Assembly (NCBI RefSeq): GCF_040214835.1
Contig: NZ_CP157874.1
Span: 4,862,501-4,926,500 of the forward strand
Length of the DNA stretch: 64,000 nucleotides
Reading direction: 5' to 3'
Source: Pseudomonas asiatica
Lineage (GTDB): Bacteria > Pseudomonadota > Gammaproteobacteria > Pseudomonadales > Pseudomonadaceae
Position 1 is the stretch's first letter. Each line of letters opens with the position of its first letter. This document shows, one piece after another, positions 1 to 64,000 of the stretch. Below the pieces are notes generated by a model, which had not been told where the DNA came from, did not search any database, and saw nothing but the letters and a program-made list of their open reading frames with translations. The position numbers were made by a program, and so were the translations under genes.

Positions 1-207
1 TTCCTCACGCAACGATGGCAAGGCACGCAACTTGGCTTCTATCTGTTCCCACTCATCGAGGGGATAAACACACAAGCAGGGGTCAACCGCGTCGATGGTC
101 ACGATCAGTTGACCATTGCAACGCGAATCGAGCTCGTCACGGTACCGGCTCGGCATGGCGAGACGGCCCTTGGCATCGAGGCTGACGGCGTTGGCTCCGC
201 GGAACAC
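1..207 (-). CDS. mraZ: MraZ transcriptional regulator (5' part, cut by window edge)
   Basis: This is the N-terminal 69 codons of MraZ, the AbrB/SpoVT-fold regulator that opens the division and cell-wall (dcw) cluster. The reading begins [20 protein letters not shown], which is the typical MraZ start: the FRGxNxxxLDxKGR motif followed by the PxRYRxEL segment. The start is GTG at 205-207, preceded on the minus strand by a purine-rich GTGGGGA ribosome binding site. The family is about 150 residues, so the second half and the downstream rsmH gene lie left of the window. MraZ represses its own operon, and three spaced TGG(G/C) boxes lie just upstream (separate entry). The family call is certain; the rest of the gene is not visible. 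Confidence 0.95.
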
Positions 208-249
208 GGCTGCGATTCCCCACAATGTTAGCTTTTTTGTGCCAGAAAA

Positions 250-273
250 CCCACTTCATCCCACTTTCTGCCA
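250..273 (-). promoter_or_regulatory. MraZ operator: three 10-bp-spaced TGG(G/C) boxes
   Basis: On the minus strand the boxes TGGC (270-273), TGGG (260-263) and TGGG (250-253) repeat every 10 bp between the promoter and the mraZ start; a fourth TGGC at 241-244 is off by one base. Three TGGG-type direct repeats with about 10-bp spacing are the described MraZ binding arrangement in enterobacteria, so this is the likely autoregulatory operator. The assignment rests on pattern and position. Confidence 0.7.
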
Positions 274-282
274 CTTGCGCAC

Positions 283-312
283 ACTATAGGAATCCGCCCG
301 CAGCACCGTCAA
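283..312 (-). promoter_or_regulatory. Sigma-70-type promoter of mraZ/dcw cluster
   Basis: Reading the minus strand, TTGACG (307-312) and TATAGT (283-288) are separated by 18 bp and point toward mraZ. The predicted start of transcription falls just upstream of the MraZ boxes, which fits repression by MraZ. Confidence 0.65.
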
Positions 313-518
313 GGCACGTTCGGAAGGAAAAGCCTTACAGGACCGAGATTTAGCGCAATAAAGGAATGCGGAAGGACTACCGAGGAGAAAAAAACACGAG
401 AAAAATCAAACCCACGCAGGCGAATGGAGTTCGAAGTTAAAGTGATTTATTAAGAGTAAGATTTTTTCGGTATTACCAGAGGGCATCTGCTATCGAATAA
501 AGCAGGGAGGGAAAGGTG

Positions 519-876
519 GAGAGTCGATCTGTAAGCCGGGTTTTGTCGAGGACAGTCATTCCTCTACGACGGCCATCGCTGGACGCCTCTAGCAACCTAC
601 CCGGTTCCGACGCGGGCCACGCCTGATGGAACCCTATTTGGTCTTGCTCCGAGTGGGGTTTACCTAGCCACGAACTGTTGCCAGCCGTGCGGTGCGCTCT
701 TACCGCACCTTTTCACCCTTACCGGCACCGAAGTGCTTAGGCGGTTATTTTCTGTGGCACTTTCCGTAGGCTCGCGCCTCCCAGGCGTTACCTGGCACTC
801 TGCCCTATGGAGCCCGGACTTTCCTCCCCCTGCTGTTGCGGAACAAAAGCAGGCAGCGACTGTCCGATCGACTCTC
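519..876 (-). ncRNA. rnpB: RNase P RNA (M1 RNA)
   Basis: This is the catalytic RNA of RNase P, which matures tRNA 5' ends. On the minus strand the 5' AGAGTCGATC (866-875) pairs perfectly with the 3' GATCGACTCT (520-529, as read on the minus strand) to form helix P1. Between them the conserved type-A blocks are visible: GAGGAAAGTCCGGGCTCC near the 5' end, AGGGTGAAAAGGTGCGGTAAGAG in the middle (quoted here with its central part split across the P10/P11 region), and the AATGACTGTCCTCGAC segment near the 3' end. The length of about 358 nt matches other Pseudomonas rnpB genes. Exact ends are inferred from P1 and the promoter distance. Confidence 0.97.
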
Positions 877-884
877 CGCCGCCA

Positions 885-913
885 AGATTAACGGCACGCG
901 CGCCCGAGAACAA
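885..913 (-). promoter_or_regulatory. rnpB promoter
   Basis: On the minus strand TTGTTC (908-913) and TAATCT (885-890) are separated by exactly 17 bp. The RNA 5' end defined by P1 falls about 8-9 nt downstream of the -10 box, so position and spacing agree with a constitutive sigma-70 promoter. Confidence 0.65.
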
Positions 914-942
914 GCAATACCGACATCTATATCAATTTGCCA

Positions 943-1827
943 CTACTCGGCTTTCTGCTTATCCAGGGCCAGTTGATACAGCAGGTTCTTGCGCACCCCG
1001 GTAATTTCCGCGGCCAGCGCCGCCGCACGCTTGAGTGGCAACTCGGCCAGCAGCAGGTCGAGCACCCGCTGCGCCTCGGCACTGATCGCCTGCTCGCCCT
1101 CCGGCGCACTCCAGCCACCGACCAGCACCACGCACTCACCGCGCTGCTGGTTGCTGTCGCCGGCAACGAACGCGCGCAGCTCGGCCAGGGGCAGGCCCTT
1201 GAGGGTCTCGAAGGTCTTGGTCAGCTCGCGCGCCAAAAGCGCCGGGCGCTCGCCACCGAACACCGCCTCCATGTCCTCGAGGCATTCCAGGATACGGTGC
1301 GGGGCCTCATAGAAGATCAGCGTGCGCGGCTCTTCCTTTACCTGCTCCAGGCGCGCCCGGCGCCCCGCTGCCTTGGCCGGCAGGAAGCCTTCGAAGATGA
1401 AGCGGTCCGAAGGCAGGCCGGCCGCCGACAGCGCGGCGATCAGAGCGCAGGCGCCCGGCACCGGCACCACGTTCACACCCGCAGCCCGCGCCTGGCGCAC
1501 CAGGTGGTACCCCGGATCGGAAATCAGCGGCGTGCCGGCATCGGAGACCAACGCCACATTCTCACCCGCCAGCAGCTTGGTGAGAAAACGCCCGCCCTCG
1601 TCACGCTCGTTGTGCTCATGGCAGGCCGCCAGCGGCGTGTCGATGCCGAAGTGCTGCAGCAGGCGGATCGAATGACGGGTATCTTCCGCCGCGATCAGGG
1701 CCACGTCCGCCAGCACCTTCAGCGCCCGGGCGCTCATGTCGTCGAGGTTGCCGATGGGAGTCGCGACCACATACAGCGTCCCCACGGTGGATTTCGAAGC
1801 CCCTGCCACATCAGTCACTGCGCACAC
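943..1827 (-). CDS. rsmI: 16S rRNA (cytidine-1402 2'-O)-methyltransferase RsmI
   Basis: RsmI methylates the ribose 2'-OH of C1402 in 16S rRNA using SAM and helps decoding fidelity at the P site. The 294-residue protein has the family N-terminal [17 protein letters not shown] block, the EDTR motif, and the [12 protein letters not shown] segment that binds SAM in the tetrapyrrole-methylase fold. The [16 protein letters not shown] loop follows. The C-terminal RsmI-specific helical domain ends at [12 protein letters not shown]. It is divergent from lpoA with about 180 bp between them, the same arrangement seen around yraL/lpoA in enterobacteria. Length and motifs are normal for the family. Confidence 0.96.
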
Positions 1828-2004
1828 CTGTCGTTCGGATCAAAGGCGCCATTGTAGCCCGAGCGCCTGCAACAGGGCGCAAAGAACTTCGCCGACGACC
1901 GATGACAGGCCTCCTATAGTGAAGGATCGACACGGCAACATCGCGCCCCGGCCAGCGCTTGGGTACAATTGCCGGCCACCTTGATCGAGTAACAGGACCT
2001 TTAC

Positions 2005-3822
2005 ATGATCGCTTGCCTGCGGCTGTTCACAGCCCTCTGCCTTGCTGCCTTGCTGGCAGCCTGCGCCAGCTCGCCCTCATCCAGCCTGGGCGAACTGCCA
2101 CGCACCCCGGACGCCAGCATCGAGCAACTGCTCGAGAAGGCTGCTTCCAGCAAGTCCGCGGAAGACGCCGCCCTGCTGCGCCTGAGCGCAGCCGACCTGG
2201 CCTACAAGCAGAAGGATTTCCCACTCGCCGCACGCATCCTCGAGCAGGTGCCGCTGGACACGCTCAAGCCGGCGCAGCAAGTGTTCGCCAGCACCCTCGG
2301 TGCCGAGCTGGCCATGAGCCGCAACCAGCCCAAGGCTGCCCTGACCGCCCTGGCCCACCCGAGCCTGCAGCGCGTCGCCGAACTGCCGGAAGAACAGCAA
2401 GCGCGCACCTACAGCGTGCACGCGGCCGCCCTCGAAGCTGATGGCCAGGCCCTGGCCGCCGCGCAACAGCGCGTGCTGCTGACCCCGCTGCTCAGCGGCC
2501 AGGCCGCCAGCGCCAACAATGACGCCATCTGGGCATTGGTCGCCTCGCTGCCGGCAGAGCAACTGCAGCAGCCTGGCAACGACCAGACCCTGGCCGGCTG
2601 GACCAGCCTGGCCTTCGCGGTAAAAAGCGCCGGCACCCTGGAACAGCAGCAAGCGGCTATCGACACCTGGGTCAAACAGCACCCGGACCACCCGGCTGCC
2701 CAGCAACTGCCGCTGGCACTGACCAAGCTCAAGGAACTGGCCAGCCAGCCGCTGACCAAGATTGCCCTGCTGCTGCCTCAGGAAGGCCCGCTGGCCGGTG
2801 TTGCCCGCGCCCTGCGTGACGGCTTCATGGCTGCGCACTTCCAGGCCCAGCAAGCCGGCCAGCAGGCGCCAGCCGTGCAGGTATTCGACAGCTCGCGCAT
2901 CGGTTCGCTCGACGACTTCTATCGCCAGGCCCAGGCCGCAGGCGTACAGCTGGTCATCGGCCCACTGGAAAAACCGCTGGTCAAGCAACTGGCTGCCAAG
3001 CCACAACTGCCGATCACCACCCTGGCCCTGAACTACGCCGACGCCGGCCAGAAAGCGCCGCCGCAGCTGTTCCAGTTCGGCCTGGCTGCCGAAGACGAAG
3101 CCCGTGAAGTGGCCCGCCGCGCCCGCGCCGATGGCATGGTCCGCGCCGTGGCCCTGGTGCCGAGCGGCGAATGGGGCGACCGCGTGCTTGCCGCCTTCCG
3201 CCAGGACTGGGAAGGCAACGGTGGCACCCTGCTCGCCGCCGAGCGCATCGCCCAGCCGGTCGCACTGGCCCAGCAGATTGCCGACCTGTTCCAGCTGCGC
3301 CAGAGCGAAGGCCGCGCCAAGAGCCTGCAGAGCACGGTAGGTGGCAGCATCGCCGCGCAGCCGTCGCGCCGCCAGGACATCGACTTCATCTTCCTCGCCT
3401 CGACCCCGCAACAGGCCCAGCAGATCAAGCCGACCCTGAACTTCCAGTACGCCGGTGACGTACCGGTCTACGCCACCTCGAACCTGTACAGCGCCAGTGG
3501 TGACGTCAACCAGTACAACGACATGAACGGTATCCGCTTCTGCGAAACCCCGTGGCTGCTCGATACCAGCAACAGCCTGCGCCAGCAGGTCGTGCAGCAA
3601 TGGCCGCAAGCCGCCGGCAGCCTGGGCCGCCTGTATGCCATGGGCGTCGACGCCTACAGCCTGGCGCCGCGCCTGGGCCAGCTGAAAGCGCTGCCGGACA
3701 ACCGCGTACTGGGCCTTTCGGGCAGCCTGAGCATGAACGCCAACCAGCGTGTCGAGCGCCAGCTGCCTTGGGCCGAGTTCGTCGGCGGCCAGGTCCAGCG
3801 CCTGCCTGACACCGCCCGCTGA
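2005..3822 (+). CDS. lpoA: Penicillin-binding protein activator LpoA (outer-membrane lipoprotein)
   Basis: LpoA is an outer-membrane lipoprotein that spans the periplasm and stimulates the peptidoglycan synthase PBP1A. The 605-residue product has a lipoprotein signal ending in LLAAC (Cys20). A helical TPR-like N-terminal half (about 30-250) is followed by a periplasmic-binding-protein-like domain (about 255-590) beginning KIALLLPQEGPLAGVA, typical of LppC/LpoA. The start has an ACAGGA ribosome binding site. The last bases of its stop codon overlap the yraN start (TGATG), so the two are translationally coupled. The lpoA-yraN-gmhA-dolP order matches the enterobacterial cluster, which supports the call. 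Confidence 0.93.
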   Translation: MIACLRLFTALCLAALLAACASSPSSSLGELPRTPDASIEQLLEKAASSKSAEDAALLRLSAADLAYKQKDFPLAARILEQVPLDTLKPAQQVFASTLGAELAMSRNQPKAALTALAHPSLQRVAELPEEQQARTYSVHAAALEADGQALAAAQQRVLLTPLLSGQAASANNDAIWALVASLPAEQLQQPGNDQTLAGWTSLAFAVKSAGTLEQQQAAIDTWVKQHPDHPAAQQLPLALTKLKELASQPLTKIALLLPQEGPLAGVARALRDGFMAAHFQAQQAGQQAPAVQVFDSSRIGSLDDFYRQAQAAGVQLVIGPLEKPLVKQLAAKPQLPITTLALNYADAGQKAPPQLFQFGLAAEDEAREVARRARADGMVRAVALVPSGEWGDRVLAAFRQDWEGNGGTLLAAERIAQPVALAQQIADLFQLRQSEGRAKSLQSTVGGSIAAQPSRRQDIDFIFLASTPQQAQQIKPTLNFQYAGDVPVYATSNLYSASGDVNQYNDMNGIRFCETPWLLDTSNSLRQQVVQQWPQAAGSLGRLYAMGVDAYSLAPRLGQLKALPDNRVLGLSGSLSMNANQRVERQLPWAEFVGGQVQRLPDTAR

Positions 3823-4193
3823 TGGCAGCAGCGTCGCCCACCAGCGCCGGGCAGGCAGCGGAAACCCAAGCCCTTGAATACCTTCAAGGGCAGGGCCTGC
3901 ACCTGCTGGCGCGCAACTGGCGATGCAAAGGCGGTGAGCTTGATCTGGTCATGCTCGACGCCGATACAGTAGTATTCGTCGAAGTCCGCTACCGGTTGCA
4001 CGCGGGCTTCGGTGGCGCCCTCGGCAGTATCGACGGGCGCAAGCAGAAACGGTTGGTGCTCGCCGCCAGCCTGTTCCTGCAGAAGGAGCCCCACTGGGGC
4101 AACCACCCCTGCCGCTTCGACGTAGTCGCCCTGCAGGGCAGCCACCATGCAGGCAGACCGCTTCAATGGCTGAAAAACGCCTTCGAATGCTGA
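3822..4193 (+). CDS. yraN: YraN/UPF0102 family nuclease-fold protein
   Basis: This is a small (123 aa) UPF0102 protein with a predicted restriction-endonuclease-like fold; its cellular substrate is not established. The family signature is visible as the ARNWRCKGGELDLVMLD segment followed by VVFVEVRYR, which carries the E...D...ExK-like residues of the fold with R in place of K in the last motif, as is common in the family. It overlaps the lpoA stop by one base and lies 86 bp before gmhA. Membership is clear from motifs, length and conserved neighbourhood; biochemical function is unknown. Confidence 0.9.
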   Translation: MAAASPTSAGQAAETQALEYLQGQGLHLLARNWRCKGGELDLVMLDADTVVFVEVRYRLHAGFGGALGSIDGRKQKRLVLAASLFLQKEPHWGNHPCRFDVVALQGSHHAGRPLQWLKNAFEC

Positions 4194-4270
4194 ACCCACT
4201 CCGATTTTTTTGCTCTATGTTTCGCGGGCTGGTCGTTGTTGCGCGTAGCAAAGGCCACCGCCCCACTTAA

Positions 4271-5448
<1,178 letters not shown>

Positions 5449-5464
5449 TTCACTGATTGCCTGC

Positions 5465-5567
5465 ACCGGCCTCTTCGCGGGTAAACCCGCTCCCACAGGG
5501 ATCTCACAGCTTTCGAGGCTTGTTGTATTCCTGTGGGAGCGGGTTTACCCGCGAAAAGGCCAGCACA
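5465..5567. repeat. REP pair (class A, inverted)
   Basis: Two facing copies of the 'CTCTTCGCGGGTAAACCCGC...CCCACAG' palindrome flank a 30-bp loop between dolP and the next lipoprotein gene. This is the common P. putida REP doublet. Confidence 0.9.
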
Positions 5568-5611
5568 GGCGACAACACTGCCCTACCTTTCAGAAATCCA
5601 GGAAACACCGC

Positions 5612-5830
5612 ATGAAAAAGCTTCTGCTGCCTGCCCTGCTGTTCGGCACTTTCGCCACCCTGGCCGGCTGCTCCACACCAAGCCTGATCACCCTCAACGA
5701 TGGTCGTGAAATCCAGGCCGTCGACGTACCGGAATTCGACCGCGACGCCGGCTTCTACGAGTTCCAGCAACTCGACGGCAAGCGTACCCGCATCAACAAG
5801 GACCAGGTACGCACCATCAGCGACCTGTAA
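5612..5830 (+). CDS. Small YgdI/YgdR-like lipoprotein
   Basis: This 72-residue protein has a lipoprotein signal peptide ending in LAGC (Cys20). The short beta-rich domain contains the LITLNDGREIQ segment and the FYEFQQLDGKRTRINKDQV segment, which are typical of the YgdI/YgdR (DUF903, SH3-like) lipoproteins. Its function is not known. I chose the ATG at 5612 because the signal peptide begins there; the open frame extends upstream into the REP repeat, which is not credible. A strong shared terminator follows. Confidence 0.88.
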   Translation: MKKLLLPALLFGTFATLAGCSTPSLITLNDGREIQAVDVPEFDRDAGFYEFQQLDGKRTRINKDQVRTISDL

Positions 5831-5850
5831 GCCAGGGCTGGTAAAGAAAA

Positions 5851-5877
5851 AGGCGATCCGGTTGGATCGCCTTTTTT
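5851..5877. terminator. Bidirectional rho-independent terminator
   Basis: The stem GGCGATCC/GGATCGCC with a GGTT loop is flanked by an A-run on one side and a T-run on the other. It sits between the convergent YgdR-like lipoprotein and sspB genes and can stop both. Confidence 0.9.
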
Positions 5878-5878
5878 G

Positions 5879-6310
5879 TTACTTGACCACTTTCAGGCTT
5901 GGCCGGCCAGTCGGGCGTGGCGGCTGGCCACCACCTTCTGGTGGGCCATTGTCATCCGGCTGTACATCATCATCTTCCGGCTCATCGTCATCCATCACGG
6001 GCGGCTCCAGCTCGAAGACCATACCCTGGCCATTTTCGCGGGCATAGATACCCAGGATGGCGCCAACCGGCACGTACAGCGAGTGAGCCACGCCACCAAA
6101 GCGGCCCTCGAAGCTGACCGCGTCGTTGTCCATGTGCAGGCTGCGCACGGCACTTGGCGAGATGTTCAACACGATCTGGCCATCACTGGCGAAACCATCC
6201 GGCACCTGGACCTTCGGAAATTCGGCATTGACCAGCATATGGGGCGTGCAATCGTTGTCGACGATCCACTCGTACAGTGCTCGAACCAGATAGGGGCGAC
6301 TGGAGTTCAT
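5879..6310 (-). CDS. sspB: ClpXP protease specificity-enhancing factor SspB
   Basis: SspB tethers ssrA-tagged (tmRNA-rescued) proteins and other substrates to ClpXP. The 143-residue protein has the N-terminal substrate-binding beta domain (PYLVRALYEWIVDNDCTPH, then the FGGVAHSLYVPVGAILGIYA core). An acidic, Pro/Gly-rich linker of about 35 residues follows, then the C-terminal GRPSLKVVK motif that docks onto the ClpX zinc-binding domain. The start MNSSRPYL at 6308-6310 was preferred over an upstream in-frame ATG because it matches the family and has a GGAGC ribosome binding site. It lies 10 bp after sspA, so the two form an operon. Confidence 0.95.
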   Translation of the reverse strand: MNSSRPYLVRALYEWIVDNDCTPHMLVNAEFPKVQVPDGFASDGQIVLNISPSAVRSLHMDNDAVSFEGRFGGVAHSLYVPVGAILGIYARENGQGMVFELEPPVMDDDEPEDDDVQPDDNGPPEGGGQPPRPTGRPSLKVVK

Positions 6311-6320
6311 CAACGGCTCC

Positions 6321-7061
<741 letters not shown>

Positions 7062-7841
7062 TCAGTGCACGTCCTTCCAGTATTCACGCTTGAGCAAGTA
7101 GGCGAATACGAAGAAGAAAGCCAGGTACAGCAACACGTAGGTACCGATGCGCTGGCTTTCCAGTTTGACCGGGTTGGCCGAATAGGCCAGGAAGGTCACC
7201 AGGTTCTTGACCTTCTCGTCGAACTGCTCGGTCGTCAGGGTACCGGAATTCGGCGTAATGGTCAGCTGGTCGCAGGCTTCATGGGTGATCGGGGCGCCGG
7301 TCAACGGGTCGAATTGCTTCTTGCCATCGGTCACGGTCTGCACCTGTTTGCAGCCGACGTACTGGTTGCCCTGCAGGCCAACCAGCACGTTTGGCATGCC
7401 GACGTTCGGGAACACCTTGTTATTCACCCCATAAGGCCGCGACGGGTCTTCATAGAAGCTGCGCAGGTAGGTGTACAGCCAGTCGGTGCCACGCACCCGC
7501 GCCACCAGGGTCAGGTCTGGCGGTGCGGCGCCGAACCAGGTCTTGGCGTCACTGGGCTTCATGCCGATCTGCATGTGGTCACCGATCTTGGCACCGGTGA
7601 ACACCAGCTTCTCGAGCATCAGCTCGTGGGGGATGCCAAGGTCATCGGCCACCCGCTCGTAACGCTGGAACTTGGCACTGTGGCAACCCATGCAATAGTT
7701 GGCAAAGGTACGCGCACCGTCCTGCATGGCGGCCTTGTCGCCCAGGTCGATGTCGACCTTGTCCAGCTCCAGGCCCGTTTCGGCCGCGAAGGAAAAGGCA
7801 GGCATCACTGCCAGCAAAAATACTGCAATCAACTTTTTCAT
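7062..7841 (-). CDS. petC: Cytochrome c1 of the bc1 complex
   Basis: This is the haem c subunit of ubiquinol:cytochrome c reductase, passing electrons from the Rieske protein to soluble cytochrome c. The 259-residue precursor has a signal peptide (KKLIAVFLLAVMPAFSFA), the haem attachment motif CMGCH, the family LDKVDIDLGDKAAMQDGA N-terminal segment and a C-terminal membrane anchor (YVLLYLAFFFVFAYLL). The start at 7839-7841 gives the proper signal peptide; a longer frame opens inside petB. Its start codon overlaps the petB stop, so petA-petB-petC are tightly coupled. Unlike some relatives, petB and petC are separate genes. Confidence 0.97.
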   Translation of the reverse strand: MKKLIAVFLLAVMPAFSFAAETGLELDKVDIDLGDKAAMQDGARTFANYCMGCHSAKFQRYERVADDLGIPHELMLEKLVFTGAKIGDHMQIGMKPSDAKTWFGAAPPDLTLVARVRGTDWLYTYLRSFYEDPSRPYGVNNKVFPNVGMPNVLVGLQGNQYVGCKQVQTVTDGKKQFDPLTGAPITHEACDQLTITPNSGTLTTEQFDEKVKNLVTFLAYSANPVKLESQRIGTYVLLYLAFFFVFAYLLKREYWKDVH

Positions 7842-9052
7842 CAGCCAGTCACCCTTTCCGGAACCGGTTTGGTCTTCTCGAGCCTTGTGTAGAACGGCAT
7901 CAGCAGGAAGTAGGCGAAGTACAACACCGTGCACACCTGCGACAGCAAGGTACGCCCAGGTGTCGGCGCCAGTACGCCCAGCACGCCGAGGATGACGAAG
8001 GCCACGCAGAACACCAGCAGGAAGAGCTTGCTGATCCAGCCCTTGTAGCGCATGGAGCGCACCGGGCTGCGGTCGAGCCAGGGCAGCACGAACAGCACGG
8101 CAATGGCCGCACCCATGGCGATGACGCCCATCAGTTTGTCAGGCACCGCACGCAGGATCGCGTAGAACGGCGTGAAGTACCACACAGGCGCAATGTGCTC
8201 GGGGGTCTTGAAAGCGTTCGCCTGCTCGAAGTTAGGTTTCTCCAGGAAGTAACCGCCCATTTCCGGGAAGAAGAACACCACGGCGCAGAACACGAACAGG
8301 AACACCACCACGCCAACAATGTCCTTGACGGTGTAGTACGGGTGGAACGGGATACCATCCAGCGGGATACCGTTCTCGTCCTTTTTCTTCTTGATGTCGA
8401 CGCCATCGGGGTTGTTCGAACCCACTTCGTGAAGGGCGAGGATGTGCAGCACCACCAGGCCGAGAATCACGATCGGCAGGGCGACCACGTGCAGGGCGAA
8501 GAAGCGGTTCAGGGTGATACCCGAGATCAGGTAGTCACCGCGGATCCACTGGGTGAGGTCGCCACCGATCACCGGAATGGCACCGAACAGCGAGATGATC
8601 ACCTGGGCACCCCAGTACGACATCTGACCCCACGGCAGCAGGTAGCCCATGAAGGCTTCGGCCATCAGCGCCAGGTAGATCAGCATGCCGAACAGCCAAA
8701 CCAGTTCACGCGGCTTCTGGTAGGAGCCGTAGAGCAGGCCGCGGAACATGTGCAGGTAGACCACGATGAAGAACGCCGATGCACCGGTGGAGTGCAGGTA
8801 GCGCAGGATCCAGCCGTATTCCACGTCACGCATGATGTACTCGACCGAGGCGAACGCCTCTTCCGCCGAGGGCGTGAAGCTCATGGTCAGCCACACACCG
8901 GTGACGATCTGGTTGACCAGCACCAGCAGCGCCAGGGAGCCGAAGAAGTACAGGAAGTTGAAGTTCTTGGGCGCGTAATACTTGCTCAGGTGGTCTTCCC
9001 ACATCTTGGTGGCGGGGAAGCGAGCATCAATCCAGTCCATGAACTTGCTCAT
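7841..9052 (-). CDS. petB: Cytochrome b of the bc1 complex
   Basis: This is the membrane core of complex III, carrying two haems b and both quinol sites. The 403-residue polytopic protein contains the paired histidines in the HSTGASAFFIVVYLHMFRG and HVVALPIVILGLVVLH helices. It also has the GYLLPWGQMSYWGA Qo-site helix and a PExxW-equivalent PVWYFTPFYAILR segment. Two adjacent ATG codons (9053-9055 and 9050-9052) could start it; either overlaps the petA stop. I chose the inner one. Length and topology are standard. Confidence 0.97.
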   Translation of the reverse strand: MSKFMDWIDARFPATKMWEDHLSKYYAPKNFNFLYFFGSLALLVLVNQIVTGVWLTMSFTPSAEEAFASVEYIMRDVEYGWILRYLHSTGASAFFIVVYLHMFRGLLYGSYQKPRELVWLFGMLIYLALMAEAFMGYLLPWGQMSYWGAQVIISLFGAIPVIGGDLTQWIRGDYLISGITLNRFFALHVVALPIVILGLVVLHILALHEVGSNNPDGVDIKKKKDENGIPLDGIPFHPYYTVKDIVGVVVFLFVFCAVVFFFPEMGGYFLEKPNFEQANAFKTPEHIAPVWYFTPFYAILRAVPDKLMGVIAMGAAIAVLFVLPWLDRSPVRSMRYKGWISKLFLLVFCVAFVILGVLGVLAPTPGRTLLSQVCTVLYFAYFLLMPFYTRLEKTKPVPERVTG

Positions 9053-9645
9053 CATGCGTTCTCCTGGTCAACGCCGATGACGACGATCTCGTCCGACTCG
9101 TAAGAGTGCGGTGGCACGGGCAGGTTGAGAGGTGCCGGCTGCGACTTGTAGACACGCCCGGCCAGGTCGTAGTGGGAGCCGTGGCACGGGCAGAAATAGC
9201 CACCGACCCATTTCGGGCCAAGGTCGGCGGGTGCGACTTCCGGACGGAAGGTGGGCGAGCAGCCCAGGTGTGTGCACAGGCCGACAAGGATGAGGATTTC
9301 CGGCTTGATCGAACGAACCTGCGGGTCGACGTAGGTGGGCTGTACCGAGGCCTTGGACTCGGGGTCAGCCAGGTCACCGACGACCTTTTTCAGGTTACCG
9401 AGGATCTCGTCCGTTCGCCGCACGATGAACACCGGCTGGCCACGCCACTCGGCCACCATTTGCTGCCCGGCCTCGACCTTGGCGATATTGACCTTCACCG
9501 GTGCACCCGCGGCTTTCGCCTTGGCACTGGGAAACCATGACCCCACGAACGGTACCGCAGCCCCCACTGCCCCCGCTGCCCCGACTACAGATGTCGCGGC
9601 TACGAGGAAGCGGCGCCGGCCTGCGTTGACGCCGTCATTGCTCAT
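9052..9645 (-). CDS. petA: Rieske iron-sulfur subunit of the bc1 complex
   Basis: This is the [2Fe-2S] subunit that takes the first electron from ubiquinol. The 197-residue protein has a twin-arginine type anchor (GRRRFLVAATSVVGAAGAVG). The cluster-binding boxes are CTHLGC (Cys124, His126, Cys129) and CPCHGSHYD (Cys152, Cys154, His155), with the two disulfide cysteines included. It is the first gene of petABC and has a GGGAGAGGA ribosome binding site. The upstream gap to rpsI holds the rpsI terminator and presumably the pet promoter, which I could not pin down confidently. Confidence 0.97.
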   Translation of the reverse strand: MSNDGVNAGRRRFLVAATSVVGAAGAVGAAVPFVGSWFPSAKAKAAGAPVKVNIAKVEAGQQMVAEWRGQPVFIVRRTDEILGNLKKVVGDLADPESKASVQPTYVDPQVRSIKPEILILVGLCTHLGCSPTFRPEVAPADLGPKWVGGYFCPCHGSHYDLAGRVYKSQPAPLNLPVPPHSYESDEIVVIGVDQENA

Positions 9646-9861
9646 TCAGTCCTCTCCCATCAGCTTGCTTGGCCAGTTGGACCTGGCCTGTACTTAGGTA
9701 ATGTCTGTGGCACTAAAAATTGGCCGCCATGGTAAGAAACAAATCCACACACTGACAAGGTGATTACCCGGGGAACGGGCTACAACCCTCGCTTTGCTTG
9801 ATCTGCGTCTATGCGGCAAGTCGTCACCGACATGCTGACAGGTTAGTTCAAGACATAAAAA

Positions 9862-9888
9862 AAGCCCGGTTCCAAGGAACCGGGCTTT
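9862..9888. terminator. Rho-independent terminator after rpsI
   Basis: The stem AAGCCCGGTTCC/GGAACCGGGCTT with an AA loop is followed on both strands by A/T runs. It ends the rplM-rpsI transcript. Confidence 0.92.
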
Positions 9889-9908
9889 TTTCGACTGCCG
9901 AAGCGGTA

Positions 9909-10301
9909 TTAACGCTTGGAGTACTGAGGACGCTTACGCGCTTTACGCAGACCCACTTTCTTACGCTCAACTTCACGAGCGTCGCGGGTGACGTAGCCAG
10001 CACGACGCAGAGCGCCACGCAGGGTTTCGTCGTATTCCATCAGAGCGCGGGTGATACCGTGACGGATCGCACCGGCTTGACCGCTGACACCACCACCGGA
10101 AACGGTGACGTAGATGTCGAACTTCTCGACGGTTTCGGTCAGCTCGAGCGGCTGACGAACAACCATGCGAGCGGTTTCGCGACCGAAGAACACGTCCAGA
10201 GAACGGTTGTTGATGGAAATGTTACCAGTACCCGGACGCAGGAATACGCGAGCGGTTGCGGTCTTGCGACGGCCAGTGCCGTAGTTTTGAGTCGCCGACA
10301 T
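9909..10301 (-). CDS. rpsI: 30S ribosomal protein S9 (uS9)
   Basis: S9 is a head protein of the 30S subunit whose C-terminal tail touches the P-site tRNA anticodon. The 130-residue protein shows the classic [20 protein letters not shown] start, the [15 protein letters not shown] segment and the terminal [12 protein letters not shown] with its conserved final SKR. It lies 14 bp downstream of rplM in the usual L13-S9 operon and is followed by a strong terminator. Confidence 0.99.
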
Positions 10302-10315
10302 AATGAACTATCCCG

Positions 10316-10744
10316 TTAGATCTTCAGTTCTTGAGGCTGCTGAGCAGTGTGTGGGTGAGCAGCACCCGCGTACACTTTCAGCTTGCGGTACATGTCGCGA
10401 CCCAGCGGGTTCTTCGGCAGCATGCCTTTGACCGCAGTTTCGATAACACGCTCAGGGGCCTTGGCGATCAACTTCTCGAAGTTGATTTCCTTGATACCGC
10501 CCGGGAAACCGGAGTGGGAGTAGTACATCTTGTCGGAAGACTTGGCACCAGTCACACGAACCTGCTCGGCGTTGATGACGACGATGTAGTCGCCGGTGTC
10601 AACGTGAGGGGTGTATTCTGGTTTGTGTTTGCCACGCAGACGGCTAGCGATTTCGGTAGCCAGACGACCCAGGGTCTGGCCAGCGGCGTCGACTACGAAC
10701 CACTCGCGCTTTACTGTTTCCGGTTTAGCAGTAAAAGTTTTCAT
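10316..10744 (-). CDS. rplM: 50S ribosomal protein L13 (uL13)
   Basis: L13 is an early-assembly 50S protein that binds 23S rRNA. At 142 residues it has the expected length, with the [21 protein letters not shown]-terminal block, the [15 protein letters not shown] strand and the [20 protein letters not shown] signature. It is the first gene of the L13-S9 operon, with a recognisable promoter 50-70 bp upstream. A leader of about 40 nt may hold regulatory structure, but I see nothing decisive. Confidence 0.99.
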
Positions 10745-10787
10745 TCTCTAAAGCCTCAGAGGCCGCCCAGCGAAAAATAGACGGCGA

Positions 10788-10816
10788 ATCTTACTGGATA
10801 GTGCACAGCTTGCCAA
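10788..10816 (-). promoter_or_regulatory. rplM-rpsI promoter
   Basis: On the minus strand TTGGCA (10811-10816) and TAAGAT (10788-10793) are exactly 17 bp apart and face rplM, giving a leader of roughly 40 nt. Confidence 0.65.
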
Positions 10817-11001
10817 GGGCAAGCGCGCAGCCGAACGCTGACGCTTTTGGGGGCTCGGGTCAGGCACGCCAATGTTCGACGGGGTTCTTCCTGCGTGGTG
10901 GTGCATCACTTCCGCCACACGGAGAGGGGCCGAATTATCCAGATTGCGCGAAAAATTTCAACCTGCTTTGATGGGCTTCTTTGTCAAGGAGTGTCTACCC
11001 G

Positions 11002-12042
11002 ATGGAATACCGCCAGCTCGGCCGTACCGACCTCAATGTCAGCGCCCTGTGCCTGGGCACCATGACCTGGGGCGAGCAGAACGTCCAGGCCGAGGCCTTC
11101 GAGCAGATTGCCCGGGCCAAGGCCGCCGGGGTCAACTTCATCGACACCGCCGAGATGTACCCGGTGCCGCCCCGCCCCGAAACCTACGCCGCCACCGAGC
11201 GCATCATCGGCAACTGGTTCCGCGCCAATGGCGATCGCGACGACTGGGTGCTGGCCAGCAAGGTCGCCGGCCCCGGCAACGGCATCAGCCACATCCGCGA
11301 CGGCCAGCTCAAGCACAACCGCCAGCACATCGTCGCCGCGCTGGACGAGAGCCTCAAGCGCCTGCAGACCGACCGCATCGACCTGTACCAGCTGCACTGG
11401 CCCGAGCGCAGCACCAACTTCTTCGGCAAGCTGGGCTACCAGCACCTGCCACAGGACCACTTCACCCCGCTGGAAGAAACCCTCGAAGTGCTCGACGAGC
11501 AGGTGCGCGCGGGCAAGATCCGCCACGTCGGCCTGTCCAACGAAACGCCGTGGGGCACCATGAAGTTCCTGCAACTGGCCGAAAGCCGCGGCTGGCCGCG
11601 AGCGGTGTCGATCCAGAACCCGTACAACCTGCTCAACCGCAGCTTCGAGGTGGGCCTGGCGGAAGTGGCCATCCGCGAGCAGTGCGGCCTGCTGGCCTAT
11701 TCGCCGCTGGCGTTCGGCATGCTTTCCGGCAAATACGAGAACGGCGCACGCCCGGAAAACGCACGCCTGACCCTGTTCAGCCGCTTTGCCCGCTACTCCA
11801 ACCCACAGACCGTGGCGGCCTGCAGCCGCTATGTGCAGCTGGCCCGCGAGCACGGCCTGGACCCGGCGCAGATGGCCCTGGCATTCGTCACCCGGCAGCC
11901 GTTCGTGACCAGCAACATCATTGGCGCGACCAGCCTCGAGCAACTGGACAGCAACCTTGCCAGCCTCGAGCTGAGCCTGAGTGATGAACTGCTGGCGGCG
12001 ATCGAGGCGATTCACCAGGAGCAACCGAACCCGGCGCCTTGA
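11002..12042 (+). CDS. Aldo/keto reductase, Tas family
   Basis: This is an NADP(H)-dependent aldo/keto reductase of 346 residues, the same length as E. coli Tas. The AKR tetrad is visible: the Asp of FIDTAEMYPVPP with its Tyr, a Lys in WVLASKVAG, and the His of LYQLHWPERSTNFFG. The C-terminal cofactor segment TSNIIGATSLEQL is typical of the subfamily. The natural substrate is unknown. The start at 11002 has AAGGAG upstream and matches the family N terminus MEYRQLGRTDLNVS. It is followed by a REP pair and a co-oriented AraC-type regulator about 190 bp downstream. Confidence 0.93.
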   Translation: MEYRQLGRTDLNVSALCLGTMTWGEQNVQAEAFEQIARAKAAGVNFIDTAEMYPVPPRPETYAATERIIGNWFRANGDRDDWVLASKVAGPGNGISHIRDGQLKHNRQHIVAALDESLKRLQTDRIDLYQLHWPERSTNFFGKLGYQHLPQDHFTPLEETLEVLDEQVRAGKIRHVGLSNETPWGTMKFLQLAESRGWPRAVSIQNPYNLLNRSFEVGLAEVAIREQCGLLAYSPLAFGMLSGKYENGARPENARLTLFSRFARYSNPQTVAACSRYVQLAREHGLDPAQMALAFVTRQPFVTSNIIGATSLEQLDSNLASLELSLSDELLAAIEAIHQEQPNPAP

Positions 12043-12060
12043 GCCGGACCCTGTGCTGTG

Positions 12061-12153
12061 TTCTTCGCGGGCTCGCCCGCTCCCACAGGACCTCACTGCC
12101 CCTCAGGCCTGCGGGGTACCTGTGGGAGCGGGCAAGCCCGCGAAGAAACCAGC
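12061..12153. repeat. REP pair (class A)
   Basis: Inverted copies of 'TTCGCGGGCTCGCCCGCTCC' and its complement lie between the aldo/keto reductase and the AraC-type regulator. Confidence 0.88.
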
Positions 12154-12232
12154 ACGGTGTAGCAGGCTAGACACAATCGCCAAAAAATAAGACGATCCAG
12201 CCGGTGATTGACCACTCTACCCTATAAGAACA

Positions 12233-13237
12233 ATGACAATGATGTTTACCCAACCCTCCGCGTCGCTGCGGCGCGTCAGCATCCTGGCCATTGACAAGGT
12301 GTTCGCTTCGACCTTGATGCAGGCCAAGGATTTCTTCCACCTCGCCAGCTTGCGCTACAGCAAGCAGCTGGGCCTGGGCCTTCAGCCCATGTTCGAGATC
12401 CGCCTGGTGAGCCCGGACGGCCAGCCCGTGGACAGCTTCAGCAATGTGCAGCTGCCGGTCGAAGGCGGCCTGGACGACGCCGATGTGATCATCCTCCCGG
12501 CCTTCTGGGACGACTTCGACAACCTGCTGCAACGTTATCCACAGGTGCTGCCGTGGCTGCGTGAACAGCATGCCCGTGGCGCGGTGCTGTGCGCCGAGGC
12601 CAGTGGCGTGTTCTGGCTGGCCGAGTCCGGCCTGCTCGACGGCAAGGAAGCGACCACCTACTGGCGCTTCTTCAACAGCTTTGCCGAACGCTTCCCGAAG
12701 ATCCGGCTGAACCAGGACAAGCACCTGACCGACGCCGACAACCTGTACTGCGCCGGCGGCACCACCTCGGCCTGCGACCTGTACATCTACCTGATCGAAC
12801 GCTTCTGTGGCGCCAACGTGGCCCGCGCCGTGTCCCGCGACATCCTCTACGAGGTGCAGCGCAACTACACCCCCGGGCGCATGGGCTTTGGCGGGCAGAA
12901 GCTGCACCAGGACCTGATCATCCTGCAGATCCAGCACTGGCTGGAAGAACACTTCGCCGACAAGTTCCGCTTCGAGGACGTGGCCCGCAACCACGGCATG
13001 AGCATTCGCAATTTCATGCGCCGCTTCCAGGGCGCGACGGGTGACAAGCCGCTGCACTACCTGCAACGGCTACGGATCGAGACGGCCAAGGGGTTGTTGT
13101 CGAGTACGCGCAAGAGCATCAAGACCATCAGCTATGAGGTCGGATATGACGATGCCAGTTTCTTTGCGCGGCTGTTCCGTCAGCACACCGAGTTGTCGCC
13201 GAACCAGTATCGGCAACAGTTCATGCAGGAGGCTTGA
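12233..13237 (+). CDS. GlxA-type transcriptional regulator (GATase1/DJ-1 + AraC HTH)
   Basis: This 334-residue regulator has an N-terminal DJ-1/PfpI-like domain (about 10-200), with the conserved elbow ARGAVLCAEASGVFWLAESG containing the usual Cys. The C-terminal AraC double helix-turn-helix (about 235-330) carries the signature ISYEVGYDDASFFARLFRQH. Regulators of this class, such as CdhR, ArgR and GbdR of pseudomonads, sense amines, amino acids or quaternary ammonium compounds. The ligand here cannot be read from sequence. Start choice is uncertain: in-frame ATGs at 12233, 12239 and 12242 all lack a good ribosome binding site. Its target may be the upstream aldo/keto reductase. Confidence 0.9.
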   Translation: MTMMFTQPSASLRRVSILAIDKVFASTLMQAKDFFHLASLRYSKQLGLGLQPMFEIRLVSPDGQPVDSFSNVQLPVEGGLDDADVIILPAFWDDFDNLLQRYPQVLPWLREQHARGAVLCAEASGVFWLAESGLLDGKEATTYWRFFNSFAERFPKIRLNQDKHLTDADNLYCAGGTTSACDLYIYLIERFCGANVARAVSRDILYEVQRNYTPGRMGFGGQKLHQDLIILQIQHWLEEHFADKFRFEDVARNHGMSIRNFMRRFQGATGDKPLHYLQRLRIETAKGLLSSTRKSIKTISYEVGYDDASFFARLFRQHTELSPNQYRQQFMQEA

Positions 13238-13243
13238 GGCCAA

Positions 13244-13350
13244 TGGGGCTGCCTTGCAGCCCATCGCGACACAAGGCCGGCTCCTACAGGGAATCGCGTA
13301 ATCCTGTAGGAGCGGCCTTGTGTCGCGAAAGGGCCGCAAAGCGGCCCCGG
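13244..13350. repeat. REP pair (class B) between AraC-type regulator and zapE
   Basis: Inverted copies of 'TCGCGACACAAGGCC...GCTCCTACAG' are flanked by GGGGCTGC/GGGCCGC hairpins. It ends five bases from the zapE stop and probably acts as a transcript end for the two convergent genes. Confidence 0.88.
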
Positions 13351-13354
13351 ATTC

Positions 13355-14449
13355 TCAGGGCTTGTGCGCCCGCGCCAGAAACTCGTGCGACTGCATCTCC
13401 AGCAAGCGGCTCAGGGTACGCTGGAACTCGAAGGCCAAGCGCCCACCGGTATACAAGTCCTTCAGCTCCACCTCGGCCGAGATGATCAGCTTGACGTTGC
13501 GGTCGTAGAACTCATCCACCATGTTGATGAAGCGGCGGGCGATGTCGTCGGTGGTGACACCCATCTGCTCCACGTTGCTCAACAGCACGGCATGGAAGAT
13601 CTTGCCCAGTTCGATGTAGTCGTTCTGGCTGCGGGGGCCGTCGCACAGGGCGCGGAAGTCGAACCAGGCCACGTCGTCACAGGTAAGCAGGGCATTGATC
13701 GGGCGATTCTCGATCATCAGCACGTCGTTCTCGACCGCCTGGGTGCATTCAGGGGTCAGCGCCTTGAAGCTGGCGCGCAGGCTCTGGTGCGCCGCCTCAT
13801 CGAGCGGGTAGTGGTACAGCTCGGCCTGCTCCAGGTGACGCAGGCGGTAGTCGACCCCGCTGTCGACGTTCACCACCTCGGTGTACTGCTTGATCATGGC
13901 GATGGCGGGCAGGAAGCGCGCGCGCTGCAGGCCGTCCTTGTACAGGCCGTCCGGCACGATGTTGGAAGTAGCCACCAGCGATACGCCGTTCTTGAACAAC
14001 TCTTCCATCAGGGTGCCGAGGATCATCGCGTCGGTAATGTCCGATACGAAGAACTCGTCGAAACAGATGACCTTGGCTTCTTCGCTGAAGCGCTTGGCAA
14101 TGATGGTCAGCGGGTTCTTCTCACCCTTGAGGGTTTTCATTTCCTCGTGCACACGCTTCATGAAGCGGTGGAAGTGCGTGCGCATCTTCTGCTTGAACGG
14201 CAGCGCCTCGAAGAAGGTATCGACCAGGTAGGTCTTGCCGCGCCCTACCCCACCCCAGAAGTACAGGCCCTTGACCGGGGTCTGCTCCTTCTTGCCGAAC
14301 AGCTTGCCGAACACGCCCGGCTTGTTGTTCTGCGCGTGCACCAGGTCGTCGTACAGGCGCTGCAGGTGACGCACCGCAGTTTCCTGCGCCGCGTCATGGA
14401 AGAAGTCGGGACGTTTCAGATCTGCTTGATATCGTTCTAGGGGCGTCAT
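13355..14449 (-). CDS. zapE: Cell division ATPase ZapE (AFG1-like)
   Basis: ZapE is a P-loop ATPase of the AFG1 family that interacts with FtsZ and is needed for division under low oxygen or heat; mitochondrial homologues help respiratory complex quality control. The 364-residue protein starts MTPLERYQADL, carries Walker A GGVGRGKT near residue 66, Walker B ICFDEFFVSD near 128, and the ATSNIVPDGLYKDGLQR sensor segment. Length is normal. It lies downstream of trpS on the same strand, separated by a single REP unit, so it may be transcribed independently. Confidence 0.94.
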   Translation of the reverse strand: MTPLERYQADLKRPDFFHDAAQETAVRHLQRLYDDLVHAQNNKPGVFGKLFGKKEQTPVKGLYFWGGVGRGKTYLVDTFFEALPFKQKMRTHFHRFMKRVHEEMKTLKGEKNPLTIIAKRFSEEAKVICFDEFFVSDITDAMILGTLMEELFKNGVSLVATSNIVPDGLYKDGLQRARFLPAIAMIKQYTEVVNVDSGVDYRLRHLEQAELYHYPLDEAAHQSLRASFKALTPECTQAVENDVLMIENRPINALLTCDDVAWFDFRALCDGPRSQNDYIELGKIFHAVLLSNVEQMGVTTDDIARRFINMVDEFYDRNVKLIISAEVELKDLYTGGRLAFEFQRTLSRLLEMQSHEFLARAHKP

Positions 14450-14560
14450 GATTCGTTAGCGAGGCAACAAAAAACGGGCCGTCACTGTAGCGACAGGCCC
14501 GCTTAATGGCAATGCGACTTGCGTCAATATGCCTCATCCAGACCAACTAAGTGCTGGATG

Positions 14561-14604
14561 GCACCGGCTTTGCCGGTGTTCGCGGGTAAACCCGCTCCTA
14601 CAGG
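14561..14604. repeat. Single REP unit (trpS-zapE gap)
   Basis: One copy only: 'CACCGGCTTTGCCGGTG' hairpin followed by 'TTCGCGGGTAAACCCGCTCC'. There is no partner within 100 bp, so this is a solitary REP. Confidence 0.8.
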
Positions 14605-14613
14605 CGAAATGCC

Positions 14614-15963
14614 TCAGTCCGGTTGAGGAGCAAGCGCTGCACGCAGGCTTTCAATGGCCGAATCACGGGCTTCGGCGCTGTCGAACTGCGGCCCGTCGGC
14701 AACCTGTTCGCCGTTCAGCCACAGGCCGAAGCCCAGGCCTTCGACGCGCACATCCGCCTCGCCACCTTGCTGCAGCTGCTTGCTCACGGCGCCGGCGCTC
14801 TTGCCGTCGGCAAAGCTGCGCGACAGCAGCAGTTGTTCGCCGTCAGCGGCCAGCAGGCGGAAGCGGAAGCTGCCGTCTTCATCGCGGAAGCTGACGAAAC
14901 GCGCGCTCTTGGCGGCCTTCTTCTTCACTTCGGTGCTGGCCTGCACGCTGCTGCGGAACGAACGCAGGCCAACGGCCTCGCGCAGTTGCTCGAGGAATGG
15001 CGTGGCAATCTTGCGAGCCTTGGCGGCACCGGCCAACAGGATGTCTTCCAGGTCCGCCGGGCGGGCGATCAGCTGGTGGTAGTACTCGCGCTTCTCGGCC
15101 AACTGGCCGTCCAGCAGCTGGAACAGGCGCTGCTTGGCCTCGCCCCAGCCCAGGCCCTGCAGCAGTTCTTCGCGGAACTCGGCGCACTGCGCCGGCGTCG
15201 AGAAGGCCTGGAACAGGGTGAACAGGTGAGCGTTGTCCGGGTCTTTCGCTTCGCCAGGCGCACGCGAGTCGGTGACGATGCGCGAGATGGCGTCTTTCAT
15301 CTCCTTGGCGCTGGTGAACAGCGGGATGGTGTTGTCGTAGCTCTTGGACATCTTGCGCCCGTCCAGGCCCGGCAGGGTCGCCACGCTCTCTTCGATCACC
15401 GCTTCCGGCAGGGCGAAGAAGTCCTTCCCCTGGCCGAACAGGTGGTTGAAGCGTTGGCCGATATCGCGGGCCATTTCCACGTGCTGGATCTGGTCACGGC
15501 CGACCGGCACCTTGTTGGCGTTGAACATCAGGATGTCCGCGGCCATCAGCACCGGGTAGCTGTACAGGCCCATGGTCACGCCGGCATCCGGGTCTTCGCC
15601 GTTTTCCAGGTTCTTGTCCACCGAGGCCTTGTAGGCGTGCGCGCGATTGAGCAGGCCCTTGGCGCTGACGCAGGTCAGCAGCCAGGTCAGCTCGGGGATT
15701 TCCGGGATATCGGACTGGCGGTAGAAGGTCACCTTGTCCGGATCGAGACCACCGGCCAGCCAGGTGGCGGCGATTTCCAGGCGCGAACGCTGGATGCGCA
15801 GCGGGTCGTCGCACTTGATCAGGGCGTGGTAGTCGGCCAGGAAATAGAACGAGTCGACACCGGGCTGCTGGCTGGCACGGATCGCCGGGCGGATGGCGCC
15901 GGCGTAGTTGCCCAGGTGCGGAGTGCCGGTGGTGGTGATACCGGTAAGAATGCGCGTGGTCAT
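14614..15963 (-). CDS. trpS: Tryptophanyl-tRNA synthetase with appended C-terminal domain
   Basis: This class I aminoacyl-tRNA synthetase charges tRNA-Trp. The catalytic core (about 1-337) has the HIGH-equivalent PHLGN (15-19), the [19 protein letters not shown] region and KMSKS (204-208). The protein is 449 residues, about 110 longer than the usual bacterial enzyme of about 335. The extra part (about 338-449) is Lys/Ala-rich and then beta-rich, with a [23 protein letters not shown] strand pattern and a final AIESLRAAL helix. This resembles the small DUF1508/YegP domain. That resemblance is my inference. The core assignment is certain. Confidence 0.95.
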
Positions 15964-15988
15964 GGGTGTTCGCTTATTCAGGCTTGGC

Positions 15989-16624
15989 TCAGTTCGAAAG
16001 GCGCGGCAGCAGCAGATCCTTCAGATCGGTCAGCTTGCCATGGAAGAAGTGTCCGCATTCTGCCACTTTCAGCAGCTCATGGGGGCGCGACAGGCTGTCA
16101 GACCAATCGTAAACCAGCTGCGGGGCGACGACTTCGTCGGCGTCCGGCTGCACCACGGTGATCGGGCAGCGCTGCGGCAGCGGGAAATCCGCCGTCAGGC
16201 GCATGACCGCCGGGGCGATCATGAACAGCTGCTGCAGCTCTACTCCAGTGGCCTCCAGGCGGCCGGCCAGGCTGGTGGCGACGAAGCCGCCGAACGAGAA
16301 GCCCATCAGCACCAGCGGCAGGCCCAGATGCTTCTCGCGCAGCCAGGCCGCAGCGGCCTCGGCATCGGCCACCTCGCCAGCGCCCATGTCATGGGTGCCG
16401 GCGCTCTGCCCGACGCCACGGTAGTTGAACCGCAAGGTAACGTAACCGGCATCACGGGCGGTGCGTTGCAGGGTCGAGACCACCTTGTTGAGCATGGTGC
16501 CACCCTGGACCGGGTTGGGGTGGCAGATCAGCACCGCGCCACGTGCATTGGCCACGTCCAGATACAAGGCTTCCAGCTGGCCGCTGGGGCCATCGATGAA
16601 CAAGGGGGTTTCGCGGACAAGCAA
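15989..16624 (-). CDS. Small alpha/beta-hydrolase (dienelactone-hydrolase-like)
   Basis: This 211-residue alpha/beta-hydrolase belongs to the YheT-unrelated, short 'COG2945' type. The oxyanion region is [15 protein letters not shown], the nucleophile elbow is GFSFGG, a candidate acid is the Asp in VQPDADEVV and the final His is in CGHFFHGKL. The substrate is unknown. It lies about 25 bp upstream of trpS on the same strand, so the two are probably co-transcribed, which is a frequent Pseudomonas arrangement. No signal peptide is seen, so it is cytoplasmic. Confidence 0.9.
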
Positions 16625-16759
16625 GGCACTACTCCGTGACCTCGGGAGGGGTCGATTCGTCTAGGTGAGGAATTCTGTTCTGATTTGCGATCGCTCGCGG
16701 TATACAGCGCAGGTCTGAGCCGTTAACGTAAAGCAAAGCCGTTTATAGAGGAAGGACTC

Positions 16760-17197
16760 GTGGAACTCTCGCTCCTTGTTTGGTTGTTGCCGACCCTGGC
16801 CCTGGTCATCGGCGTGGTGGTTGGTTTCGTCGTCGCTCGCCTGCTGCCCAATGCCGCGCCGAGCAGCACCCAGCGTCAGCTGGATGACATCCAGAAGCGT
16901 TTCGACAGCTACCAGAACGAAGTGGTCACCCACTTCAACAGCACCGCCGTGCTGGTCAAGAAACTGACCCAGAGCTATCAGGACGTCCAGGATCACCTGG
17001 CCGACGGCGCCAATACCCTGGCCCTCGACGATGTGACCCGTCAGCGCCTGCTGGCCGCCCTGCATTCCGAAGGCAGCCAGGGCCCACGTGACCGCCTGAC
17101 CCCACCGAAGGACACTGCCGAAGTACCGCGCGACTACGCGCCGAAAGCGCCGAACTCGCCGGGCATGCTCGACGAGAGCTACGGGCTCAAGCGCTGA
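16760..17197 (+). CDS. zapG: Inner-membrane division/envelope protein ZapG (YhcB, DUF1043)
   Basis: This 145-residue DUF1043 protein has one N-terminal membrane helix (LLVWLLPTLALVIGVVVGFVVARLL), then a coiled coil (about 35-75: QRQLDDIQKRFDSYQNEV and following), and a disordered proline-rich tail. YhcB/ZapG in E. coli links divisome and envelope growth. The start is GTG at 16760 with GGAAGGA upstream. It is divergent from the hydrolase/trpS pair and is followed by a clear terminator. Confidence 0.92.
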   Translation: MELSLLVWLLPTLALVIGVVVGFVVARLLPNAAPSSTQRQLDDIQKRFDSYQNEVVTHFNSTAVLVKKLTQSYQDVQDHLADGANTLALDDVTRQRLLAALHSEGSQGPRDRLTPPKDTAEVPRDYAPKAPNSPGMLDESYGLKR

Positions 17198-17212
17198 TCT
17201 GCCGAACATGAA

Positions 17213-17236
17213 AAAGGCCTCGCAAGAGGCCTTTTT
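17213..17236. terminator. Rho-independent terminator after zapG
   Basis: The stem AAGGCCTC/GAGGCCTT with a GCAA loop is followed by a T-run on the plus strand. Confidence 0.92.
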
Positions 17237-17252
17237 TGTGGGCTGGATTCAC

Positions 17253-17350
17253 TGGCCTCTTCGCGGGTGAACCCGCTCCCACAGGGTCGGCGCAGGTTTC
17301 AATCACTGCGCCTGACCTGTGGGAGCGGGTTTACCCGCGAAGAGGCCGGC
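17253..17350. repeat. REP pair (class A) between zapG and mdeA
   Basis: Two inverted copies of the CTCTTCGCGGGTGAACCCGC palindrome lie between the convergent zapG and mdeA genes. Confidence 0.9.
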
Positions 17351-17359
17351 CCAGGCAAC

Positions 17360-18556
17360 CTAGCTGCAAGCCTGCAATGCCTGCTCGACATCCGCCAGCA
17401 GGTCCTCCACATCCTCCAGCCCCACCGACAGGCGCACCAGCCCCTCCGATATCCCGTGATGTGCCCGTTCCTTCGCGGTATAGCTGGAGTGCGTCATGCT
17501 CGCCGGATGCTGCGCCAGCGACTCGGCATCGCCCAGGCTCACCGCACGGGCAAACAGTTGCAGGGCATTCATGAACCTGCGCCCGGCCTCGATACCACCC
17601 TTGAGCTCGAAGGCGATCATCCCGCCCGGCAAACGCATCTGCCGCTGCGCCAGCTCGTACTGGGCAAACGACGGCAACCCCGGGTAATGAATCAACTCCA
17701 CCTGCGTCTGCCGGGCCAGAAACTCCGCCACCTGCAGGGCATTGGCGCAATGGCGGTCCATGCGCAAGGCGAGGGTCTTGACCCCGCGCATCAGCAGCGC
17801 CGCATCATGGGGCGACAGCACCGCCCCGGTCATGTCCTTCAGCCCTTCCAGGCGAATGCGGTCGACGAGCGCCTTGCGCCCCACCACCAGCCCGGCAGTG
17901 ATATCACCGTGGCCACTGAGGTACTTGGTCGCCGAATGCACCACCAGGTCCGCCCCCAGCTCCAGCGGCCGCTGCAGGTAGGGCGTGCAGTAGGTGTTGT
18001 CGACCACCACATGCACATCATGCCCGCGCACCGCCTCGGCCACTGCGGCGATATCCACCAGCTGCATGTTGGGGTTGGCCGGCGTTTCGAAGTAGATCAT
18101 CCGCGTTTTGCTGTTGATCGCCGCTTTCAGGGCCTTGGCGTCGTTCAGGTCGACATGGCGGATCTTCACCCCGAATTCGCCAATGCCATGGTGCAGGAAA
18201 GCAAAGGTGCAGCCGTACAAAGTACGCCCGACGATCAGCTCATCGCCGGGGCGCAGCAGGGTCCAGATCGTCGAGGTGATGGCCCCCATGCCCGACGCCA
18301 ATGCCAACCCCGCCTCGCCGCCCTCCAGCGAGGCCATGCGCTGTTCCAACAGGGCCAGGGTAGGGTTGGAGATGCGGCTGTAGAAATGCCCCGGCTCCTC
18401 CCCGGCGAAGCAGGCAGCGCCGTATTCCACGGTGGGGAAGGCATAGGTAGCGGTCTGGTACACCGGCGGCACCAGGGCGCCACCGTGGGAAAGCGGGTCG
18501 TAGCCATGGTGAATGGCCCGCGTGGAAAAACCGGTGTTGTTATGGGAGTCGCGCAT
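17360..18556 (-). CDS. mdeA: L-methionine gamma-lyase (PLP enzyme)
   Basis: This enzyme cleaves L-methionine to methanethiol, ammonia and 2-oxobutyrate. The 398-residue protein has exactly the length of the well-studied P. putida enzyme. It keeps the residues that separate gamma-lyases of this type from cystathionine enzymes: Tyr114 and Cys116 in TLYGCTFAF, with the PLP lysine at 211 in HSATKYLSGHGDITAG. The DNTYCTPYLQRPLELGADL block is also typical. It is divergent from an Lrp-type gene with the size and position of mdeR. The mdeB (2-oxo acid dehydrogenase E1) gene described downstream of mdeA in one P. putida strain is absent here. Confidence 0.93.
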   Translation of the reverse strand: MRDSHNNTGFSTRAIHHGYDPLSHGGALVPPVYQTATYAFPTVEYGAACFAGEEPGHFYSRISNPTLALLEQRMASLEGGEAGLALASGMGAITSTIWTLLRPGDELIVGRTLYGCTFAFLHHGIGEFGVKIRHVDLNDAKALKAAINSKTRMIYFETPANPNMQLVDIAAVAEAVRGHDVHVVVDNTYCTPYLQRPLELGADLVVHSATKYLSGHGDITAGLVVGRKALVDRIRLEGLKDMTGAVLSPHDAALLMRGVKTLALRMDRHCANALQVAEFLARQTQVELIHYPGLPSFAQYELAQRQMRLPGGMIAFELKGGIEAGRRFMNALQLFARAVSLGDAESLAQHPASMTHSSYTAKERAHHGISEGLVRLSVGLEDVEDLLADVEQALQACS

Positions 18557-18683
18557 GGCAACAGCCTCTTGTGGTTTGCTATAAGCTTATGCCACCGAGC
18601 TGCCCAATTTTTTCCAAAATAGCCCACGCATCCAAGTGCTTGCTGGAACAAAAACAATAATTACCGGACCAGGAGGGCAAAAC

Positions 18684-19163
18684 ATGCCTTCAAGCCTCGA
18701 CCGCACCGACCGCGCCCTGCTCGCTGCCCTGCAGGACAACGCCCGCCTCACCGTTGCCGAACTTGCCGACCAGGTAGCCCTGACCACTTCGCCGTGCTGG
18801 CGGCGGGTCAAGTTGCTGGAGGACAACGGCTACATCACCGGTTACCAGGCCATCCTCTCGCCCAAGTCGCTGGGGTTTGGCGTGACCGCGTTCGTCAGCA
18901 TCATGATGGACTCGCACACCAAGGACATGGCGCTGGCGTTCGAGCAGCGGCTGATGGAAATTCCCGAGATTGTCGCCTGCCACAACATCTCCGGGCGCTA
19001 CGACTTCTTGCTGGAGATTCTGGCGCGGGATCTGGAGTCGTTTGGCGAGTTCACCCGGGAAGTGCTGCAGCGGTTGCCGGGGGTGAAGGAGATTTACTCG
19101 AGTTTTTCCTACAAGGCAGTGAAGGAGCGGCGGGTGATACCGGTGTCGGAAAAACACATCTGA
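18684..19163 (+). CDS. mdeR: Lrp/AsnC-family regulator, probable MdeR
   Basis: This 159-residue Lrp-type activator has an N-terminal helix-turn-helix (about 5-65: LDRTDRALLAALQDNARLTV, then TTSPCWRRVKLLEDNGYI) and a C-terminal RAM ligand-sensing domain (about 70-150) with GRYDFLLEILARDLESF. It faces away from mdeA across about 125 bp, as MdeR does in P. putida, where it activates mdeA in response to methionine. The start at 18684 has a strong AGGAGG site. Function is inferred from neighbourhood and family. Confidence 0.9.
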   Translation: MPSSLDRTDRALLAALQDNARLTVAELADQVALTTSPCWRRVKLLEDNGYITGYQAILSPKSLGFGVTAFVSIMMDSHTKDMALAFEQRLMEIPEIVACHNISGRYDFLLEILARDLESFGEFTREVLQRLPGVKEIYSSFSYKAVKERRVIPVSEKHI

Positions 19164-19226
19164 ACGACATGCACTGCCCATGCGGGAACAACTGCCTTGC
19201 TCAAAATCCAAAGCTCACGCAATCCT

Positions 19227-19346
19227 TTGTGGGAGCGGCCTTGTGTCGCGAAAGGGCTGCGCAGCAGCCCCAGCAATTTGTGCATCAGTGCTGAGACCCG
19301 GGGGCTGCTGTGCAGCCCTTTCGCGACACAAGGCCGCTCCCACAGG
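19227..19346. repeat. REP pair (class B)
   Basis: Inverted copies of 'TGTGGGAGCGGCCTTGTGTC' with GGGCTGC(N)GCAGCCC hairpins lie between mdeR and cysNC, both of which end here. Confidence 0.9.
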
Positions 19347-19380
19347 AGACCCGCGCATGTATGCCGGGCATAGAAACAAA

Positions 19381-19405
19381 AAACCCCGCCGAAGCGGGGT
19401 TTTTC
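19381..19405. terminator. Rho-independent terminator of cysDNC
   Basis: The stem AAACCCCGCC/GCGGGGTTT with a short GAA loop and flanking A/T runs lies 15 bp past the cysNC stop. It can work on either strand. Confidence 0.92.
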
Positions 19406-19419
19406 TTGCAGCCTGGCGC

Positions 19420-21321
19420 TTAGATCGCGCCACGCTGACGCAGCACGTCCAGCACCTGTTTCACGCCCTCGTCCACGCTGGTGGCCTGGGTGTCGATCAC
19501 AAGGTCGGCGTCCAGCGGCACATCGTACGGGAAGCTTTCGCCCGGGATGTTATCGCCACCAGCAGCGTACAAGCCTTGCGGGTCACGCTCACGGCAGGCC
19601 AGCGGCGAGGCCTGGACGTAAACGGTCACCAGGCGCTCCTTGCCGATCAACGCCTTGGCCTGTTCGCGGCCTTCGGCATCCGGGGCCACGAACGCGGCCA
19701 GGGTCAGCAGGCCGGCTTCGTTGAACTGGCGCGCCACGTGGGCGGCGCGGCGCCAGTTTTCGGTACGGCCAGCGCGGTCCTGTGGCAGGCCCTTGTTCAG
19801 GTCGTGGCGCAGGTTCTGGCCGTCGAGCACGTACACCGCACGGCCCATATCGAACAGCTTGCGCTCCACGGCGTAGGCCAGGGTGCTCTTGCCAGCGCCG
19901 GACAGGCCGCTGAACAGCACGGTCGCAGGCTGCTGGCCGAAGCGCAGGGCGCGCTCTTCGGTGGCCACATGGCACAGCTTGCCATGATGGCCGGTGCTGC
20001 CGTGCGGCAGGACTGGCGGGGCGATGATCATGCCGGCGCCGACGGTGCCGTTGGTCAGGCGGTCGATGACGATGAACGCACCGGTGGTGCGGTTGCTGTC
20101 GTAACCGTCCAGGGCGATCGAAGCGTCCAGGGACACCTTGACGCGGCCGATCTCGTTCAGCTGCAGCGCGCTGGCAGCGCCCTGCTCCAAGGTGTTCACA
20201 TCGACCTTGTGGGTGATGCTGGCAATCGAGCCCGGCACGTAGCTCGTGGCGCGCTTGATGTCGTATTTCTTGCCCGGGAGCATCGGCTCCTCGGCCATCC
20301 ACACCAGCATGGCGTCGAACTGGTCGGTGACCGGCGGGACGTTGTCGGCATGCACCAGCAGGTCGCCACGGGAGATGTCGATCTCGTCTTCCATGGTCAG
20401 GGTCACGGCCTGGCCAGGGCCTGCGTTTTCCAGCTCGCCTTCGTAGGTGACGATGGACTTGACGCGGCTGCTCTTGCCCGACGGCAGCACGACGATTTCG
20501 TCGCCCTTGTGCACCACGCCGCTGGCGATGGTGCCGGCGAAGCCACGGAAGTTCAGGTTCGGACGGTTGACGTACTGCACCGGGAAGCGCAGGTCGGTGA
20601 AGTTGCGGTCGGCCGACACTTCGACGGTTTCGAGGATTTCCATCAGCGTCGGGCCGGCGTACCACGGCGAACGCTCGCTGTGGTTGACCACGTTGTCGCC
20701 CTTGAGCGCCGACATCGGCACGAAGTGCAGGCTGCTCGGGGTCAGGTTGATGGCTTCGGCGAACTTCAGGTAGTCGGCCTTGATCGACTCGAAGACGCCC
20801 TGATCGAAGCCCTTGAGGTCCATCTTGTTGACCGCGACGACGATGTGCTTGATGCCCAGCAACGAGGCAATGTAGCTGTGGCGGCGGGTCTGGGTCTGCA
20901 CGCCGTAGCGGGCGTCGACCAGGATGATCGCCAGGTCGCAGGTGGACGCGCCGGTAGCCATGTTGCGGGTGTACTGCTCGTGGCCCGGGGTGTCGGCAAT
21001 GATGAACTTGCGCTTGGCGGTGGAGAAGTAGCGGTAGGCGACATCGATGGTGATGCCCTGCTCGCGCTCGGCCTGCAGGCCGTCGACCAGCAGTGCCAGG
21101 TCGACTTCCTCGCCGGTGGTGCCGACTTTCTTCGAATCACGGGTGATGGCCTCGAGGTGGTCCTCGTAGATCATCTTCGAGTCGTGCAGCAGGCGCCCGA
21201 TCAGGGTGCTCTTGCCGTCGTCGACGTTGCCGCAGGTCAGAAAGCGCAGCAGTTCCTTGCGCTCGTGCTGGGCCAGGTAGGCGAGGATGTCCTCGCTGAT
21301 CAGATCAGATTGGTGCGACAT
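19420..21321 (-). CDS. cysNC: Bifunctional sulfate adenylyltransferase subunit 1 / APS kinase
   Basis: This fused protein supplies the GTPase subunit of ATP sulfurylase (CysN) and APS kinase (CysC), making PAPS from sulfate. The 633 residues start with an EF-Tu-like GTPase, with P-loop GNVDDGKST near 30, DTPGHEQY near 109 and NKMDL near 165, followed by beta-barrel domains. From about 455 the APS kinase begins with P-loop [11 protein letters not shown] and the [16 protein letters not shown]-binding loop. It lies 15 bp after cysD. The fusion is normal for Pseudomonas and is not a frameshift artefact. Confidence 0.97.
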
Positions 21322-21336
21322 GGAGTAACCCTGAAA

Positions 21337-22254
21337 TTAGAAGTAGCCTTGGCGTTTCTTGTCTTCCATGGAACCGGCGCCATCGTGGTCGATGACACGG
21401 CCCTGGCGTTCGGACGTACGGGTCAGGAGCATTTCCTGGATGATGTCCGTCAGGGTCTCGGCTTCCGACTCGACAGCACCCGTCAACGGGTAGCAGCCAA
21501 GGGTACGGAAACGCACCTTCTTCTTGACGATGCGCGCTTTCTCTTCATCGGTGAGATGTTCGAGGATGCGTTCATCGTCGATCATGATCAGGGTGCCGTT
21601 CTTCTCGATGACTTCACGCTCGGCGGCGAAGTACAGCGGCACGATCGGGATGCCTTCGAGGTAGATGTACTGCCAGATGTCCAGCTCGGTCCAGTTCGAC
21701 AGCGGGAAGACGCGGATCGACTCGCCCTTGTTGACCTTGCCGTTGTACACGTTCCACAGTTCCGGGCGCTGGTTCTTCGGGTCCCAGCGGTGCTTGCTGT
21801 CACGGAACGAGTACACACGCTCCTTGGCCCGCGATTTCTCTTCGTCGCGGCGCGCACCACCGAAGGCGGCGTCGAAACCATGCTTGTCCAGCGCCTGCTT
21901 CAGGCCCTGGGTCTTCATGATGTCGGTGTGCTTGGAGCTGCCATGGGTGAACGGGTTGATGCCCTGCGCCACACCCTCGGGGTTGACGTGGGTGATCAGC
22001 TCCAGGCCCATTTCCTCGACCATCTTGTCGCGGAAGCTGTACATCTCCTGGAATTTCCACTGGGTGTCGACGTGCATCACCGGGAACGGCAGCTTGCCCG
22101 GGAAGAAGGCCTTGCGCGCCAGGTGCAGCATCACGGCGGAATCCTTGCCGATCGAGTACAGCATCACCGGGTTGTCGAACTCGGCGGCCACCTCGCGGAT
22201 GATGTGGATGCTCTCCGCCTCCAGCTGTTTCAAGTGCGTCAGTTTGTCGACCAT
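21337..22254 (-). CDS. cysD: Sulfate adenylyltransferase subunit 2
   Basis: CysD is the ATP-binding subunit that adenylylates sulfate with the CysN GTPase. The 305-residue protein starts [20 protein letters not shown], has the PP-loop [17 protein letters not shown] near 35-50, the HVDTQWKF segment, and the [15 protein letters not shown] and [14 protein letters not shown] motifs of the PAPS-reductase/CysD family. It is first in the cysD-cysNC operon. The 240 bp upstream contain a REP pair; I did not identify the CysB site. Confidence 0.97.
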
Positions 22255-22394
22255 GGCTACTCACGAAAAACGATCTTATGGACGGCCTGCGGGCCGTGTT
22301 CGAGCGAGCCACTTTATCACAGCGGCTGCTTCTATTTAGGAGGCTGGCTAGATCGAAAAAGTCTAACGATATGACTGGGGGTTTGGGCTGGAAT

Positions 22395-22482
22395 TGGGGC
22401 CGCTCTGCGGCCCTTCGCGGGCACGCCCGCTCCCACAGGTGCAGCGGAGTCCTTGTGGGAGCGGGCGCGCCCGCGAAGAAGG
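22395..22482. repeat. REP pair (class A)
   Basis: Inverted copies of 'CTTCGCGGGCACGCCCGCTC' and 'GAGCGGGCGCGCCCGCGAAG' lie between the NIF3-like gene and cysD. Confidence 0.88.
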
Positions 22483-22493
22483 CGACGCCGATA

Positions 22494-23252
22494 TCAGATC
22501 GGGTTCGGGCAATCGATGAACAGGTGCTCCACGGCAAAGCGCCGCGCCAGGTAATCACCCAGCGCCTGTACCCCATACCGCTCGGTGGCATGGTGCCCGG
22601 CGGCAATGAAGCTGACGCCATTCTCGCGGGCACTATGGTAGGTCTGCTCCGACGCCTCGCCGGTCAGGTACAGATCCACCCCGGCCGCGATCGCCGTGTC
22701 GATGTAGCCCTGCCCGCCCCCGGTGCACCAGCCGACCCGGCGGATCATCTGCTCACCTTCGACCAGCAAAGGCTCACGCCCCAGCACCTCCCGCACCCGC
22801 CGGGCGAAGTCGCGGGCGGTCATCGGCTCGGCCAGCGAGCCGACCATGCCGACTACCTTGGGGTTCTCAGGGTCCAGCGGCCCTTCGACAGTAATGTCCA
22901 GCTGCCGCGCCAGTTGCACGTTGTTGCCCACGTCCGGGTGCACATCCAGCGGCAGGTGGAACGCCAGCAGGCTGATGTCGTTGTTCAACAAGGTCTTCAG
23001 CCGGCGCTGCCGGATACCGGTGACGCACGGGTTCTCACCCTTCCAGAAGTAGCCATGGTGCACCAGCACCAGGTCGGCCTCGGCCTCGACCGCCGCATCC
23101 AGCAGCGCCTGGCTGGCGGTAACGCCGCTGACGATGCGGCTGACCTGCGGCCGGCCTTCGACCTGCAGGCCGTTGGGGCAATAATCCTGGATCTTCGCGC
23201 TGCCCAGGTAACGCTCGGCTTCCTCGACCAGGGTGTTCAGAGCGACGGCCAT
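22494..23252 (-). CDS. NIF3/YbgI-type dinuclear metal-binding protein
   Basis: This is a 252-residue NIF3-family protein (DUF34, GTP cyclohydrolase I type 2-like), predicted to bind two metal ions. The histidine motifs are LVHHGYFW near 65, the AFHLPLDVHP segment near 99, and C-terminal AAGHHATERYG near 213; a GTGGGQGYIDTAIAAGVDLY stretch lies between. The physiological role is unresolved in the family. The start at 23250-23252 matches the family N terminus MAVALNTLVEEAERYLG. It is divergent from algW, a layout usual in pseudomonads. Confidence 0.93.
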   Translation of the reverse strand: MAVALNTLVEEAERYLGSAKIQDYCPNGLQVEGRPQVSRIVSGVTASQALLDAAVEAEADLVLVHHGYFWKGENPCVTGIRQRRLKTLLNNDISLLAFHLPLDVHPDVGNNVQLARQLDITVEGPLDPENPKVVGMVGSLAEPMTARDFARRVREVLGREPLLVEGEQMIRRVGWCTGGGQGYIDTAIAAGVDLYLTGEASEQTYHSARENGVSFIAAGHHATERYGVQALGDYLARRFAVEHLFIDCPNPI

Positions 23253-23421
23253 GAAAATCTCCTCGAAATCTGCGTTTTTCTCGGGCACAACGCCCATGCA
23301 ACGCCCGTATAATGCCGGCCATTATGGGCCGTCGCCGGCACTGGGGGAACCGGTGTATGATCGCGCGCGCTCATGCCCCACCGCACGGTCACCGTCCCCC
23401 GGCTCTTTCCAGGATTCATTC

Positions 23422-24582
23422 ATGTTCAAGGCTTTGCGTTATTTTGGCTGGCCCCTGCTTACCGGCGTACTGATCGCCATGCTGATCATCCAGCGCTTCC
23501 CGGAATGGGTCGGCCTGCCCAGTCAGGACGTCAACCTGCAACAGGCGCCGCAGACCTCGCGGATCATGCAGGGCCCGGTTTCCTACGCCGACGCCGTGAC
23601 CCTGGCCGCCCCGACGGTGGTCAACCTGTACACCACCAAGGTGGTGAACAAGAGCGCCCACCCGTTGTTCGAAGACCCGCAGTTCCGCCGTTTCTTCGGC
23701 GACAACCTGCCCAAGCAGCGCCGCTGGGAGTCGAGCCTGGGCTCGGCGGTGATCATGAGCCCCGAGGGCTACCTGCTGACCAACAACCACGTCACCAGCG
23801 GTGCCGACCAGATCGTCGTGGCCCTGAAGGATGGCCGCGAGACCCTGGCCCGGGTCATCGGCAGCGACCCGGAAACCGACCTGGCGGTGCTGAAGATCGA
23901 CCTGAAGAGCCTGCCGGCGATCACCATCGGCCGCTCCGACAACATTCACATCGGCGACGTGTCGCTGGCCATCGGTAACCCGTTCGGGGTCGGCCAGACC
24001 GTGACCATGGGCATCATCAGCGCCACTGGCCGCAACCAGCTGGGCCTGAACAACTACGAAGACTTCATCCAGACCGACGCCGCGATCAACCCGGGCAACT
24101 CCGGCGGTGCGCTGGTGGATGCCAACGGCAACCTGATCGGCATCAACACGGCGATCTTCTCCAAATCCGGCGGTTCGCAGGGCATCGGCTTCGCCATCCC
24201 GGTGAAACTGGCGCTGGAGGTGATGAAGTCGATCATCGAGCACGGCCAGGTGATCCGTGGCTGGCTGGGTATCGAAGTACAGCCTCTGAGCCAGGAACTG
24301 GCCGAATCGTACGGCATGAAGGACCGCCCGGGCATCGTGGTGGCGGGTATCTTCCGCGAAGGGCCGGCGGCAAAGGCCGGGTTGCAGCTGGGTGACGTGA
24401 TCCTGAGCATCAACGGCGAGCCGGCCGGTGACGGGCGCAAATCGATGAACCAGGTGGCGCGGATCAAGCCCAACGAGAAGATCACCATCGAGGTGATGCG
24501 CAATGGGCAGCAGCTGAAGCTGATCGCCGAGGTGGGGCTGCGGCCGCCACCGGCGCCGGCAGTCGCCAAGGAAGAGAAGTAA
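23422..24582 (+). CDS. algW: Periplasmic serine protease AlgW (DegS-like)
   Basis: AlgW is the site-1 protease that, on sensing misfolded outer-membrane proteins, cuts the anti-sigma factor MucA and so releases AlgU. The 386-residue protein has an N-terminal membrane anchor (about 7-26), a trypsin-like domain with triad His123 (NNHVT), Asp153 (ETDLAVLKID) and Ser227 (NPGNSGG), and one PDZ domain (about 265-365: GWLGIEVQPL, then PAAKAGLQLGDVILSING). A single PDZ domain separates it from MucD/DegP. It sits 14 kb from the algD operon, whose AlgU promoter it indirectly controls. Confidence 0.95.
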   Translation: MFKALRYFGWPLLTGVLIAMLIIQRFPEWVGLPSQDVNLQQAPQTSRIMQGPVSYADAVTLAAPTVVNLYTTKVVNKSAHPLFEDPQFRRFFGDNLPKQRRWESSLGSAVIMSPEGYLLTNNHVTSGADQIVVALKDGRETLARVIGSDPETDLAVLKIDLKSLPAITIGRSDNIHIGDVSLAIGNPFGVGQTVTMGIISATGRNQLGLNNYEDFIQTDAAINPGNSGGALVDANGNLIGINTAIFSKSGGSQGIGFAIPVKLALEVMKSIIEHGQVIRGWLGIEVQPLSQELAESYGMKDRPGIVVAGIFREGPAAKAGLQLGDVILSINGEPAGDGRKSMNQVARIKPNEKITIEVMRNGQQLKLIAEVGLRPPPAPAVAKEEK

Positions 24583-24586
24583 AAAA

Positions 24587-24695
24587 CGGGGCCGCTTTGC
24601 GGCCCTTCGCGGGCACGCCCGCTCCCACAGTGATAACACCGGCCTCAAGCCCTGTGCAGTACCTGTGGGAGCGGGCGTGCCCGCGAAGGGGCCCC
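24587..24695. repeat. REP pair (class A) between algW and aapP
   Basis: A GGGGCCGC(TTT)GCGGCCC hairpin is followed by inverted 'CTTCGCGGGCACGCCCGCTC' copies, between the convergent algW and aapP genes. It may serve as their terminator region. Confidence 0.88.
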
Positions 24696-24702
24696 TACAG
24701 CA

Positions 24703-25467
24703 TCAATGCAGGATCTGGCTCAGGAACAACTTGGTCCGGTCACTGCGTGGCCGGTCGAAGAAGTCATCCGGCGCCGCCTGCTCGACGATCTCGCCCTTGT
24801 CCATGAAGATCACCCGGTTCGCCACGGTCCGGGCAAAGCCCATCTCGTGGGTCACGCAGAGCATGGTCATGCCATCCTCGGCCAGGCCCACCATGGTATC
24901 GAGCACTTCCTTGACCATTTCCGGATCCAGCGCCGAGGTCGGTTCGTCGAACAGCATGATCTTCGGCTTCATGCACAACGCGCGGGCAATCGCCACACGC
25001 TGCTGCTGGCCACCGGACAACTGCCCCGGGTACTTGTGCGCCTGCTCCGGAATACGCACCCGCTCCAGGTAGTGCATGGCGATTTCCTCGGCCTTGCGCC
25101 GCGGCATCTTGCGCACCCACATCGGCGCCAGGGTGCAGTTTTCCAGAATGCTCAGGTGCGGGAACAGGTTGAAGTGCTGGAACACCATGCCCACTTCGCG
25201 GCGGATGGCCTCGATCTGCTTGAGGTCGTTGGTCAGCTCCACACCATCGACCACGATGCGCCCCTGCTGGTGCTCCTCCAGGCGGTTTAGGCAACGGATG
25301 GTAGTGGACTTGCCCGAGCCGGACGGCCCGCACAGTACGATGCGCTCGCCCTGGCGCACGTTCAGGTTGATGTCCTTGAGCACATGGAACTGGCCGTACC
25401 ACTTGTTCACGCCCTGCATCTGGATGATGCCTTCGGGTCCCGCAGGCTGCTTGATCGCTTCACTCAT
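24703..25467 (-). CDS. aapP: Acidic/general amino-acid ABC transporter, ATPase
   Basis: This is the ATP-binding subunit of a polar amino-acid importer, 254 residues. Walker A is GPSGSGKST near 52, the Q-loop and signature [15 protein letters not shown] follow, and Walker B with the D-loop is [16 protein letters not shown]. The last gene of the aapJQMP operon, it lies 10 bp after aapM. The AapJQMP type of rhizobia and pseudomonads moves glutamate, aspartate and related amino acids. Confidence 0.94.
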
Positions 25468-25477
25468 TTCGAAACTC

Positions 25478-26575
25478 CTAACGCTTGTGGCCAGTGTCCA
25501 GCTTGCGCTCCAGGTGCATGGAGTAGCGGGACATACCGAAACAGAAAATCCAGAACACCAGGGCGGCGAACACGTAGCCCTCGGTAGCCATGCCCAGCCA
25601 GGCCGGGTCGGCGGCGGCTTGCTTGACGCTGTTCAGCAGGTCGAACAGGCCGATGATGATCACCAGGCTGGTGTCCTTGAACAGGGCAATGAAGGTGTTG
25701 ACGATGCCGGGAATCACCAGCTTGAGCGCCTGCGGCAGAATCACCAGGCCCATCGCCCGCCAGTAGCCCAGGCCCATGGCAGCGGCAGCTTCGTACTGGC
25801 CCTTGGGGATGGCCTGCAGGCCACCACGCACCACCTCGGCGATGTACGCCGACTGGAACAGGATCACGCCGATCATCGCCCGCAGCAGCTTGTCGAAGCT
25901 CATGCCCTCAGGCAGGAACAACGGCAGCATCACCGATGACATGAACAGCACGGTGATCAGTGGCACGCCGCGCCAGAACTCGATGAAGGTCACGCACACC
26001 ACCTTCACCGCCGGCATCTTCGAGCGCCGCCCCAGGGCCAGCAGGATGCCCAGCGGCAATGCGCCGACAATGCCTACGGTGGCGATCACCAGGGTCAGCA
26101 TCAGCCCGCCCCACTGGCTGGTCGGTACGTTTTCCAGGCCCAGCACGCCCCCGTGCAGCAGGGCATAGGCCAGCAGCGGATACAGCACCAGGAAGCCCAG
26201 GCCGTAGAAGGCCTTGCGCGGGAAACGCTTGATGAACAGCGGCGCGGCGCCGAGCACGGCAAGCCACACGGTCAGGTCCACGCGCCAGCGCAACTCGGCC
26301 GGGTAGTAGCCATACATGAACTGGCCGAAGCGCTGCTGCACGAACACCCAGCAGGCGCCCTCCTTGGTGCAGTCGGCGCGGGTGGTGCCGACCCAGTTGG
26401 CGTCAAGCAACGCCCACTGCAGCAACGGTGGCACGATCAGCCACACCAGGTAGATGGCGAACAGGGTCAGCAGCGTGTTGAGCCAGCTGGAGAACAGATT
26501 GGCACGCATCCATGCGAGCACGCCTACGGTTTTCACCGGTGGCGGCATGTCGGGTTTGAAAACATGGGCATTCAC
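25478..26575 (-). CDS. aapM: Amino-acid ABC transporter permease AapM
   Basis: This 365-residue inner-membrane permease belongs to the HisM/GlnP family. The long N-terminal half with extra membrane segments and a periplasmic loop is characteristic of AapM. The C-terminal half carries the permease fold with the EAA-like loop [23 protein letters not shown] that contacts AapP. It lies between aapQ and aapP with about 10-bp gaps. Assignment as AapM and not AapQ follows from gene order and length. Confidence 0.93.
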
Positions 26576-26585
26576 GGGCGTATCC

Positions 26586-27764
26586 TCACCGCTCGATCAG
26601 CGCAATGCGCTTGTTGTACCAGTTCATCAGCAGCGAAATGCTGATGCTGATGGCGAGATAGACACTCATGGTGATGGCGATCACCTCGATGGCCTGGCCG
26701 GTCTGGTTGAGCACGGTACCGGCGAACAGCGAGACCATCTCCGGGTAGCCGATACCGGCCGCCAGCGACGAGTTCTTCGCCAGGTTCAGGTACTGGCTGG
26801 TCAGCGGCGGAATGATCACCCGCAGTGCCTGGGGGATGATCACCTTGCGCAGGGTCGGCCCCTCGCGCAGGCCCAGCGAGCGCGCGGCCTCGGTCTGGCC
26901 ATGGCTGACCGAACGGATACCGGAGCGCACGATCTCGGCGATGAACGCGGCGGTGTAGATGGTCAACGCCAAGGTCAGCGCCAGCAGCTCAGGGATCAGT
27001 ACCCAGCCACCGACGAAGTTGAATCCTTTCAATTGCGGCACTTCCCAGTGCACCGGGCTGCCGAACAGCAGTGCGCAAACACCCGGGATAGCGATGAACA
27101 GCGCCAGCCCCACCCAGAACTTGTGGAACGGCACGCCGGTCTCGTCGAAGCGCTTGTTGGCAAAGCGCACCATCGCCACGATGGCAAGCAGCGCCAGGGC
27201 CAGGGCCACGACGAACGGCCAGAAGCCTTCGGCCATGGACGCGCCGGGCATGTTCAGGCCACGGTTGCTGATGAAGAAGGTGTCATCGATATTGATGCTG
27301 CCCCGCGGTCCCGGCAGGGTCAGGAACACGGCAAAGTACCAGAACAGGATCTGCAACAACGGCGGGATGTTGCGGAAGGTTTCCACATACACGGTCGCCA
27401 GCTTGTTGATCATCCAGTTCGGCGACAACCGCGCCACACCGATGATGAAGCCGAGGATGGTCGCCAGCACCACGCCGATGAAGGTCACCAGCAGGGTGTT
27501 GAGCAGGCCGATGACGAACACTCGCGCATAGCTGTCGGATTCCACGTAGGGGATCAGATGCTGGGCGATGCCGAAGCCGGCACTGCGGTCGAGGAAGTCG
27601 AAGCCCGAGGTGATGCCCCGGTGTTGCAGGTTGGTTTGCGTGTTGTGGAACAGATACCAGCCCAGACCGACCACGAAGACTATCGTGAGAATCTGGAACA
27701 GCCACGCGCGCACACGCGGATCGTTAAGGGACAAGCCCTTGGGTGCGCCGATTTGATTTTGCAT
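26586..27764 (-). CDS. aapQ: Amino-acid ABC transporter permease AapQ
   Basis: This 392-residue permease partners AapM. It begins MQNQIGAPKGLSLNDPRVR, has an early membrane segment (FQILTIVFVVGLGWYLFH), a large loop, and ends with the conserved permease core including the EAA motif GQTEAARSLGLREGPTLRKV. Several segments (LPGPRGSINIDDTFFISNRG, then LNMPGASMAEG) are typical of AapQ. It is separated from aapJ by 67 bp that contain a strong hairpin. Confidence 0.93.
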   Translation of the reverse strand: MQNQIGAPKGLSLNDPRVRAWLFQILTIVFVVGLGWYLFHNTQTNLQHRGITSGFDFLDRSAGFGIAQHLIPYVESDSYARVFVIGLLNTLLVTFIGVVLATILGFIIGVARLSPNWMINKLATVYVETFRNIPPLLQILFWYFAVFLTLPGPRGSINIDDTFFISNRGLNMPGASMAEGFWPFVVALALALLAIVAMVRFANKRFDETGVPFHKFWVGLALFIAIPGVCALLFGSPVHWEVPQLKGFNFVGGWVLIPELLALTLALTIYTAAFIAEIVRSGIRSVSHGQTEAARSLGLREGPTLRKVIIPQALRVIIPPLTSQYLNLAKNSSLAAGIGYPEMVSLFAGTVLNQTGQAIEVIAITMSVYLAISISISLLMNWYNKRIALIER

Positions 27765-27795
27765 GAAGTGCCCCGGACAGTAGGGATTCGAACAG

Positions 27796-27822
27796 CCTGC
27801 GGCGGCGGGATGCCGCCGCAGG
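27796..27822 (-). terminator. Intra-operon hairpin between aapJ and aapQ
   Basis: A perfect 11-bp stem CCTGCGGCGGC/GCCGCCGCAGG with a 5-nt loop has no following T-run. It is more likely an mRNA-stabilising or attenuating hairpin than a full terminator, and would favour the binding-protein transcript over the permeases. Confidence 0.7.
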
Positions 27823-27831
27823 GTGCAGCCA

Positions 27832-28860
27832 TCAGCGCACAGGTGGCGCGTACTGGATGCCGCCGTTGTTCCACAGGGCGTTCATGCCACGGTCGATCTT
27901 CAGGTCGGTGCCCTGGCCCAGGTTCTTCTCGAACACTTCGCCATAGTTGCCGACTTGCTTGACGATCTGCACTACCCAGTCCTTGGGCAGCTTGAGGTCC
28001 TTGCCGTACTCGCCGTCCGCACCCAGCAGGCGGGCGACGTCCGGGTTCTTGGTGCCTTTGGCCTCGGCCTCGACGTTCTTCGAGGTGATGCCCGCCTCTT
28101 CGGCGTTGAGCATGGCGAACAGGGTCCACTTGACGATGCTGAACCACTCCTCGTCGCCTTTGCGCACCACCGGGCCCAGCGGTTCCTTGGAGATGGTTTC
28201 CGGCAGTACCACGTAGTCGGTCGGCGCGGCCAGCTTGGAGCGCTGGGCGAACAGCTGCGACTTGTCCGAGGTCAGCACGTCGCAACGACCGGACTCCAGC
28301 GACTTGGCGCTTTCGTCGGAGGTGTCGAAGGTGATCGGGGTATATTTCAGGCCATTGGCGCGGAAGAAGTCCGACACGTTCAGCTCGGTGGTGGTACCCG
28401 CCTGGATGCAGATGGTCGCGCCATCGAGCTCCTTGGCGCTGGAAACACCCAGCTTCTTGTTGACCAGGAAGCCGACGCCGTCATAGTAGGTAACACCGGC
28501 GAATACCAAGCCCATGCCAGCATCACGCGAGCTGGTCCAGGTGGTGTTGCGCGACAGCACATCGACTTCGCCCGACTGCAGGGCGGTGAAGCGTTCCTTG
28601 GCGTTGAGCTGGCTGAACTTGACCTTGCTGGCGTCGCCGAACACGGCGGCGGCCACGGCACGGCACACATCGGCGTCGATACCAACGATCTTGCCCTGCG
28701 CATCAGGTACCGAGAAGCCTGGAAGACCGTCGCTCACGCCACACTGGACGAAGCCCTTCTTCTTTACCGCATCGAGGGTGGCGCCGGCCTGGGCGTTGCT
28801 CACGGCGCCCAGCGCGGCGGCAGCGGTCAGGACTGCCAGGGTGGTTTTCAACATCTTCAT
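27832..28860 (-). CDS. aapJ: Amino-acid ABC transporter, periplasmic binding protein
   Basis: This is the solute-binding subunit of the importer, 342 residues with a signal peptide cut after VSNAQA. The family-3 binding fold starts GATLDAVKKKGFVQCGVSDG, followed by the signature PGFSVPDAQGKIVGIDADVCRAVAAA (quoted in two halves: GFSVPDAQG and GIDADVCRAVAAA). The substrate preference for acidic or general L-amino acids is inferred from the AapJQMP organisation. It is first in the operon, and about 330 bp of upstream sequence is available for regulation. Confidence 0.94.
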   Translation of the reverse strand: MKMLKTTLAVLTAAAALGAVSNAQAGATLDAVKKKGFVQCGVSDGLPGFSVPDAQGKIVGIDADVCRAVAAAVFGDASKVKFSQLNAKERFTALQSGEVDVLSRNTTWTSSRDAGMGLVFAGVTYYDGVGFLVNKKLGVSSAKELDGATICIQAGTTTELNVSDFFRANGLKYTPITFDTSDESAKSLESGRCDVLTSDKSQLFAQRSKLAAPTDYVVLPETISKEPLGPVVRKGDEEWFSIVKWTLFAMLNAEEAGITSKNVEAEAKGTKNPDVARLLGADGEYGKDLKLPKDWVVQIVKQVGNYGEVFEKNLGQGTDLKIDRGMNALWNNGGIQYAPPVR

Positions 28861-28990
28861 TCACAACCTCCAAATCGCTCTTGTTGTATCGAGCCGGAAT
28901 TGCACCGCACCCTTTTGAGGCGTATCCGACCCGTATTGGCTTGTTATTGGGTCAATGGCGCAATGGACTGTTCTGTGACAGCCTTCGCGT

Positions 28991-29024
28991 GCAAAGGGTG
29001 TTACCGTCACGGCCTGCCCTTTGC
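28991..29024. promoter_or_regulatory. Spaced dyad upstream of aapJ (candidate operator)
   Basis: GCAAAGGG (28991-28998) and its exact complement CCCTTTGC (29017-29024) are 18 bp apart, about 130-165 bp upstream of aapJ and in the divergent gap to the esterase. No other obvious promoter element was found in the 331-bp intergenic region. The factor is unknown. Confidence 0.35.
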
Positions 29025-29164
29025 ATCATTGGTTGAATTGCAAAGCGCGTACCAGAATTTACGGCTGTAGCGATTAAGCGCTCGTCAAGTAGGGAAAGTT
29101 GTATCGTTGCGACATTCTTTTTCCGACAATCATTTCCAGCGCCTTCTTTTCACGCACGCCATAA

Positions 29165-29848
<684 letters not shown>

Positions 29849-29949
29849 GCCAGGGCCGCCTGTAGTTGTAAGGCTATTCCACTACGCCGCGCCTGAATCT
29901 TGCTTTACACTGCCCGGCGTACATTCCTTAACCAGTTGACGAGACGATC

Positions 29950-31413
29950 GTGCTCAAGGCACTCAAGAAAATTTTCGGCAAGGGAGACGCCGCGCCACAG
30001 GCCGTCGCTCCTGCTGCCAGCGTGACGCTGCCTGCGCCCGCACCCGCCAGCGAGGCCCAGCCTGCGGCAAAACCGGCCGCCCCACGCGCCACTCCAGCAC
30101 CACAGGCCGAACAGCCTGCCGCCGTTACGCCAGCCGCCGACAAGCCGGCCAAGGACAAACCGCGTCGCGAGCGCAAGCCCAAGCCGCAGGCCAGCCTGTG
30201 GAAACCGGAAGACTTCGTGGTCGAGCCGCAGGAAGGCAAGACCCGCTTTCACGACTTCAAGCTGTCCAACGAGGTGATGCACGCCATCCACGACCTGGGC
30301 TTCCCGTACTGCACGCCGATCCAGGCACAGGTGCTGGGTTACACCCTGCGTGGCCAGGACGCCATCGGCCGGGCCCAGACCGGTACCGGCAAGACTGCGG
30401 CGTTCCTGATCTCGATCATTTCCCAGCTGCAGCAGACGCCGCCGCCGAAGGAACGCTACATGGGCGAGCCACGCGCGCTGATCATCGCGCCCACCCGCGA
30501 GCTGGTGGTGCAGATCGCCAAGGATGCCATCGCCCTGACCAAGTACACCGGCCTGAACGTGATGAGCTTCGTCGGCGGCATGGACTTCGACAAGCAGCTC
30601 AAGGCCCTGGAAGCGCGCCATTGCGACATCCTGGTGGCCACTCCGGGCCGCCTGCTGGACTTCAACCAGCGCGGTGAGGTGCACCTGGACATGGTCGAGG
30701 TGATGGTGCTGGACGAAGCCGACCGCATGCTCGACATGGGTTTCATCCCCCAGGTGCGCCAGATCATTCGCCAGACGCCGCCGAAAAGCGAGCGCCAGAC
30801 CCTGCTGTTCTCCGCCACCTTCACCGACGACGTGATGAACCTGGCCAAGCAATGGACCACCAACCCGGCCATCGTCGAGATCGAGCCGGAGAACGTTGCC
30901 AGCGAAACGGTGGAGCAGCACGTCTATGCGGTGGCCGGCAGCGACAAGTACAAGCTGCTGTACAACCTGGTGACCCAGAACAAGTGGGAACGGGTGATGG
31001 TGTTCGCCAACCGCAAGGACGAAGTGCGGCGCATCGAGGAAAAACTCGTGCGCGACGGCATCAATGCCGCGCAGTTGTCGGGCGACGTGCCGCAGCACAA
31101 GCGTATCCGTACCCTGGAGAATTTCCGCGAAGGGCGCATCACCGTGCTGGTGGCCACCGACGTGGCGGGGCGTGGCATTCACATCGATGGCATCAGCCAC
31201 GTGATCAACTTCACCCTGCCGGAAGACCCGGACGACTACGTGCACCGCATTGGCCGGACAGGCCGTGCGGGCACCAGTGGTGTGTCGATCAGCTTTGCCG
31301 GTGAGGATGACTCGTACCAGCTGCCGGCGATCGAAGAGCTGCTGGGGCGCAAGATCAAGTGTGAAATGCCGCCGGATGAGCTGCTGAAGCCGGTGCCGCG
31401 CAAGCACCATTGA
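29950..31413 (+). CDS. rhlB: DEAD-box RNA helicase RhlB
   Basis: This ATP-dependent RNA helicase is linked to RNA decay. The 487-residue protein starts at GTG 29950. Residues 1-85 form a low-complexity Ala/Pro/Lys region, not part of the helicase core. Then come the Q motif ([10 protein letters not shown]), Walker A AQTGTGKT, the PTREL motif, [16 protein letters not shown], and domain II with [13 protein letters not shown] and [10 protein letters not shown]. The short C terminus ends KPVPRKHH. The sequence fits Pseudomonas RhlB; the long N-terminal tail is usual there but its role is unclear. Confidence 0.92.
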
Positions 31414-31419
31414 CCTATG

Positions 31420-31520
31420 CCGGCCTCTTCGCGGGTAAACCCGCTCCCACAGGTACTGCACAACTTCCGAAACCTGTGCAGTACCTGTGGGAGCGGGTTC
31501 ACCCGTGAACCGGGGCTCCG
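31420..31520. repeat. REP pair (class A) after rhlB
   Basis: Inverted CTCTTCGCGGGTAAACCCGC copies lie between convergent rhlB and moaE; the second copy ends in a variant 'TTCACCCGTGAACCGGGGC'. Confidence 0.88.
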
Positions 31521-31541
31521 CCCCGGCCATCAAACAAGGAT

Positions 31542-31988
31542 CTACCAGCGCCCAGCGGCATCCTGGTCACTCTGCTTCCCTTCCACCCACCGTGCCCCTT
31601 CCTGGGTATTTTCCTTCTTCCAGAACGGCGCCCGGGTCTTCAGGTAGTCCATGATGAAGTTGCAGGCATCGAACGCCGCCTGCCGATGGGCACTGGCCAC
31701 ACCGACGAACACGATCGGCTCGCCCGGTTCCAGCGCACCGATGCGGTGCAGCACCTCCACCTTGAGCAACGGCCAGCGCTGCTCGGCCTCGACCACGATC
31801 TTGGCCAGGGCCTTTTCGGTCATGCCCGGATAGTGCTCGAGAAACATCCCCGCCACTTCGCGGCCATCGTTGAAATCCCGCACGTAGCCGACAAAACCGA
31901 CCACCGCGCCCACGCCGACATTCGCCGCGTGCATGGCATTGGTCTCGGCCCCCGGGTCGAACGCGCCCTCCTGTACTCGCACAGCCAT
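31542..31988 (-). CDS. moaE: Molybdopterin synthase large subunit
   Basis: MoaE is the catalytic subunit that, with the MoaD thiocarboxylate, converts cyclic pyranopterin monophosphate to molybdopterin. The 148-residue protein has the GAVVGFVGYVRDFN start, LEHYPGMTEKAL, the HRIGALEPGEPIVFVGVASAHRQAAF core (seen as HRIGALEPGE and VASAHRQAAF) and the active-site Lys of DYLKTRAPFWKKE. It is the last gene of moaC-moaD-moaE, starting 2 bp after the moaD stop. Confidence 0.96.
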   Translation of the reverse strand: MAVRVQEGAFDPGAETNAMHAANVGVGAVVGFVGYVRDFNDGREVAGMFLEHYPGMTEKALAKIVVEAEQRWPLLKVEVLHRIGALEPGEPIVFVGVASAHRQAAFDACNFIMDYLKTRAPFWKKENTQEGARWVEGKQSDQDAAGRW

Positions 31989-31990
31989 GT

Positions 31991-32239
31991 TCAGCCTCCG
32001 GTCACCGGCGGGAAGAACGCCACTTCATCGTCCTCTTCCAGCGGCTCATCAAGCTTGCACAGTTCTTCGTTGCGCGCACACATCAGGTTCTGCTCGGCCA
32101 GCACTTCGTACTGCCCGCCCTTGGCCACCAAGGCTTGGCGCACATCGTCGAGCACCGTGAACGCGCCCTCCACCCGCTCGGCATCCACGCCCAGCAGTTC
32201 GCGGTAACGGGCGAAGTACATCACCTTGACCTTCATCAC
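31991..32239 (-). CDS. moaD: Molybdopterin synthase sulfur carrier subunit
   Basis: MoaD is a ubiquitin-like sulfur carrier; its C-terminal Gly-Gly is adenylated by MoeB and converted to a thiocarboxylate. The 82-residue protein starts [18 protein letters not shown] (an upstream adjacent ATG is also possible), and ends [11 protein letters not shown] with the required GG. It overlaps moaC by 4 bp. Confidence 0.95.
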
Positions 32240-32706
32240 GCCTCCACCTTGTAGTGGCCGCTCTTGCCGCCGAGTTTTTCCAGCAGGCGCACCTGCTCGA
32301 TGACCATACCTTTATCCACAGCCTTGCACATGTCATAGATCGTCAGCGCGGCAACGCTGGCGGCGGTCAGCGCCTCCATCTCCACGCCGGTCTGCCCGGC
32401 CAGCTTGCAGCGGGCGACGATACGCACGGCGTCCTGCCCCTCGGCGCTGAGCTCGACCTTGACGCTGGTCAGCATCAACGGGTGGCACAGCGGGATCAGG
32501 TCGCTGGTCTTCTTCGCCGCCTGGATCCCGGCAATGCGCGCCACGGCGAACACGTCGCCCTTGGGGTGTTCACCGTCGACGATCATCTGCAAGGTCTGCG
32601 GCAACATGCGCACCCGCGCCTCGGCGGTGGCCTCGCGCTCGGTCACGGCCTTTTCAGTGACGTCGACCATGTTGGCCCGCCCCTGGGAATCAAGATGTGT
32701 CAGCAC
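32236..32706 (-). CDS. moaC: Cyclic pyranopterin monophosphate synthase
   Basis: MoaC completes formation of cyclic pyranopterin monophosphate from the MoaA product, the first step of molybdenum cofactor synthesis. The 156-residue protein shows [15 protein letters not shown] at the start, AARIAG-type [15 protein letters not shown] in the centre, and [15 protein letters not shown] near the C terminus with the catalytic Lys. Genes moaC-moaD-moaE overlap or nearly touch. moaA and moaB are not in the window. Confidence 0.97.
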
Positions 32707-32822
32707 TGCTCTGCTCCTGTGAAGGGAACTTGCAGTGTAAACCTGTGAGTCAGGTTTGAGCAGAGGGGTGCGTCAACCGTGCCCGCGAAAAGGCCGGGCG
32801 GCGAACCGCCCGGCGAAGAGGG

Positions 32823-34217
32823 TTACAGATGCGACTCGGCGTACTCGGCCAGCACCGAGCGTGGCACGCCCTGCAGGGTGATGTGCACGCCATGGGGGAA
32901 GTCCTTGAAGCGCTCGGTCAGGTAGGTCAGGCCCGAGCTGGTCGCGGACAGGTAGGGAGTATCGATCTGCGCCAGGTTGCCCAGGCAGACCACCTTGGAC
33001 CCCGAGCCGGCACGGGTGATGATGGTTTTCATCTGGTGCGGCGTCAGGTTCTGGCACTCGTCGATCAGGATCAGGCTCTGCTGGAAGCTACGGCCACGGA
33101 TGTAGTTCAGCGACTTGAACTGCAACGGCACGCGCTCGAGGATGTACTCGACGCTGCCATGGGTGCTCTCGTCATCCATGTGCAAGGCTTCGAGGTTGTC
33201 GGTGATGGCGCCCAGCCAGGGTTCCATCTTCTCGGCCTCGGTACCCGGCAGGAAGCCGATCTCCTGGTCCAGCCCCTGCACGCTGCGGGTGGCGATGATG
33301 CGCCGGTAGCGCTTGCTGACCATGGTCTGTTCGATGGCCGCGGCCAGGGCCAGGATGGTCTTGCCGGAACCGGCGGCGCCGGTCAGGTTGACCAGGTGGA
33401 TATCCGGGTCGAGCAGGGCGAACAGCGCCAGGCTCTGGTGGATGTCACGCGGCTTCAGGCCCCAGGCTTCCTGGTGCAGCAGCGGTTCCTGGTGCAGGTC
33501 GAGCAACAGCAGCTCATCGTTGCGGATACCCTTGATCCAGCCGACGAAGCCCTGTTCATCGATGATGAACTCGTTGACGTGAACCGCCGGCAGATTGTCG
33601 ATCAATTGCACGCGGTGCCAGGTGCGGCCACGCTCCTGGCGGGTATCGACCTTGCTCACCCGGTCCCAGAACGAGCCGGTGACCGAATGGTAGCCCTTGG
33701 ACAGCAAGGACACGTCATCGACCAGCTGGTCGGTGCTGTAGTCCTCGGCCGCGATGCCACAGGCACGCGCCTTCAGGCGCATGTTGATGTCTTTGGTGAC
33801 CAGCACAACGTCCAGGTCGGTGCGCCGGGCCCGTACTTCGAGCAACTGGTTGATGATGATGTTGTCGTTGAGGTTTTCCGGCAGCAGCTTGTTCGGCTCG
33901 TTGCGCGGAGTCATCAGGATGGACAGGAAGCCCTTGGGCCCGCTCTTGCCACGCTGGATCGGCACGCCCTGCTCGACATCGCTGGGCGAGGCGTCACCAA
34001 GGGTCTGGTCGATCAGCCGAATGGCCTGGCGGCATTCGGCGGCGATGGTCTGTTTGCCGGTCTTGAGCTTGTCGAGTTCCTCCAGCACCGTCATCGGGAT
34101 GGCGACATGGTGCTCCTCGAAGTTCAGTAACGCGTTGGGGTCGTGAATCAGGACGTTGGTATCGAGCACATACAGGATAGGCTTGCTGGAGGAAGGGTTG
34201 CGTCCTTGGTCATCCAT
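32823..34217 (-). CDS. PIN-domain/PhoH-family ATPase
   Basis: This 464-residue protein joins an N-terminal PIN-type RNase fold (about 12-150: LYVLDTNVLIHDPNALLNFE, acidic DTN and a later DVVLVTKDINMRLKA) to a C-terminal PhoH helicase-like ATPase (about 245-460). The ATPase has Walker A TGAAGSGKT, the RGRSFQQSLILIDECQN Walker B region, and GLGNLAQID-like CLGNLAQIDTPYL. Such PhoH2/YlaK-type proteins unwind and cleave RNA. It lies upstream of moaC on the same strand with 116 bp between. Confidence 0.92.
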   Translation of the reverse strand: MDDQGRNPSSSKPILYVLDTNVLIHDPNALLNFEEHHVAIPMTVLEELDKLKTGKQTIAAECRQAIRLIDQTLGDASPSDVEQGVPIQRGKSGPKGFLSILMTPRNEPNKLLPENLNDNIIINQLLEVRARRTDLDVVLVTKDINMRLKARACGIAAEDYSTDQLVDDVSLLSKGYHSVTGSFWDRVSKVDTRQERGRTWHRVQLIDNLPAVHVNEFIIDEQGFVGWIKGIRNDELLLLDLHQEPLLHQEAWGLKPRDIHQSLALFALLDPDIHLVNLTGAAGSGKTILALAAAIEQTMVSKRYRRIIATRSVQGLDQEIGFLPGTEAEKMEPWLGAITDNLEALHMDDESTHGSVEYILERVPLQFKSLNYIRGRSFQQSLILIDECQNLTPHQMKTIITRAGSGSKVVCLGNLAQIDTPYLSATSSGLTYLTERFKDFPHGVHITLQGVPRSVLAEYAESHL

Positions 34218-34520
34218 ACTCGGTCACCTTATGTCGAAGCCACACGGCGTGGTCTGTTACGCCGCAGAGTGACTGCCGCTGTCCCCGTATCCGCGTTGTT
34301 ACGGGCGGGAAGCGAACCTGGCTAGGTGGGCCTGGATGACGCCACCTGTGCTGCAGGTATCGGCTGTCTGGTTTCTTCATACCGCAAAAATGATGACTAA
34401 AAAAAGTCTTTTTACGTGCAGGTGAAGTTTATTTTTCCAAATGACGAACAGGGGTTGGCGAGGGGGCGCGTGAGGACTACAGTCAAAAATCAGGCTGGCA
34501 TTGCTGAGAGGCGCTTCGCA
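34218..34520. other. Intergenic, no gene recognised
   Basis: About 300 bp upstream of the PIN-PhoH gene. The part near 34380-34440 is AT-rich with short A/T runs and may hold the phoH promoter, but I could not identify convincing -35/-10 boxes. The short plus-strand frame here overlaps the phoH start and shows no family features. Confidence 0.5.
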
Positions 34521-34609
34521 CCCCGATCGCGACACAAGGCCGCTCCTACAGGCATCGCGTGACCTTGTAGGAGCGGCCTTGCGTCGCGATGGGCCGCAAA
34601 GCGGCCCCC
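34521..34609. repeat. REP pair (class B)
   Basis: Inverted copies of 'CGCGACACAAGGCCGCTCC' and its complement end at the stop codon of the deacetylase-like gene. Confidence 0.88.
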
Positions 34610-35736
34610 TACCCCCTCAAGCCATAAGCTTGGCAATCTTCCCAACCAATCCCGCTCTGCGCCGTATTGCGCAACAACCACTCCACCGCCGGCTGCGCCT
34701 TGGGCAGGCTGTCATGGAACTGGATCACCCCCTTGCGCCATAGCAGCATCAAGGTCAGCACCCGCTGGGCAGAGGCCTCGGCGCTCAGTGCGCCATCATC
34801 CTGGGCATCGATGTCCCACAACGATACCTGCAACTGCTGGCTGGCCATGAACGCCTCGCCATCGGCCCGACGCTGCCCGTAAGGCGGCCGGAACAACGGC
34901 ACATACTGCTCCGGCAGGTCGGCCTGCACCCGCGCCTGGCTACGCCGCAGCGAGTCCTGCCAGCCTGTCCACTGCGCATGGGAGCGGTACTCCCACCCCT
35001 GGATCCCCACGCACTGCCCGCCATAGAGCTGGCGCAAGGCATCTGCCGCCCCGGCGTCGCGCCGTTGCTGCAGGCGGTTGCCGAGCACGAAGAACGTGCC
35101 TTCAAGCTTTTGCCGGCGCAGGTAATCAGCCAGCAGGTCGGTACTGCCGCCATCCGGCCCGGGCCCGCCGACGAAGGTCAGCAGGAACATGCGGTCGTTC
35201 AGTTCATCCCCATTGCGCTCGCGTGAGGACAGCCGCTCCACCTCGCTGCTGGTCTGCGGCAGCAACGCCGCCTTGCGCAGTTGTTCGTCCAGGTAACGCA
35301 CATGGAACTGGTGGCTCGGCTCGATCCAATCGGTGTAGAAAGTGCCGACATCGGTAGCGAACGTCGCCGCTTGCGTACGCAACTCCGCCATCGACGTCAC
35401 CGGGTAGCAGAACGACGCATCCTGCTCGCAACTGCGCTGTGCCTGTTGATAACCTTCCCACAACCGCTGCCACATGCGCGCCCGCACCAGGCGCACCTTC
35501 TGCAGGTTGACCTGCCGTAGCCCCAAGCGTGCCGCCAGCGCCGCGTCGTCTAGCAGTTCGCTTTCGTGCAGCACCTGGGCGAACGAGAGGATCTCGGCCC
35601 GCGAGGCCACATCGAACAACGCCGGGCTGTCCAGCTTTTCGGGCCACAGGCTGCGGTCCAGGCTCACCTGGGGTGAAGGGGCGGCTTGCACGGCCAGGCT
35701 CAGCAGAGCGGCCAGCAAGGCAGAGGCAATACGCAC
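34609..35736 (-). CDS. Polysaccharide deacetylase-like protein with degenerate metal site
   Basis: This is a 375-residue secreted protein with a signal peptide (RIASALLAALLSLAVQAA). An N-terminal helical domain (about 25-175) precedes a NodB-type fold (about 180-350). Motif 1, normally TFDDGP, reads TFVGGP (187-192), and motif 2, HxxxH-like, reads SHAQWT with only His253. The RPPYG motif (283-287), WDIDAQD and FHD (340-342) remain. Loss of the Asp pair and one His suggests no classical metal-dependent deacetylation, so it may bind sugar or act otherwise. The start is taken as GTG at 35734-35736, which begins the signal peptide; an in-frame ATG at 35853 would add an unlikely 39 residues. Confidence 0.85.
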   Translation of the reverse strand: MRIASALLAALLSLAVQAAPSPQVSLDRSLWPEKLDSPALFDVASRAEILSFAQVLHESELLDDAALAARLGLRQVNLQKVRLVRARMWQRLWEGYQQAQRSCEQDASFCYPVTSMAELRTQAATFATDVGTFYTDWIEPSHQFHVRYLDEQLRKAALLPQTSSEVERLSSRERNGDELNDRMFLLTFVGGPGPDGGSTDLLADYLRRQKLEGTFFVLGNRLQQRRDAGAADALRQLYGGQCVGIQGWEYRSHAQWTGWQDSLRRSQARVQADLPEQYVPLFRPPYGQRRADGEAFMASQQLQVSLWDIDAQDDGALSAEASAQRVLTLMLLWRKGVIQFHDSLPKAQPAVEWLLRNTAQSGIGWEDCQAYGLRG

Positions 35737-35873
35737 GGTTGATGGCTCCGCAACGGCGAAACGCGCACTATAGCCTCTGCACCGGCCATGGTCTGTGACT
35801 ATCGTCGCCATAGTTTGGACTTGCACCGTCCAGCCCGTAGAATTCCCGGCCAACGATGCCAGGAGCCGACCCG

Positions 35874-36653
35874 ATGCTGACGGTGATTTCCCCCGCCAAG
35901 ACCCTCGACTACGACACCCCGCCGGTGACCGAGCGTTTCACCCTGCCCCAGTACCTGGACGACTCCCAGGAGCTGATCCGGCAGCTGCGCGACCTGTCGC
36001 CGGCGCAGATCAGCGAACTGATGCACCTGTCCGACAAGCTCGCCGGCCTGAATGCAGCGCGCTTCGGCAGCTGGACCCCGGACTTCACCCCGGCCAATGC
36101 CAAGCAGGCGCTGCTGGCGTTCAAGGGTGACGTGTATACCGGCCTCGATGCCGAAAGCCTGGGCGATGACGACTTCAGCTATGCCCAGCAGCACTTGCGC
36201 ATGCTTTCGGGCCTGTATGGCCTGCTGCGCCCGCTCGACCTGATGCAACCCTACCGCCTGGAAATGGGCACCAAGCTGGCCAACGCCCGCGGCAAGGACC
36301 TGTACGCCTTCTGGGGTACGCGCATCAGCGAATGGCTGAACCAGGCCCTGGCCGAACAGGGCGATGACGTGCTGCTGAACCTGGCCAGCAACGAGTATTT
36401 CAGTGCAGTGAAACGCAGCGCGCTGAAGGCCCGGGTGATCAACGTCGACTTCAAGGACCTGAAGAACGGCCAGTACAAGATCATCAGCTTCTACGCCAAG
36501 AAAGCCCGCGGCATGATGAGCCGCTTCGTCATCCAGCAGCGCATCAGCGACCCGGAGCAGCTCAAGCAGTTCGATGTGCAGGGGTACTACTACAGTGCCG
36601 AACAGTCGAAGCCGGACCACCTGGTGTTCCTGCGGGATCATCCTTCCGAATAG
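35874..36653 (+). CDS. yaaA: YaaA family peroxide-stress protein
   Basis: This is a 259-residue DUF328/UPF0246 protein. YaaA in E. coli lowers intracellular free iron during peroxide stress and binds DNA. Seen here are the start [13 protein letters not shown], the [15 protein letters not shown] and [19 protein letters not shown] motifs, and the C-terminal [17 protein letters not shown] with GYYYSAEQS. The start at 35874 has AGGAG upstream. It is divergent from the deacetylase-like gene and followed by a REP pair. Confidence 0.94.
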
Positions 36654-36672
36654 TCAGGCAATACACAATCCC

Positions 36673-36790
36673 CTGTAGGAGCGGCCTTGTGTCGCGAAAG
36701 GGCCGCATAGCGGCCCCGGCAATTTCTGCTTTGATGCTGAAATCCTGGGGCCGCTGCGCGGCCCTTTCGCGACACAAGGCCGCTCCTACA
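36673..36790. repeat. REP pair (class B) after yaaA
   Basis: Inverted copies of 'GTAGGAGCGGCCTTGTGTCG' each with a GGGCCGC(N)GCGGCCC hairpin, 20 bp after yaaA. Confidence 0.9.
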
Positions 36791-36910
36791 AAAAGCGCCC
36801 CCTACTTACCCCCTCCGCCCCGCAACAGGGCACGACGCAAAGCGCCATCACGCCACAAATCCGACGCCAAAAAATCGACACAGCGCAACTTATAGCCAAA
36901 CGCCATAAGA

Positions 36911-36919
36911 CCGTTCGTA
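36911..36919 (+). promoter_or_regulatory. Candidate AlgR binding site
   Basis: CCGTTCGTA differs in the last base from the P. aeruginosa AlgR box CCGTTCGTC. It lies about 210 bp upstream of the predicted algD transcription start, within the range of far-upstream AlgR sites. Confidence 0.5.
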
Positions 36920-37087
36920 GCTTTTTTGACGAATTTTTCAAAATATTTTTCGATGCTGGCATAAAAATATCTCGCAACAGTTTCGCCCTTTATATATAGG
37001 GACAAAACACCCGTGTGCTATCAGATTGAAATTGTCTGCCACTGAAAAAATATTTAGAAATCTTTCATCCACGCCGAACCCACCCCG

Positions 37088-37115
37088 GAACTTCTGCTAC
37101 GACGAATCGCTCATA
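37088..37115 (+). promoter_or_regulatory. AlgU (sigma-22)-dependent algD promoter
   Basis: GAACTT (37088-37093) and TCATA (37111-37115) are separated by 17 bp. This is the AlgU/RpoE consensus (GAACTT-N16/17-TCTGA), and the -35 core GGAACTT is identical to that of the P. aeruginosa algD promoter. Transcription would start near 37122. Confidence 0.85.
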
Positions 37116-37557
37116 GTGCCGTAACGATTTTCCTGCCCCCGGGCTGTGAGAGATGACTTACAGATGACAACGGCAGGTATCCACTACCAGCCCCAACAAC
37201 TTCGACAGGTATGACGGGCAACCCCCGAAGACCCTGTCCATGCAGGAGAGACGCGTCCCTTTCAATTCGTCCTAGTGGTTGATTTCAAAGGATTTTTCCA
37301 CTTGAAAAAACAAGCACAGCAAAGCGCCATGTAGCGCCTTGCAGTAAAGACGGCTGCATTCCAGGGCACGTTTTTTAATTAATGGCTTTTTACTGCCACA
37401 TTTGAGTGCATAACTTTTTGCGCTCCGGATTTATTTTGCCTGCGCTCGGCGAAGTGTGCATTTCGCCATGGATCCGTGCGCCCGAAAACTGTTGTTAATC
37501 AACCCAGTCCGGCTCTCTCCGGAGGCGCCGGCGTGATAAACACATGAGGTGATAGCG

Positions 37558-38874
37558 ATGCGTATCAGCATCTTTGGTTTGGGTTATGTGGGTGCAGTCT
37601 GTGCAGGCTGCCTGACGGCGCGAGGCCATGAAGTGATCGGTGTGGACGTGTCCAGCACCAAGATCGACCTGATCAATCAGGGCAAGTCGCCCATCGTCGA
37701 ACCTGGCCTGGAAGCACTGCTGCAACAGGGCATCGCCAACGGCCGCCTGCGCGGTACTACCGATTTCGCCGAAGCCATCCGTGCCAGCGACGTATCGATG
37801 ATCTGCGTGGGTACCCCAAGCAAGAAGAACGGCGACCTGGGCCTCGAGTACATCGAGTCGGTGTGCCGCGAAATCGGCTACGTGCTGCGTGACAGCGAGC
37901 GCCGCCACACCATCGTGGTACGCAGCACCGTGCTGCCGGGTACCGTGAAGAACGTGGTGATCCCGATCCTCGAAGACTGCTCGGGCAAGAAAGCCGGCGT
38001 CGACTTCGGCGTTGCGGTCAACCCGGAATTCCTGCGTGAAAGCACCGCGATCAAGGACTACGACCAGCCACCGATGACCGTCATCGGCGAACTGGACACC
38101 GCCAGCGGCGACATCCTGCAGGCCCTGTACGAAGAGCTCGACGCACCGATCATCCGCAAGCCGATCGAAGTGGCCGAGATGATCAAGTACACCTGCAACG
38201 TGTGGCACGCCACCAAGGTCACCTTCGCCAACGAGATCGGCAACATTGCCAAGGCCGTAGGCGTGGATGGCCGTGACGTGATGGACGTGGTCTGCCAGGA
38301 CAAAGTGCTGAACCTGTCCCAGTACTACATGCGCCCTGGCTTCGCCTTCGGCGGCTCGTGCCTGCCCAAGGACGTACGCGCCCTCACCTATCGCGCCGCC
38401 AGCCTCGATGTACGCGCACCGCTGCTCGACTCGCTGATGCGCAGCAACGAATCGCAGGTGCAGAACGCCTTCGAACTGATCGAAGCCCACGACAAGCGCA
38501 AGGTCGCCCTGCTCGGCCTGAGCTTCAAGGCCGGCACCGACGACCTGCGTGAAAGCCCGCTGGTGGAACTGGCCGAACGCCTGATCGGCAAGGGCTACCA
38601 GCTGGACATCTACGACGAGAACGTCCAGTACGCCCGCGTCCACGGCGCCAACAAGGACTACATCGAGTCGAAGATCCCGCACGTGTCGTCGCTGCTCAAC
38701 GCCGACTTCCAGAAGGTGATCGACAACGCCGACATCATCGTCCTGGGCAACCGTGACGAGCAGTTCCGTGCACTGGCCCAGCAAGCGCCGGCCGGCAAGC
38801 ACGTGATCGACCTGGTCGGCTTCATGAGCAAACCGACCTGCGCCACCAGCCGTACCGAAGGCATCTGCTGGTAA
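37558..38874 (+). CDS. algD: GDP-mannose 6-dehydrogenase
   Basis: AlgD oxidises GDP-mannose to GDP-mannuronic acid with two NAD+, the committed step of alginate synthesis. The 438-residue protein has a Rossmann start [14 protein letters not shown], the central dimerisation helix and the catalytic Cys268 in [16 protein letters not shown]. The C-terminal UDPG/GDPM-DH domain includes [16 protein letters not shown]. The ATG at 37558 follows a GAGGTG site and matches the P. aeruginosa start. It is the first gene of the 12-gene operon and the AlgU promoter lies upstream. Confidence 0.98.
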
Positions 38875-38947
38875 GTGCTGGCCGGGCAGCGGGGGCCTCC
38901 CCACCCCCGCTGCCCACCTTTTCCCGAATTCTCGACGGATGCTGAAC

Positions 38948-40429
38948 ATGCAAAGGATCCAGACAGTGCTGTTGCAGTGCGCCGGTTGGCTGCTCTACAT
39001 GAGTCTGCTCATGCTGATCGCCCTGGCCCTGCCAGCCGATATCTTCGACTCGCAATCGAAGCACTTCATCTTCCTGGTCGGCGCAGTCGGCATCTGGCGC
39101 TATTCCATGGGCGCCACCCATTTCATCCGCGGCATGATCTTCCTCTACGGCGTGTACCCGTACCTGCGCCGCAAGGTGCAGAAGATGGGCAAGGACGCCG
39201 ACCCGTCCCACGTGTACCTGATGGTGACCAGCTTCCGCATCGAAGCACTCACCACCGCCCAGGTGTACAGCTCGGTGATCCGCGAGGCGATCAACTGTGG
39301 CTTCCCCACCACCGTGGTCTGCTCGCTGGTGGAGATGTCGGACGAACTGCTGGTGAAAAGCCTGTGGGCCAAATACAACCCGCCAGCCCACGTGAAGCTG
39401 GACATCGTGCGCATCGCCGGTACCGGCAAGCGTGACGGCCTGGCCTACGGTTTCCGTGCGATCTCGCGCATGCTGCCGGACGAGAACGCCGTGGTGGCGG
39501 TGATCGACGGCGACACCGTGCTGGGCGATGGCGTGGTACGCAAGACCGTGCCGTGGTTCAAGCTGTTCCCCAACGTCGGCGGCCTGACCACCAACGAGTT
39601 CTGCGAAGTGCGTGGCGGCTACATCATGAGCGAGTGGCACAAGCTGCGCTTTGCCCAGCGCCACATCAACATGTGCTCGATGGCCCTGTCCAAGCGCGTG
39701 CTGACCATGACCGGGCGCATGTCGATGTTCCGCGCCAGCGTGGTGACCAACCCCGAGTTCATCGCCGACGTCGAAAGCGACTCGCTGATGCACTGGCGCC
39801 TGGGCCGCTTCAAGTTCCTCACCGGTGACGACAAGTCCAGCTGGTTCAGCCTGATGCGCCTGGGCTACGACACCTTCTACGTGCCGGACGCCGCCATCAA
39901 CACGGTCGAGCACCCGCCGGAGAAGAGCTTCCTCAAGGCCAGCCGCAAGCTGATGTACCGCTGGTACGGCAACAACCTGCGGCAGAACTCCCGCGCACTT
40001 GGCCTGGGCCTGCGCCGCCTGGGGCTGTTCACCAGCATCGTGCTGTTCGACCAGCGCGTGTCGATGTGGACCAGCCTGCTGGGCCTGACCGTGGCGGTGA
40101 TCGCCAGCCTCAAGTTCGGCCTGGGCTTCCTGCTGGTGTACCTGCTGTGGATCGGCATCACCCGCCTGATCCTCACCATCATGCTGCTGTGCTCCGGCCA
40201 CAACGTAGGCCCGGCCTACCCGCTGATTCTCTATTACAACCAGATCATCGGCGCGCTGATGAAGATCTACGTGTTCTTCCGCCTCGACAAGCAGTCCTGG
40301 ACGCGTCAGCCCACTGCTCTCAAGCGTGACCTCGCCAGCTTTCAACAATGGTTCAACACCTGGTCCTCGCGGACCATGACCTTCTCGGCTGCCAGCATCT
40401 TCGTTGCTGTGCTGTTCATGGTCGTGTGA
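38948..40429 (+). CDS. alg8: Alginate polymerase, glycosyltransferase Alg8
   Basis: Alg8 is the inner-membrane family-2 glycosyltransferase that polymerises mannuronate. The 493-residue protein has N-terminal membrane helices (about 8-60), the cytosolic GT domain with [11 protein letters not shown] (DxD), [10 protein letters not shown] and the [15 protein letters not shown] segment (R..W motif), and C-terminal membrane helices. I chose ATG 38948 since [16 protein letters not shown] aligns with the P. aeruginosa start; an ATG at 38939 is also in frame. It lies about 70 bp after algD, without a terminator. Confidence 0.95.
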
Positions 40430-40465
40430 GCCCAACCCGGATCGGAACTAACAGGAACAAACCAC

Positions 40466-41632
40466 ATGAATACCGCCGTGAACGTCAACGTCGTGCATGA
40501 GTCCGAAGCCCAGCGCCAGCATGCCCGGGTACGCATCCCCGCCAAGCTGCGGTTCCTCGACCCTCAGCGCCAGGCCCACGATGTGAAGGTCGACGACCTC
40601 TCCGCCGGTGGCCTGAGCTTCCACACCAAGCAACCACTGTCGGTTGGCGACGTGCTCCGCGGGCGGCTGCAGTTCACGGTCGACAACCTCGGCCTGTCGA
40701 TGGACATCGAGTTCCAGGTGCGCTCCTACAACCCGGGCAGTGGCCGTACCGGCGCCCAGTTCCAGAACCTCGAGCCCCGCGATATCGCCACGCTGCGCCA
40801 CATCATCACCTCGCACCTGTCGGGTGAGCTGATCACTGCCGGCGATGTGCTCAGCACCTTGCAGCGCGACAACTTCACCAAGGCGCGCAAGCAGAAGGAC
40901 GGCGGTGCCGGCCTGAGCGCCTTCGGCCGCCTCAAGGCGGTTACCGTCACCCTCGGCGTGTTCGTGGTCGGTGTCGCCGCCTTCGGTTTCATCGCCAAGT
41001 CGCTGTACGGCATGTACTTCGTCAGCCATGCCGAAGCCGGCGTGGTCGCGGTACCCACCACCAACGTCACCATGCCGCGCGACGGCACCGTGAACAGCCT
41101 GGTCGAAAGCGGTGGGCAGATCGCCAAGGGCGCACCACTGGCCAGCTTCACCACCAGCATGCTGGACATGCTCAAGGGCAACCTGGAAGACGCGCAGCTG
41201 GAGCCGGCGAAGATCGAGGAACTGTTCGGCAAGCAACTGTCCGGCACCCTCACCAGCCCGTGTGATTGCGTGGTTGCCCGCCAGCTCGTGGACAACGGCC
41301 AGTACGCCGCCAAGGGCCAGCCGATCTTCCAGCTGATCCCGCGCACCACCAACCCGATGATCGAGGCGCGCTTCACCTACCGCCAGTTCGACGAGGTCAA
41401 GCCAGGTACCCGGGTCAACTTCCAGGTAGCCGGCGAAGACGAAGTACGCACCGGCCAGATCGTCAGCAGCGCCAGCCTCAACAGCGAAGACCTGGCCGCC
41501 GACATCCGCGTGCAGATCAAGCCCGACAGCGCCCTGCCCGCCGAACTCGCCGGTCGCCCGGCTTCGGTCAACAGCGACCGTGGCCCATCGCTGAACTGGC
41601 TGATCGACAAAGCCATGGCCCGTGGGCTGTAA
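40466..41632 (+). CDS. alg44: Alginate co-polymerase / c-di-GMP receptor Alg44
   Basis: Alg44 binds cyclic di-GMP through a cytoplasmic PilZ domain and activates Alg8. The 388-residue protein has the PilZ motif with Arg17 and Arg21 (RQHAR) and Asp44, Ser46 (DDLSAGG), at the same positions as in P. aeruginosa. It then has one membrane helix (about 150-172) and a periplasmic membrane-fusion-like domain (about 190-385). All c-di-GMP ligands are intact, so the post-translational switch should work. Confidence 0.97.
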   Translation: MNTAVNVNVVHESEAQRQHARVRIPAKLRFLDPQRQAHDVKVDDLSAGGLSFHTKQPLSVGDVLRGRLQFTVDNLGLSMDIEFQVRSYNPGSGRTGAQFQNLEPRDIATLRHIITSHLSGELITAGDVLSTLQRDNFTKARKQKDGGAGLSAFGRLKAVTVTLGVFVVGVAAFGFIAKSLYGMYFVSHAEAGVVAVPTTNVTMPRDGTVNSLVESGGQIAKGAPLASFTTSMLDMLKGNLEDAQLEPAKIEELFGKQLSGTLTSPCDCVVARQLVDNGQYAAKGQPIFQLIPRTTNPMIEARFTYRQFDEVKPGTRVNFQVAGEDEVRTGQIVSSASLNSEDLAADIRVQIKPDSALPAELAGRPASVNSDRGPSLNWLIDKAMARGL

Positions 41633-41644
41633 GAGGACAAGCCT

Positions 41645-43177
41645 ATGACTAGCAGACAACCCGATACCTGTGGGAGCTGGCTTGCCGGCGATCGAGTGCG
41701 CAGCACTCGCCCAGCAGATGTATCGCCTGCACTGGCCAATCGCCGGCAAGCCAGCTCCCACAGGGTGCGTGTGAACCTTGGTCTGTGTGGCCTGGCCATG
41801 GCCATCGCCCTGGCCGGCTGTGCGGGCCTGCCCGACCAGCGCCTGGCCAACGAAGCCATGAAGCGCGGTGACACGGCACTGGCCGAGCGCAACTACAAGG
41901 CGCTGGCCGACCTGGGCTACAGCGAAGCGCAAGTGGGCCTGGCCGACATCAAGGTCGCCACCCGCGATCCGGCGAAAATCAAGGAAGCCGAGGCCACCTA
42001 CCGTGCCGCGGCCGCCATCTCGCCGCGTGCCCAGGCACGCCTTGGTCGCCTGCTGGTGGCCAAGCCCGACAGCACCCAGGCCGAGCGCGAAGAAGCCGAA
42101 ACCCTGCTCAAGCAAGCCGCCAAGCAGGGCGAAAGCAACACCCTGATCCCGCTGGCGATGCTCTACCTGAGCTACCCGCAGAGCTTCCCCAAGGTCAACG
42201 CCCAGCAGCAGATCGACCAGTGGCGCGCCGCCGGCAACCCGGAAGCGGGCCTGGCCCAGGTGCTGCTGTACCGCACCCAGGGCACCTACGACCAGCACCT
42301 GGGCGAAGTGGAGAAAATCTGCAAGGCCGCGCTGAACACCACCGACATCTGCTACGTCGAACTGGCCACCGTGTACCAGAAGCGCGGCCAGGCGGACCAG
42401 CAGGCTGCCCTGCTCGGCCAGCTCAAGGCTGCCTACGCCCGCGGCGCAGTACCGGCCACCCGGCTCGACAGCGTTGCCCGGGTCCTGGCTGACCGCAGCC
42501 TCGGCCAGACCGACGAGAAAACCGCCAAGGACCTGCTCGAGCAGGTAGCCCCGGCCAACCCGGCGTCCTGGGTCAGCCTGGCGCAACTGATGTACGACTT
42601 CCCCGAGCTGGGCGATACCGACCAGCTGATGGCCTACATCGACAAGGGCCGCGAAGCCGAACAGCCACGCGCCGAACTGTTGCTGGGCCGCCTGTACTAC
42701 GAAGGCAAGACCGTGCCTGCGGACGCGGCCAAAGCCGAACAACACCTGCAGGCTGCCGCCGACGCCGGCGAAGTCAGCGCCCATTACTACCTGGGCCAGC
42801 TGTACCGCCGCGGCTACCTGGGCAACGTCGAGCCACAAAAGGCCGTCGACCACCTGCTGGCCGCCGCCCGTGGTGGGCAGAACAGCGCCGACTATGCCCT
42901 GGCCCAGCTGTTCAGCGAAGGCCACGGCATTCGCCCGCAACCGGGCAACGCCTGGGTATTCGCCCAGCTGGCCCAGGCCAACCCGTCGCCGCAGTCCGCT
43001 GAATTGCTGCAGCAACTCGACCAGCAACTTACGCCTGACCAGCGCAGCCAGGCCCAGCAACTGCTGGCACAAGAAAAGCAGGCGCGCGGCAGCATGGCGC
43101 AAGGTGCCAACAGCACCCTGGCCATCGAAGCCCTGCAAGACGACGAAAAAGAAGTAACCGGTGAGGACTCGCTATGA
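41645..43177 (+). CDS. algK: Alginate outer-membrane lipoprotein AlgK with REP-derived N-terminal extension
   Basis: AlgK is the TPR/Sel1-repeat lipoprotein scaffold that places AlgE and binds the periplasmic alginate complex. The 510-residue frame starts at ATG 41645 with an AGAGGA site, 13 bp after alg44. The lipobox LAGC (Cys59) is preceded by an unusually long stretch. Codons about 8-40 lie in a perfect REP inverted repeat (41667-41764) that is translated through without a stop. The hydrophobic signal begins [19 protein letters not shown], and GTG codons at 41765 or 41771 could be the alternative start. The body has many Sel1-like repeats such as [20 protein letters not shown]. Confidence 0.92.
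41667..41764. repeat. REP inverted repeat inside the algK 5' coding region
   Basis: A perfect 26-bp inverted repeat starting CCTGTGGGAGCTGGCTTGCC (arms 41667-41692 and 41739-41764) spans a 46-bp loop that includes the small hairpin CGAGTGCGCAGCACTCG. It is a REP variant different from classes A and B elsewhere in the window. It lies between the algK start codon and the signal-peptide hydrophobic core. Confidence 0.92.
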
Positions 43178-44652
43178 CGCTCAATCCCTTCGTGAAAGCT
43201 GGCATCGGCCTGAGCTTCGCCCTGCTGTGGTCCTGCCCGACCCTGGCGGAAATGACCGCTGAAAAGAACTTCGGCCTGGATGTGAAAATCACCGGCCAGT
43301 CGGAAGACGACCGTGACCTGGGCACCCGCTCCGGCGGCGACGTCAACGGCCTCGGTCTTGATCTGCGCCCTTGGGTATATGGAGAGCGTGGCAACTGGAG
43401 CGCCTATGCCATGGGCCAGGCCGTCACCGCGACCGACACCATCGAAACCGACACCCTGCGCCAGAACGACGACGGCACCAGCACCGACACCGCTGCCGAC
43501 GGCCGTGAACAGGACAAGAGCTACCTGGCCATGCGCGAATTCTGGGTCGGCTACAGCGGCCTCACCGCCTACCCTGGCGAACAGCTGCGTTTCGGTCGCC
43601 AGCGCCTGCGCAGCGACGATGGCATGTGGCGTGACACCAACATCGAAGCGCTGAACTGGACCTTCGACACCACCCTGCTCAAGGCCGACCTGGGCGTGGC
43701 CCAGCGCTTCAGCGAATACCGCACCGACCTCACCGAGCTGGCCCCGGAAGACAAGGACCGCACGCACCTCTACGGCAACGTCGCCACGCAGTGGACCCCT
43801 GGCCACTGGGTCGGCGTACGCGCCCACCACACCCACGACGGCGGCAGCCTGAAGAACCCGGGCGAAACCGTCGATGCGCTGGACAAGACCCGCACCGGCG
43901 ACCTCACCTGGCTGGGCCTGGAAGCCAACAGCGACGCCTACAACTGGCGCAACGACCACACCGTCAACTACTGGGGCAGCGTCACCTGGCTGACCGGTGA
44001 TCGCGACACCCTCAGTAGCCAGGTGGTCGGTGACGAAACCGTGGCCACCGGCAAGCAGAGCGGTGATGTCAACGCCTGGGCCACCGACCTCGGCATCCGC
44101 CTGCGCCTCGACCCGCAATGGCAGGTCGGTGCGGCCTACGCCCGTGGCAGCGGCGGTGGTGGCGACGACGGTTCGAGCAACTACGAGCAGACCGGCCTCG
44201 AGAGCAACCGCTCCAACTACACCGGTACCCGTTCGCGCGTGCACCGCTTCGGTGAAGCCTTCCGCGGCGAGCTGGGCAACCTGCAGGCGGCCACCCTGTT
44301 CGCCTCCTGGCAGCTGCGCGACGACTACGACGCCAGCTTCATCTACCACAAGTTCTGGCGTGTCGATGGCAACCAGAACATCGGTTCCAGCGGCATCAAC
44401 GCGGTGGTCAACGACAACGGTGTGAACCGCCCGCTGGTCGATGGCGAAAAAGACCTTGGCCAGGAAATGGACGTGGTCGTGACCAAGTACTTCAAGCAAG
44501 GCCTGCTGCCGGCTTCGATGAGCCAGGCCATCGACGAGCCATCTGCCCTGGTGCGCCTGCGCGCCGGCGTGTTCAAGCCGGGCGATGCCTACGGCAAGGA
44601 AGCGGACTCGTACATGCACCGCGCCTTCGTCGATGTGATCTGGCGCTTCTGA
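43174..44652 (+). CDS. algE: Alginate export porin AlgE
   Basis: AlgE is the outer-membrane beta-barrel through which alginate leaves the cell. The 492-residue precursor has a signal peptide ([16 protein letters not shown] region), many alternating aromatic/Gly beta strands, basic residues expected in the pore, and the C-terminal VDVIWRF ending in Phe, a hallmark of outer-membrane barrels. It overlaps algK by four bases (ATGA). The length is normal. Confidence 0.96.
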
Positions 44653-44674
44653 GGCCGGTAGAGGACTTACCGTT

Positions 44675-46234
44675 ATGAACCTTCACCCGCACTTACGTCA
44701 CAGCCTGTTGGCCAGCGCCTTGCTGCTGGCCAGCGGCCTGGTGGCTGCCGCAGAGCCCCAGGTGATCGCCAAGGAACTGCAGCAGGCCAAGACCTACACG
44801 GTCTCCAGCGCGCCGATCGAGCCGCTGCACATGGACCCGCCGAAGCTGCCCGACCTGACCGGCTACACCGCCGAAGCGGTGCAGAAGAAAATCGACCGCC
44901 GCCACAAGGGCAAGGTCAGCCTGCGCCGCATGTTCCAGGAGGATACCCTCAAGGAATTCGTCGGCGGCGACAACAAGGCGGCCGAGTGGGTCCAGCGCCA
45001 GCATGGCATTCCGCAGGCGATCTTCGTCGATGACGGCCATGTCGACCTGGTCGAGCTGAGCAAGAAGGTACCCAAGCAGTACCTCAGCGAAGTCGAGCCG
45101 GGTGTGTACCTGGCGCGCCTGCCGATCGTGGTCGGGCAGAAGGGCATCCTCGAGATCGACGGCAAGGTCAAGCAGCTGCGCCTGTCCCAGGAAGGCGGTT
45201 CGTTCCTGGTCAACGACGGCAAGCTGTTCGTCACCGACACCCAGGTGACCGGCTGGCGGGAAAAGGAAAACGGCCCGGCGATCTTCCGCTCGCCCAAGGA
45301 ATTCCGCCCGTTCCTGCTGTCGTGGGGCGGCACCGAGACCTACATCGTCAATACGAAAATGGCCAGCTTCGGCTACGCCAAGTCCAAGTCGTACGGAGTG
45401 AGCATCTCGCAGTACACGCCGAACATGGCCAAGCGCATGGGCCGCCCGGAACCCACCGGCTGGATCATCGGCTCCGAGTTCAGCGACATGTGGTACGGCT
45501 TCTACTGCTACGAGACCCAGGACTTCGTGGTCAAGGACAGCACCTACCGCGACAACATCGTCTACGGCATCGACCCGCACGACCGCTCGCACCGGCTGAT
45601 CATCGCCGGCAACACGGTGTACGGCACCAAGAAGAAGCACGGCATCATCGTTTCGCGTGAGGTCAACGACAGCTGGATCATCAACAACAAGAGCTTCGAC
45701 AACAAGCTCTCGGGCGTGGTGATCGACCGTAACAGCGTCAACAACCTGATTGCCTACAACGAGATCTACCGCAACCACACCGACGGCATCACCCTGTACG
45801 AAAGTGGCGACAACCTGATCTGGGGCAACAAGCTGATCAACAACCGCCGCCACGGCATCCGCGTGCGTAACAGCGTGAACATCCGCCTGTACGAAAACGT
45901 CGCCATGGCCAACGGCCTGGTTGGCGTATACGGCCACATCAAGGACCTGTCCAACACCGACCGCGACATCGCCCTCGACCCGTTCGACACCAAGGTGTCG
46001 CTGATCCTGGTCGGTGGCGAACTGGCGGCCAACGGCTCCGGGCCACTGTCGATCGACTCGCCGCTGTCGGTCGAGCTGTACAAGGTGTCCATGCTCGCCC
46101 CGCGCAAGGCCAGCGGCATCAGCCTCAACGGCGTACTGGGCGAACGCCAGGACGAAATCCTCGACCTGCTGGTACGCCAGCAAAAGGCTGTGCTGATCGA
46201 CCCGGTCGAACGCCAGACCGAAATGATCGATTAA
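44675..46234 (+). CDS. algG: Periplasmic mannuronan C-5 epimerase AlgG
   Basis: AlgG converts some mannuronate residues in the polymer to guluronate and takes part in the export complex. The 519-residue protein has a signal peptide (LLASALLLASGLVAA) and a right-handed beta-helix of CASH-type repeats (about 230-470). The catalytic DPHD motif is at 300-303 in IDPHDRSHRL. Repeat motifs such as NNLIAYNEIYRNHTDGITLY follow. It follows algE by 22 bp and precedes algX by 13 bp. Confidence 0.96.
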   Translation: MNLHPHLRHSLLASALLLASGLVAAAEPQVIAKELQQAKTYTVSSAPIEPLHMDPPKLPDLTGYTAEAVQKKIDRRHKGKVSLRRMFQEDTLKEFVGGDNKAAEWVQRQHGIPQAIFVDDGHVDLVELSKKVPKQYLSEVEPGVYLARLPIVVGQKGILEIDGKVKQLRLSQEGGSFLVNDGKLFVTDTQVTGWREKENGPAIFRSPKEFRPFLLSWGGTETYIVNTKMASFGYAKSKSYGVSISQYTPNMAKRMGRPEPTGWIIGSEFSDMWYGFYCYETQDFVVKDSTYRDNIVYGIDPHDRSHRLIIAGNTVYGTKKKHGIIVSREVNDSWIINNKSFDNKLSGVVIDRNSVNNLIAYNEIYRNHTDGITLYESGDNLIWGNKLINNRRHGIRVRNSVNIRLYENVAMANGLVGVYGHIKDLSNTDRDIALDPFDTKVSLILVGGELAANGSGPLSIDSPLSVELYKVSMLAPRKASGISLNGVLGERQDEILDLLVRQQKAVLIDPVERQTEMID

Positions 46235-46247
46235 GGAAGCCCAGACC

Positions 46248-47690
46248 ATGACTCCACATCTGATGAAACTGCTGGGCCTGTCCGCTGCCCTCCTGGCGAT
46301 CAGCCAGGGCGTGCGCGCCGAAGACGTCAAGGCCCCTACCTTCAGCGCCGAGCCTTGCTGCCAGCTGTGCCCTGAAGCGCATGACGCCAGCCGCTACACC
46401 ACCCGTTACCAGCAGAACTTCACCACGCTGGTGCAGGCCCAGGGCGACTGGCTGTTCCGTACCCGCGAAGACCTGCGCACCGAGTTCAATACCACCCCGG
46501 CCGGCTACAAGCGCCTGCAGCAAGTGCACGACGCGTTCAAGAAGCGCGGCGTGGAACTGGTGGTGGTGTACCAACCGACCCGTGGCCTGGTGAACCGCAA
46601 CATGCTCAACCCGGCGGAAAAGGCTGCCTTCGACTACCAGAAGGCCCTGGGCAACTACCAGGCCATGCTCAAGCGCTTTGCCAGCATGGGCTACAACGTG
46701 CCTGACCTGTCGCCGCTGACCAACGAACAGCTGGCCGCTGCCGACCAGGGCAAGGACTTCTACTTCCGTGGCGACCAGCACTGGACGCCTTACGGCGCCG
46801 AGCGCGCGGCCAAGATCGTGGCCGATACCGTGCACAAGATGCCGGCTTTCGAAGGCATCCCGCGCAAGGAATTCGAAACGAAAAAGTCCGGGCGCATGGG
46901 CAAGACCGGCACCCTGCATAACGTGGCCGGCCAGCTGTGCGGCACCAGCTACGCCGTCCAGTACATGGACCAGTTCGCCACCGAGCCGAAAGGCTCCACC
47001 GGCGGCGGCGACGACCTGTTCGGTGACGGCGGCAACGCGCAGATCACCCTGGTCGGCACCAGCCACAGTGGCAAGAACTACAACTTCTCCGGCTTCCTCG
47101 AGCAGTACATCGGCGCCGACGTGCTCAACGTGGCCTTCCCTGGCGGTGGCCTGGAAGGTTCGATGATCCAGTACCTGGGTAGCGAGGAATTCCAGAAGAA
47201 CCCGCCGAAGATCCTGATCTGGGAATTCTCCCCGCTGTATCGCCTGGACCAGGAAACCATCTGGCGGCAAATCCTTGGCCTGCTCGACGACGGCTGCGAT
47301 GACCGCCCAGCCCTGATGAGCGCCAGCGCCACCCTCAAGCCCGGCAAGAACGAGCTGATGGTCAACGGCAAGGGCGGCGTGATCAAAGACCTGATCAACC
47401 GCAACATGCAGATGGACGTCAAGTTCGAAGACCCGTCGGTGAAGGTGCTGCAGGCCACCCTCTGGTACCTCAACGGCCGCCACGAGGACATCAAGCTGGA
47501 AAAACCGGAAACCTCCGACACCGACGGCCGCTTCGTCTTCCAGATGCGCGAAGACGAGGACTGGGCCAGCCAGAGCCTGCTGGCGTTCGAGGTGCAGGGG
47601 CCGGAAAGCGGTACCCAGAAGGTCGAAGCCAAGCTCTGCAAACGCAACAACTTCGCCGTGCCCGCGCAGACCGCGCAGGCCGGCCAGTGA
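46248..47690 (+). CDS. algX: Alginate O-acetyltransferase AlgX
   Basis: AlgX acetylates alginate in the periplasm and binds the polymer. The 480-residue protein has a signal peptide ([17 protein letters not shown]) and an SGNH-hydrolase-like domain. The triad is Asp176, His178 ([11 protein letters not shown]) and Ser272 ([13 protein letters not shown]). A C-terminal carbohydrate-binding module (about 345-480) follows. All three catalytic residues are present, so acetylation is expected. It is followed 7 bp later by algL. Confidence 0.96.
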
Positions 47691-47697
47691 GGCGACC

Positions 47698-48801
47698 ATG
47701 ATCCCGTTCAAGCGAATTTCCCGCCCCGCCCTGCTTGCCCTGGCGTTGTGTGGCGGTGCCGCGCACGCCGCGCTGGTACCGCCCCAGGGTTACTACGAGG
47801 GGATCGAAAAGCTCAAGACCGGCGACGGCAACTTCCGCTGCGAGGCTGCCCCCAAGCCATACACCGGTGCCCTGCAGTTCCGCAGCAAGTACGAAGGCTC
47901 GGACAAGGCGCGGGCAACGCTCAATGCCGACTCGGAAAAGGCCTTTCGCAAGTCCACCGAAGACATCACCACCCTTGAGAAAGGCGTGAGCAAGATGATC
48001 GGCCAGTACATGCGTGACGGCCGCCCGGCGCAGCTCGACTGCACCTTGGCCTGGCTGGGCGAATGGGCCCGCGCCGATGCGCTGATGTCCACCGACTACA
48101 ACCACACCGGCAAGTCGATGCGCAAATGGGCGCTGGGCAGCATGAGTGGTTCGTGGCTGCGCCTGAAGTTCTCCAATTCGCAGCCGCTGGCCGCGCACCA
48201 GGCCGAGGCCGAGCTGATCGAAAAATGGTTCGCCCGCCTGGCCGAGCAGACCGTGCGCGACTGGAGCGACCTGCCACTGGAGAAGATCAACAACCACAGC
48301 TACTGGGCAGCCTGGGCGGTAATGGCCAGCGCCGTGGCCACCGACCGTCGCGACCTGTTCGACTGGGCCGTGAAGGAATACCGGGTTGGCGCCAACCAGG
48401 TCGACGAGCAGGGCTTCCTGCCCAACGAACTGAAGCGCAAGCAACGCGCCCTGGCTTACCACAACTACGCCCTGCCGCCGCTGGCGATGATCGCCAGCTT
48501 CGCCCAGGTCAATGGCGTGGATGTGCGCGGCGAGAACAACAACGCCCTGCAGCGCCTGGCGCAGCGGGTGCTGAACGGGTCGAAGGACCCCAGCGAGTTC
48601 AAGGCCCGCAATGGCGAGAAACAGGACATGAAAGACCTGAAGATCGACAGCAAGTACTCATGGATGGAGCCCTACTGCAGCCTGTATGCGTGCAGTGGCG
48701 ACACCCTGCAACGCAAGCGCGGTATGCAGCCGTTCAACAGCTTCCGGCTGGGCGGCGACCTGACCCGGGTCTACGACCCGAGCGCAGAGAGCAAGAAATG
48801 A
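47698..48801 (+). CDS. algL: Poly(beta-D-mannuronate) lyase AlgL
   Basis: AlgL degrades alginate left in the periplasm. The 367-residue protein has a signal peptide ([14 protein letters not shown]) and the (alpha/alpha) toroid of PL5 lyases. The catalytic segment [11 protein letters not shown] and the [15 protein letters not shown] region are visible, along with the C-terminal [16 protein letters not shown]. The length is normal. It ends before a REP pair and an about 195-bp gap that separates it from algI. Confidence 0.96.
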
Positions 48802-48824
48802 GTTGAACCCCTTCTGGGGTCGGA

Positions 48825-48914
48825 ACCTGTGGGAGCGGGCATGCCCGCGAAGAAGGCACCGCGGTGCATGGCAAGGGCTTCGCCCTTGTTCGCGGGCATG
48901 CCCGCTCCCACAGG
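48825..48914. repeat. REP pair inside the alginate operon (algL-algI gap)
   Basis: Inverted copies of 'TGTGGGAGCGGGCATGCCCG' are followed by a further GC-rich hairpin (CCCCCAC...GTGGGGG, 48926-48947). It splits the otherwise compact operon. Confidence 0.9.
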
Positions 48915-48996
48915 TACCAAGGCTTCCCCCACTTTTTGAGTGGGGGGTTTGGGGGGCGCTTTGCCCCGGATGCTGTGAACAAAAAGGAGAACCGGG

Positions 48997-50454
48997 ATGG
49001 TCTTCTCGTCCAACGTGTTCCTGTTCCTGTTCTTGCCGATCTTCCTCGGCCTGTACTACTTGAGCGGGCAACGTTATCGCAACCTGCTGCTGCTGGTCGC
49101 CAGCTACATCTTCTACGCCTGGTGGCGGGTGGACTTCCTGGCCCTGTTCGCCGGGGTCACCCTGTGGAACTACTGGATCGGCCTGAAAGTCGGCGCCGCC
49201 GGTGTGCGCACCAAGCCCGCGCAGCGCTGGCTGCTGCTCGGCGTCGGTGTCGACCTGGCGATCCTCGGCTACTTCAAGTACGCCAACTTCGGCGTCGACA
49301 GCCTCAACGCGATCATCTCCTCGTTCGGCCTGGAGCCGTTCATCCTCACCCACGTGCTGCTGCCGATCGGTATCTCGTTCTACATCTTCGAGTCGATCAG
49401 CTACATCATCGACGTGTACCGCGGCGACACCCCGGCCACCCGCAACCTGATCGACTTCGCGGCGTTCGTGGCGATCTTCCCGCACCTGATCGCCGGCCCC
49501 GTGCTGCGCTTCAAGGACCTGGTCGACCAGTTCAACAACCGCACCCACACCCTGGACAAGTTCTCCGAAGGCTGCACCCGCTTCATGCAGGGCTTCATCA
49601 AGAAAGTGTTCATCGCCGATACCCTGGCGGTAGTGGCCGACCACTGCTTCGCCCTGCAGAACCCGACCACCGGCGATGCCTGGCTCGGCGCCCTGGCCTA
49701 CACCGCGCAGCTGTACTTCGACTTCAGCGGCTACAGCGACATGGCCATCGGCCTGGGCCTGATGATGGGCTTCCGCTTCATGGAGAACTTCAAGCAGCCG
49801 TACATCAGCCAGTCGATCACCGAGTTCTGGCGGCGCTGGCACATCAGCCTGTCGACCTGGCTGCGCGACTACCTGTACATCACCCTGGGCGGTAACCGCA
49901 AAGGCACCTTCAACACCTACCGCAACCTGTTCCTGACCATGCTGCTGGGCGGCCTGTGGCATGGCGCCAACTTCACCTACATCATCTGGGGTGCCTGGCA
50001 CGGCATGTGGCTGGCCATCGAGCGCGCGCTGGGCATCGACACCAACCCGCAGCGTTTCAACCCGGTGAAGTGGGCATTCACCTTCCTGCTGGTGGTGGTC
50101 GGCTGGGTGATCTTCCGTGCCGAGAACCTGGAGGTGGCCGGTCGCATGTACGGCGCCATGTTCAGCTTCGGCGACTGGCAGCTGTCGGAACTCAACCGTG
50201 CCCAGCTCACCGGCCTGCAGGTAGCCACCCTGGTGGTCGCCTACATCACCCTGGCGTTCTTCGGCCTGCGCGACTTCTACCGCAACGCCAGGCCAACGCC
50301 CAAGGCCACCCCGGTGGAGGTCAACAGCGACGGTTCGATCGGCCTGGACTGGACCCGGGTGATGACCCGCGCCCTGGTGCTGCTGCTGTTCGTGGCCTCG
50401 ATCCTCAAGCTTTCGGCGCAGAGCTACTCGCCGTTCCTTTACTTCCAGTTCTGA
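48997..50454 (+). CDS. algI: Alginate O-acetylase, MBOAT protein AlgI
   Basis: AlgI is the membrane-bound O-acyltransferase that moves acetyl groups across the inner membrane for AlgJ/AlgX. The 485-residue polytopic protein has the MBOAT core PHLIAGPVLRFKD and EFWRRWHISLSTWLRDY, and the catalytic His322 in LWHGANF, identical in number to P. aeruginosa. An AGGAGAA site precedes the start. It follows a REP-containing gap, so it may be partly uncoupled from the upstream genes. Confidence 0.97.
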   Translation: MVFSSNVFLFLFLPIFLGLYYLSGQRYRNLLLLVASYIFYAWWRVDFLALFAGVTLWNYWIGLKVGAAGVRTKPAQRWLLLGVGVDLAILGYFKYANFGVDSLNAIISSFGLEPFILTHVLLPIGISFYIFESISYIIDVYRGDTPATRNLIDFAAFVAIFPHLIAGPVLRFKDLVDQFNNRTHTLDKFSEGCTRFMQGFIKKVFIADTLAVVADHCFALQNPTTGDAWLGALAYTAQLYFDFSGYSDMAIGLGLMMGFRFMENFKQPYISQSITEFWRRWHISLSTWLRDYLYITLGGNRKGTFNTYRNLFLTMLLGGLWHGANFTYIIWGAWHGMWLAIERALGIDTNPQRFNPVKWAFTFLLVVVGWVIFRAENLEVAGRMYGAMFSFGDWQLSELNRAQLTGLQVATLVVAYITLAFFGLRDFYRNARPTPKATPVEVNSDGSIGLDWTRVMTRALVLLLFVASILKLSAQSYSPFLYFQF

Positions 50455-50464
50455 GGTTGATGAC

Positions 50465-51622
50465 ATGACCCGGACATTACGCATTACCTATTCGCTGTCG
50501 TTCCTCGGCCTGCTGGTGGGCATGGGCGTCTGGTCCACCGGCGGCCTGCAAAGCTTCCAGCGTACCGAGCAGATGACCCTGCTCAACGGCAAGCTGGCCA
50601 AGGCCGCCGAGACCCACTACGACGAGCAGTTCCCGATCAAGCGCCTGGGTACCAACCTATGGGCGGCAATGGACTTCAAGCTGTTCAACGAAGGCCGCCC
50701 CGGCGTGGTGCTGGGCCGCGACCAGTGGCTGTTCAGTGACGAAGAGTTCAAGCCCACCGCCGGTGCCGAGCAGCTGATGCAGGAAAACCTGGCGCTGATC
50801 CGTGGCGTGCGCGACACCCTGCAGCAGCACGGCAGCCAGCTGGTGCTGGCGATCGTGCCGGCCAAGGCGCGGGTGTATGCCGAGTACCTGGGCAAGGAAC
50901 TGCCGACCAGCCTGCATGACGACCTGTACAACCAGTTCCATGCCCAGGCACGCCAGGCCAACGTGTTCGCCCCGGACCTGATGGCACCCATGGAGCAGGC
51001 CAAGGCCCGCGGCCAGGTGTTCCTGCGCACCGACACCCACTGGACGCCGATGGGCGCCGAAGTGGCGGCGCAGGCACTGGCCGAAGCGGTAAACCGCCAG
51101 AGCCTGCTCAACGGCGACCCGCAGGCGTTCATCACCGAAGCCGGCAGCACCGCGCCATACAAGGGCGACCTGACCAACTTCCTGCCACTGGACCCGCTGT
51201 TCAGCAACCTGCTGCCGGCCCCGGACAACCTGCAGCAACGCACCACTCGCCCGGTCGAGGCCGAAGGTGAAGCCGGTGACGCACTGTTCGCCGACACGCA
51301 GATCCCGGTTGCGCTGGTGGGTACCAGCTACAGCGCCAACCCGCACTGGAACTTCCTCGGTGCGCTGCAGCAGGCCCTGCGCAGCGACGTGGCCAACTAC
51401 GCCGAAGACGGCCATGGCCCGCTACTGCCGATGCTCAAGTACCTGCAAAGCGATGCCTTCAAGAACGCCGCACCCCAGGTGGTGGTGTGGGAATTCCCAG
51501 AACGTTATCTGCCAATGAAGAACGACCTCAGCAGCTTCGATCCACAGTGGATCGCCCAGCTGAAGAACACCCGTAAATCCGAAGAAAACCTGGCTTTGTC
51601 GTCCACCCGGACTAACCACTAA
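50465..51622 (+). CDS. algJ: Alginate O-acetyltransferase AlgJ
   Basis: AlgJ is a membrane-anchored periplasmic SGNH-like acetyltransferase. The 385-residue protein has an N-terminal helix (about 8-27) and the triad Asp190, His192 (RTDTHWTPMGA) and Ser288 (ALVGTSYSANPHWNF). It resembles AlgX and starts 10 bp after algI. All active-site residues are present. Confidence 0.96.
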   Translation: MTRTLRITYSLSFLGLLVGMGVWSTGGLQSFQRTEQMTLLNGKLAKAAETHYDEQFPIKRLGTNLWAAMDFKLFNEGRPGVVLGRDQWLFSDEEFKPTAGAEQLMQENLALIRGVRDTLQQHGSQLVLAIVPAKARVYAEYLGKELPTSLHDDLYNQFHAQARQANVFAPDLMAPMEQAKARGQVFLRTDTHWTPMGAEVAAQALAEAVNRQSLLNGDPQAFITEAGSTAPYKGDLTNFLPLDPLFSNLLPAPDNLQQRTTRPVEAEGEAGDALFADTQIPVALVGTSYSANPHWNFLGALQQALRSDVANYAEDGHGPLLPMLKYLQSDAFKNAAPQVVVWEFPERYLPMKNDLSSFDPQWIAQLKNTRKSEENLALSSTRTNH

Positions 51623-51638
51623 TCAGAGGAACATACAT

Positions 51639-52286
51639 ATGACTACCAAGACTTCCATTGCCAAAGCCCTCACCCTCGCAGCCGGCCTGTCCCTGGCCTC
51701 CATGCAGGCCTTCGCCGGTGCCGACGCCGCGCTGTATGGCCCGAGCGCACCGAAAGGCTCGACCTTCGTACGCCTGTACAACGCCTCCGGCGCACCGGCT
51801 GCAGCCTCGGTCGGCAACACCCAGATCAAGCAGGTTGGCGCCCAGGCCAGCAGCGACTTCAGCTTCCTGCCAGGGGGTGACTACACCGCCCAGGTCGGCG
51901 GCAAGAGCGTGCCGGTCAAGCTGGCTGCGGACAAGTACTACACCCTGGTCAACAGCGCCAGCGGCAACCCGCAGCTGATCGAAGAGCCGCCGTTCAAGAA
52001 CAAGCAGAAAGCCCTGGTTCGCGTGCAGAACCTGAGTGACCAGCAACTGACCCTGAAGACCGCCGACGGCAAGACCGAAGTGGTCAAGCCGGTGGCCGCC
52101 AACGGCCGTGGCGAACGCGAAATCAACCCGGTCAAGGTCAACCTGGCGCTGTACCAAGGAGACAAGAAAGTGGGTGACGTCAAACCCGTCGCCCTGGAGC
52201 GCGGCGAAGCCGCAGTGCTGTACGTAACGGGTTCCGGCAACGCCTTGTCGCCGGTGTGGGTAACTCGCCCCGTGGCTAGCAACTGA
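51639..52286 (+). CDS. algF: Alginate O-acetylation protein AlgF
   Basis: AlgF is a small periplasmic adaptor needed for acetylation. The 215-residue protein has a signal peptide (TLAAGLSLASMQAFA) and two beta-sandwich domains: an N-terminal LYGPSAPKGSTFVRLYNASG module and a C-terminal one around QNLSDQQLTLKTADGKTEV. It has no known catalytic residues. It starts 16 bp after algJ and precedes algA by 35 bp. Confidence 0.95.
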   Translation: MTTKTSIAKALTLAAGLSLASMQAFAGADAALYGPSAPKGSTFVRLYNASGAPAAASVGNTQIKQVGAQASSDFSFLPGGDYTAQVGGKSVPVKLAADKYYTLVNSASGNPQLIEEPPFKNKQKALVRVQNLSDQQLTLKTADGKTEVVKPVAANGRGEREINPVKVNLALYQGDKKVGDVKPVALERGEAAVLYVTGSGNALSPVWVTRPVASN

Positions 52287-52321
52287 TTCCCCTGCCTCTC
52301 AACGACTATTGGAGAAACATG

Positions 52322-53776
52322 ATGATCCCGGTAATTCTTTCTGGTGGTAGCGGTTCCCGTCTGTGGCCTCTGTCGCGCAAGCAGTTCCCCAAGCAGTTCC
52401 TGGCCCTGACCAGTGAACACACCCTGTTCCAGCAAACCCTCGAGCGCCTGGTGTTCGAAGGCATGGACACACCGATCGTGGTCTGCAACAAGGACCACAA
52501 GTTCATCGTCCAGGAGCAACTGGCCGCGCTGAAGCTGGAAACCCAAGGCATCCTGATGGAACCGTTCGGCCGCAACACCGCGCCGGCCGTGGCCATGGCT
52601 GCCATGAAACTGGTCAACGAAGGCCGCGACGAGCTGATGCTGGTGCTGCCCGCCGACCACGTGATCGAGGACCAGAAGGCCCTGCAACGCGCCCTGGCCC
52701 TGGCCACCGTGGCTGCCGAGCGTGGCGAGATGGTGCTGTTCGGCGTGCCGGCGACCAAGCCGGAAACCGGCTACGGCTATATCCGCTCCAGCCAGGACGC
52801 CCTGCTGCCTGAAGGCGTGGCGCGCGTGGCGCAGTTCGTCGAGAAGCCCGACGAAAAACGCGCCGCCGAGTTCGTCCAGGCCGGCGGTTACTTCTGGAAC
52901 AGCGGCATGTTCCTGTTCCGTGCCAGCCGCTTCCTCGAAGAACTGAAAAAGCACGACGGCGACATCTACGACACCTGCGTGCTGGCCCTGGAGCGCAGCC
53001 AGGAAGACGGTGATGTGCTGAGCATCGACGAAGCCACCTTCGCCTGCTGCCCGGACAACTCCATTGACTACGCGGTGATGGAAAAGACCCAGCGCGCCTG
53101 CGTGGTGCCGATGTCGGCCGGCTGGAGCGACGTGGGCTGCTGGTCGTCGCTGTGGGAAGTGCACGAGAAGGACGACAACGGCAACGTCACCAAGGGCGAC
53201 GTGGTGGTGCAGGACAGCCACAACTGCATGATCCACGGCAACGGCAAGCTGGTGTCGGTGATCGGCCTGGAGAACATCGTGGTGGTCGAGACCAAGGACG
53301 CCATGATGATTGCCCACAAGGACAAGGTCCAGGGCGTCAAGCAGATGGTCAAGACCCTCGACGAGCAGGGCCGCAGCGAAACCCAGAACCACCTGGAAGT
53401 GTATCGCCCGTGGGGCTCGTACGACTCGGTGGACATGGGTGGCCGCTTCCAGGTCAAGCACATCACCGTCAAGCCGGGCGCCAGCCTGTCGCTGCAGATG
53501 CACCACCACCGTGCCGAGCACTGGATCGTGGTGTCCGGCACCGCCGAGGTGACCTGTGACGAGAACGTGTTCCTGCTGACCGAGAACCAGTCCACCTACA
53601 TCCCGATCGCCTCGGTGCACCGCCTGCGCAACCCGGGCAAGATCCCGCTGGAGATCATCGAAGTGCAGTCCGGCAGCTACCTGGGCGAGGATGACATCGA
53701 GCGCTTCGAGGATGTGTATGGGCGTACCTCTACACCGATCGAGCGTGGTGTTTCGGTGAAGACCATCGCGCAGTAA
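52322..53776 (+). CDS. algA: Phosphomannose isomerase / GDP-mannose pyrophosphorylase
   Basis: AlgA catalyses both the first (fructose-6-phosphate to mannose-6-phosphate) and third (mannose-1-phosphate to GDP-mannose) steps of the precursor pathway. The 484-residue protein has an N-terminal nucleotidyltransferase domain with GGSGSRLWPLSRKQFPKQFL and a C-terminal cupin PMI domain with LQMHHHRAEHWIVVSGTAEV. I chose the second of two adjacent ATGs (52322) for better distance to GGAGA. It is the last gene of the operon and is followed by a hairpin with a T-rich tail. Confidence 0.97.
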   Translation: MIPVILSGGSGSRLWPLSRKQFPKQFLALTSEHTLFQQTLERLVFEGMDTPIVVCNKDHKFIVQEQLAALKLETQGILMEPFGRNTAPAVAMAAMKLVNEGRDELMLVLPADHVIEDQKALQRALALATVAAERGEMVLFGVPATKPETGYGYIRSSQDALLPEGVARVAQFVEKPDEKRAAEFVQAGGYFWNSGMFLFRASRFLEELKKHDGDIYDTCVLALERSQEDGDVLSIDEATFACCPDNSIDYAVMEKTQRACVVPMSAGWSDVGCWSSLWEVHEKDDNGNVTKGDVVVQDSHNCMIHGNGKLVSVIGLENIVVVETKDAMMIAHKDKVQGVKQMVKTLDEQGRSETQNHLEVYRPWGSYDSVDMGGRFQVKHITVKPGASLSLQMHHHRAEHWIVVSGTAEVTCDENVFLLTENQSTYIPIASVHRLRNPGKIPLEIIEVQSGSYLGEDDIERFEDVYGRTSTPIERGVSVKTIAQ

Positions 53777-53786
53777 TGCAACCCCT

Positions 53787-53812
53787 GGGGCCGCTTTGCG
53801 GCCCCGCTTTTT
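53787..53812 (+). terminator. Terminator of the alginate operon
   Basis: The stem GGGGCCGC/GCGGCCCC with a TTT loop, then CTTTTT, starts 11 bp after the algA stop. Confidence 0.88.
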
Positions 53813-53874
53813 GAGCCACTCCCCATTTCGGGCTACGATGGTCAGACCCCGCGCAACCAAGGTCTGCCCGCCCC

Positions 53875-54339
53875 ATGATCATCGGTGCCTTCCTCATCCT
53901 CACCTGGCTGGTGCTGCTGTTGCGCTACCCGGCCAAGGCCCTGCCGATCTCGCTGGCTGCCGTTTGTGGCCTGGGCCTGGTGGCCCTGTTCGTCGTGTGG
54001 CAGGACACCCGCGAAACCTCGCAACTGGCCCGCCTGGACCTGCGCCTGACCTACGCCCCCGAACACTGCCCCGCCGACCGCGCCCTGCAGGTGCGCATGA
54101 AGAACGGCAACGACGTGCCGCTGACCGAGCTGCGCTGGCGAGTGGCTGCTTACGCTCCGGGCGATACCGTGAACCTGGCGGAGAACACCTACAACGCCCC
54201 GCGCTACCGTGGGCCGGGTGAACTGCAGCCAGGGGTCGAGTGGAAAGACTGCCTGCCACTGCCGCCACTGCGTTCCGGGTACAGGCCGCAGACCCTGGAG
54301 TTTCGGGCAGAGCATCTGCAAGGTACGTTTGCCAACTAA
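53875..54339 (+). CDS. Conserved hypothetical membrane-anchored protein
   Basis: This 154-residue protein has two hydrophobic N-terminal segments (about 3-18 and 23-42: IIGAFLILTWLVLLLRY and ISLAAVCGLGLVALFVVW) and a soluble C-terminal domain (about 50-154). The soluble domain has a beta-sandwich-like pattern with two Cys residues (EHCP and EWKDCLPLP). I recognise no family with confidence. Position and strand follow the alginate operon, but a terminator lies between, so a role in alginate is not implied. Confidence 0.75.
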   Translation: MIIGAFLILTWLVLLLRYPAKALPISLAAVCGLGLVALFVVWQDTRETSQLARLDLRLTYAPEHCPADRALQVRMKNGNDVPLTELRWRVAAYAPGDTVNLAENTYNAPRYRGPGELQPGVEWKDCLPLPPLRSGYRPQTLEFRAEHLQGTFAN

Positions 54340-54348
54340 TGTATCGCC

Positions 54349-54455
54349 TGTGCCGGCCTCTTCGCGGGTAAACCCGCTCCCACAGGGACTACACAGGTCT
54401 CAAATTCTGTGAGGTACCTGTGGGAGCGGGTTTACCCGCGAAGAGGCCGGCACAG
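54349..54455. repeat. REP pair (class A)
   Basis: Inverted CTCTTCGCGGGTAAACCCGC copies between the hypothetical membrane gene and the first short-chain dehydrogenase. Confidence 0.9.
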
Positions 54456-54490
54456 GAAAAACCAATCCTCCCTGACAACAGGCCCCAACC

Positions 54491-55303
54491 ATGCCCACCG
54501 TCCTGATCACCGGTTGTTCCAGCGGCATCGGCCGCGCCCTGGCCGACGCCTTCCGCGATGCCGGCCACCACGTCTGGGCCACCGCCCGCAAACCTGAGGA
54601 TGTCGAGCAACTGAACGCCGCCGGCTTCACCGCCCGGCAACTTGATGTGAACGACAGCGAGGCGCTGGCCCGCCTGGCCGAGGAACTGGTAAACCTCGAT
54701 ATCCTGATCAACAACGCCGGCTACGGCGCCATGGGCCCGCTGCTCGATGGCGGTGTGGATGCCCTGCGCCAGCAGTTCGAAACCAACGTATTCGCCGTGG
54801 TCGGCGTTACCCGCGCATTGTTCCCACAGCTACGCCGCTCACGGGGCCTGGTGGTGAACATCGGCAGCGTATCAGGCGTGCTGGTCACGCCGTTCGCCGG
54901 CGCCTACTGCGCCTCGAAAGCAGCCGTGCATGCCCTGAGCGATGCCTTGCGCCTGGAACTGGCGCCGTTTGGTGTGCAGGTGATGGAAGTGCAGCCAGGA
55001 GCGATTGCCTCGCAGTTCGCCAGCAATGCCCAGCGCCAGGCCGAGCAGGTGCTGGCGACGGATTCGGCGTGGTGGCCGTTGCGCGAGCATGTGCAGGCAC
55101 GGGCGCGAGCTTCGCAGGACAAGCCGACCTCGGCGGCGGTGTTTGCCCAGGGCGTGTTGGCAGCGGTCGGGAAGTCGCCGGTGCCAGCGGTGGTGCGGTT
55201 GGGGAACGGCAGTACGGCGTTGCCGTTGATGGCCCGGTTACTGCCGCGGCGGGTGCTGGATTGGGCGTTGCGCAAGCGGTTTGGCCTGCTGCGCCCGCTC
55301 TGA
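54491..55303 (+). CDS. Short-chain dehydrogenase/reductase
   Basis: This 270-residue SDR has the classical NAD(P) motif GCSSGIGRA (near 8-16), NNAGYG near 74 and the catalytic set Ser126, Tyr139, Lys143 (AYCASK). Arg in ATARK after the second strand suggests NADPH preference. The substrate is unknown; the C-terminal extension ending RKRFGLLRPL is similar to that of several oxidoreductases of lipid/retinol type. REP pairs flank it on both sides, so it is probably monocistronic. Confidence 0.9.
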   Translation: MPTVLITGCSSGIGRALADAFRDAGHHVWATARKPEDVEQLNAAGFTARQLDVNDSEALARLAEELVNLDILINNAGYGAMGPLLDGGVDALRQQFETNVFAVVGVTRALFPQLRRSRGLVVNIGSVSGVLVTPFAGAYCASKAAVHALSDALRLELAPFGVQVMEVQPGAIASQFASNAQRQAEQVLATDSAWWPLREHVQARARASQDKPTSAAVFAQGVLAAVGKSPVPAVVRLGNGSTALPLMARLLPRRVLDWALRKRFGLLRPL

Positions 55304-55320
55304 TTGATTGGTTGTCTGTG

Positions 55321-55423
55321 CTGGCCTCTTCGCGGGTAAACCCGCTCCCACAGGTACCCCACAGAATTTGAGTCCTGTGCGATCCCTGTGGGAGCGGGTT
55401 TACCCGCGAAGAGGCCGGTACAG
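55321..55423. repeat. REP pair (class A)
   Basis: Inverted CTCTTCGCGGGTAAACCCGC copies between the two convergent short-chain dehydrogenase genes. Confidence 0.9.
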
Positions 55424-55434
55424 GCAGTAACGAA

Positions 55435-56229
55435 TCAGGCAATGGAACGCAGCACCCCGCCATCCACTCGCAAGGCAGCCCCAGTAGTGGCACTGGCCTG
55501 CATCGATGCCAGGTACACCACCATGTTCGCCACCTCCTCCACCGTCGCCAGCCGCTTGATCAGCGAGGTCGGCCGGTGCTCAGCCAGGAAGTTGGCTTCC
55601 AGCTCTTCAGTCGATACCCCCTGCTCCTCGGCCAGCTTGGCAAAGAAGTCGCCCACACCTTCCGAACGCGTAGGCCCAGGCAGCACCGAATTCACCGTCA
55701 CCCCGGTGCCGGCCAGGGTCTCGGCCAGCCCGCGCGACACCGCCAGCAACGCAGTCTTGGTCATGCCGTAATGAATCATCTCGGTCGGGATCTGCAGCGC
55801 CGACTCACTGGACAGAAACACCACCCGCCCCCATTTGCGCTCGGCCATGCCTTGGGCATAGTGGCGCGACAGGCGAACGGCGCTGAGCACATTGACGTCG
55901 AAGAAACGCTGCCAGTCCTCATCCGCGATCTCGAAGAACGGCTTGGGCTCGAAGATGCCCAGGTTGTTGACCAGGATGTCGGTGTGCGGCACCTGGTTGA
56001 ACAACTTCTGCGCACCGGCCTGGGTGCCCAGGTCGGCAGCGATGCCGATGATGCGCGCCTGCGGCAGGCGTTCGCGCACAACTTTGAGGGCTTCGTCGAC
56101 CCGAGCCTGGGTGCGACCGTTGAGGACCACTTCGGCCCCCGCCTCGGCCAGGCCAATGGCGATGGACAGGCCGATGCCCGCGGTGGAGCCGCTGACGATG
56201 GCGCGCTTGCCGTTCAGGGAAATGTGCAT
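55435..56229 (-). CDS. Short-chain dehydrogenase/reductase (FabG-like)
   Basis: This 264-residue SDR has the cofactor motif VSGSTAGIGLSIAIGLAEAG, NNLGIFEPKPF, and the catalytic Tyr154 and Lys158 (IHYGMTK) with the Ser at about 140 (FLSSES). Strand 2 ends NGRTQ. The substrate is unknown. The start at 56227-56229 follows a good GAGGAGG site; the longer frame runs into the REP upstream. The two SDRs in this region are not close paralogues. Confidence 0.9.
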   Translation of the reverse strand: MHISLNGKRAIVSGSTAGIGLSIAIGLAEAGAEVVLNGRTQARVDEALKVVRERLPQARIIGIAADLGTQAGAQKLFNQVPHTDILVNNLGIFEPKPFFEIADEDWQRFFDVNVLSAVRLSRHYAQGMAERKWGRVVFLSSESALQIPTEMIHYGMTKTALLAVSRGLAETLAGTGVTVNSVLPGPTRSEGVGDFFAKLAEEQGVSTEELEANFLAEHRPTSLIKRLATVEEVANMVVYLASMQASATTGAALRVDGGVLRSIA

Positions 56230-56259
56230 CTGTGCCTCCTCGGTAATCAGGACAATTGC

Positions 56260-56362
56260 CGGGGCTGCTTTGCAGCCCATCGCGACACAAGGCCGCTCCT
56301 ACATGCGGACGCGATCTCCTGTAGGAGCGGCCTTGTGTCGCGATGGGCCGCAAAGCGGCCCC
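56260..56362. repeat. REP pair (class B)
   Basis: Inverted 'CGCGACACAAGGCCGCTCC' copies, plus GGGGCTGC and GGGCCGC hairpins, between the second short-chain dehydrogenase and the NodT-type gene. Confidence 0.9.
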
Positions 56363-56369
56363 AAAAAAA

Positions 56370-57821
56370 TCACACTTTCTTCACAGGCTGCTCATCAAAC
56401 GCCTGCCAGCCACCACCCAGGGCCTTGTACAGCCCCACCAACGCCTGCGACACCGCCGCCGAACTGTCGATCCACTGCTCCTCGCTGGCCAGCAAGGCAC
56501 CCTGCACAGTCAGCACATTGAGAAAGTCCACCGCCCCTTCCACATACTGGCGCTGGGCAGTTTCCAGGGCGATGCGGTTCTGCCGCACCGCCTCGGCCAG
56601 GTGGTCGCGGCGCAGCTGGCTGGCGTTGTACAGGCGTAGCACATCGTCGATTTCATGCCAGGCACCCAGCACCACCTTGCGGTAGTTCAGCGCCGCTTCC
56701 TGCTGCTGCGCCTCGCGCAGTTCCAGGGTGCCCTTGAGCCGGCCACCCTCGAAGATCGGCAGCGACAGCTGCGGCCCGAAGGCGAACCGGCGTGAATCCC
56801 AGGCGCCGAAATCGGACAGCTGCATGGCCTGGAACCCGACACTGCCCGACAGCCGGATGCTGGGGTAGAAGTCGGCCTTGGCCACGCCAATGCTGGCAGT
56901 GGCGGCATGCAGGCGGGCCTCGGCCTGGCGAATGTCCGGGCGGCGCTCGGCCAGTTCGGACGGCAGGCCAATGGCGAACTTCTGCTGCGGCGCAGGCAGT
57001 TCGCCGCCCTGCAGCAACTCGGCCTGCAGGCTGCGCGGCGGTTCGGCGGCGAGCAGGCTGAGAGCGTTGATCAGGTCATCGCGCCGCGCTTCCAGGCTTG
57101 GCAGGCGCGACTCGATCGAGGCGACCTGTGCACTGGCCTGGGCCACATCCAGGCGCGTGGCGACACCTTCGGCCTGGCGGTTTTCGGACAACTTCAGACT
57201 GTGCTGGGCGACCTTGAGGTTGTCGCGGGTCACATCGATGGTGTGCTGCACGGCGCGCAGCTGGATGTAGTTGCCGGCGGTTTCCGAAAGCAATGCCAGC
57301 AGCACGCCGCGGCGGTCGTTCTCGGCCACTTCGACCGTGGCATCGGCAGCCTCGACCTGGCGCCGCACACGGCCCCACAGGTCCAGCTCCCAACCGGCCA
57401 CCAGGTCGCCCTGCCAGAGGTTGAAGGCTTCCTTGCCCGCCTTGCCGGACGGGTCACTCAGGCCTTCGGCACTGTTGCGCGAGCGGCTGTAGCCAGCGTT
57501 CACGTCCACCGACGGTACTTCGTCGGCAGCCACGGTGCTGCGCAGGGCGCGGCTTTGCAGCAGGCGGGCACTGGCCATCTGCAGGTCGAGGTTGCGCTCG
57601 GCAACACGCTGGATCAAGGCACTCAGGCGGGCATCGTGGAAGCTCTCCCACCAGCGCAGTTCCAGCGGTTCGGCCTGCGGCTGGCTGGCCGCCGCCTCAC
57701 CTTGCAGCGGCGCCCACTGTTGCGGTGCCTGGCTGTCAGGGCGCTGGAAGTCCGGCCCCAGGGTGCAGCCAGCCATCAATACGGCCAGCAGCAACGGGCT
57801 CAAGCGTAATGCCGGTTTCAT
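56370..57821 (-). CDS. NodT-family outer-membrane efflux lipoprotein
   Basis: This is the outer-membrane channel of a tripartite efflux pump, 483 residues, with a lipobox LMAGC (Cys19). The TolC/OprM-type repeated domains have the QRPDSQAPQQW start and two similar halves with LLQ/ALNYRKVVLGAWHEIDD-like helices. It belongs with the HlyD and MFS genes: it overlaps the HlyD stop by four bases. The EmrAB-TolC-like arrangement suggests export of aromatic or hydrophobic compounds. Confidence 0.93.
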   Translation of the reverse strand: MKPALRLSPLLLAVLMAGCTLGPDFQRPDSQAPQQWAPLQGEAAASQPQAEPLELRWWESFHDARLSALIQRVAERNLDLQMASARLLQSRALRSTVAADEVPSVDVNAGYSRSRNSAEGLSDPSGKAGKEAFNLWQGDLVAGWELDLWGRVRRQVEAADATVEVAENDRRGVLLALLSETAGNYIQLRAVQHTIDVTRDNLKVAQHSLKLSENRQAEGVATRLDVAQASAQVASIESRLPSLEARRDDLINALSLLAAEPPRSLQAELLQGGELPAPQQKFAIGLPSELAERRPDIRQAEARLHAATASIGVAKADFYPSIRLSGSVGFQAMQLSDFGAWDSRRFAFGPQLSLPIFEGGRLKGTLELREAQQQEAALNYRKVVLGAWHEIDDVLRLYNASQLRRDHLAEAVRQNRIALETAQRQYVEGAVDFLNVLTVQGALLASEEQWIDSSAAVSQALVGLYKALGGGWQAFDEQPVKKV

Positions 57822-58879
57822 CGTGCGCTTACCTCTTTGCCGTCCAGCTTGTCGCCACGGGTGTCGATGGTCGCTTCCACCGACATGCCCACGCGCAGGC
57901 GGGCAAGCAGCGGCTGGCCGTCATCGAAAACGATCTTCACCGGGATGCGCTGCACCACCTTGGTGAAGTTGCCGGTAGCGTTGTCCGGCTTGACCGCGGC
58001 GAAGGTCACGCCGGTGGCCGGGGCGATGCTTTCCACATGGCCTTGCAGCTTCTCACCGGCAAAGGTGTCGACGCTGATGCTCACGGCCTGGCCAGGCTGT
58101 ACGTGGGTCAGCTGGGTTTCCTGGAAGTTGCCGACCACGTAGGCCTGCTGCAACGGCACCACCGACAGCAGGCGGGCTCCCGGGTTGACGTAGGCACCGA
58201 CACGCAAGGCGCGCTCGCCGACCATGCCGTCCACCGGCGCGGTGATGCGGGTGTAGGACAGATCGAGCTGGGCCTTTTCCAGCCCTGCCTCGGCCCGCTT
58301 CAGTTGGCCGTCGGCACTGGCTACCTGAGCGGTAAGGATATCCACCTGCTTGCGCGCCGCTACCAGCGCCGCCTGGGCATTGGCCAGGCGTGCGCGGGCC
58401 TGGTCGACCCCGCTGCGCGCCTGCTGGGCGTTCTGCACGGTGCCGGCACCCTGCTCGGCCAGGCGGCTGTAGCGGTTGACCTCATGGTCGGCGAACGCAG
58501 CTTCGGCCTGGGCCGCTTTCACTGCGGCCTCAGCCTGGGCAATCAGCGACGCCTGGCGCTCGAGGGTGGCACGGGCATCGGCGCTTTGCGCCTGGGCCAC
58601 CAGCAACTGCGCCTGCGCGGCATCCAGCGCGGCCTGGTAGTCACGGGCATCGATGGTCGCCAGCAACTGGCCGGCCTTGACCTGCTGGTTGTCCTCCACC
58701 AGCACCTCCTTGATGAAGCCGGCGATCTTCGGCGCGACCACGGTGTAGTCGGCGATCACATAGGCATCATTGGTGCTCTGGCGGTGGTCACTGCCGAACA
58801 TCCAGGGGCCAGCGATGCCGGCCAGGACGGCCACGGCAAGCACCGAGCCGATGAACAGGGTTTTGCGGTTGTTGGTCAT
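57818..58879 (-). CDS. HlyD/EmrA-family membrane-fusion protein
   Basis: This is the periplasmic adaptor of the efflux pump, about 353 residues. It has an N-terminal membrane anchor (about 7-27: LFIGSVLAVAVLAGIAG), a lipoyl/biotinyl hairpin with VLVEDNQQVKAGQLLATID, a long Ala/Gln-rich coiled coil (about 80-185), and the LSYTRITAPVDGMVGERALR beta domain. The start MTNNRKTLF at 58877-58879 is favoured; an upstream ATG at 58900 would add seven residues. It is 28 bp after the MFS gene. Confidence 0.92.
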   Translation of the reverse strand: MTNNRKTLFIGSVLAVAVLAGIAGPWMFGSDHRQSTNDAYVIADYTVVAPKIAGFIKEVLVEDNQQVKAGQLLATIDARDYQAALDAAQAQLLVAQAQSADARATLERQASLIAQAEAAVKAAQAEAAFADHEVNRYSRLAEQGAGTVQNAQQARSGVDQARARLANAQAALVAARKQVDILTAQVASADGQLKRAEAGLEKAQLDLSYTRITAPVDGMVGERALRVGAYVNPGARLLSVVPLQQAYVVGNFQETQLTHVQPGQAVSISVDTFAGEKLQGHVESIAPATGVTFAAVKPDNATGNFTKVVQRIPVKIVFDDGQPLLARLRVGMSVEATIDTRGDKLDGKEVSAR

Positions 58880-58907
58880 TTCAGTGGTTCTCGAATTCAT
58901 CCAGGGT

Positions 58908-60449
58908 TCAGGCCACCGCGCGCGGCGGATAGACCCGGGTAGGCACGAAAGGAATCAGGCAGATCAGGGCCACGGCAATGCAGGCCATGACCAGGTAGAG
59001 GTCGGCCGAGGTCAGCACCAGCGCCTGGTCGTGGATGCGCCTGGCCAAGCCGGCTGCGTTACCGTCGACCAGCGGGGCGTTGCCCAGGCTGTCCACCAGG
59101 TGGTTGGAATGGAAGTGCCGGCGCAGGGTGCCAAGGGCGTCCAGCAGGCCACCGGCGATAACCGCGGCCAGGCCCTTGACGGTATTGAACCAGCTGGAGG
59201 CGAACGGGCCTTCCTGCGGGGTCATGCCGTTGGTGGACAGCATCAGCAGCGGCAGCACTGCCATTGGCTGGCCGAACACCTGCAGCAGGTAGAACGGGTA
59301 GAAGTCGCCACGGATCCACTCGCTGGTCAGCAGGCTGCTGCCGACACAGGACACCGCCAGCATCGCCAGGCCGATGCCCAGCACCCAACGGCAGTCCACC
59401 GCGCGGATGTTGCACAGCGCCGCCGTCAGTGGCAGGGCGATCAGCTGCGGCATGGCCACCAGCATCATCAGCGGGCTGGTCTGCGCCGGGCGGTAGCCCT
59501 GGATCTGCGCCAGGTAGGCCGACGGAATGCTACCAACACCCGAGAGCACGATCAGCACACCGGCCAGGGTCACCAGGGCGAAACTCAGGTTGCGCCGTGA
59601 CAGCATGCGCAACTGGAAGAACGGCAGCGGCTCGGACCATTCGTTGTACATGAACAGCACCAGCAACAGCAGGCCACCGCCGAGCAGCCAGCAGATCAGC
59701 GGCGAATCGAACCAGCCCCAGCGGTCACCCAGCGACAGGCCCAGCACGATGCAGCTGATGGCGGGCAGGCCGAGCAGCACGCCGCGCCAGTCGAACTGCT
59801 TGAAGCGCTCCAGGCGCAGTGGGTCCTGCGGCAGGCCCCAACCGACGCAGAACATGGCCAGCAGCGAGGGCAGGATGATCTGCCAGAACGCCCACTGCCA
59901 ACCGACATATTCGGTCCACAGCCCTGCCAGCGGCGTGCCGAGGTTGGGGCCGAAGGTGGCGGTGAGGGCATAGCAGGCCAGGCCATAGACCTTGATGCCC
60001 GGTGGCAGGAAGCGCAGGGCCACGCTCATCAACATCGGCGGCAAGGCGCCAGAGGCGAAGCCCTGGAGCACACGCAGCAGCATCAGGCTGTGCAGGTTGG
60101 GGGCGAACGGTTGCAGCAGGCCGAGCACGGCGAACAGGCCGATGGCGCTCATCGTGAAGCGCCGCAGCGAGAACGTGGTGGCCAGCCATGGCGCGAAGGC
60201 CATGGCCGAGACCGAGGCGGCGCTGTAGACCGCCAGCAGCCAGGCGCCTTCGTCGGCACCGATGCCCATGGCCCCACGGATATCGGCCAGGGAGATCTTG
60301 GTCACCGACTCGTTGAGGCCCGCGCACAACACGGCCAGCAGCACACCGAACAGACCGACCACTACCTGCAGGCCGAACGCAGTCTGCGCAGGCGCGGCCG
60401 GCGCGGGGGCGGCGGCAATCGCGGCAGACGGGGCGGACAGGGAACTCAT
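58908..60449 (-). CDS. DHA2-type MFS efflux transporter (EmrB-like)
   Basis: This 513-residue protein of 14 predicted membrane segments is a drug:H+ antiporter. Typical features are LNESVTKISLADIRGAMGIG in the first periplasmic segment and the GFASGALPPMLMSVALRFLP motif. A GTPLAGLW-type ATFGPNLGTPLAGLWTEYVG is motif C of DHA2 pumps. The start at 60447-60449 follows an upstream GGAGA. It is the first gene of the MFS-HlyD-NodT operon, and the LysR gene lies just upstream on the same strand. Confidence 0.93.
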   Translation of the reverse strand: MSSLSAPSAAIAAAPAPAAPAQTAFGLQVVVGLFGVLLAVLCAGLNESVTKISLADIRGAMGIGADEGAWLLAVYSAASVSAMAFAPWLATTFSLRRFTMSAIGLFAVLGLLQPFAPNLHSLMLLRVLQGFASGALPPMLMSVALRFLPPGIKVYGLACYALTATFGPNLGTPLAGLWTEYVGWQWAFWQIILPSLLAMFCVGWGLPQDPLRLERFKQFDWRGVLLGLPAISCIVLGLSLGDRWGWFDSPLICWLLGGGLLLLVLFMYNEWSEPLPFFQLRMLSRRNLSFALVTLAGVLIVLSGVGSIPSAYLAQIQGYRPAQTSPLMMLVAMPQLIALPLTAALCNIRAVDCRWVLGIGLAMLAVSCVGSSLLTSEWIRGDFYPFYLLQVFGQPMAVLPLLMLSTNGMTPQEGPFASSWFNTVKGLAAVIAGGLLDALGTLRRHFHSNHLVDSLGNAPLVDGNAAGLARRIHDQALVLTSADLYLVMACIAVALICLIPFVPTRVYPPRAVA

Positions 60450-60572
60450 GGGCAGACATCTCCAGCAACAAATTTGCGACTGGAGCAAGTCTAAGAAGGT
60501 CGAATGCTGACGAAAACTGACTTATCGGTAGGTTTATGTTGCGTCAGGCGCAATCCACTTCGAAACCGAGTC

Positions 60573-60667
60573 GCCTGCTTCGCGGGCGCGCCCGCTCCCA
60601 CAGAAAAATCACAGGGCCTGAGGGCTGTGGTGTACCTGTGGGAGCGGGCATGCCCGCGAAGAAGCCA
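60573..60667. repeat. REP pair (class A)
   Basis: Inverted 'CTTCGCGGGCGCGCCCGCTC' copies between the LysR regulator and the MFS operon. Confidence 0.88.
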
Positions 60668-60675
60668 ACCCGGAA

Positions 60676-61584
60676 TCAAGGGTCGACACTGCAGCAAGCC
60701 TTCAGGGTCTGCCGCAACCACCGATGTGCCGGGTCATTGTGAAACCGTGGGTGCCATGCCTGCAGCACGGTCACTCGCTCCAGCGGCACCGGAATCTCGA
60801 ACGAGCGCAGCGGCAGCCCGAGCTTGTGCACGCTGTTGAGGATGTTGGCCGGCATCGGCAGGATCAGGTCGGAATCCGGCAGCGAGAACAGCGCCGAGTG
60901 AAAACTCGGGGTAATCAGCGCCACCCGCCGCTGCACCTTGAAGTTGGCCAGTTCCACATCGATCGGCCCATTGGCTCGCCCACGGCGGGACACGCTGATC
61001 TGTGGATAACTGGCAAAACTGTGCGCCGTGATCGGCTGCTCGAAAATCGGGTGGTCGCGCCGTGCCAGGCCCACGTAGTAGGTCTGGAACAGGCTCTGCA
61101 CCTTGATCTCCGGCCCCAGGTCCACGGTCGAGCTGATGATCAGGTCGGTACGCCCGTCGCGCAGCACGCTGTCATCATCGCCGCCGGGGCTTTCCGGCAC
61201 GAAGCGCAGCACCGTGCGCGGTGCCTGTTCGTGCATGCGCCGCAGCAACTGGGCACCGTACAGGGCGATGAACAGGTCGTTGGTGCGGATGTTGAAGGCC
61301 CGGTCAAGCTTGGGCAGGTCGACCTCGTCGCCACTGCGGAACACCTCGCCGGCCTGCTCCACCAACGCCGCCACCTGCTCGCGCAGGGCCAGCGCCCGCG
61401 GCGTCGGCACCAGGCCGCGACCGGCGCGCACCAGGATCGGGTCACCCAACGCATCGCGGATACGCCCCAGGGTCCGGCTCATCGCCGCCGGGCTGAGGTT
61501 CATGCGCTGCGCCGCGCCGACCACGCTGCCCTCGTCGAGCAGGGCATCGAGGGCGACGAGCAGGTTCATGTCCGGGAGTTGCAT
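60676..61584 (-). CDS. LysR-family transcriptional regulator
   Basis: This 302-residue LysR regulator has an N-terminal winged helix-turn-helix (about 6-64: GSVVGAAQRMNLSPAAMSRT) and a C-terminal periplasmic-binding-like effector domain (about 92-295). The ligand cannot be deduced. It is co-oriented with and 226 bp upstream of the MFS-HlyD-NodT operon, so it may control it, although LysR regulators are more often divergent from their targets. Confidence 0.9.
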   Translation of the reverse strand: MQLPDMNLLVALDALLDEGSVVGAAQRMNLSPAAMSRTLGRIRDALGDPILVRAGRGLVPTPRALALREQVAALVEQAGEVFRSGDEVDLPKLDRAFNIRTNDLFIALYGAQLLRRMHEQAPRTVLRFVPESPGGDDDSVLRDGRTDLIISSTVDLGPEIKVQSLFQTYYVGLARRDHPIFEQPITAHSFASYPQISVSRRGRANGPIDVELANFKVQRRVALITPSFHSALFSLPDSDLILPMPANILNSVHKLGLPLRSFEIPVPLERVTVLQAWHPRFHNDPAHRWLRQTLKACCSVDP

Positions 61585-61717
61585 GGCCGTTTTCCGTTAC
61601 AGCTGTGGGGGATGGCGATGGTAGCAGGTTGCTGGATTGCACCAGACGCAATGCGCTCGTGCGTGGTGGGGCATTTATCCTGAGGGTGGATTGAGCCAAG
61701 AATGAGGAATGGCAGGT

Positions 61718-61815
61718 TCGGCCTCTTCGCGGGTAAACCCGCTCCCACAGTGACTGCACAGGCTTTGAATACTGTGGCGCACCTGTGGGAGCGGGTTTAC
61801 CCGCGAAGAGGCCAG
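61718..61815. repeat. REP pair (class A)
   Basis: Inverted CTCTTCGCGGGTAAACCCGC copies in the divergent LysR/universal-stress gap, an unusual place for a REP since no gene ends here. Confidence 0.9.
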
Positions 61816-61855
61816 AACAGACAACCCCTTAGCCAGCCTGAAACAAGGATTCCAC

Positions 61856-62305
61856 ATGCCCAGCCCCGTCCTGATCGCCATCGACGCCTCCCCTGCATCC
61901 ACCGCCCTGCTCACCCTCGCCCGCCGCTACTGCCGCCCCGGCGACCACGAACTGCATGTGCTGCTGGCCATCGACTCTACCTTCGCCGTCCACGACCAAC
62001 CCGCGCCTTACACCGCAGAAGAACTGGAAGAATACCCTGCCGCCTGCGAAGAGCAGCACCAGGCCGACCAGGCCGTGGCCGAGGCGGTGCGCGAGTTGCA
62101 GCAAGCCGGCTTCGCCAGCCGGGGCTGCATGGTGGCCGGGCAGCCGGTCGAGGCGATCGTGGCCAAGGCGCAGGAACTGAATTGTGAACTGATCATCATG
62201 GGCCACCGCCACCTGTCGCGGCTGGGGCGGATGCTGGACCCGTCGATCAGCGCGAAGGTGATTGATCGAGTGAAGGTGCCAGTGTTGGTAGGGGCAGCGA
62301 GCTAA
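61856..62305 (+). CDS. Universal stress protein (UspA family)
   Basis: This 149-residue single Usp domain starts VLIAIDASPASTALLTLA and has the LLAIDSTFAVHD segment and GHRHLSRLGRMLDPSIS near the C terminus. The Gly-rich ATP loop (G-2x-G-9x-G-S/T) is only partly conserved, so ATP binding is uncertain. It is monocistronic, with REP elements on both sides. Confidence 0.92.
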   Translation: MPSPVLIAIDASPASTALLTLARRYCRPGDHELHVLLAIDSTFAVHDQPAPYTAEELEEYPAACEEQHQADQAVAEAVRELQQAGFASRGCMVAGQPVEAIVAKAQELNCELIIMGHRHLSRLGRMLDPSISAKVIDRVKVPVLVGAAS

Positions 62306-62308
62306 CTG

Positions 62309-62388
62309 CACCGCTCCCACAGGATTTGCGCCAGCCCCAAGAGCAGCGCATCACTTGTGGGAGCGGGCAAGCCCGCGAAGAGGCCAGT
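62309..62388. repeat. REP pair, one arm truncated
   Basis: The left arm keeps only CCGCTCCCACAGG; the right arm is the complete TGTGGGAGCGGGCAAGCCCG unit. It lies between convergent universal-stress and HlyD genes. Confidence 0.8.
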
Positions 62389-62410
62389 AGCTGCACTACC
62401 TCACCCCGGA

Positions 62411-63271
62411 TCATCCCTCGCTCGGCTTCACCACCACCGTACAAGTCGTCCCCGCCGCCAGCAAAAACCCGTCCGGCACTTCATCGATATGAATGCGCAC
62501 CGGCACCCGCTGCGCCAGCCGCACCCAGTTGAAAGTCGGGTTCACATCGGCGATCAACTCGCGGCTCTGTGGGTTGTCGCGGTCGTAGATGCCGCGGGCG
62601 ATGCTCTCCACATGGCCCTTGATGCGCTCGCCGCTCATCATCTGCAGCTCGGCCTGGTCACCCACCTTCACGTGCGGCAGCTTGGTCTCCTCGAAGAACC
62701 CGTATACCCAGAACGAGTTCTCGTCGACCACCGCCATCACCGCTTCACCGGTACGTGCATAGTCACCCTTGTGGATATTCAGGTTGGTCACGTAGCCGTC
62801 CACCGTGGCCACGATATGCGTGCGCTTGAGGTTCAGTTCGGCGGCGGCCAGTTCGGCAAGGGCCTGCTGGTAGTCCGCCTGGGCGGAGTTGGCGATGTTG
62901 CTGGCGTCGTCGCGGTTTTCCTTGGAGATCACCAGGTTGTCCATGTCGGCACGGCGCTTGGCGTTGACCTTGCGCATCTCCCAGGTGGCCTTGCGCGAAG
63001 CGACCAGCGCCTTGGCCTGGTCGACCGCCAGTTGGTAGTGCTCGGGGTCGATCTGGATCAGCAGGTCGCCCTTCTTCACCCGCTGGTTGTCCTTGACCGG
63101 CACGTCCACCACATAGCCAGGCACGTCGGCAGCGACGTTGATGATGTCGGCACGCACACGGCCGTCGCGGGTCCATGGCGTGGTCATGTAGTGCAGCCAC
63201 AACTGGCGACCGATCACCACGGCAGCGGCAAGCACCAACAGGGTGGCGATCAGGCTGAAGAACTTTTTCAT
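62411..63271 (-). CDS. HlyD-family periplasmic adaptor (AaeA-like)
   Basis: This 286-residue adaptor has an N-terminal membrane anchor (about 5-22: LIATLLVLAAAVVIGRQLW), a lipoyl half-motif VPVKDNQRVKKGDLLIQID, a short coiled coil and a beta domain (RTHIVATVDGYVTNLNIHKG). The size and form match AaeA. It follows the DUF1656 gene by 10 bp and the FUSC gene, giving the aaeB-aaeX-aaeA type of aromatic carboxylic acid exporter. Confidence 0.92.
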   Translation of the reverse strand: MKKFFSLIATLLVLAAAVVIGRQLWLHYMTTPWTRDGRVRADIINVAADVPGYVVDVPVKDNQRVKKGDLLIQIDPEHYQLAVDQAKALVASRKATWEMRKVNAKRRADMDNLVISKENRDDASNIANSAQADYQQALAELAAAELNLKRTHIVATVDGYVTNLNIHKGDYARTGEAVMAVVDENSFWVYGFFEETKLPHVKVGDQAELQMMSGERIKGHVESIARGIYDRDNPQSRELIADVNPTFNWVRLAQRVPVRIHIDEVPDGFLLAAGTTCTVVVKPSEG

Positions 63272-63281
63272 CGAAGGATTC

Positions 63282-63497
63282 TCACCAGTAGAGCGACAGC
63301 GCCAAAGCGCCGAACAGGCAGACGAACAGGCTCAGGCGCAGCAGCGCCGGGTGCCAGAAGAAGCGGTAGCCATCATGGCTGGCAATGAACCGGTCCAGGC
63401 CCCAGGCCAGGCCCAGGGCGAACAGGAACATCAAGGTCATGGTGGGCATGTACACGCCATGGAAAGCGATTTCACGGGGCATGGTTTCACGGAGCAT
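63282..63497 (-). CDS. DUF1656 small membrane protein (AaeX-like)
   Basis: This is a 71-residue protein with two membrane helices (about 18-37 and 52-69) and the family start PREIAFHGVYMPTMTLMFLF. DUF1656/AaeX proteins accompany FUSC exporters; their role is unknown. The start at 63495-63497 overlaps the FUSC stop by 11 bp. It lies in a different frame from the longer ORF upstream. Confidence 0.9.
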   Translation of the reverse strand: MLRETMPREIAFHGVYMPTMTLMFLFALGLAWGLDRFIASHDGYRFFWHPALLRLSLFVCLFGALALSLYW

Positions 63498-64000
63498 CGT
63501 GCAGTCCTTTCGCCGGTGCCAACGGCGACTGTGGGTCGAGCAGGGAAGAACGGATGAAGTGCAGGTAGCTTTGCGCGCGGCGCAGCACCGAGGTGTCGAA
63601 GTGGCGGGCGAAGGGCTCGTCGGTGGCCTGCACGCGGGCGATGGCATGGTCCACCGCCACCAGCGCGCGTTCGTGGTTGCTGGCGCTGGGCTGCAGGAAC
63701 AGCCGGGCCAGGGCACGGCCCATCACGCGGATCGCCTGGCGCCAGGGCTGCGACTCGGCGTAGGCCGGGTGCACCGGCGCACGGGCCTGTTCCTTGCGCA
63801 GCTCGATGATGGCGTGGCCGATTTCCAGCACGGTGAACATCCAGCCCATCAACTGGCTCTGTACCTGCGGCTTGCCGGCTGCCAGGCCATAGGCCTGGTG
63901 CAGCAGGTCACGGGTGCGGCTCTCGAAGGCGGTGCCGATGCCGCGCAGGCGGCCGCTGATGGCGAACAGCACCTGCTCGCGCAGTTCCTGCTCCAGGCGG
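63487..64000 (-). CDS. FUSC-family aromatic acid exporter, C-terminal part (cut by window edge)
   Basis: The last 170 residues or so of an AaeB/YccS-type FUSC transporter are visible; the 5' part lies right of the window. The frame is open to base 64000, so the apparent GTG start near 63972 is only internal. The visible region is cytoplasmic helical, with EHARALVAVDHAIARVQATDEPFARHFD (quoted in part as RALVAVDHAIARV). The downstream DUF1656 and HlyD genes support this identification. The substrate is unknown. Confidence 0.85.
   Translation of the reverse strand, partial: RLEQELREQVLFAISGRLRGIGTAFESRTRDLLHQAYGLAAGKPQVQSQLMGWMFTVLEIGHAIIELRKEQARAPVHPAYAESQPWRQAIRVMGRALARLFLQPSASNHERALVAVDHAIARVQATDEPFARHFDTSVLRRAQSYLHFIRSSLLDPQSPLAPAKGLHDAP

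Follow-up and report, generated by a model that had tools for sequence, protein, structure and literature searches.

Here we describe a REPIN, a doublet of inverted REP sequences, that lies inside the reading frame of algK in a 64,000-nt stretch of Pseudomonas asiatica DNA (contig NZ_CP157874.1, positions 4,862,501 to 4,926,500; hereafter the window), together with its counterparts across the genus. Comparison of the junction between alg44 and algK at 195 Pseudomonas loci makes it highly probable that coding REPINs find a permissive, frame-filtered site in the n-region of the AlgK signal peptide, where they are inserted, swapped and lost while the residues that they encode are discarded.

The algK reading frame runs on the forward strand from an ATG at 41645–41647 to position 43177, encodes 510 residues and has no internal stop. 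The match of its product to NF038194, the model for AlgK, reaches 799.8 bits (cut-off 700), which identifies it as AlgK. The upstream frame (40466–41632, forward strand, from the open reading frame list; stop TAA at 41630–41632) is presumably alg44, a name that we assign from the gene order of the alginate operon; it gave no match to an NCBIfam model above cut-off. A Shine–Dalgarno (SD)-like GAGGA (41633–41637) adjoins the alg44 stop, and the algK ATG, placed by the open reading frame list and by comparison of junctions, lies 5′ of the REPIN. The first-pass annotation had described a REP doublet with perfect 26-bp arms and a 46-bp loop after this ATG, and the repeat search agrees: two 26-nt arms (41667–41692 and 41739–41764), 100% complementary, enclose a 46-nt loop (41693–41738) within which the repeat search and RNA folding place a small inner hairpin (GAGTGC/GCACTC). 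The REPIN (41667–41764) begins 22 nt 3′ of the ATG, and its 98 nt amount to about 33 codons in the frame of the lipobox cysteine, Cys59. The left arm, on the forward strand and head-out, is translated as ..TCGSWLAGD.., and the right arm, on the reverse strand, reads ..RRQASSHR on the forward strand and places basic residues ahead of the hydrophobic core. Two in-frame GTG codons, at 41765 and 41771 (41765–41773), are candidate later starts; the remainder of the leader (41774–41821), with hydrophobic core and lipobox assigned by eye, ends at Cys59 (41819–41821).

The mature AlgK coding region (41819–43177) is delimited by the NF038194 match and by two solved AlgK chains, 7ula_B and 3e4b_A, which match from residue 59/60. 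Both chains start at the cysteine or later, which is not proof of cleavage because the P. putida construct was made without the signal sequence (PMC9734138, cited from an excerpt). In the same excerpt, AlgK of strain KT2440 without its signal sequence is numbered 33–484, which implies a leader longer than the 23 residues of short alleles.

By its anatomy the algK doublet is a REPIN. It consists of two inverted REPs with a short spacer, and each arm carries a GT[AG]G head followed by a palindromic core (TGTGGGAGCTGGCTTGCCGGCGA is present in both). The REP core pattern is also of high copy, with 350 matches in the 5.85-Mb genome compared with 0 for a reversed-pattern control, so the algK repeat is not a product of chance. 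The genome encodes two RAYT-family proteins (PF01797 matches above cut-off in frames of 161 and 159 aa, L138 and L139); the gene at L138 is flanked by TTTACCC-type REPs and that at L139 by none of the type searched. The doublet departs from the family in location, lying within a coding frame rather than being extragenic, but an extragenic position is a habit of the family and not part of its anatomy. As an in-frame insert within a conserved protein gene, it also answers to the description of protein-coding palindromes of the RPE kind. Within the window, 24 REPs occur between 5475 and 62378 (at most 2 mismatches); the only head-out pairs are the one in algK and one at 48828–48912, and the remaining pairs are head-in. 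A search of a plasmid collection gave no match to 41400–42300.

AlgK loci were drawn from three sets: 57 relatives of the genome, which yielded 30 loci; genomes of named species, from which the best 80 of 115 loci were used; and 298 genomes across the genus, of which 272 matched at E ≤ 1e-60, with 87 loci among the matches listed. The junction, defined as the sequence between the alg44 stop and the lipobox cysteine, was obtained for 109 of the first 110 loci and for 86 of the 87 genus-wide loci. The resulting 195 loci comprise 162 distinct junction sequences, which are not 162 species, as some records represent one genome. The sample is skewed to near relatives (best 80 of 115; best genus-wide matches listed), and the sequences are related, so that all counts below are of non-independent trials. 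REP-only reading frames were counted for a strict set of 89 alleles, smaller than the full set of REP alleles; a looser call gave 116 alleles, and a loose REP pattern miscalls L015 as REP.

A recognised REP is present in 110 of the 162 distinct junctions, with 46 junctions being short and 6 long without a REP match. The figure of 110 is a lower bound, because the last class holds L161 and L181, which carry another palindrome, and L063 and L137, which carry a TTTACCC-type REP. The REPs occur in both arrangements (head-out, +−, or head-in, −+), and the first of them is read in any of the three frames, as CGSWLAGD (the class of the window), PVGAGLPA or LWELACQR. When the 80 loci of named species (about 592 kb) were scanned at up to 2 mismatches, 92 of 104 REPs fell in the junctions (12,287 nt; 50 loci), and none in mature algK and the downstream sequence (347,688 nt). 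The other 12, at 8 loci, lie about 3 kb upstream, by position near the algD–alg8 boundary; these upstream REPs, placed by their distance from the algK cysteine, are of the TGTAGGAGCTGCCGAAGGCTGCGA type and occur in L092, L093, L095, L100, L102, L104, L109 and L110.

Several junctions bear on the gain and loss of such elements. L161 and L181 carry in the algK leader a palindrome resembling another REP family (TGTAGCCGCTGCCGCAGGCTGCG.. in L181); their junctions are 117 and 126 nt longer, both multiples of three, than that of the related short allele L171, with similar flanks. In L190 (G155, C20:273640-274240) a REP pair is nested within a REP of the algK leader, giving a 219-nt junction that stays in frame, and the nested pair is likely a second, recent insertion. 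Two short alleles, L049 and L054, retain a remnant of the right arm and by eye are in-frame deletions. The 340-nt junction of L029 contains a different long element (inverted ends GGTCTGTTGA../..TCAACAGACC) that follows the alg44 stop and precedes the algK SD. In contrast to the REPINs, this element is apparently not translated, the start lying 3′ of it. A near-identical short leader is shared by L014, L016, L018 and L195–L197; the separate branches of L014, L016 and L018 on the tree suggest that short alleles are exchanged too.

The algK REPIN is very probably translated. An SD-like motif occurs within the alg44 stop codon plus the next 17 nt in 150 of the 162 junctions, and an in-frame ATG or GTG within 18 nt of that stop, open through to the cysteine, in 161 (the exception being L029). 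Across the strict alleles, frame 0 of the REP segment is free of stops in 89/89, compared with 55/89 for frame +1 and 35/89 for frame +2. Openness of the whole leader in frames +1 and +2 (0 and 27 of 116) was discarded as a measure, since ATGA and GTGA themselves put a stop in frame +1, and the REP-only count was used in its place. A protein search with residues 1–58 found one cluster named AlgK (505 aa, 26 members) whose start is a shorter in-frame translated REPIN; this reflects the choice of a gene caller, being annotation and not evidence of translation. These counts bear out the earlier proposals that the REPIN sits in the translated 5′ end of algK and that it lengthens the signal peptide, the leader having 58 residues compared with about 23 in short alleles.

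The encoded residues appear to be free. Among 52 alleles that form eight groups without gaps, variable sites of the REPIN region are spread over the three codon positions as 60/48/55, and pairwise single-codon differences, summed over the groups, comprise 322 synonymous and 796 non-synonymous changes, a count inflated on the non-synonymous side by swapping of REP types, which contributes part of the variation. Over the first 75–90 nt of mature AlgK at the same loci, the figures are 20/13/104 and 970 synonymous to 24 non-synonymous. Even variation over codon positions together with a conserved frame indicates that the residues are unconstrained and the frame is kept. We therefore rejected a selected function of the encoded peptide on these counts, although the L096 group runs contrary (76 synonymous to 36 non-synonymous) and two other groups are near even (7 to 8 and 15 to 14). 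An untranslated stretch would also be expected to give 60/48/55, and the case for translation is made solely by the frame and start-codon evidence. Signal peptides need positive charge, and residues −28 to −13 from the cysteine are net positive in 111 of the 116 loosely called REP alleles.

The alleles have probably been gained, lost and exchanged more than once. On a quick tree of alg44 and mature AlgK (105 rows, junction excluded), the label long (≥120 nt) or short requires 20 changes, with at least 15 of them forced by starred branches; shuffled labels require 27.8 on average, so the label is partly inherited as well. The window differs from the short alleles L032, L033 and L035 over 41633–41800, and its adjacent flanks are 95–100% identical to theirs over 41501–41632 and 96–100% over 41823–42000. 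Leaving aside L031, which is nearly identical, the closest sequences to the REPIN part are L039, L090 and L053 (88–91%), and the end of the tract resembles L034. This pattern suggests that a tract of about 170 nt was acquired by exchange. Label changes would then mix insertion, deletion and exchange, and 20 changes are not 20 insertions. The allele of the window also looks received rather than locally transposed, because its doublet measures 94 nt compared with 85 nt for the other 17 head-out doublets sampled from its own genome, and because its loop motif has no second exact match there (13 places at up to 2 mismatches, algK included).

The type of REP found in algK mostly follows the population resident in the host. 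Among 30 hand-picked genomes in which the algK REP was typed, that type is the commonest of three resident types in 23; label shuffles, which ignore relatedness, gave a mean of 9.8, and 0 of 20000 reached 23. Agreement varies by class (TGG..CCA 6/12, SGG 7/8, GAG 10/10), and 7 of the 30 genomes disagree. Across 18 head-out REPINs sampled from the genome of the window (algK included), 48 of 54 forward frames are stop-free, so an insertion is seldom fatal when its length fits.

Other 5′-end REPs in this genome may be translated as well. In the window and 40 stretches around listed matches (not a random draw), 23 of 122 REPs are continuous with a coding-like downstream frame. A coding score on either side of each REP flagged 0 of 123 in the own-genome sample and is uninformative for 5′ ends, as it also missed algK, where the left side spans only 36 nt. 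For the left algK REP, a start with an SD is present on the 5′ side but not on the 3′ side. The REP at L209 shows the same pattern, but there the SD is the REP's own GGGAGC. On one strand at L231, SD-like starts lie on both sides of the REP, and six other REPs (two at L216, one at L222, one at L225 and two at L231) have one strand without an SD on either side.

Several other readings of the junction were weighed against a coding, mobile REPIN. The REPIN could be a 5′ untranslated control hairpin, with AlgK starting at GTG 41765 or 41771. Di Nocera et al. (2013, PMC3733652, from excerpts) judged most REPs in the 5′ part of P. putida open reading frames to be non-coding, with the true starts downstream, and proposed for them a role in post-transcriptional control. 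A later ATG or GTG is indeed present in 57 of the 89 strict alleles and, as two GTGs, in the allele of the window, the REPIN shows no codon-position bias, and its hairpin is strong. A later start with an SD-like motif exists in only 12 of the 89, however, and in 28 the stretch between the REP and a point 11 residues short of the cysteine offers no ATG, GTG or TTG (a count that leaves starts inside the REPIN uncovered). In L077 and L026 every in-frame ATG, GTG or TTG precedes the REP. With the upstream-start frame conserved in all junctions but one, and the REP segments preferentially open in that frame, we judge an untranslated REPIN very improbable. The earlier suggestion that the REPIN forces the use of one of the GTGs is disfavoured on the same grounds (upstream SD, conserved frame and alleles devoid of a later start), although sequence alone is insufficient against a later start in the allele of the window and in the others that have a later ATG or GTG. 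A single ancestral algK REPIN, passed on by descent and altered through gene conversion by resident REPs without further insertion, would account for the many alleles with common flanks inside a clade, and agreement with the resident type is expected of conversion too. Yet one insertion could hardly have given a first REP that occurs in three reading frames and in either orientation, the other palindrome of L161 and L181 beside the short L171, and the nested pair of L190; this history is improbable. The same observations, together with the 20 changes on the tree, argue that REPINs entered more than once. The comparison of orthologues that the first-pass annotation had called for thus upheld neither of the outcomes it foresaw, a strain-specific insertion or an old extension unrelated to REPs, and instead returned several REP insertions, exchanges and losses. 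A sequencing or assembly artefact, for which we found no support, has a negligible probability: the 186-nt junction class of the window recurs in L031, L111 and L112, and other REP alleles occur in many assemblies, which disposes of the possibility of an error at the site.

Selection could also have kept the alleles polymorphic for their effect on expression, the hairpin or the long n-region slowing the synthesis or export of AlgK. RNA from 41600 to 41830 folds at −125.6 kcal/mol, with a z-score of −6.14 against shuffles, compared with −0.19 for the short relative L032, in which the folded stretch of 154 nt spans the equivalent junction; the hairpin of the window is thus very stable. Differing alleles among near relatives with 95–100% identical flanks, and their recurrence over the tree, also fit this reading. 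In none of the 116 loosely called alleles is the first REP base closer than 15 nt to the start codon (range 15–70 nt). This distance is outside most of the footprint of an initiating ribosome, and initiation may be spared. Conservation of a perfect long stem is not strict, though, because at least 6 of 24 arm positions differ in 16 of 101 two-REP alleles (some of these being core offsets), and the arms are identical in only 51. The unconstrained amino acids, a REP type that mostly tracks the resident population and the scars left by in-frame deletions (L049, L054) likewise speak against an adaptive tuner, which we find rather unlikely. It is possible that the hairpin tunes AlgK synthesis. The broader proposal of a genus-wide docking site, an exchangeable REPIN-built n-region kept polymorphic because AlgK output, and with it the secretion of alginate, responds to the hairpin or the long leader, is doubtful on present comparisons.

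For the coding REPIN that we favour, the events may be pictured as follows. A RAYT-type miniature mobile doublet (mobilisation by RAYT being putative) sits in the n-region of the AlgK lipoprotein signal peptide. Translation would begin at the SD and ATG just 3′ of the alg44 stop, as the comparison strongly implies, and the ribosome would read across the REPIN, whose frames are nearly all stop-free and of which in-frame versions alone would survive. The product would be the long leader, with the right arm supplying basic residues beside the hydrophobic core. By analogy with lipoprotein biology, Sec export and signal peptidase II would then remove the REPIN residues at Cys59 and leave mature AlgK unchanged; because of this removal with the signal peptide, the site would accept any insert that keeps the frame. 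REPINs, in many cases those abundant in the host, would have entered algK more than once, been swapped between lineages, nested and been deleted in frame, the allele of the window being probably received by exchange and not copied from a resident element. Visible selection would act on the frame and the absence of stops, not on the amino-acid sequence.

Intragenic REPs are already known, and recurrence at one signal peptide is the new part. The papers compared here are cited from excerpts. Bertels and Rainey (2011, PMC3116915) found that, among 1,067 of the commonest 16-mers in SBW25, 14 overlap with a gene. The algK element shares with the Pseudomonas REPINs of that study the inverted doublet, the GT[AG]G head, the high copy number and the presence of RAYT-family genes in the genome; those REPINs are described as almost wholly extragenic, whereas that of algK lies in a coding frame, at one site, in many species. 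Intragenic REPs of the GTAG/CGTC families (PMC3733652) also lie in frame within known proteins, and those in recB of X. campestris and X. oryzae occupy about one site, which resembles the recurrence at algK. The 5′-end REPs in that account are mostly non-coding, in contrast to algK, where start-codon and frame evidence favours translation and the element recurs across many species. RPEs are palindromic repeats of about 105–150 bp found in frame within protein genes (Ogata et al. 2000, as reviewed in PMC2229807 and PMC10969869), and the likeness to the algK REPIN, drawn by description, is that of a palindromic repeat in frame inside a protein gene. They differ in that RPEs occupy many genes and form part of an active guanylate kinase, whereas algK REPINs enter one gene repeatedly and encode a segment that maturation should remove. 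A further parallel is the Yersinia YPAL/RU-2 repeat at YPO1552 (PMC2229807), where a mobile repeat forms part of a predicted signal peptide, as at algK; that case concerns one putative protein in two close species, whereas algK has a hydrophobic core of its own and receives the n-region from the repeat. A literature search found no paper that pairs a REPIN with algK; subscription papers and supplements (for example, Additional file 3 of PMC3733652) lay outside the search, so this is not proof of absence from print.

REPs are named as extragenic, and in P. putida those at gene 5′ ends have been regarded as mostly untranslated; the algK alleles indicate that REPINs can be captured as coding sequence. 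Such capture would fall in a segment that processing should remove, and the frame alone would filter it. The natural series of alleles and their short counterparts would allow the effect of a REPIN on mRNA, translation and export to be measured, and the algK leader offers a place in which to catch REPIN insertion, exchange and loss.
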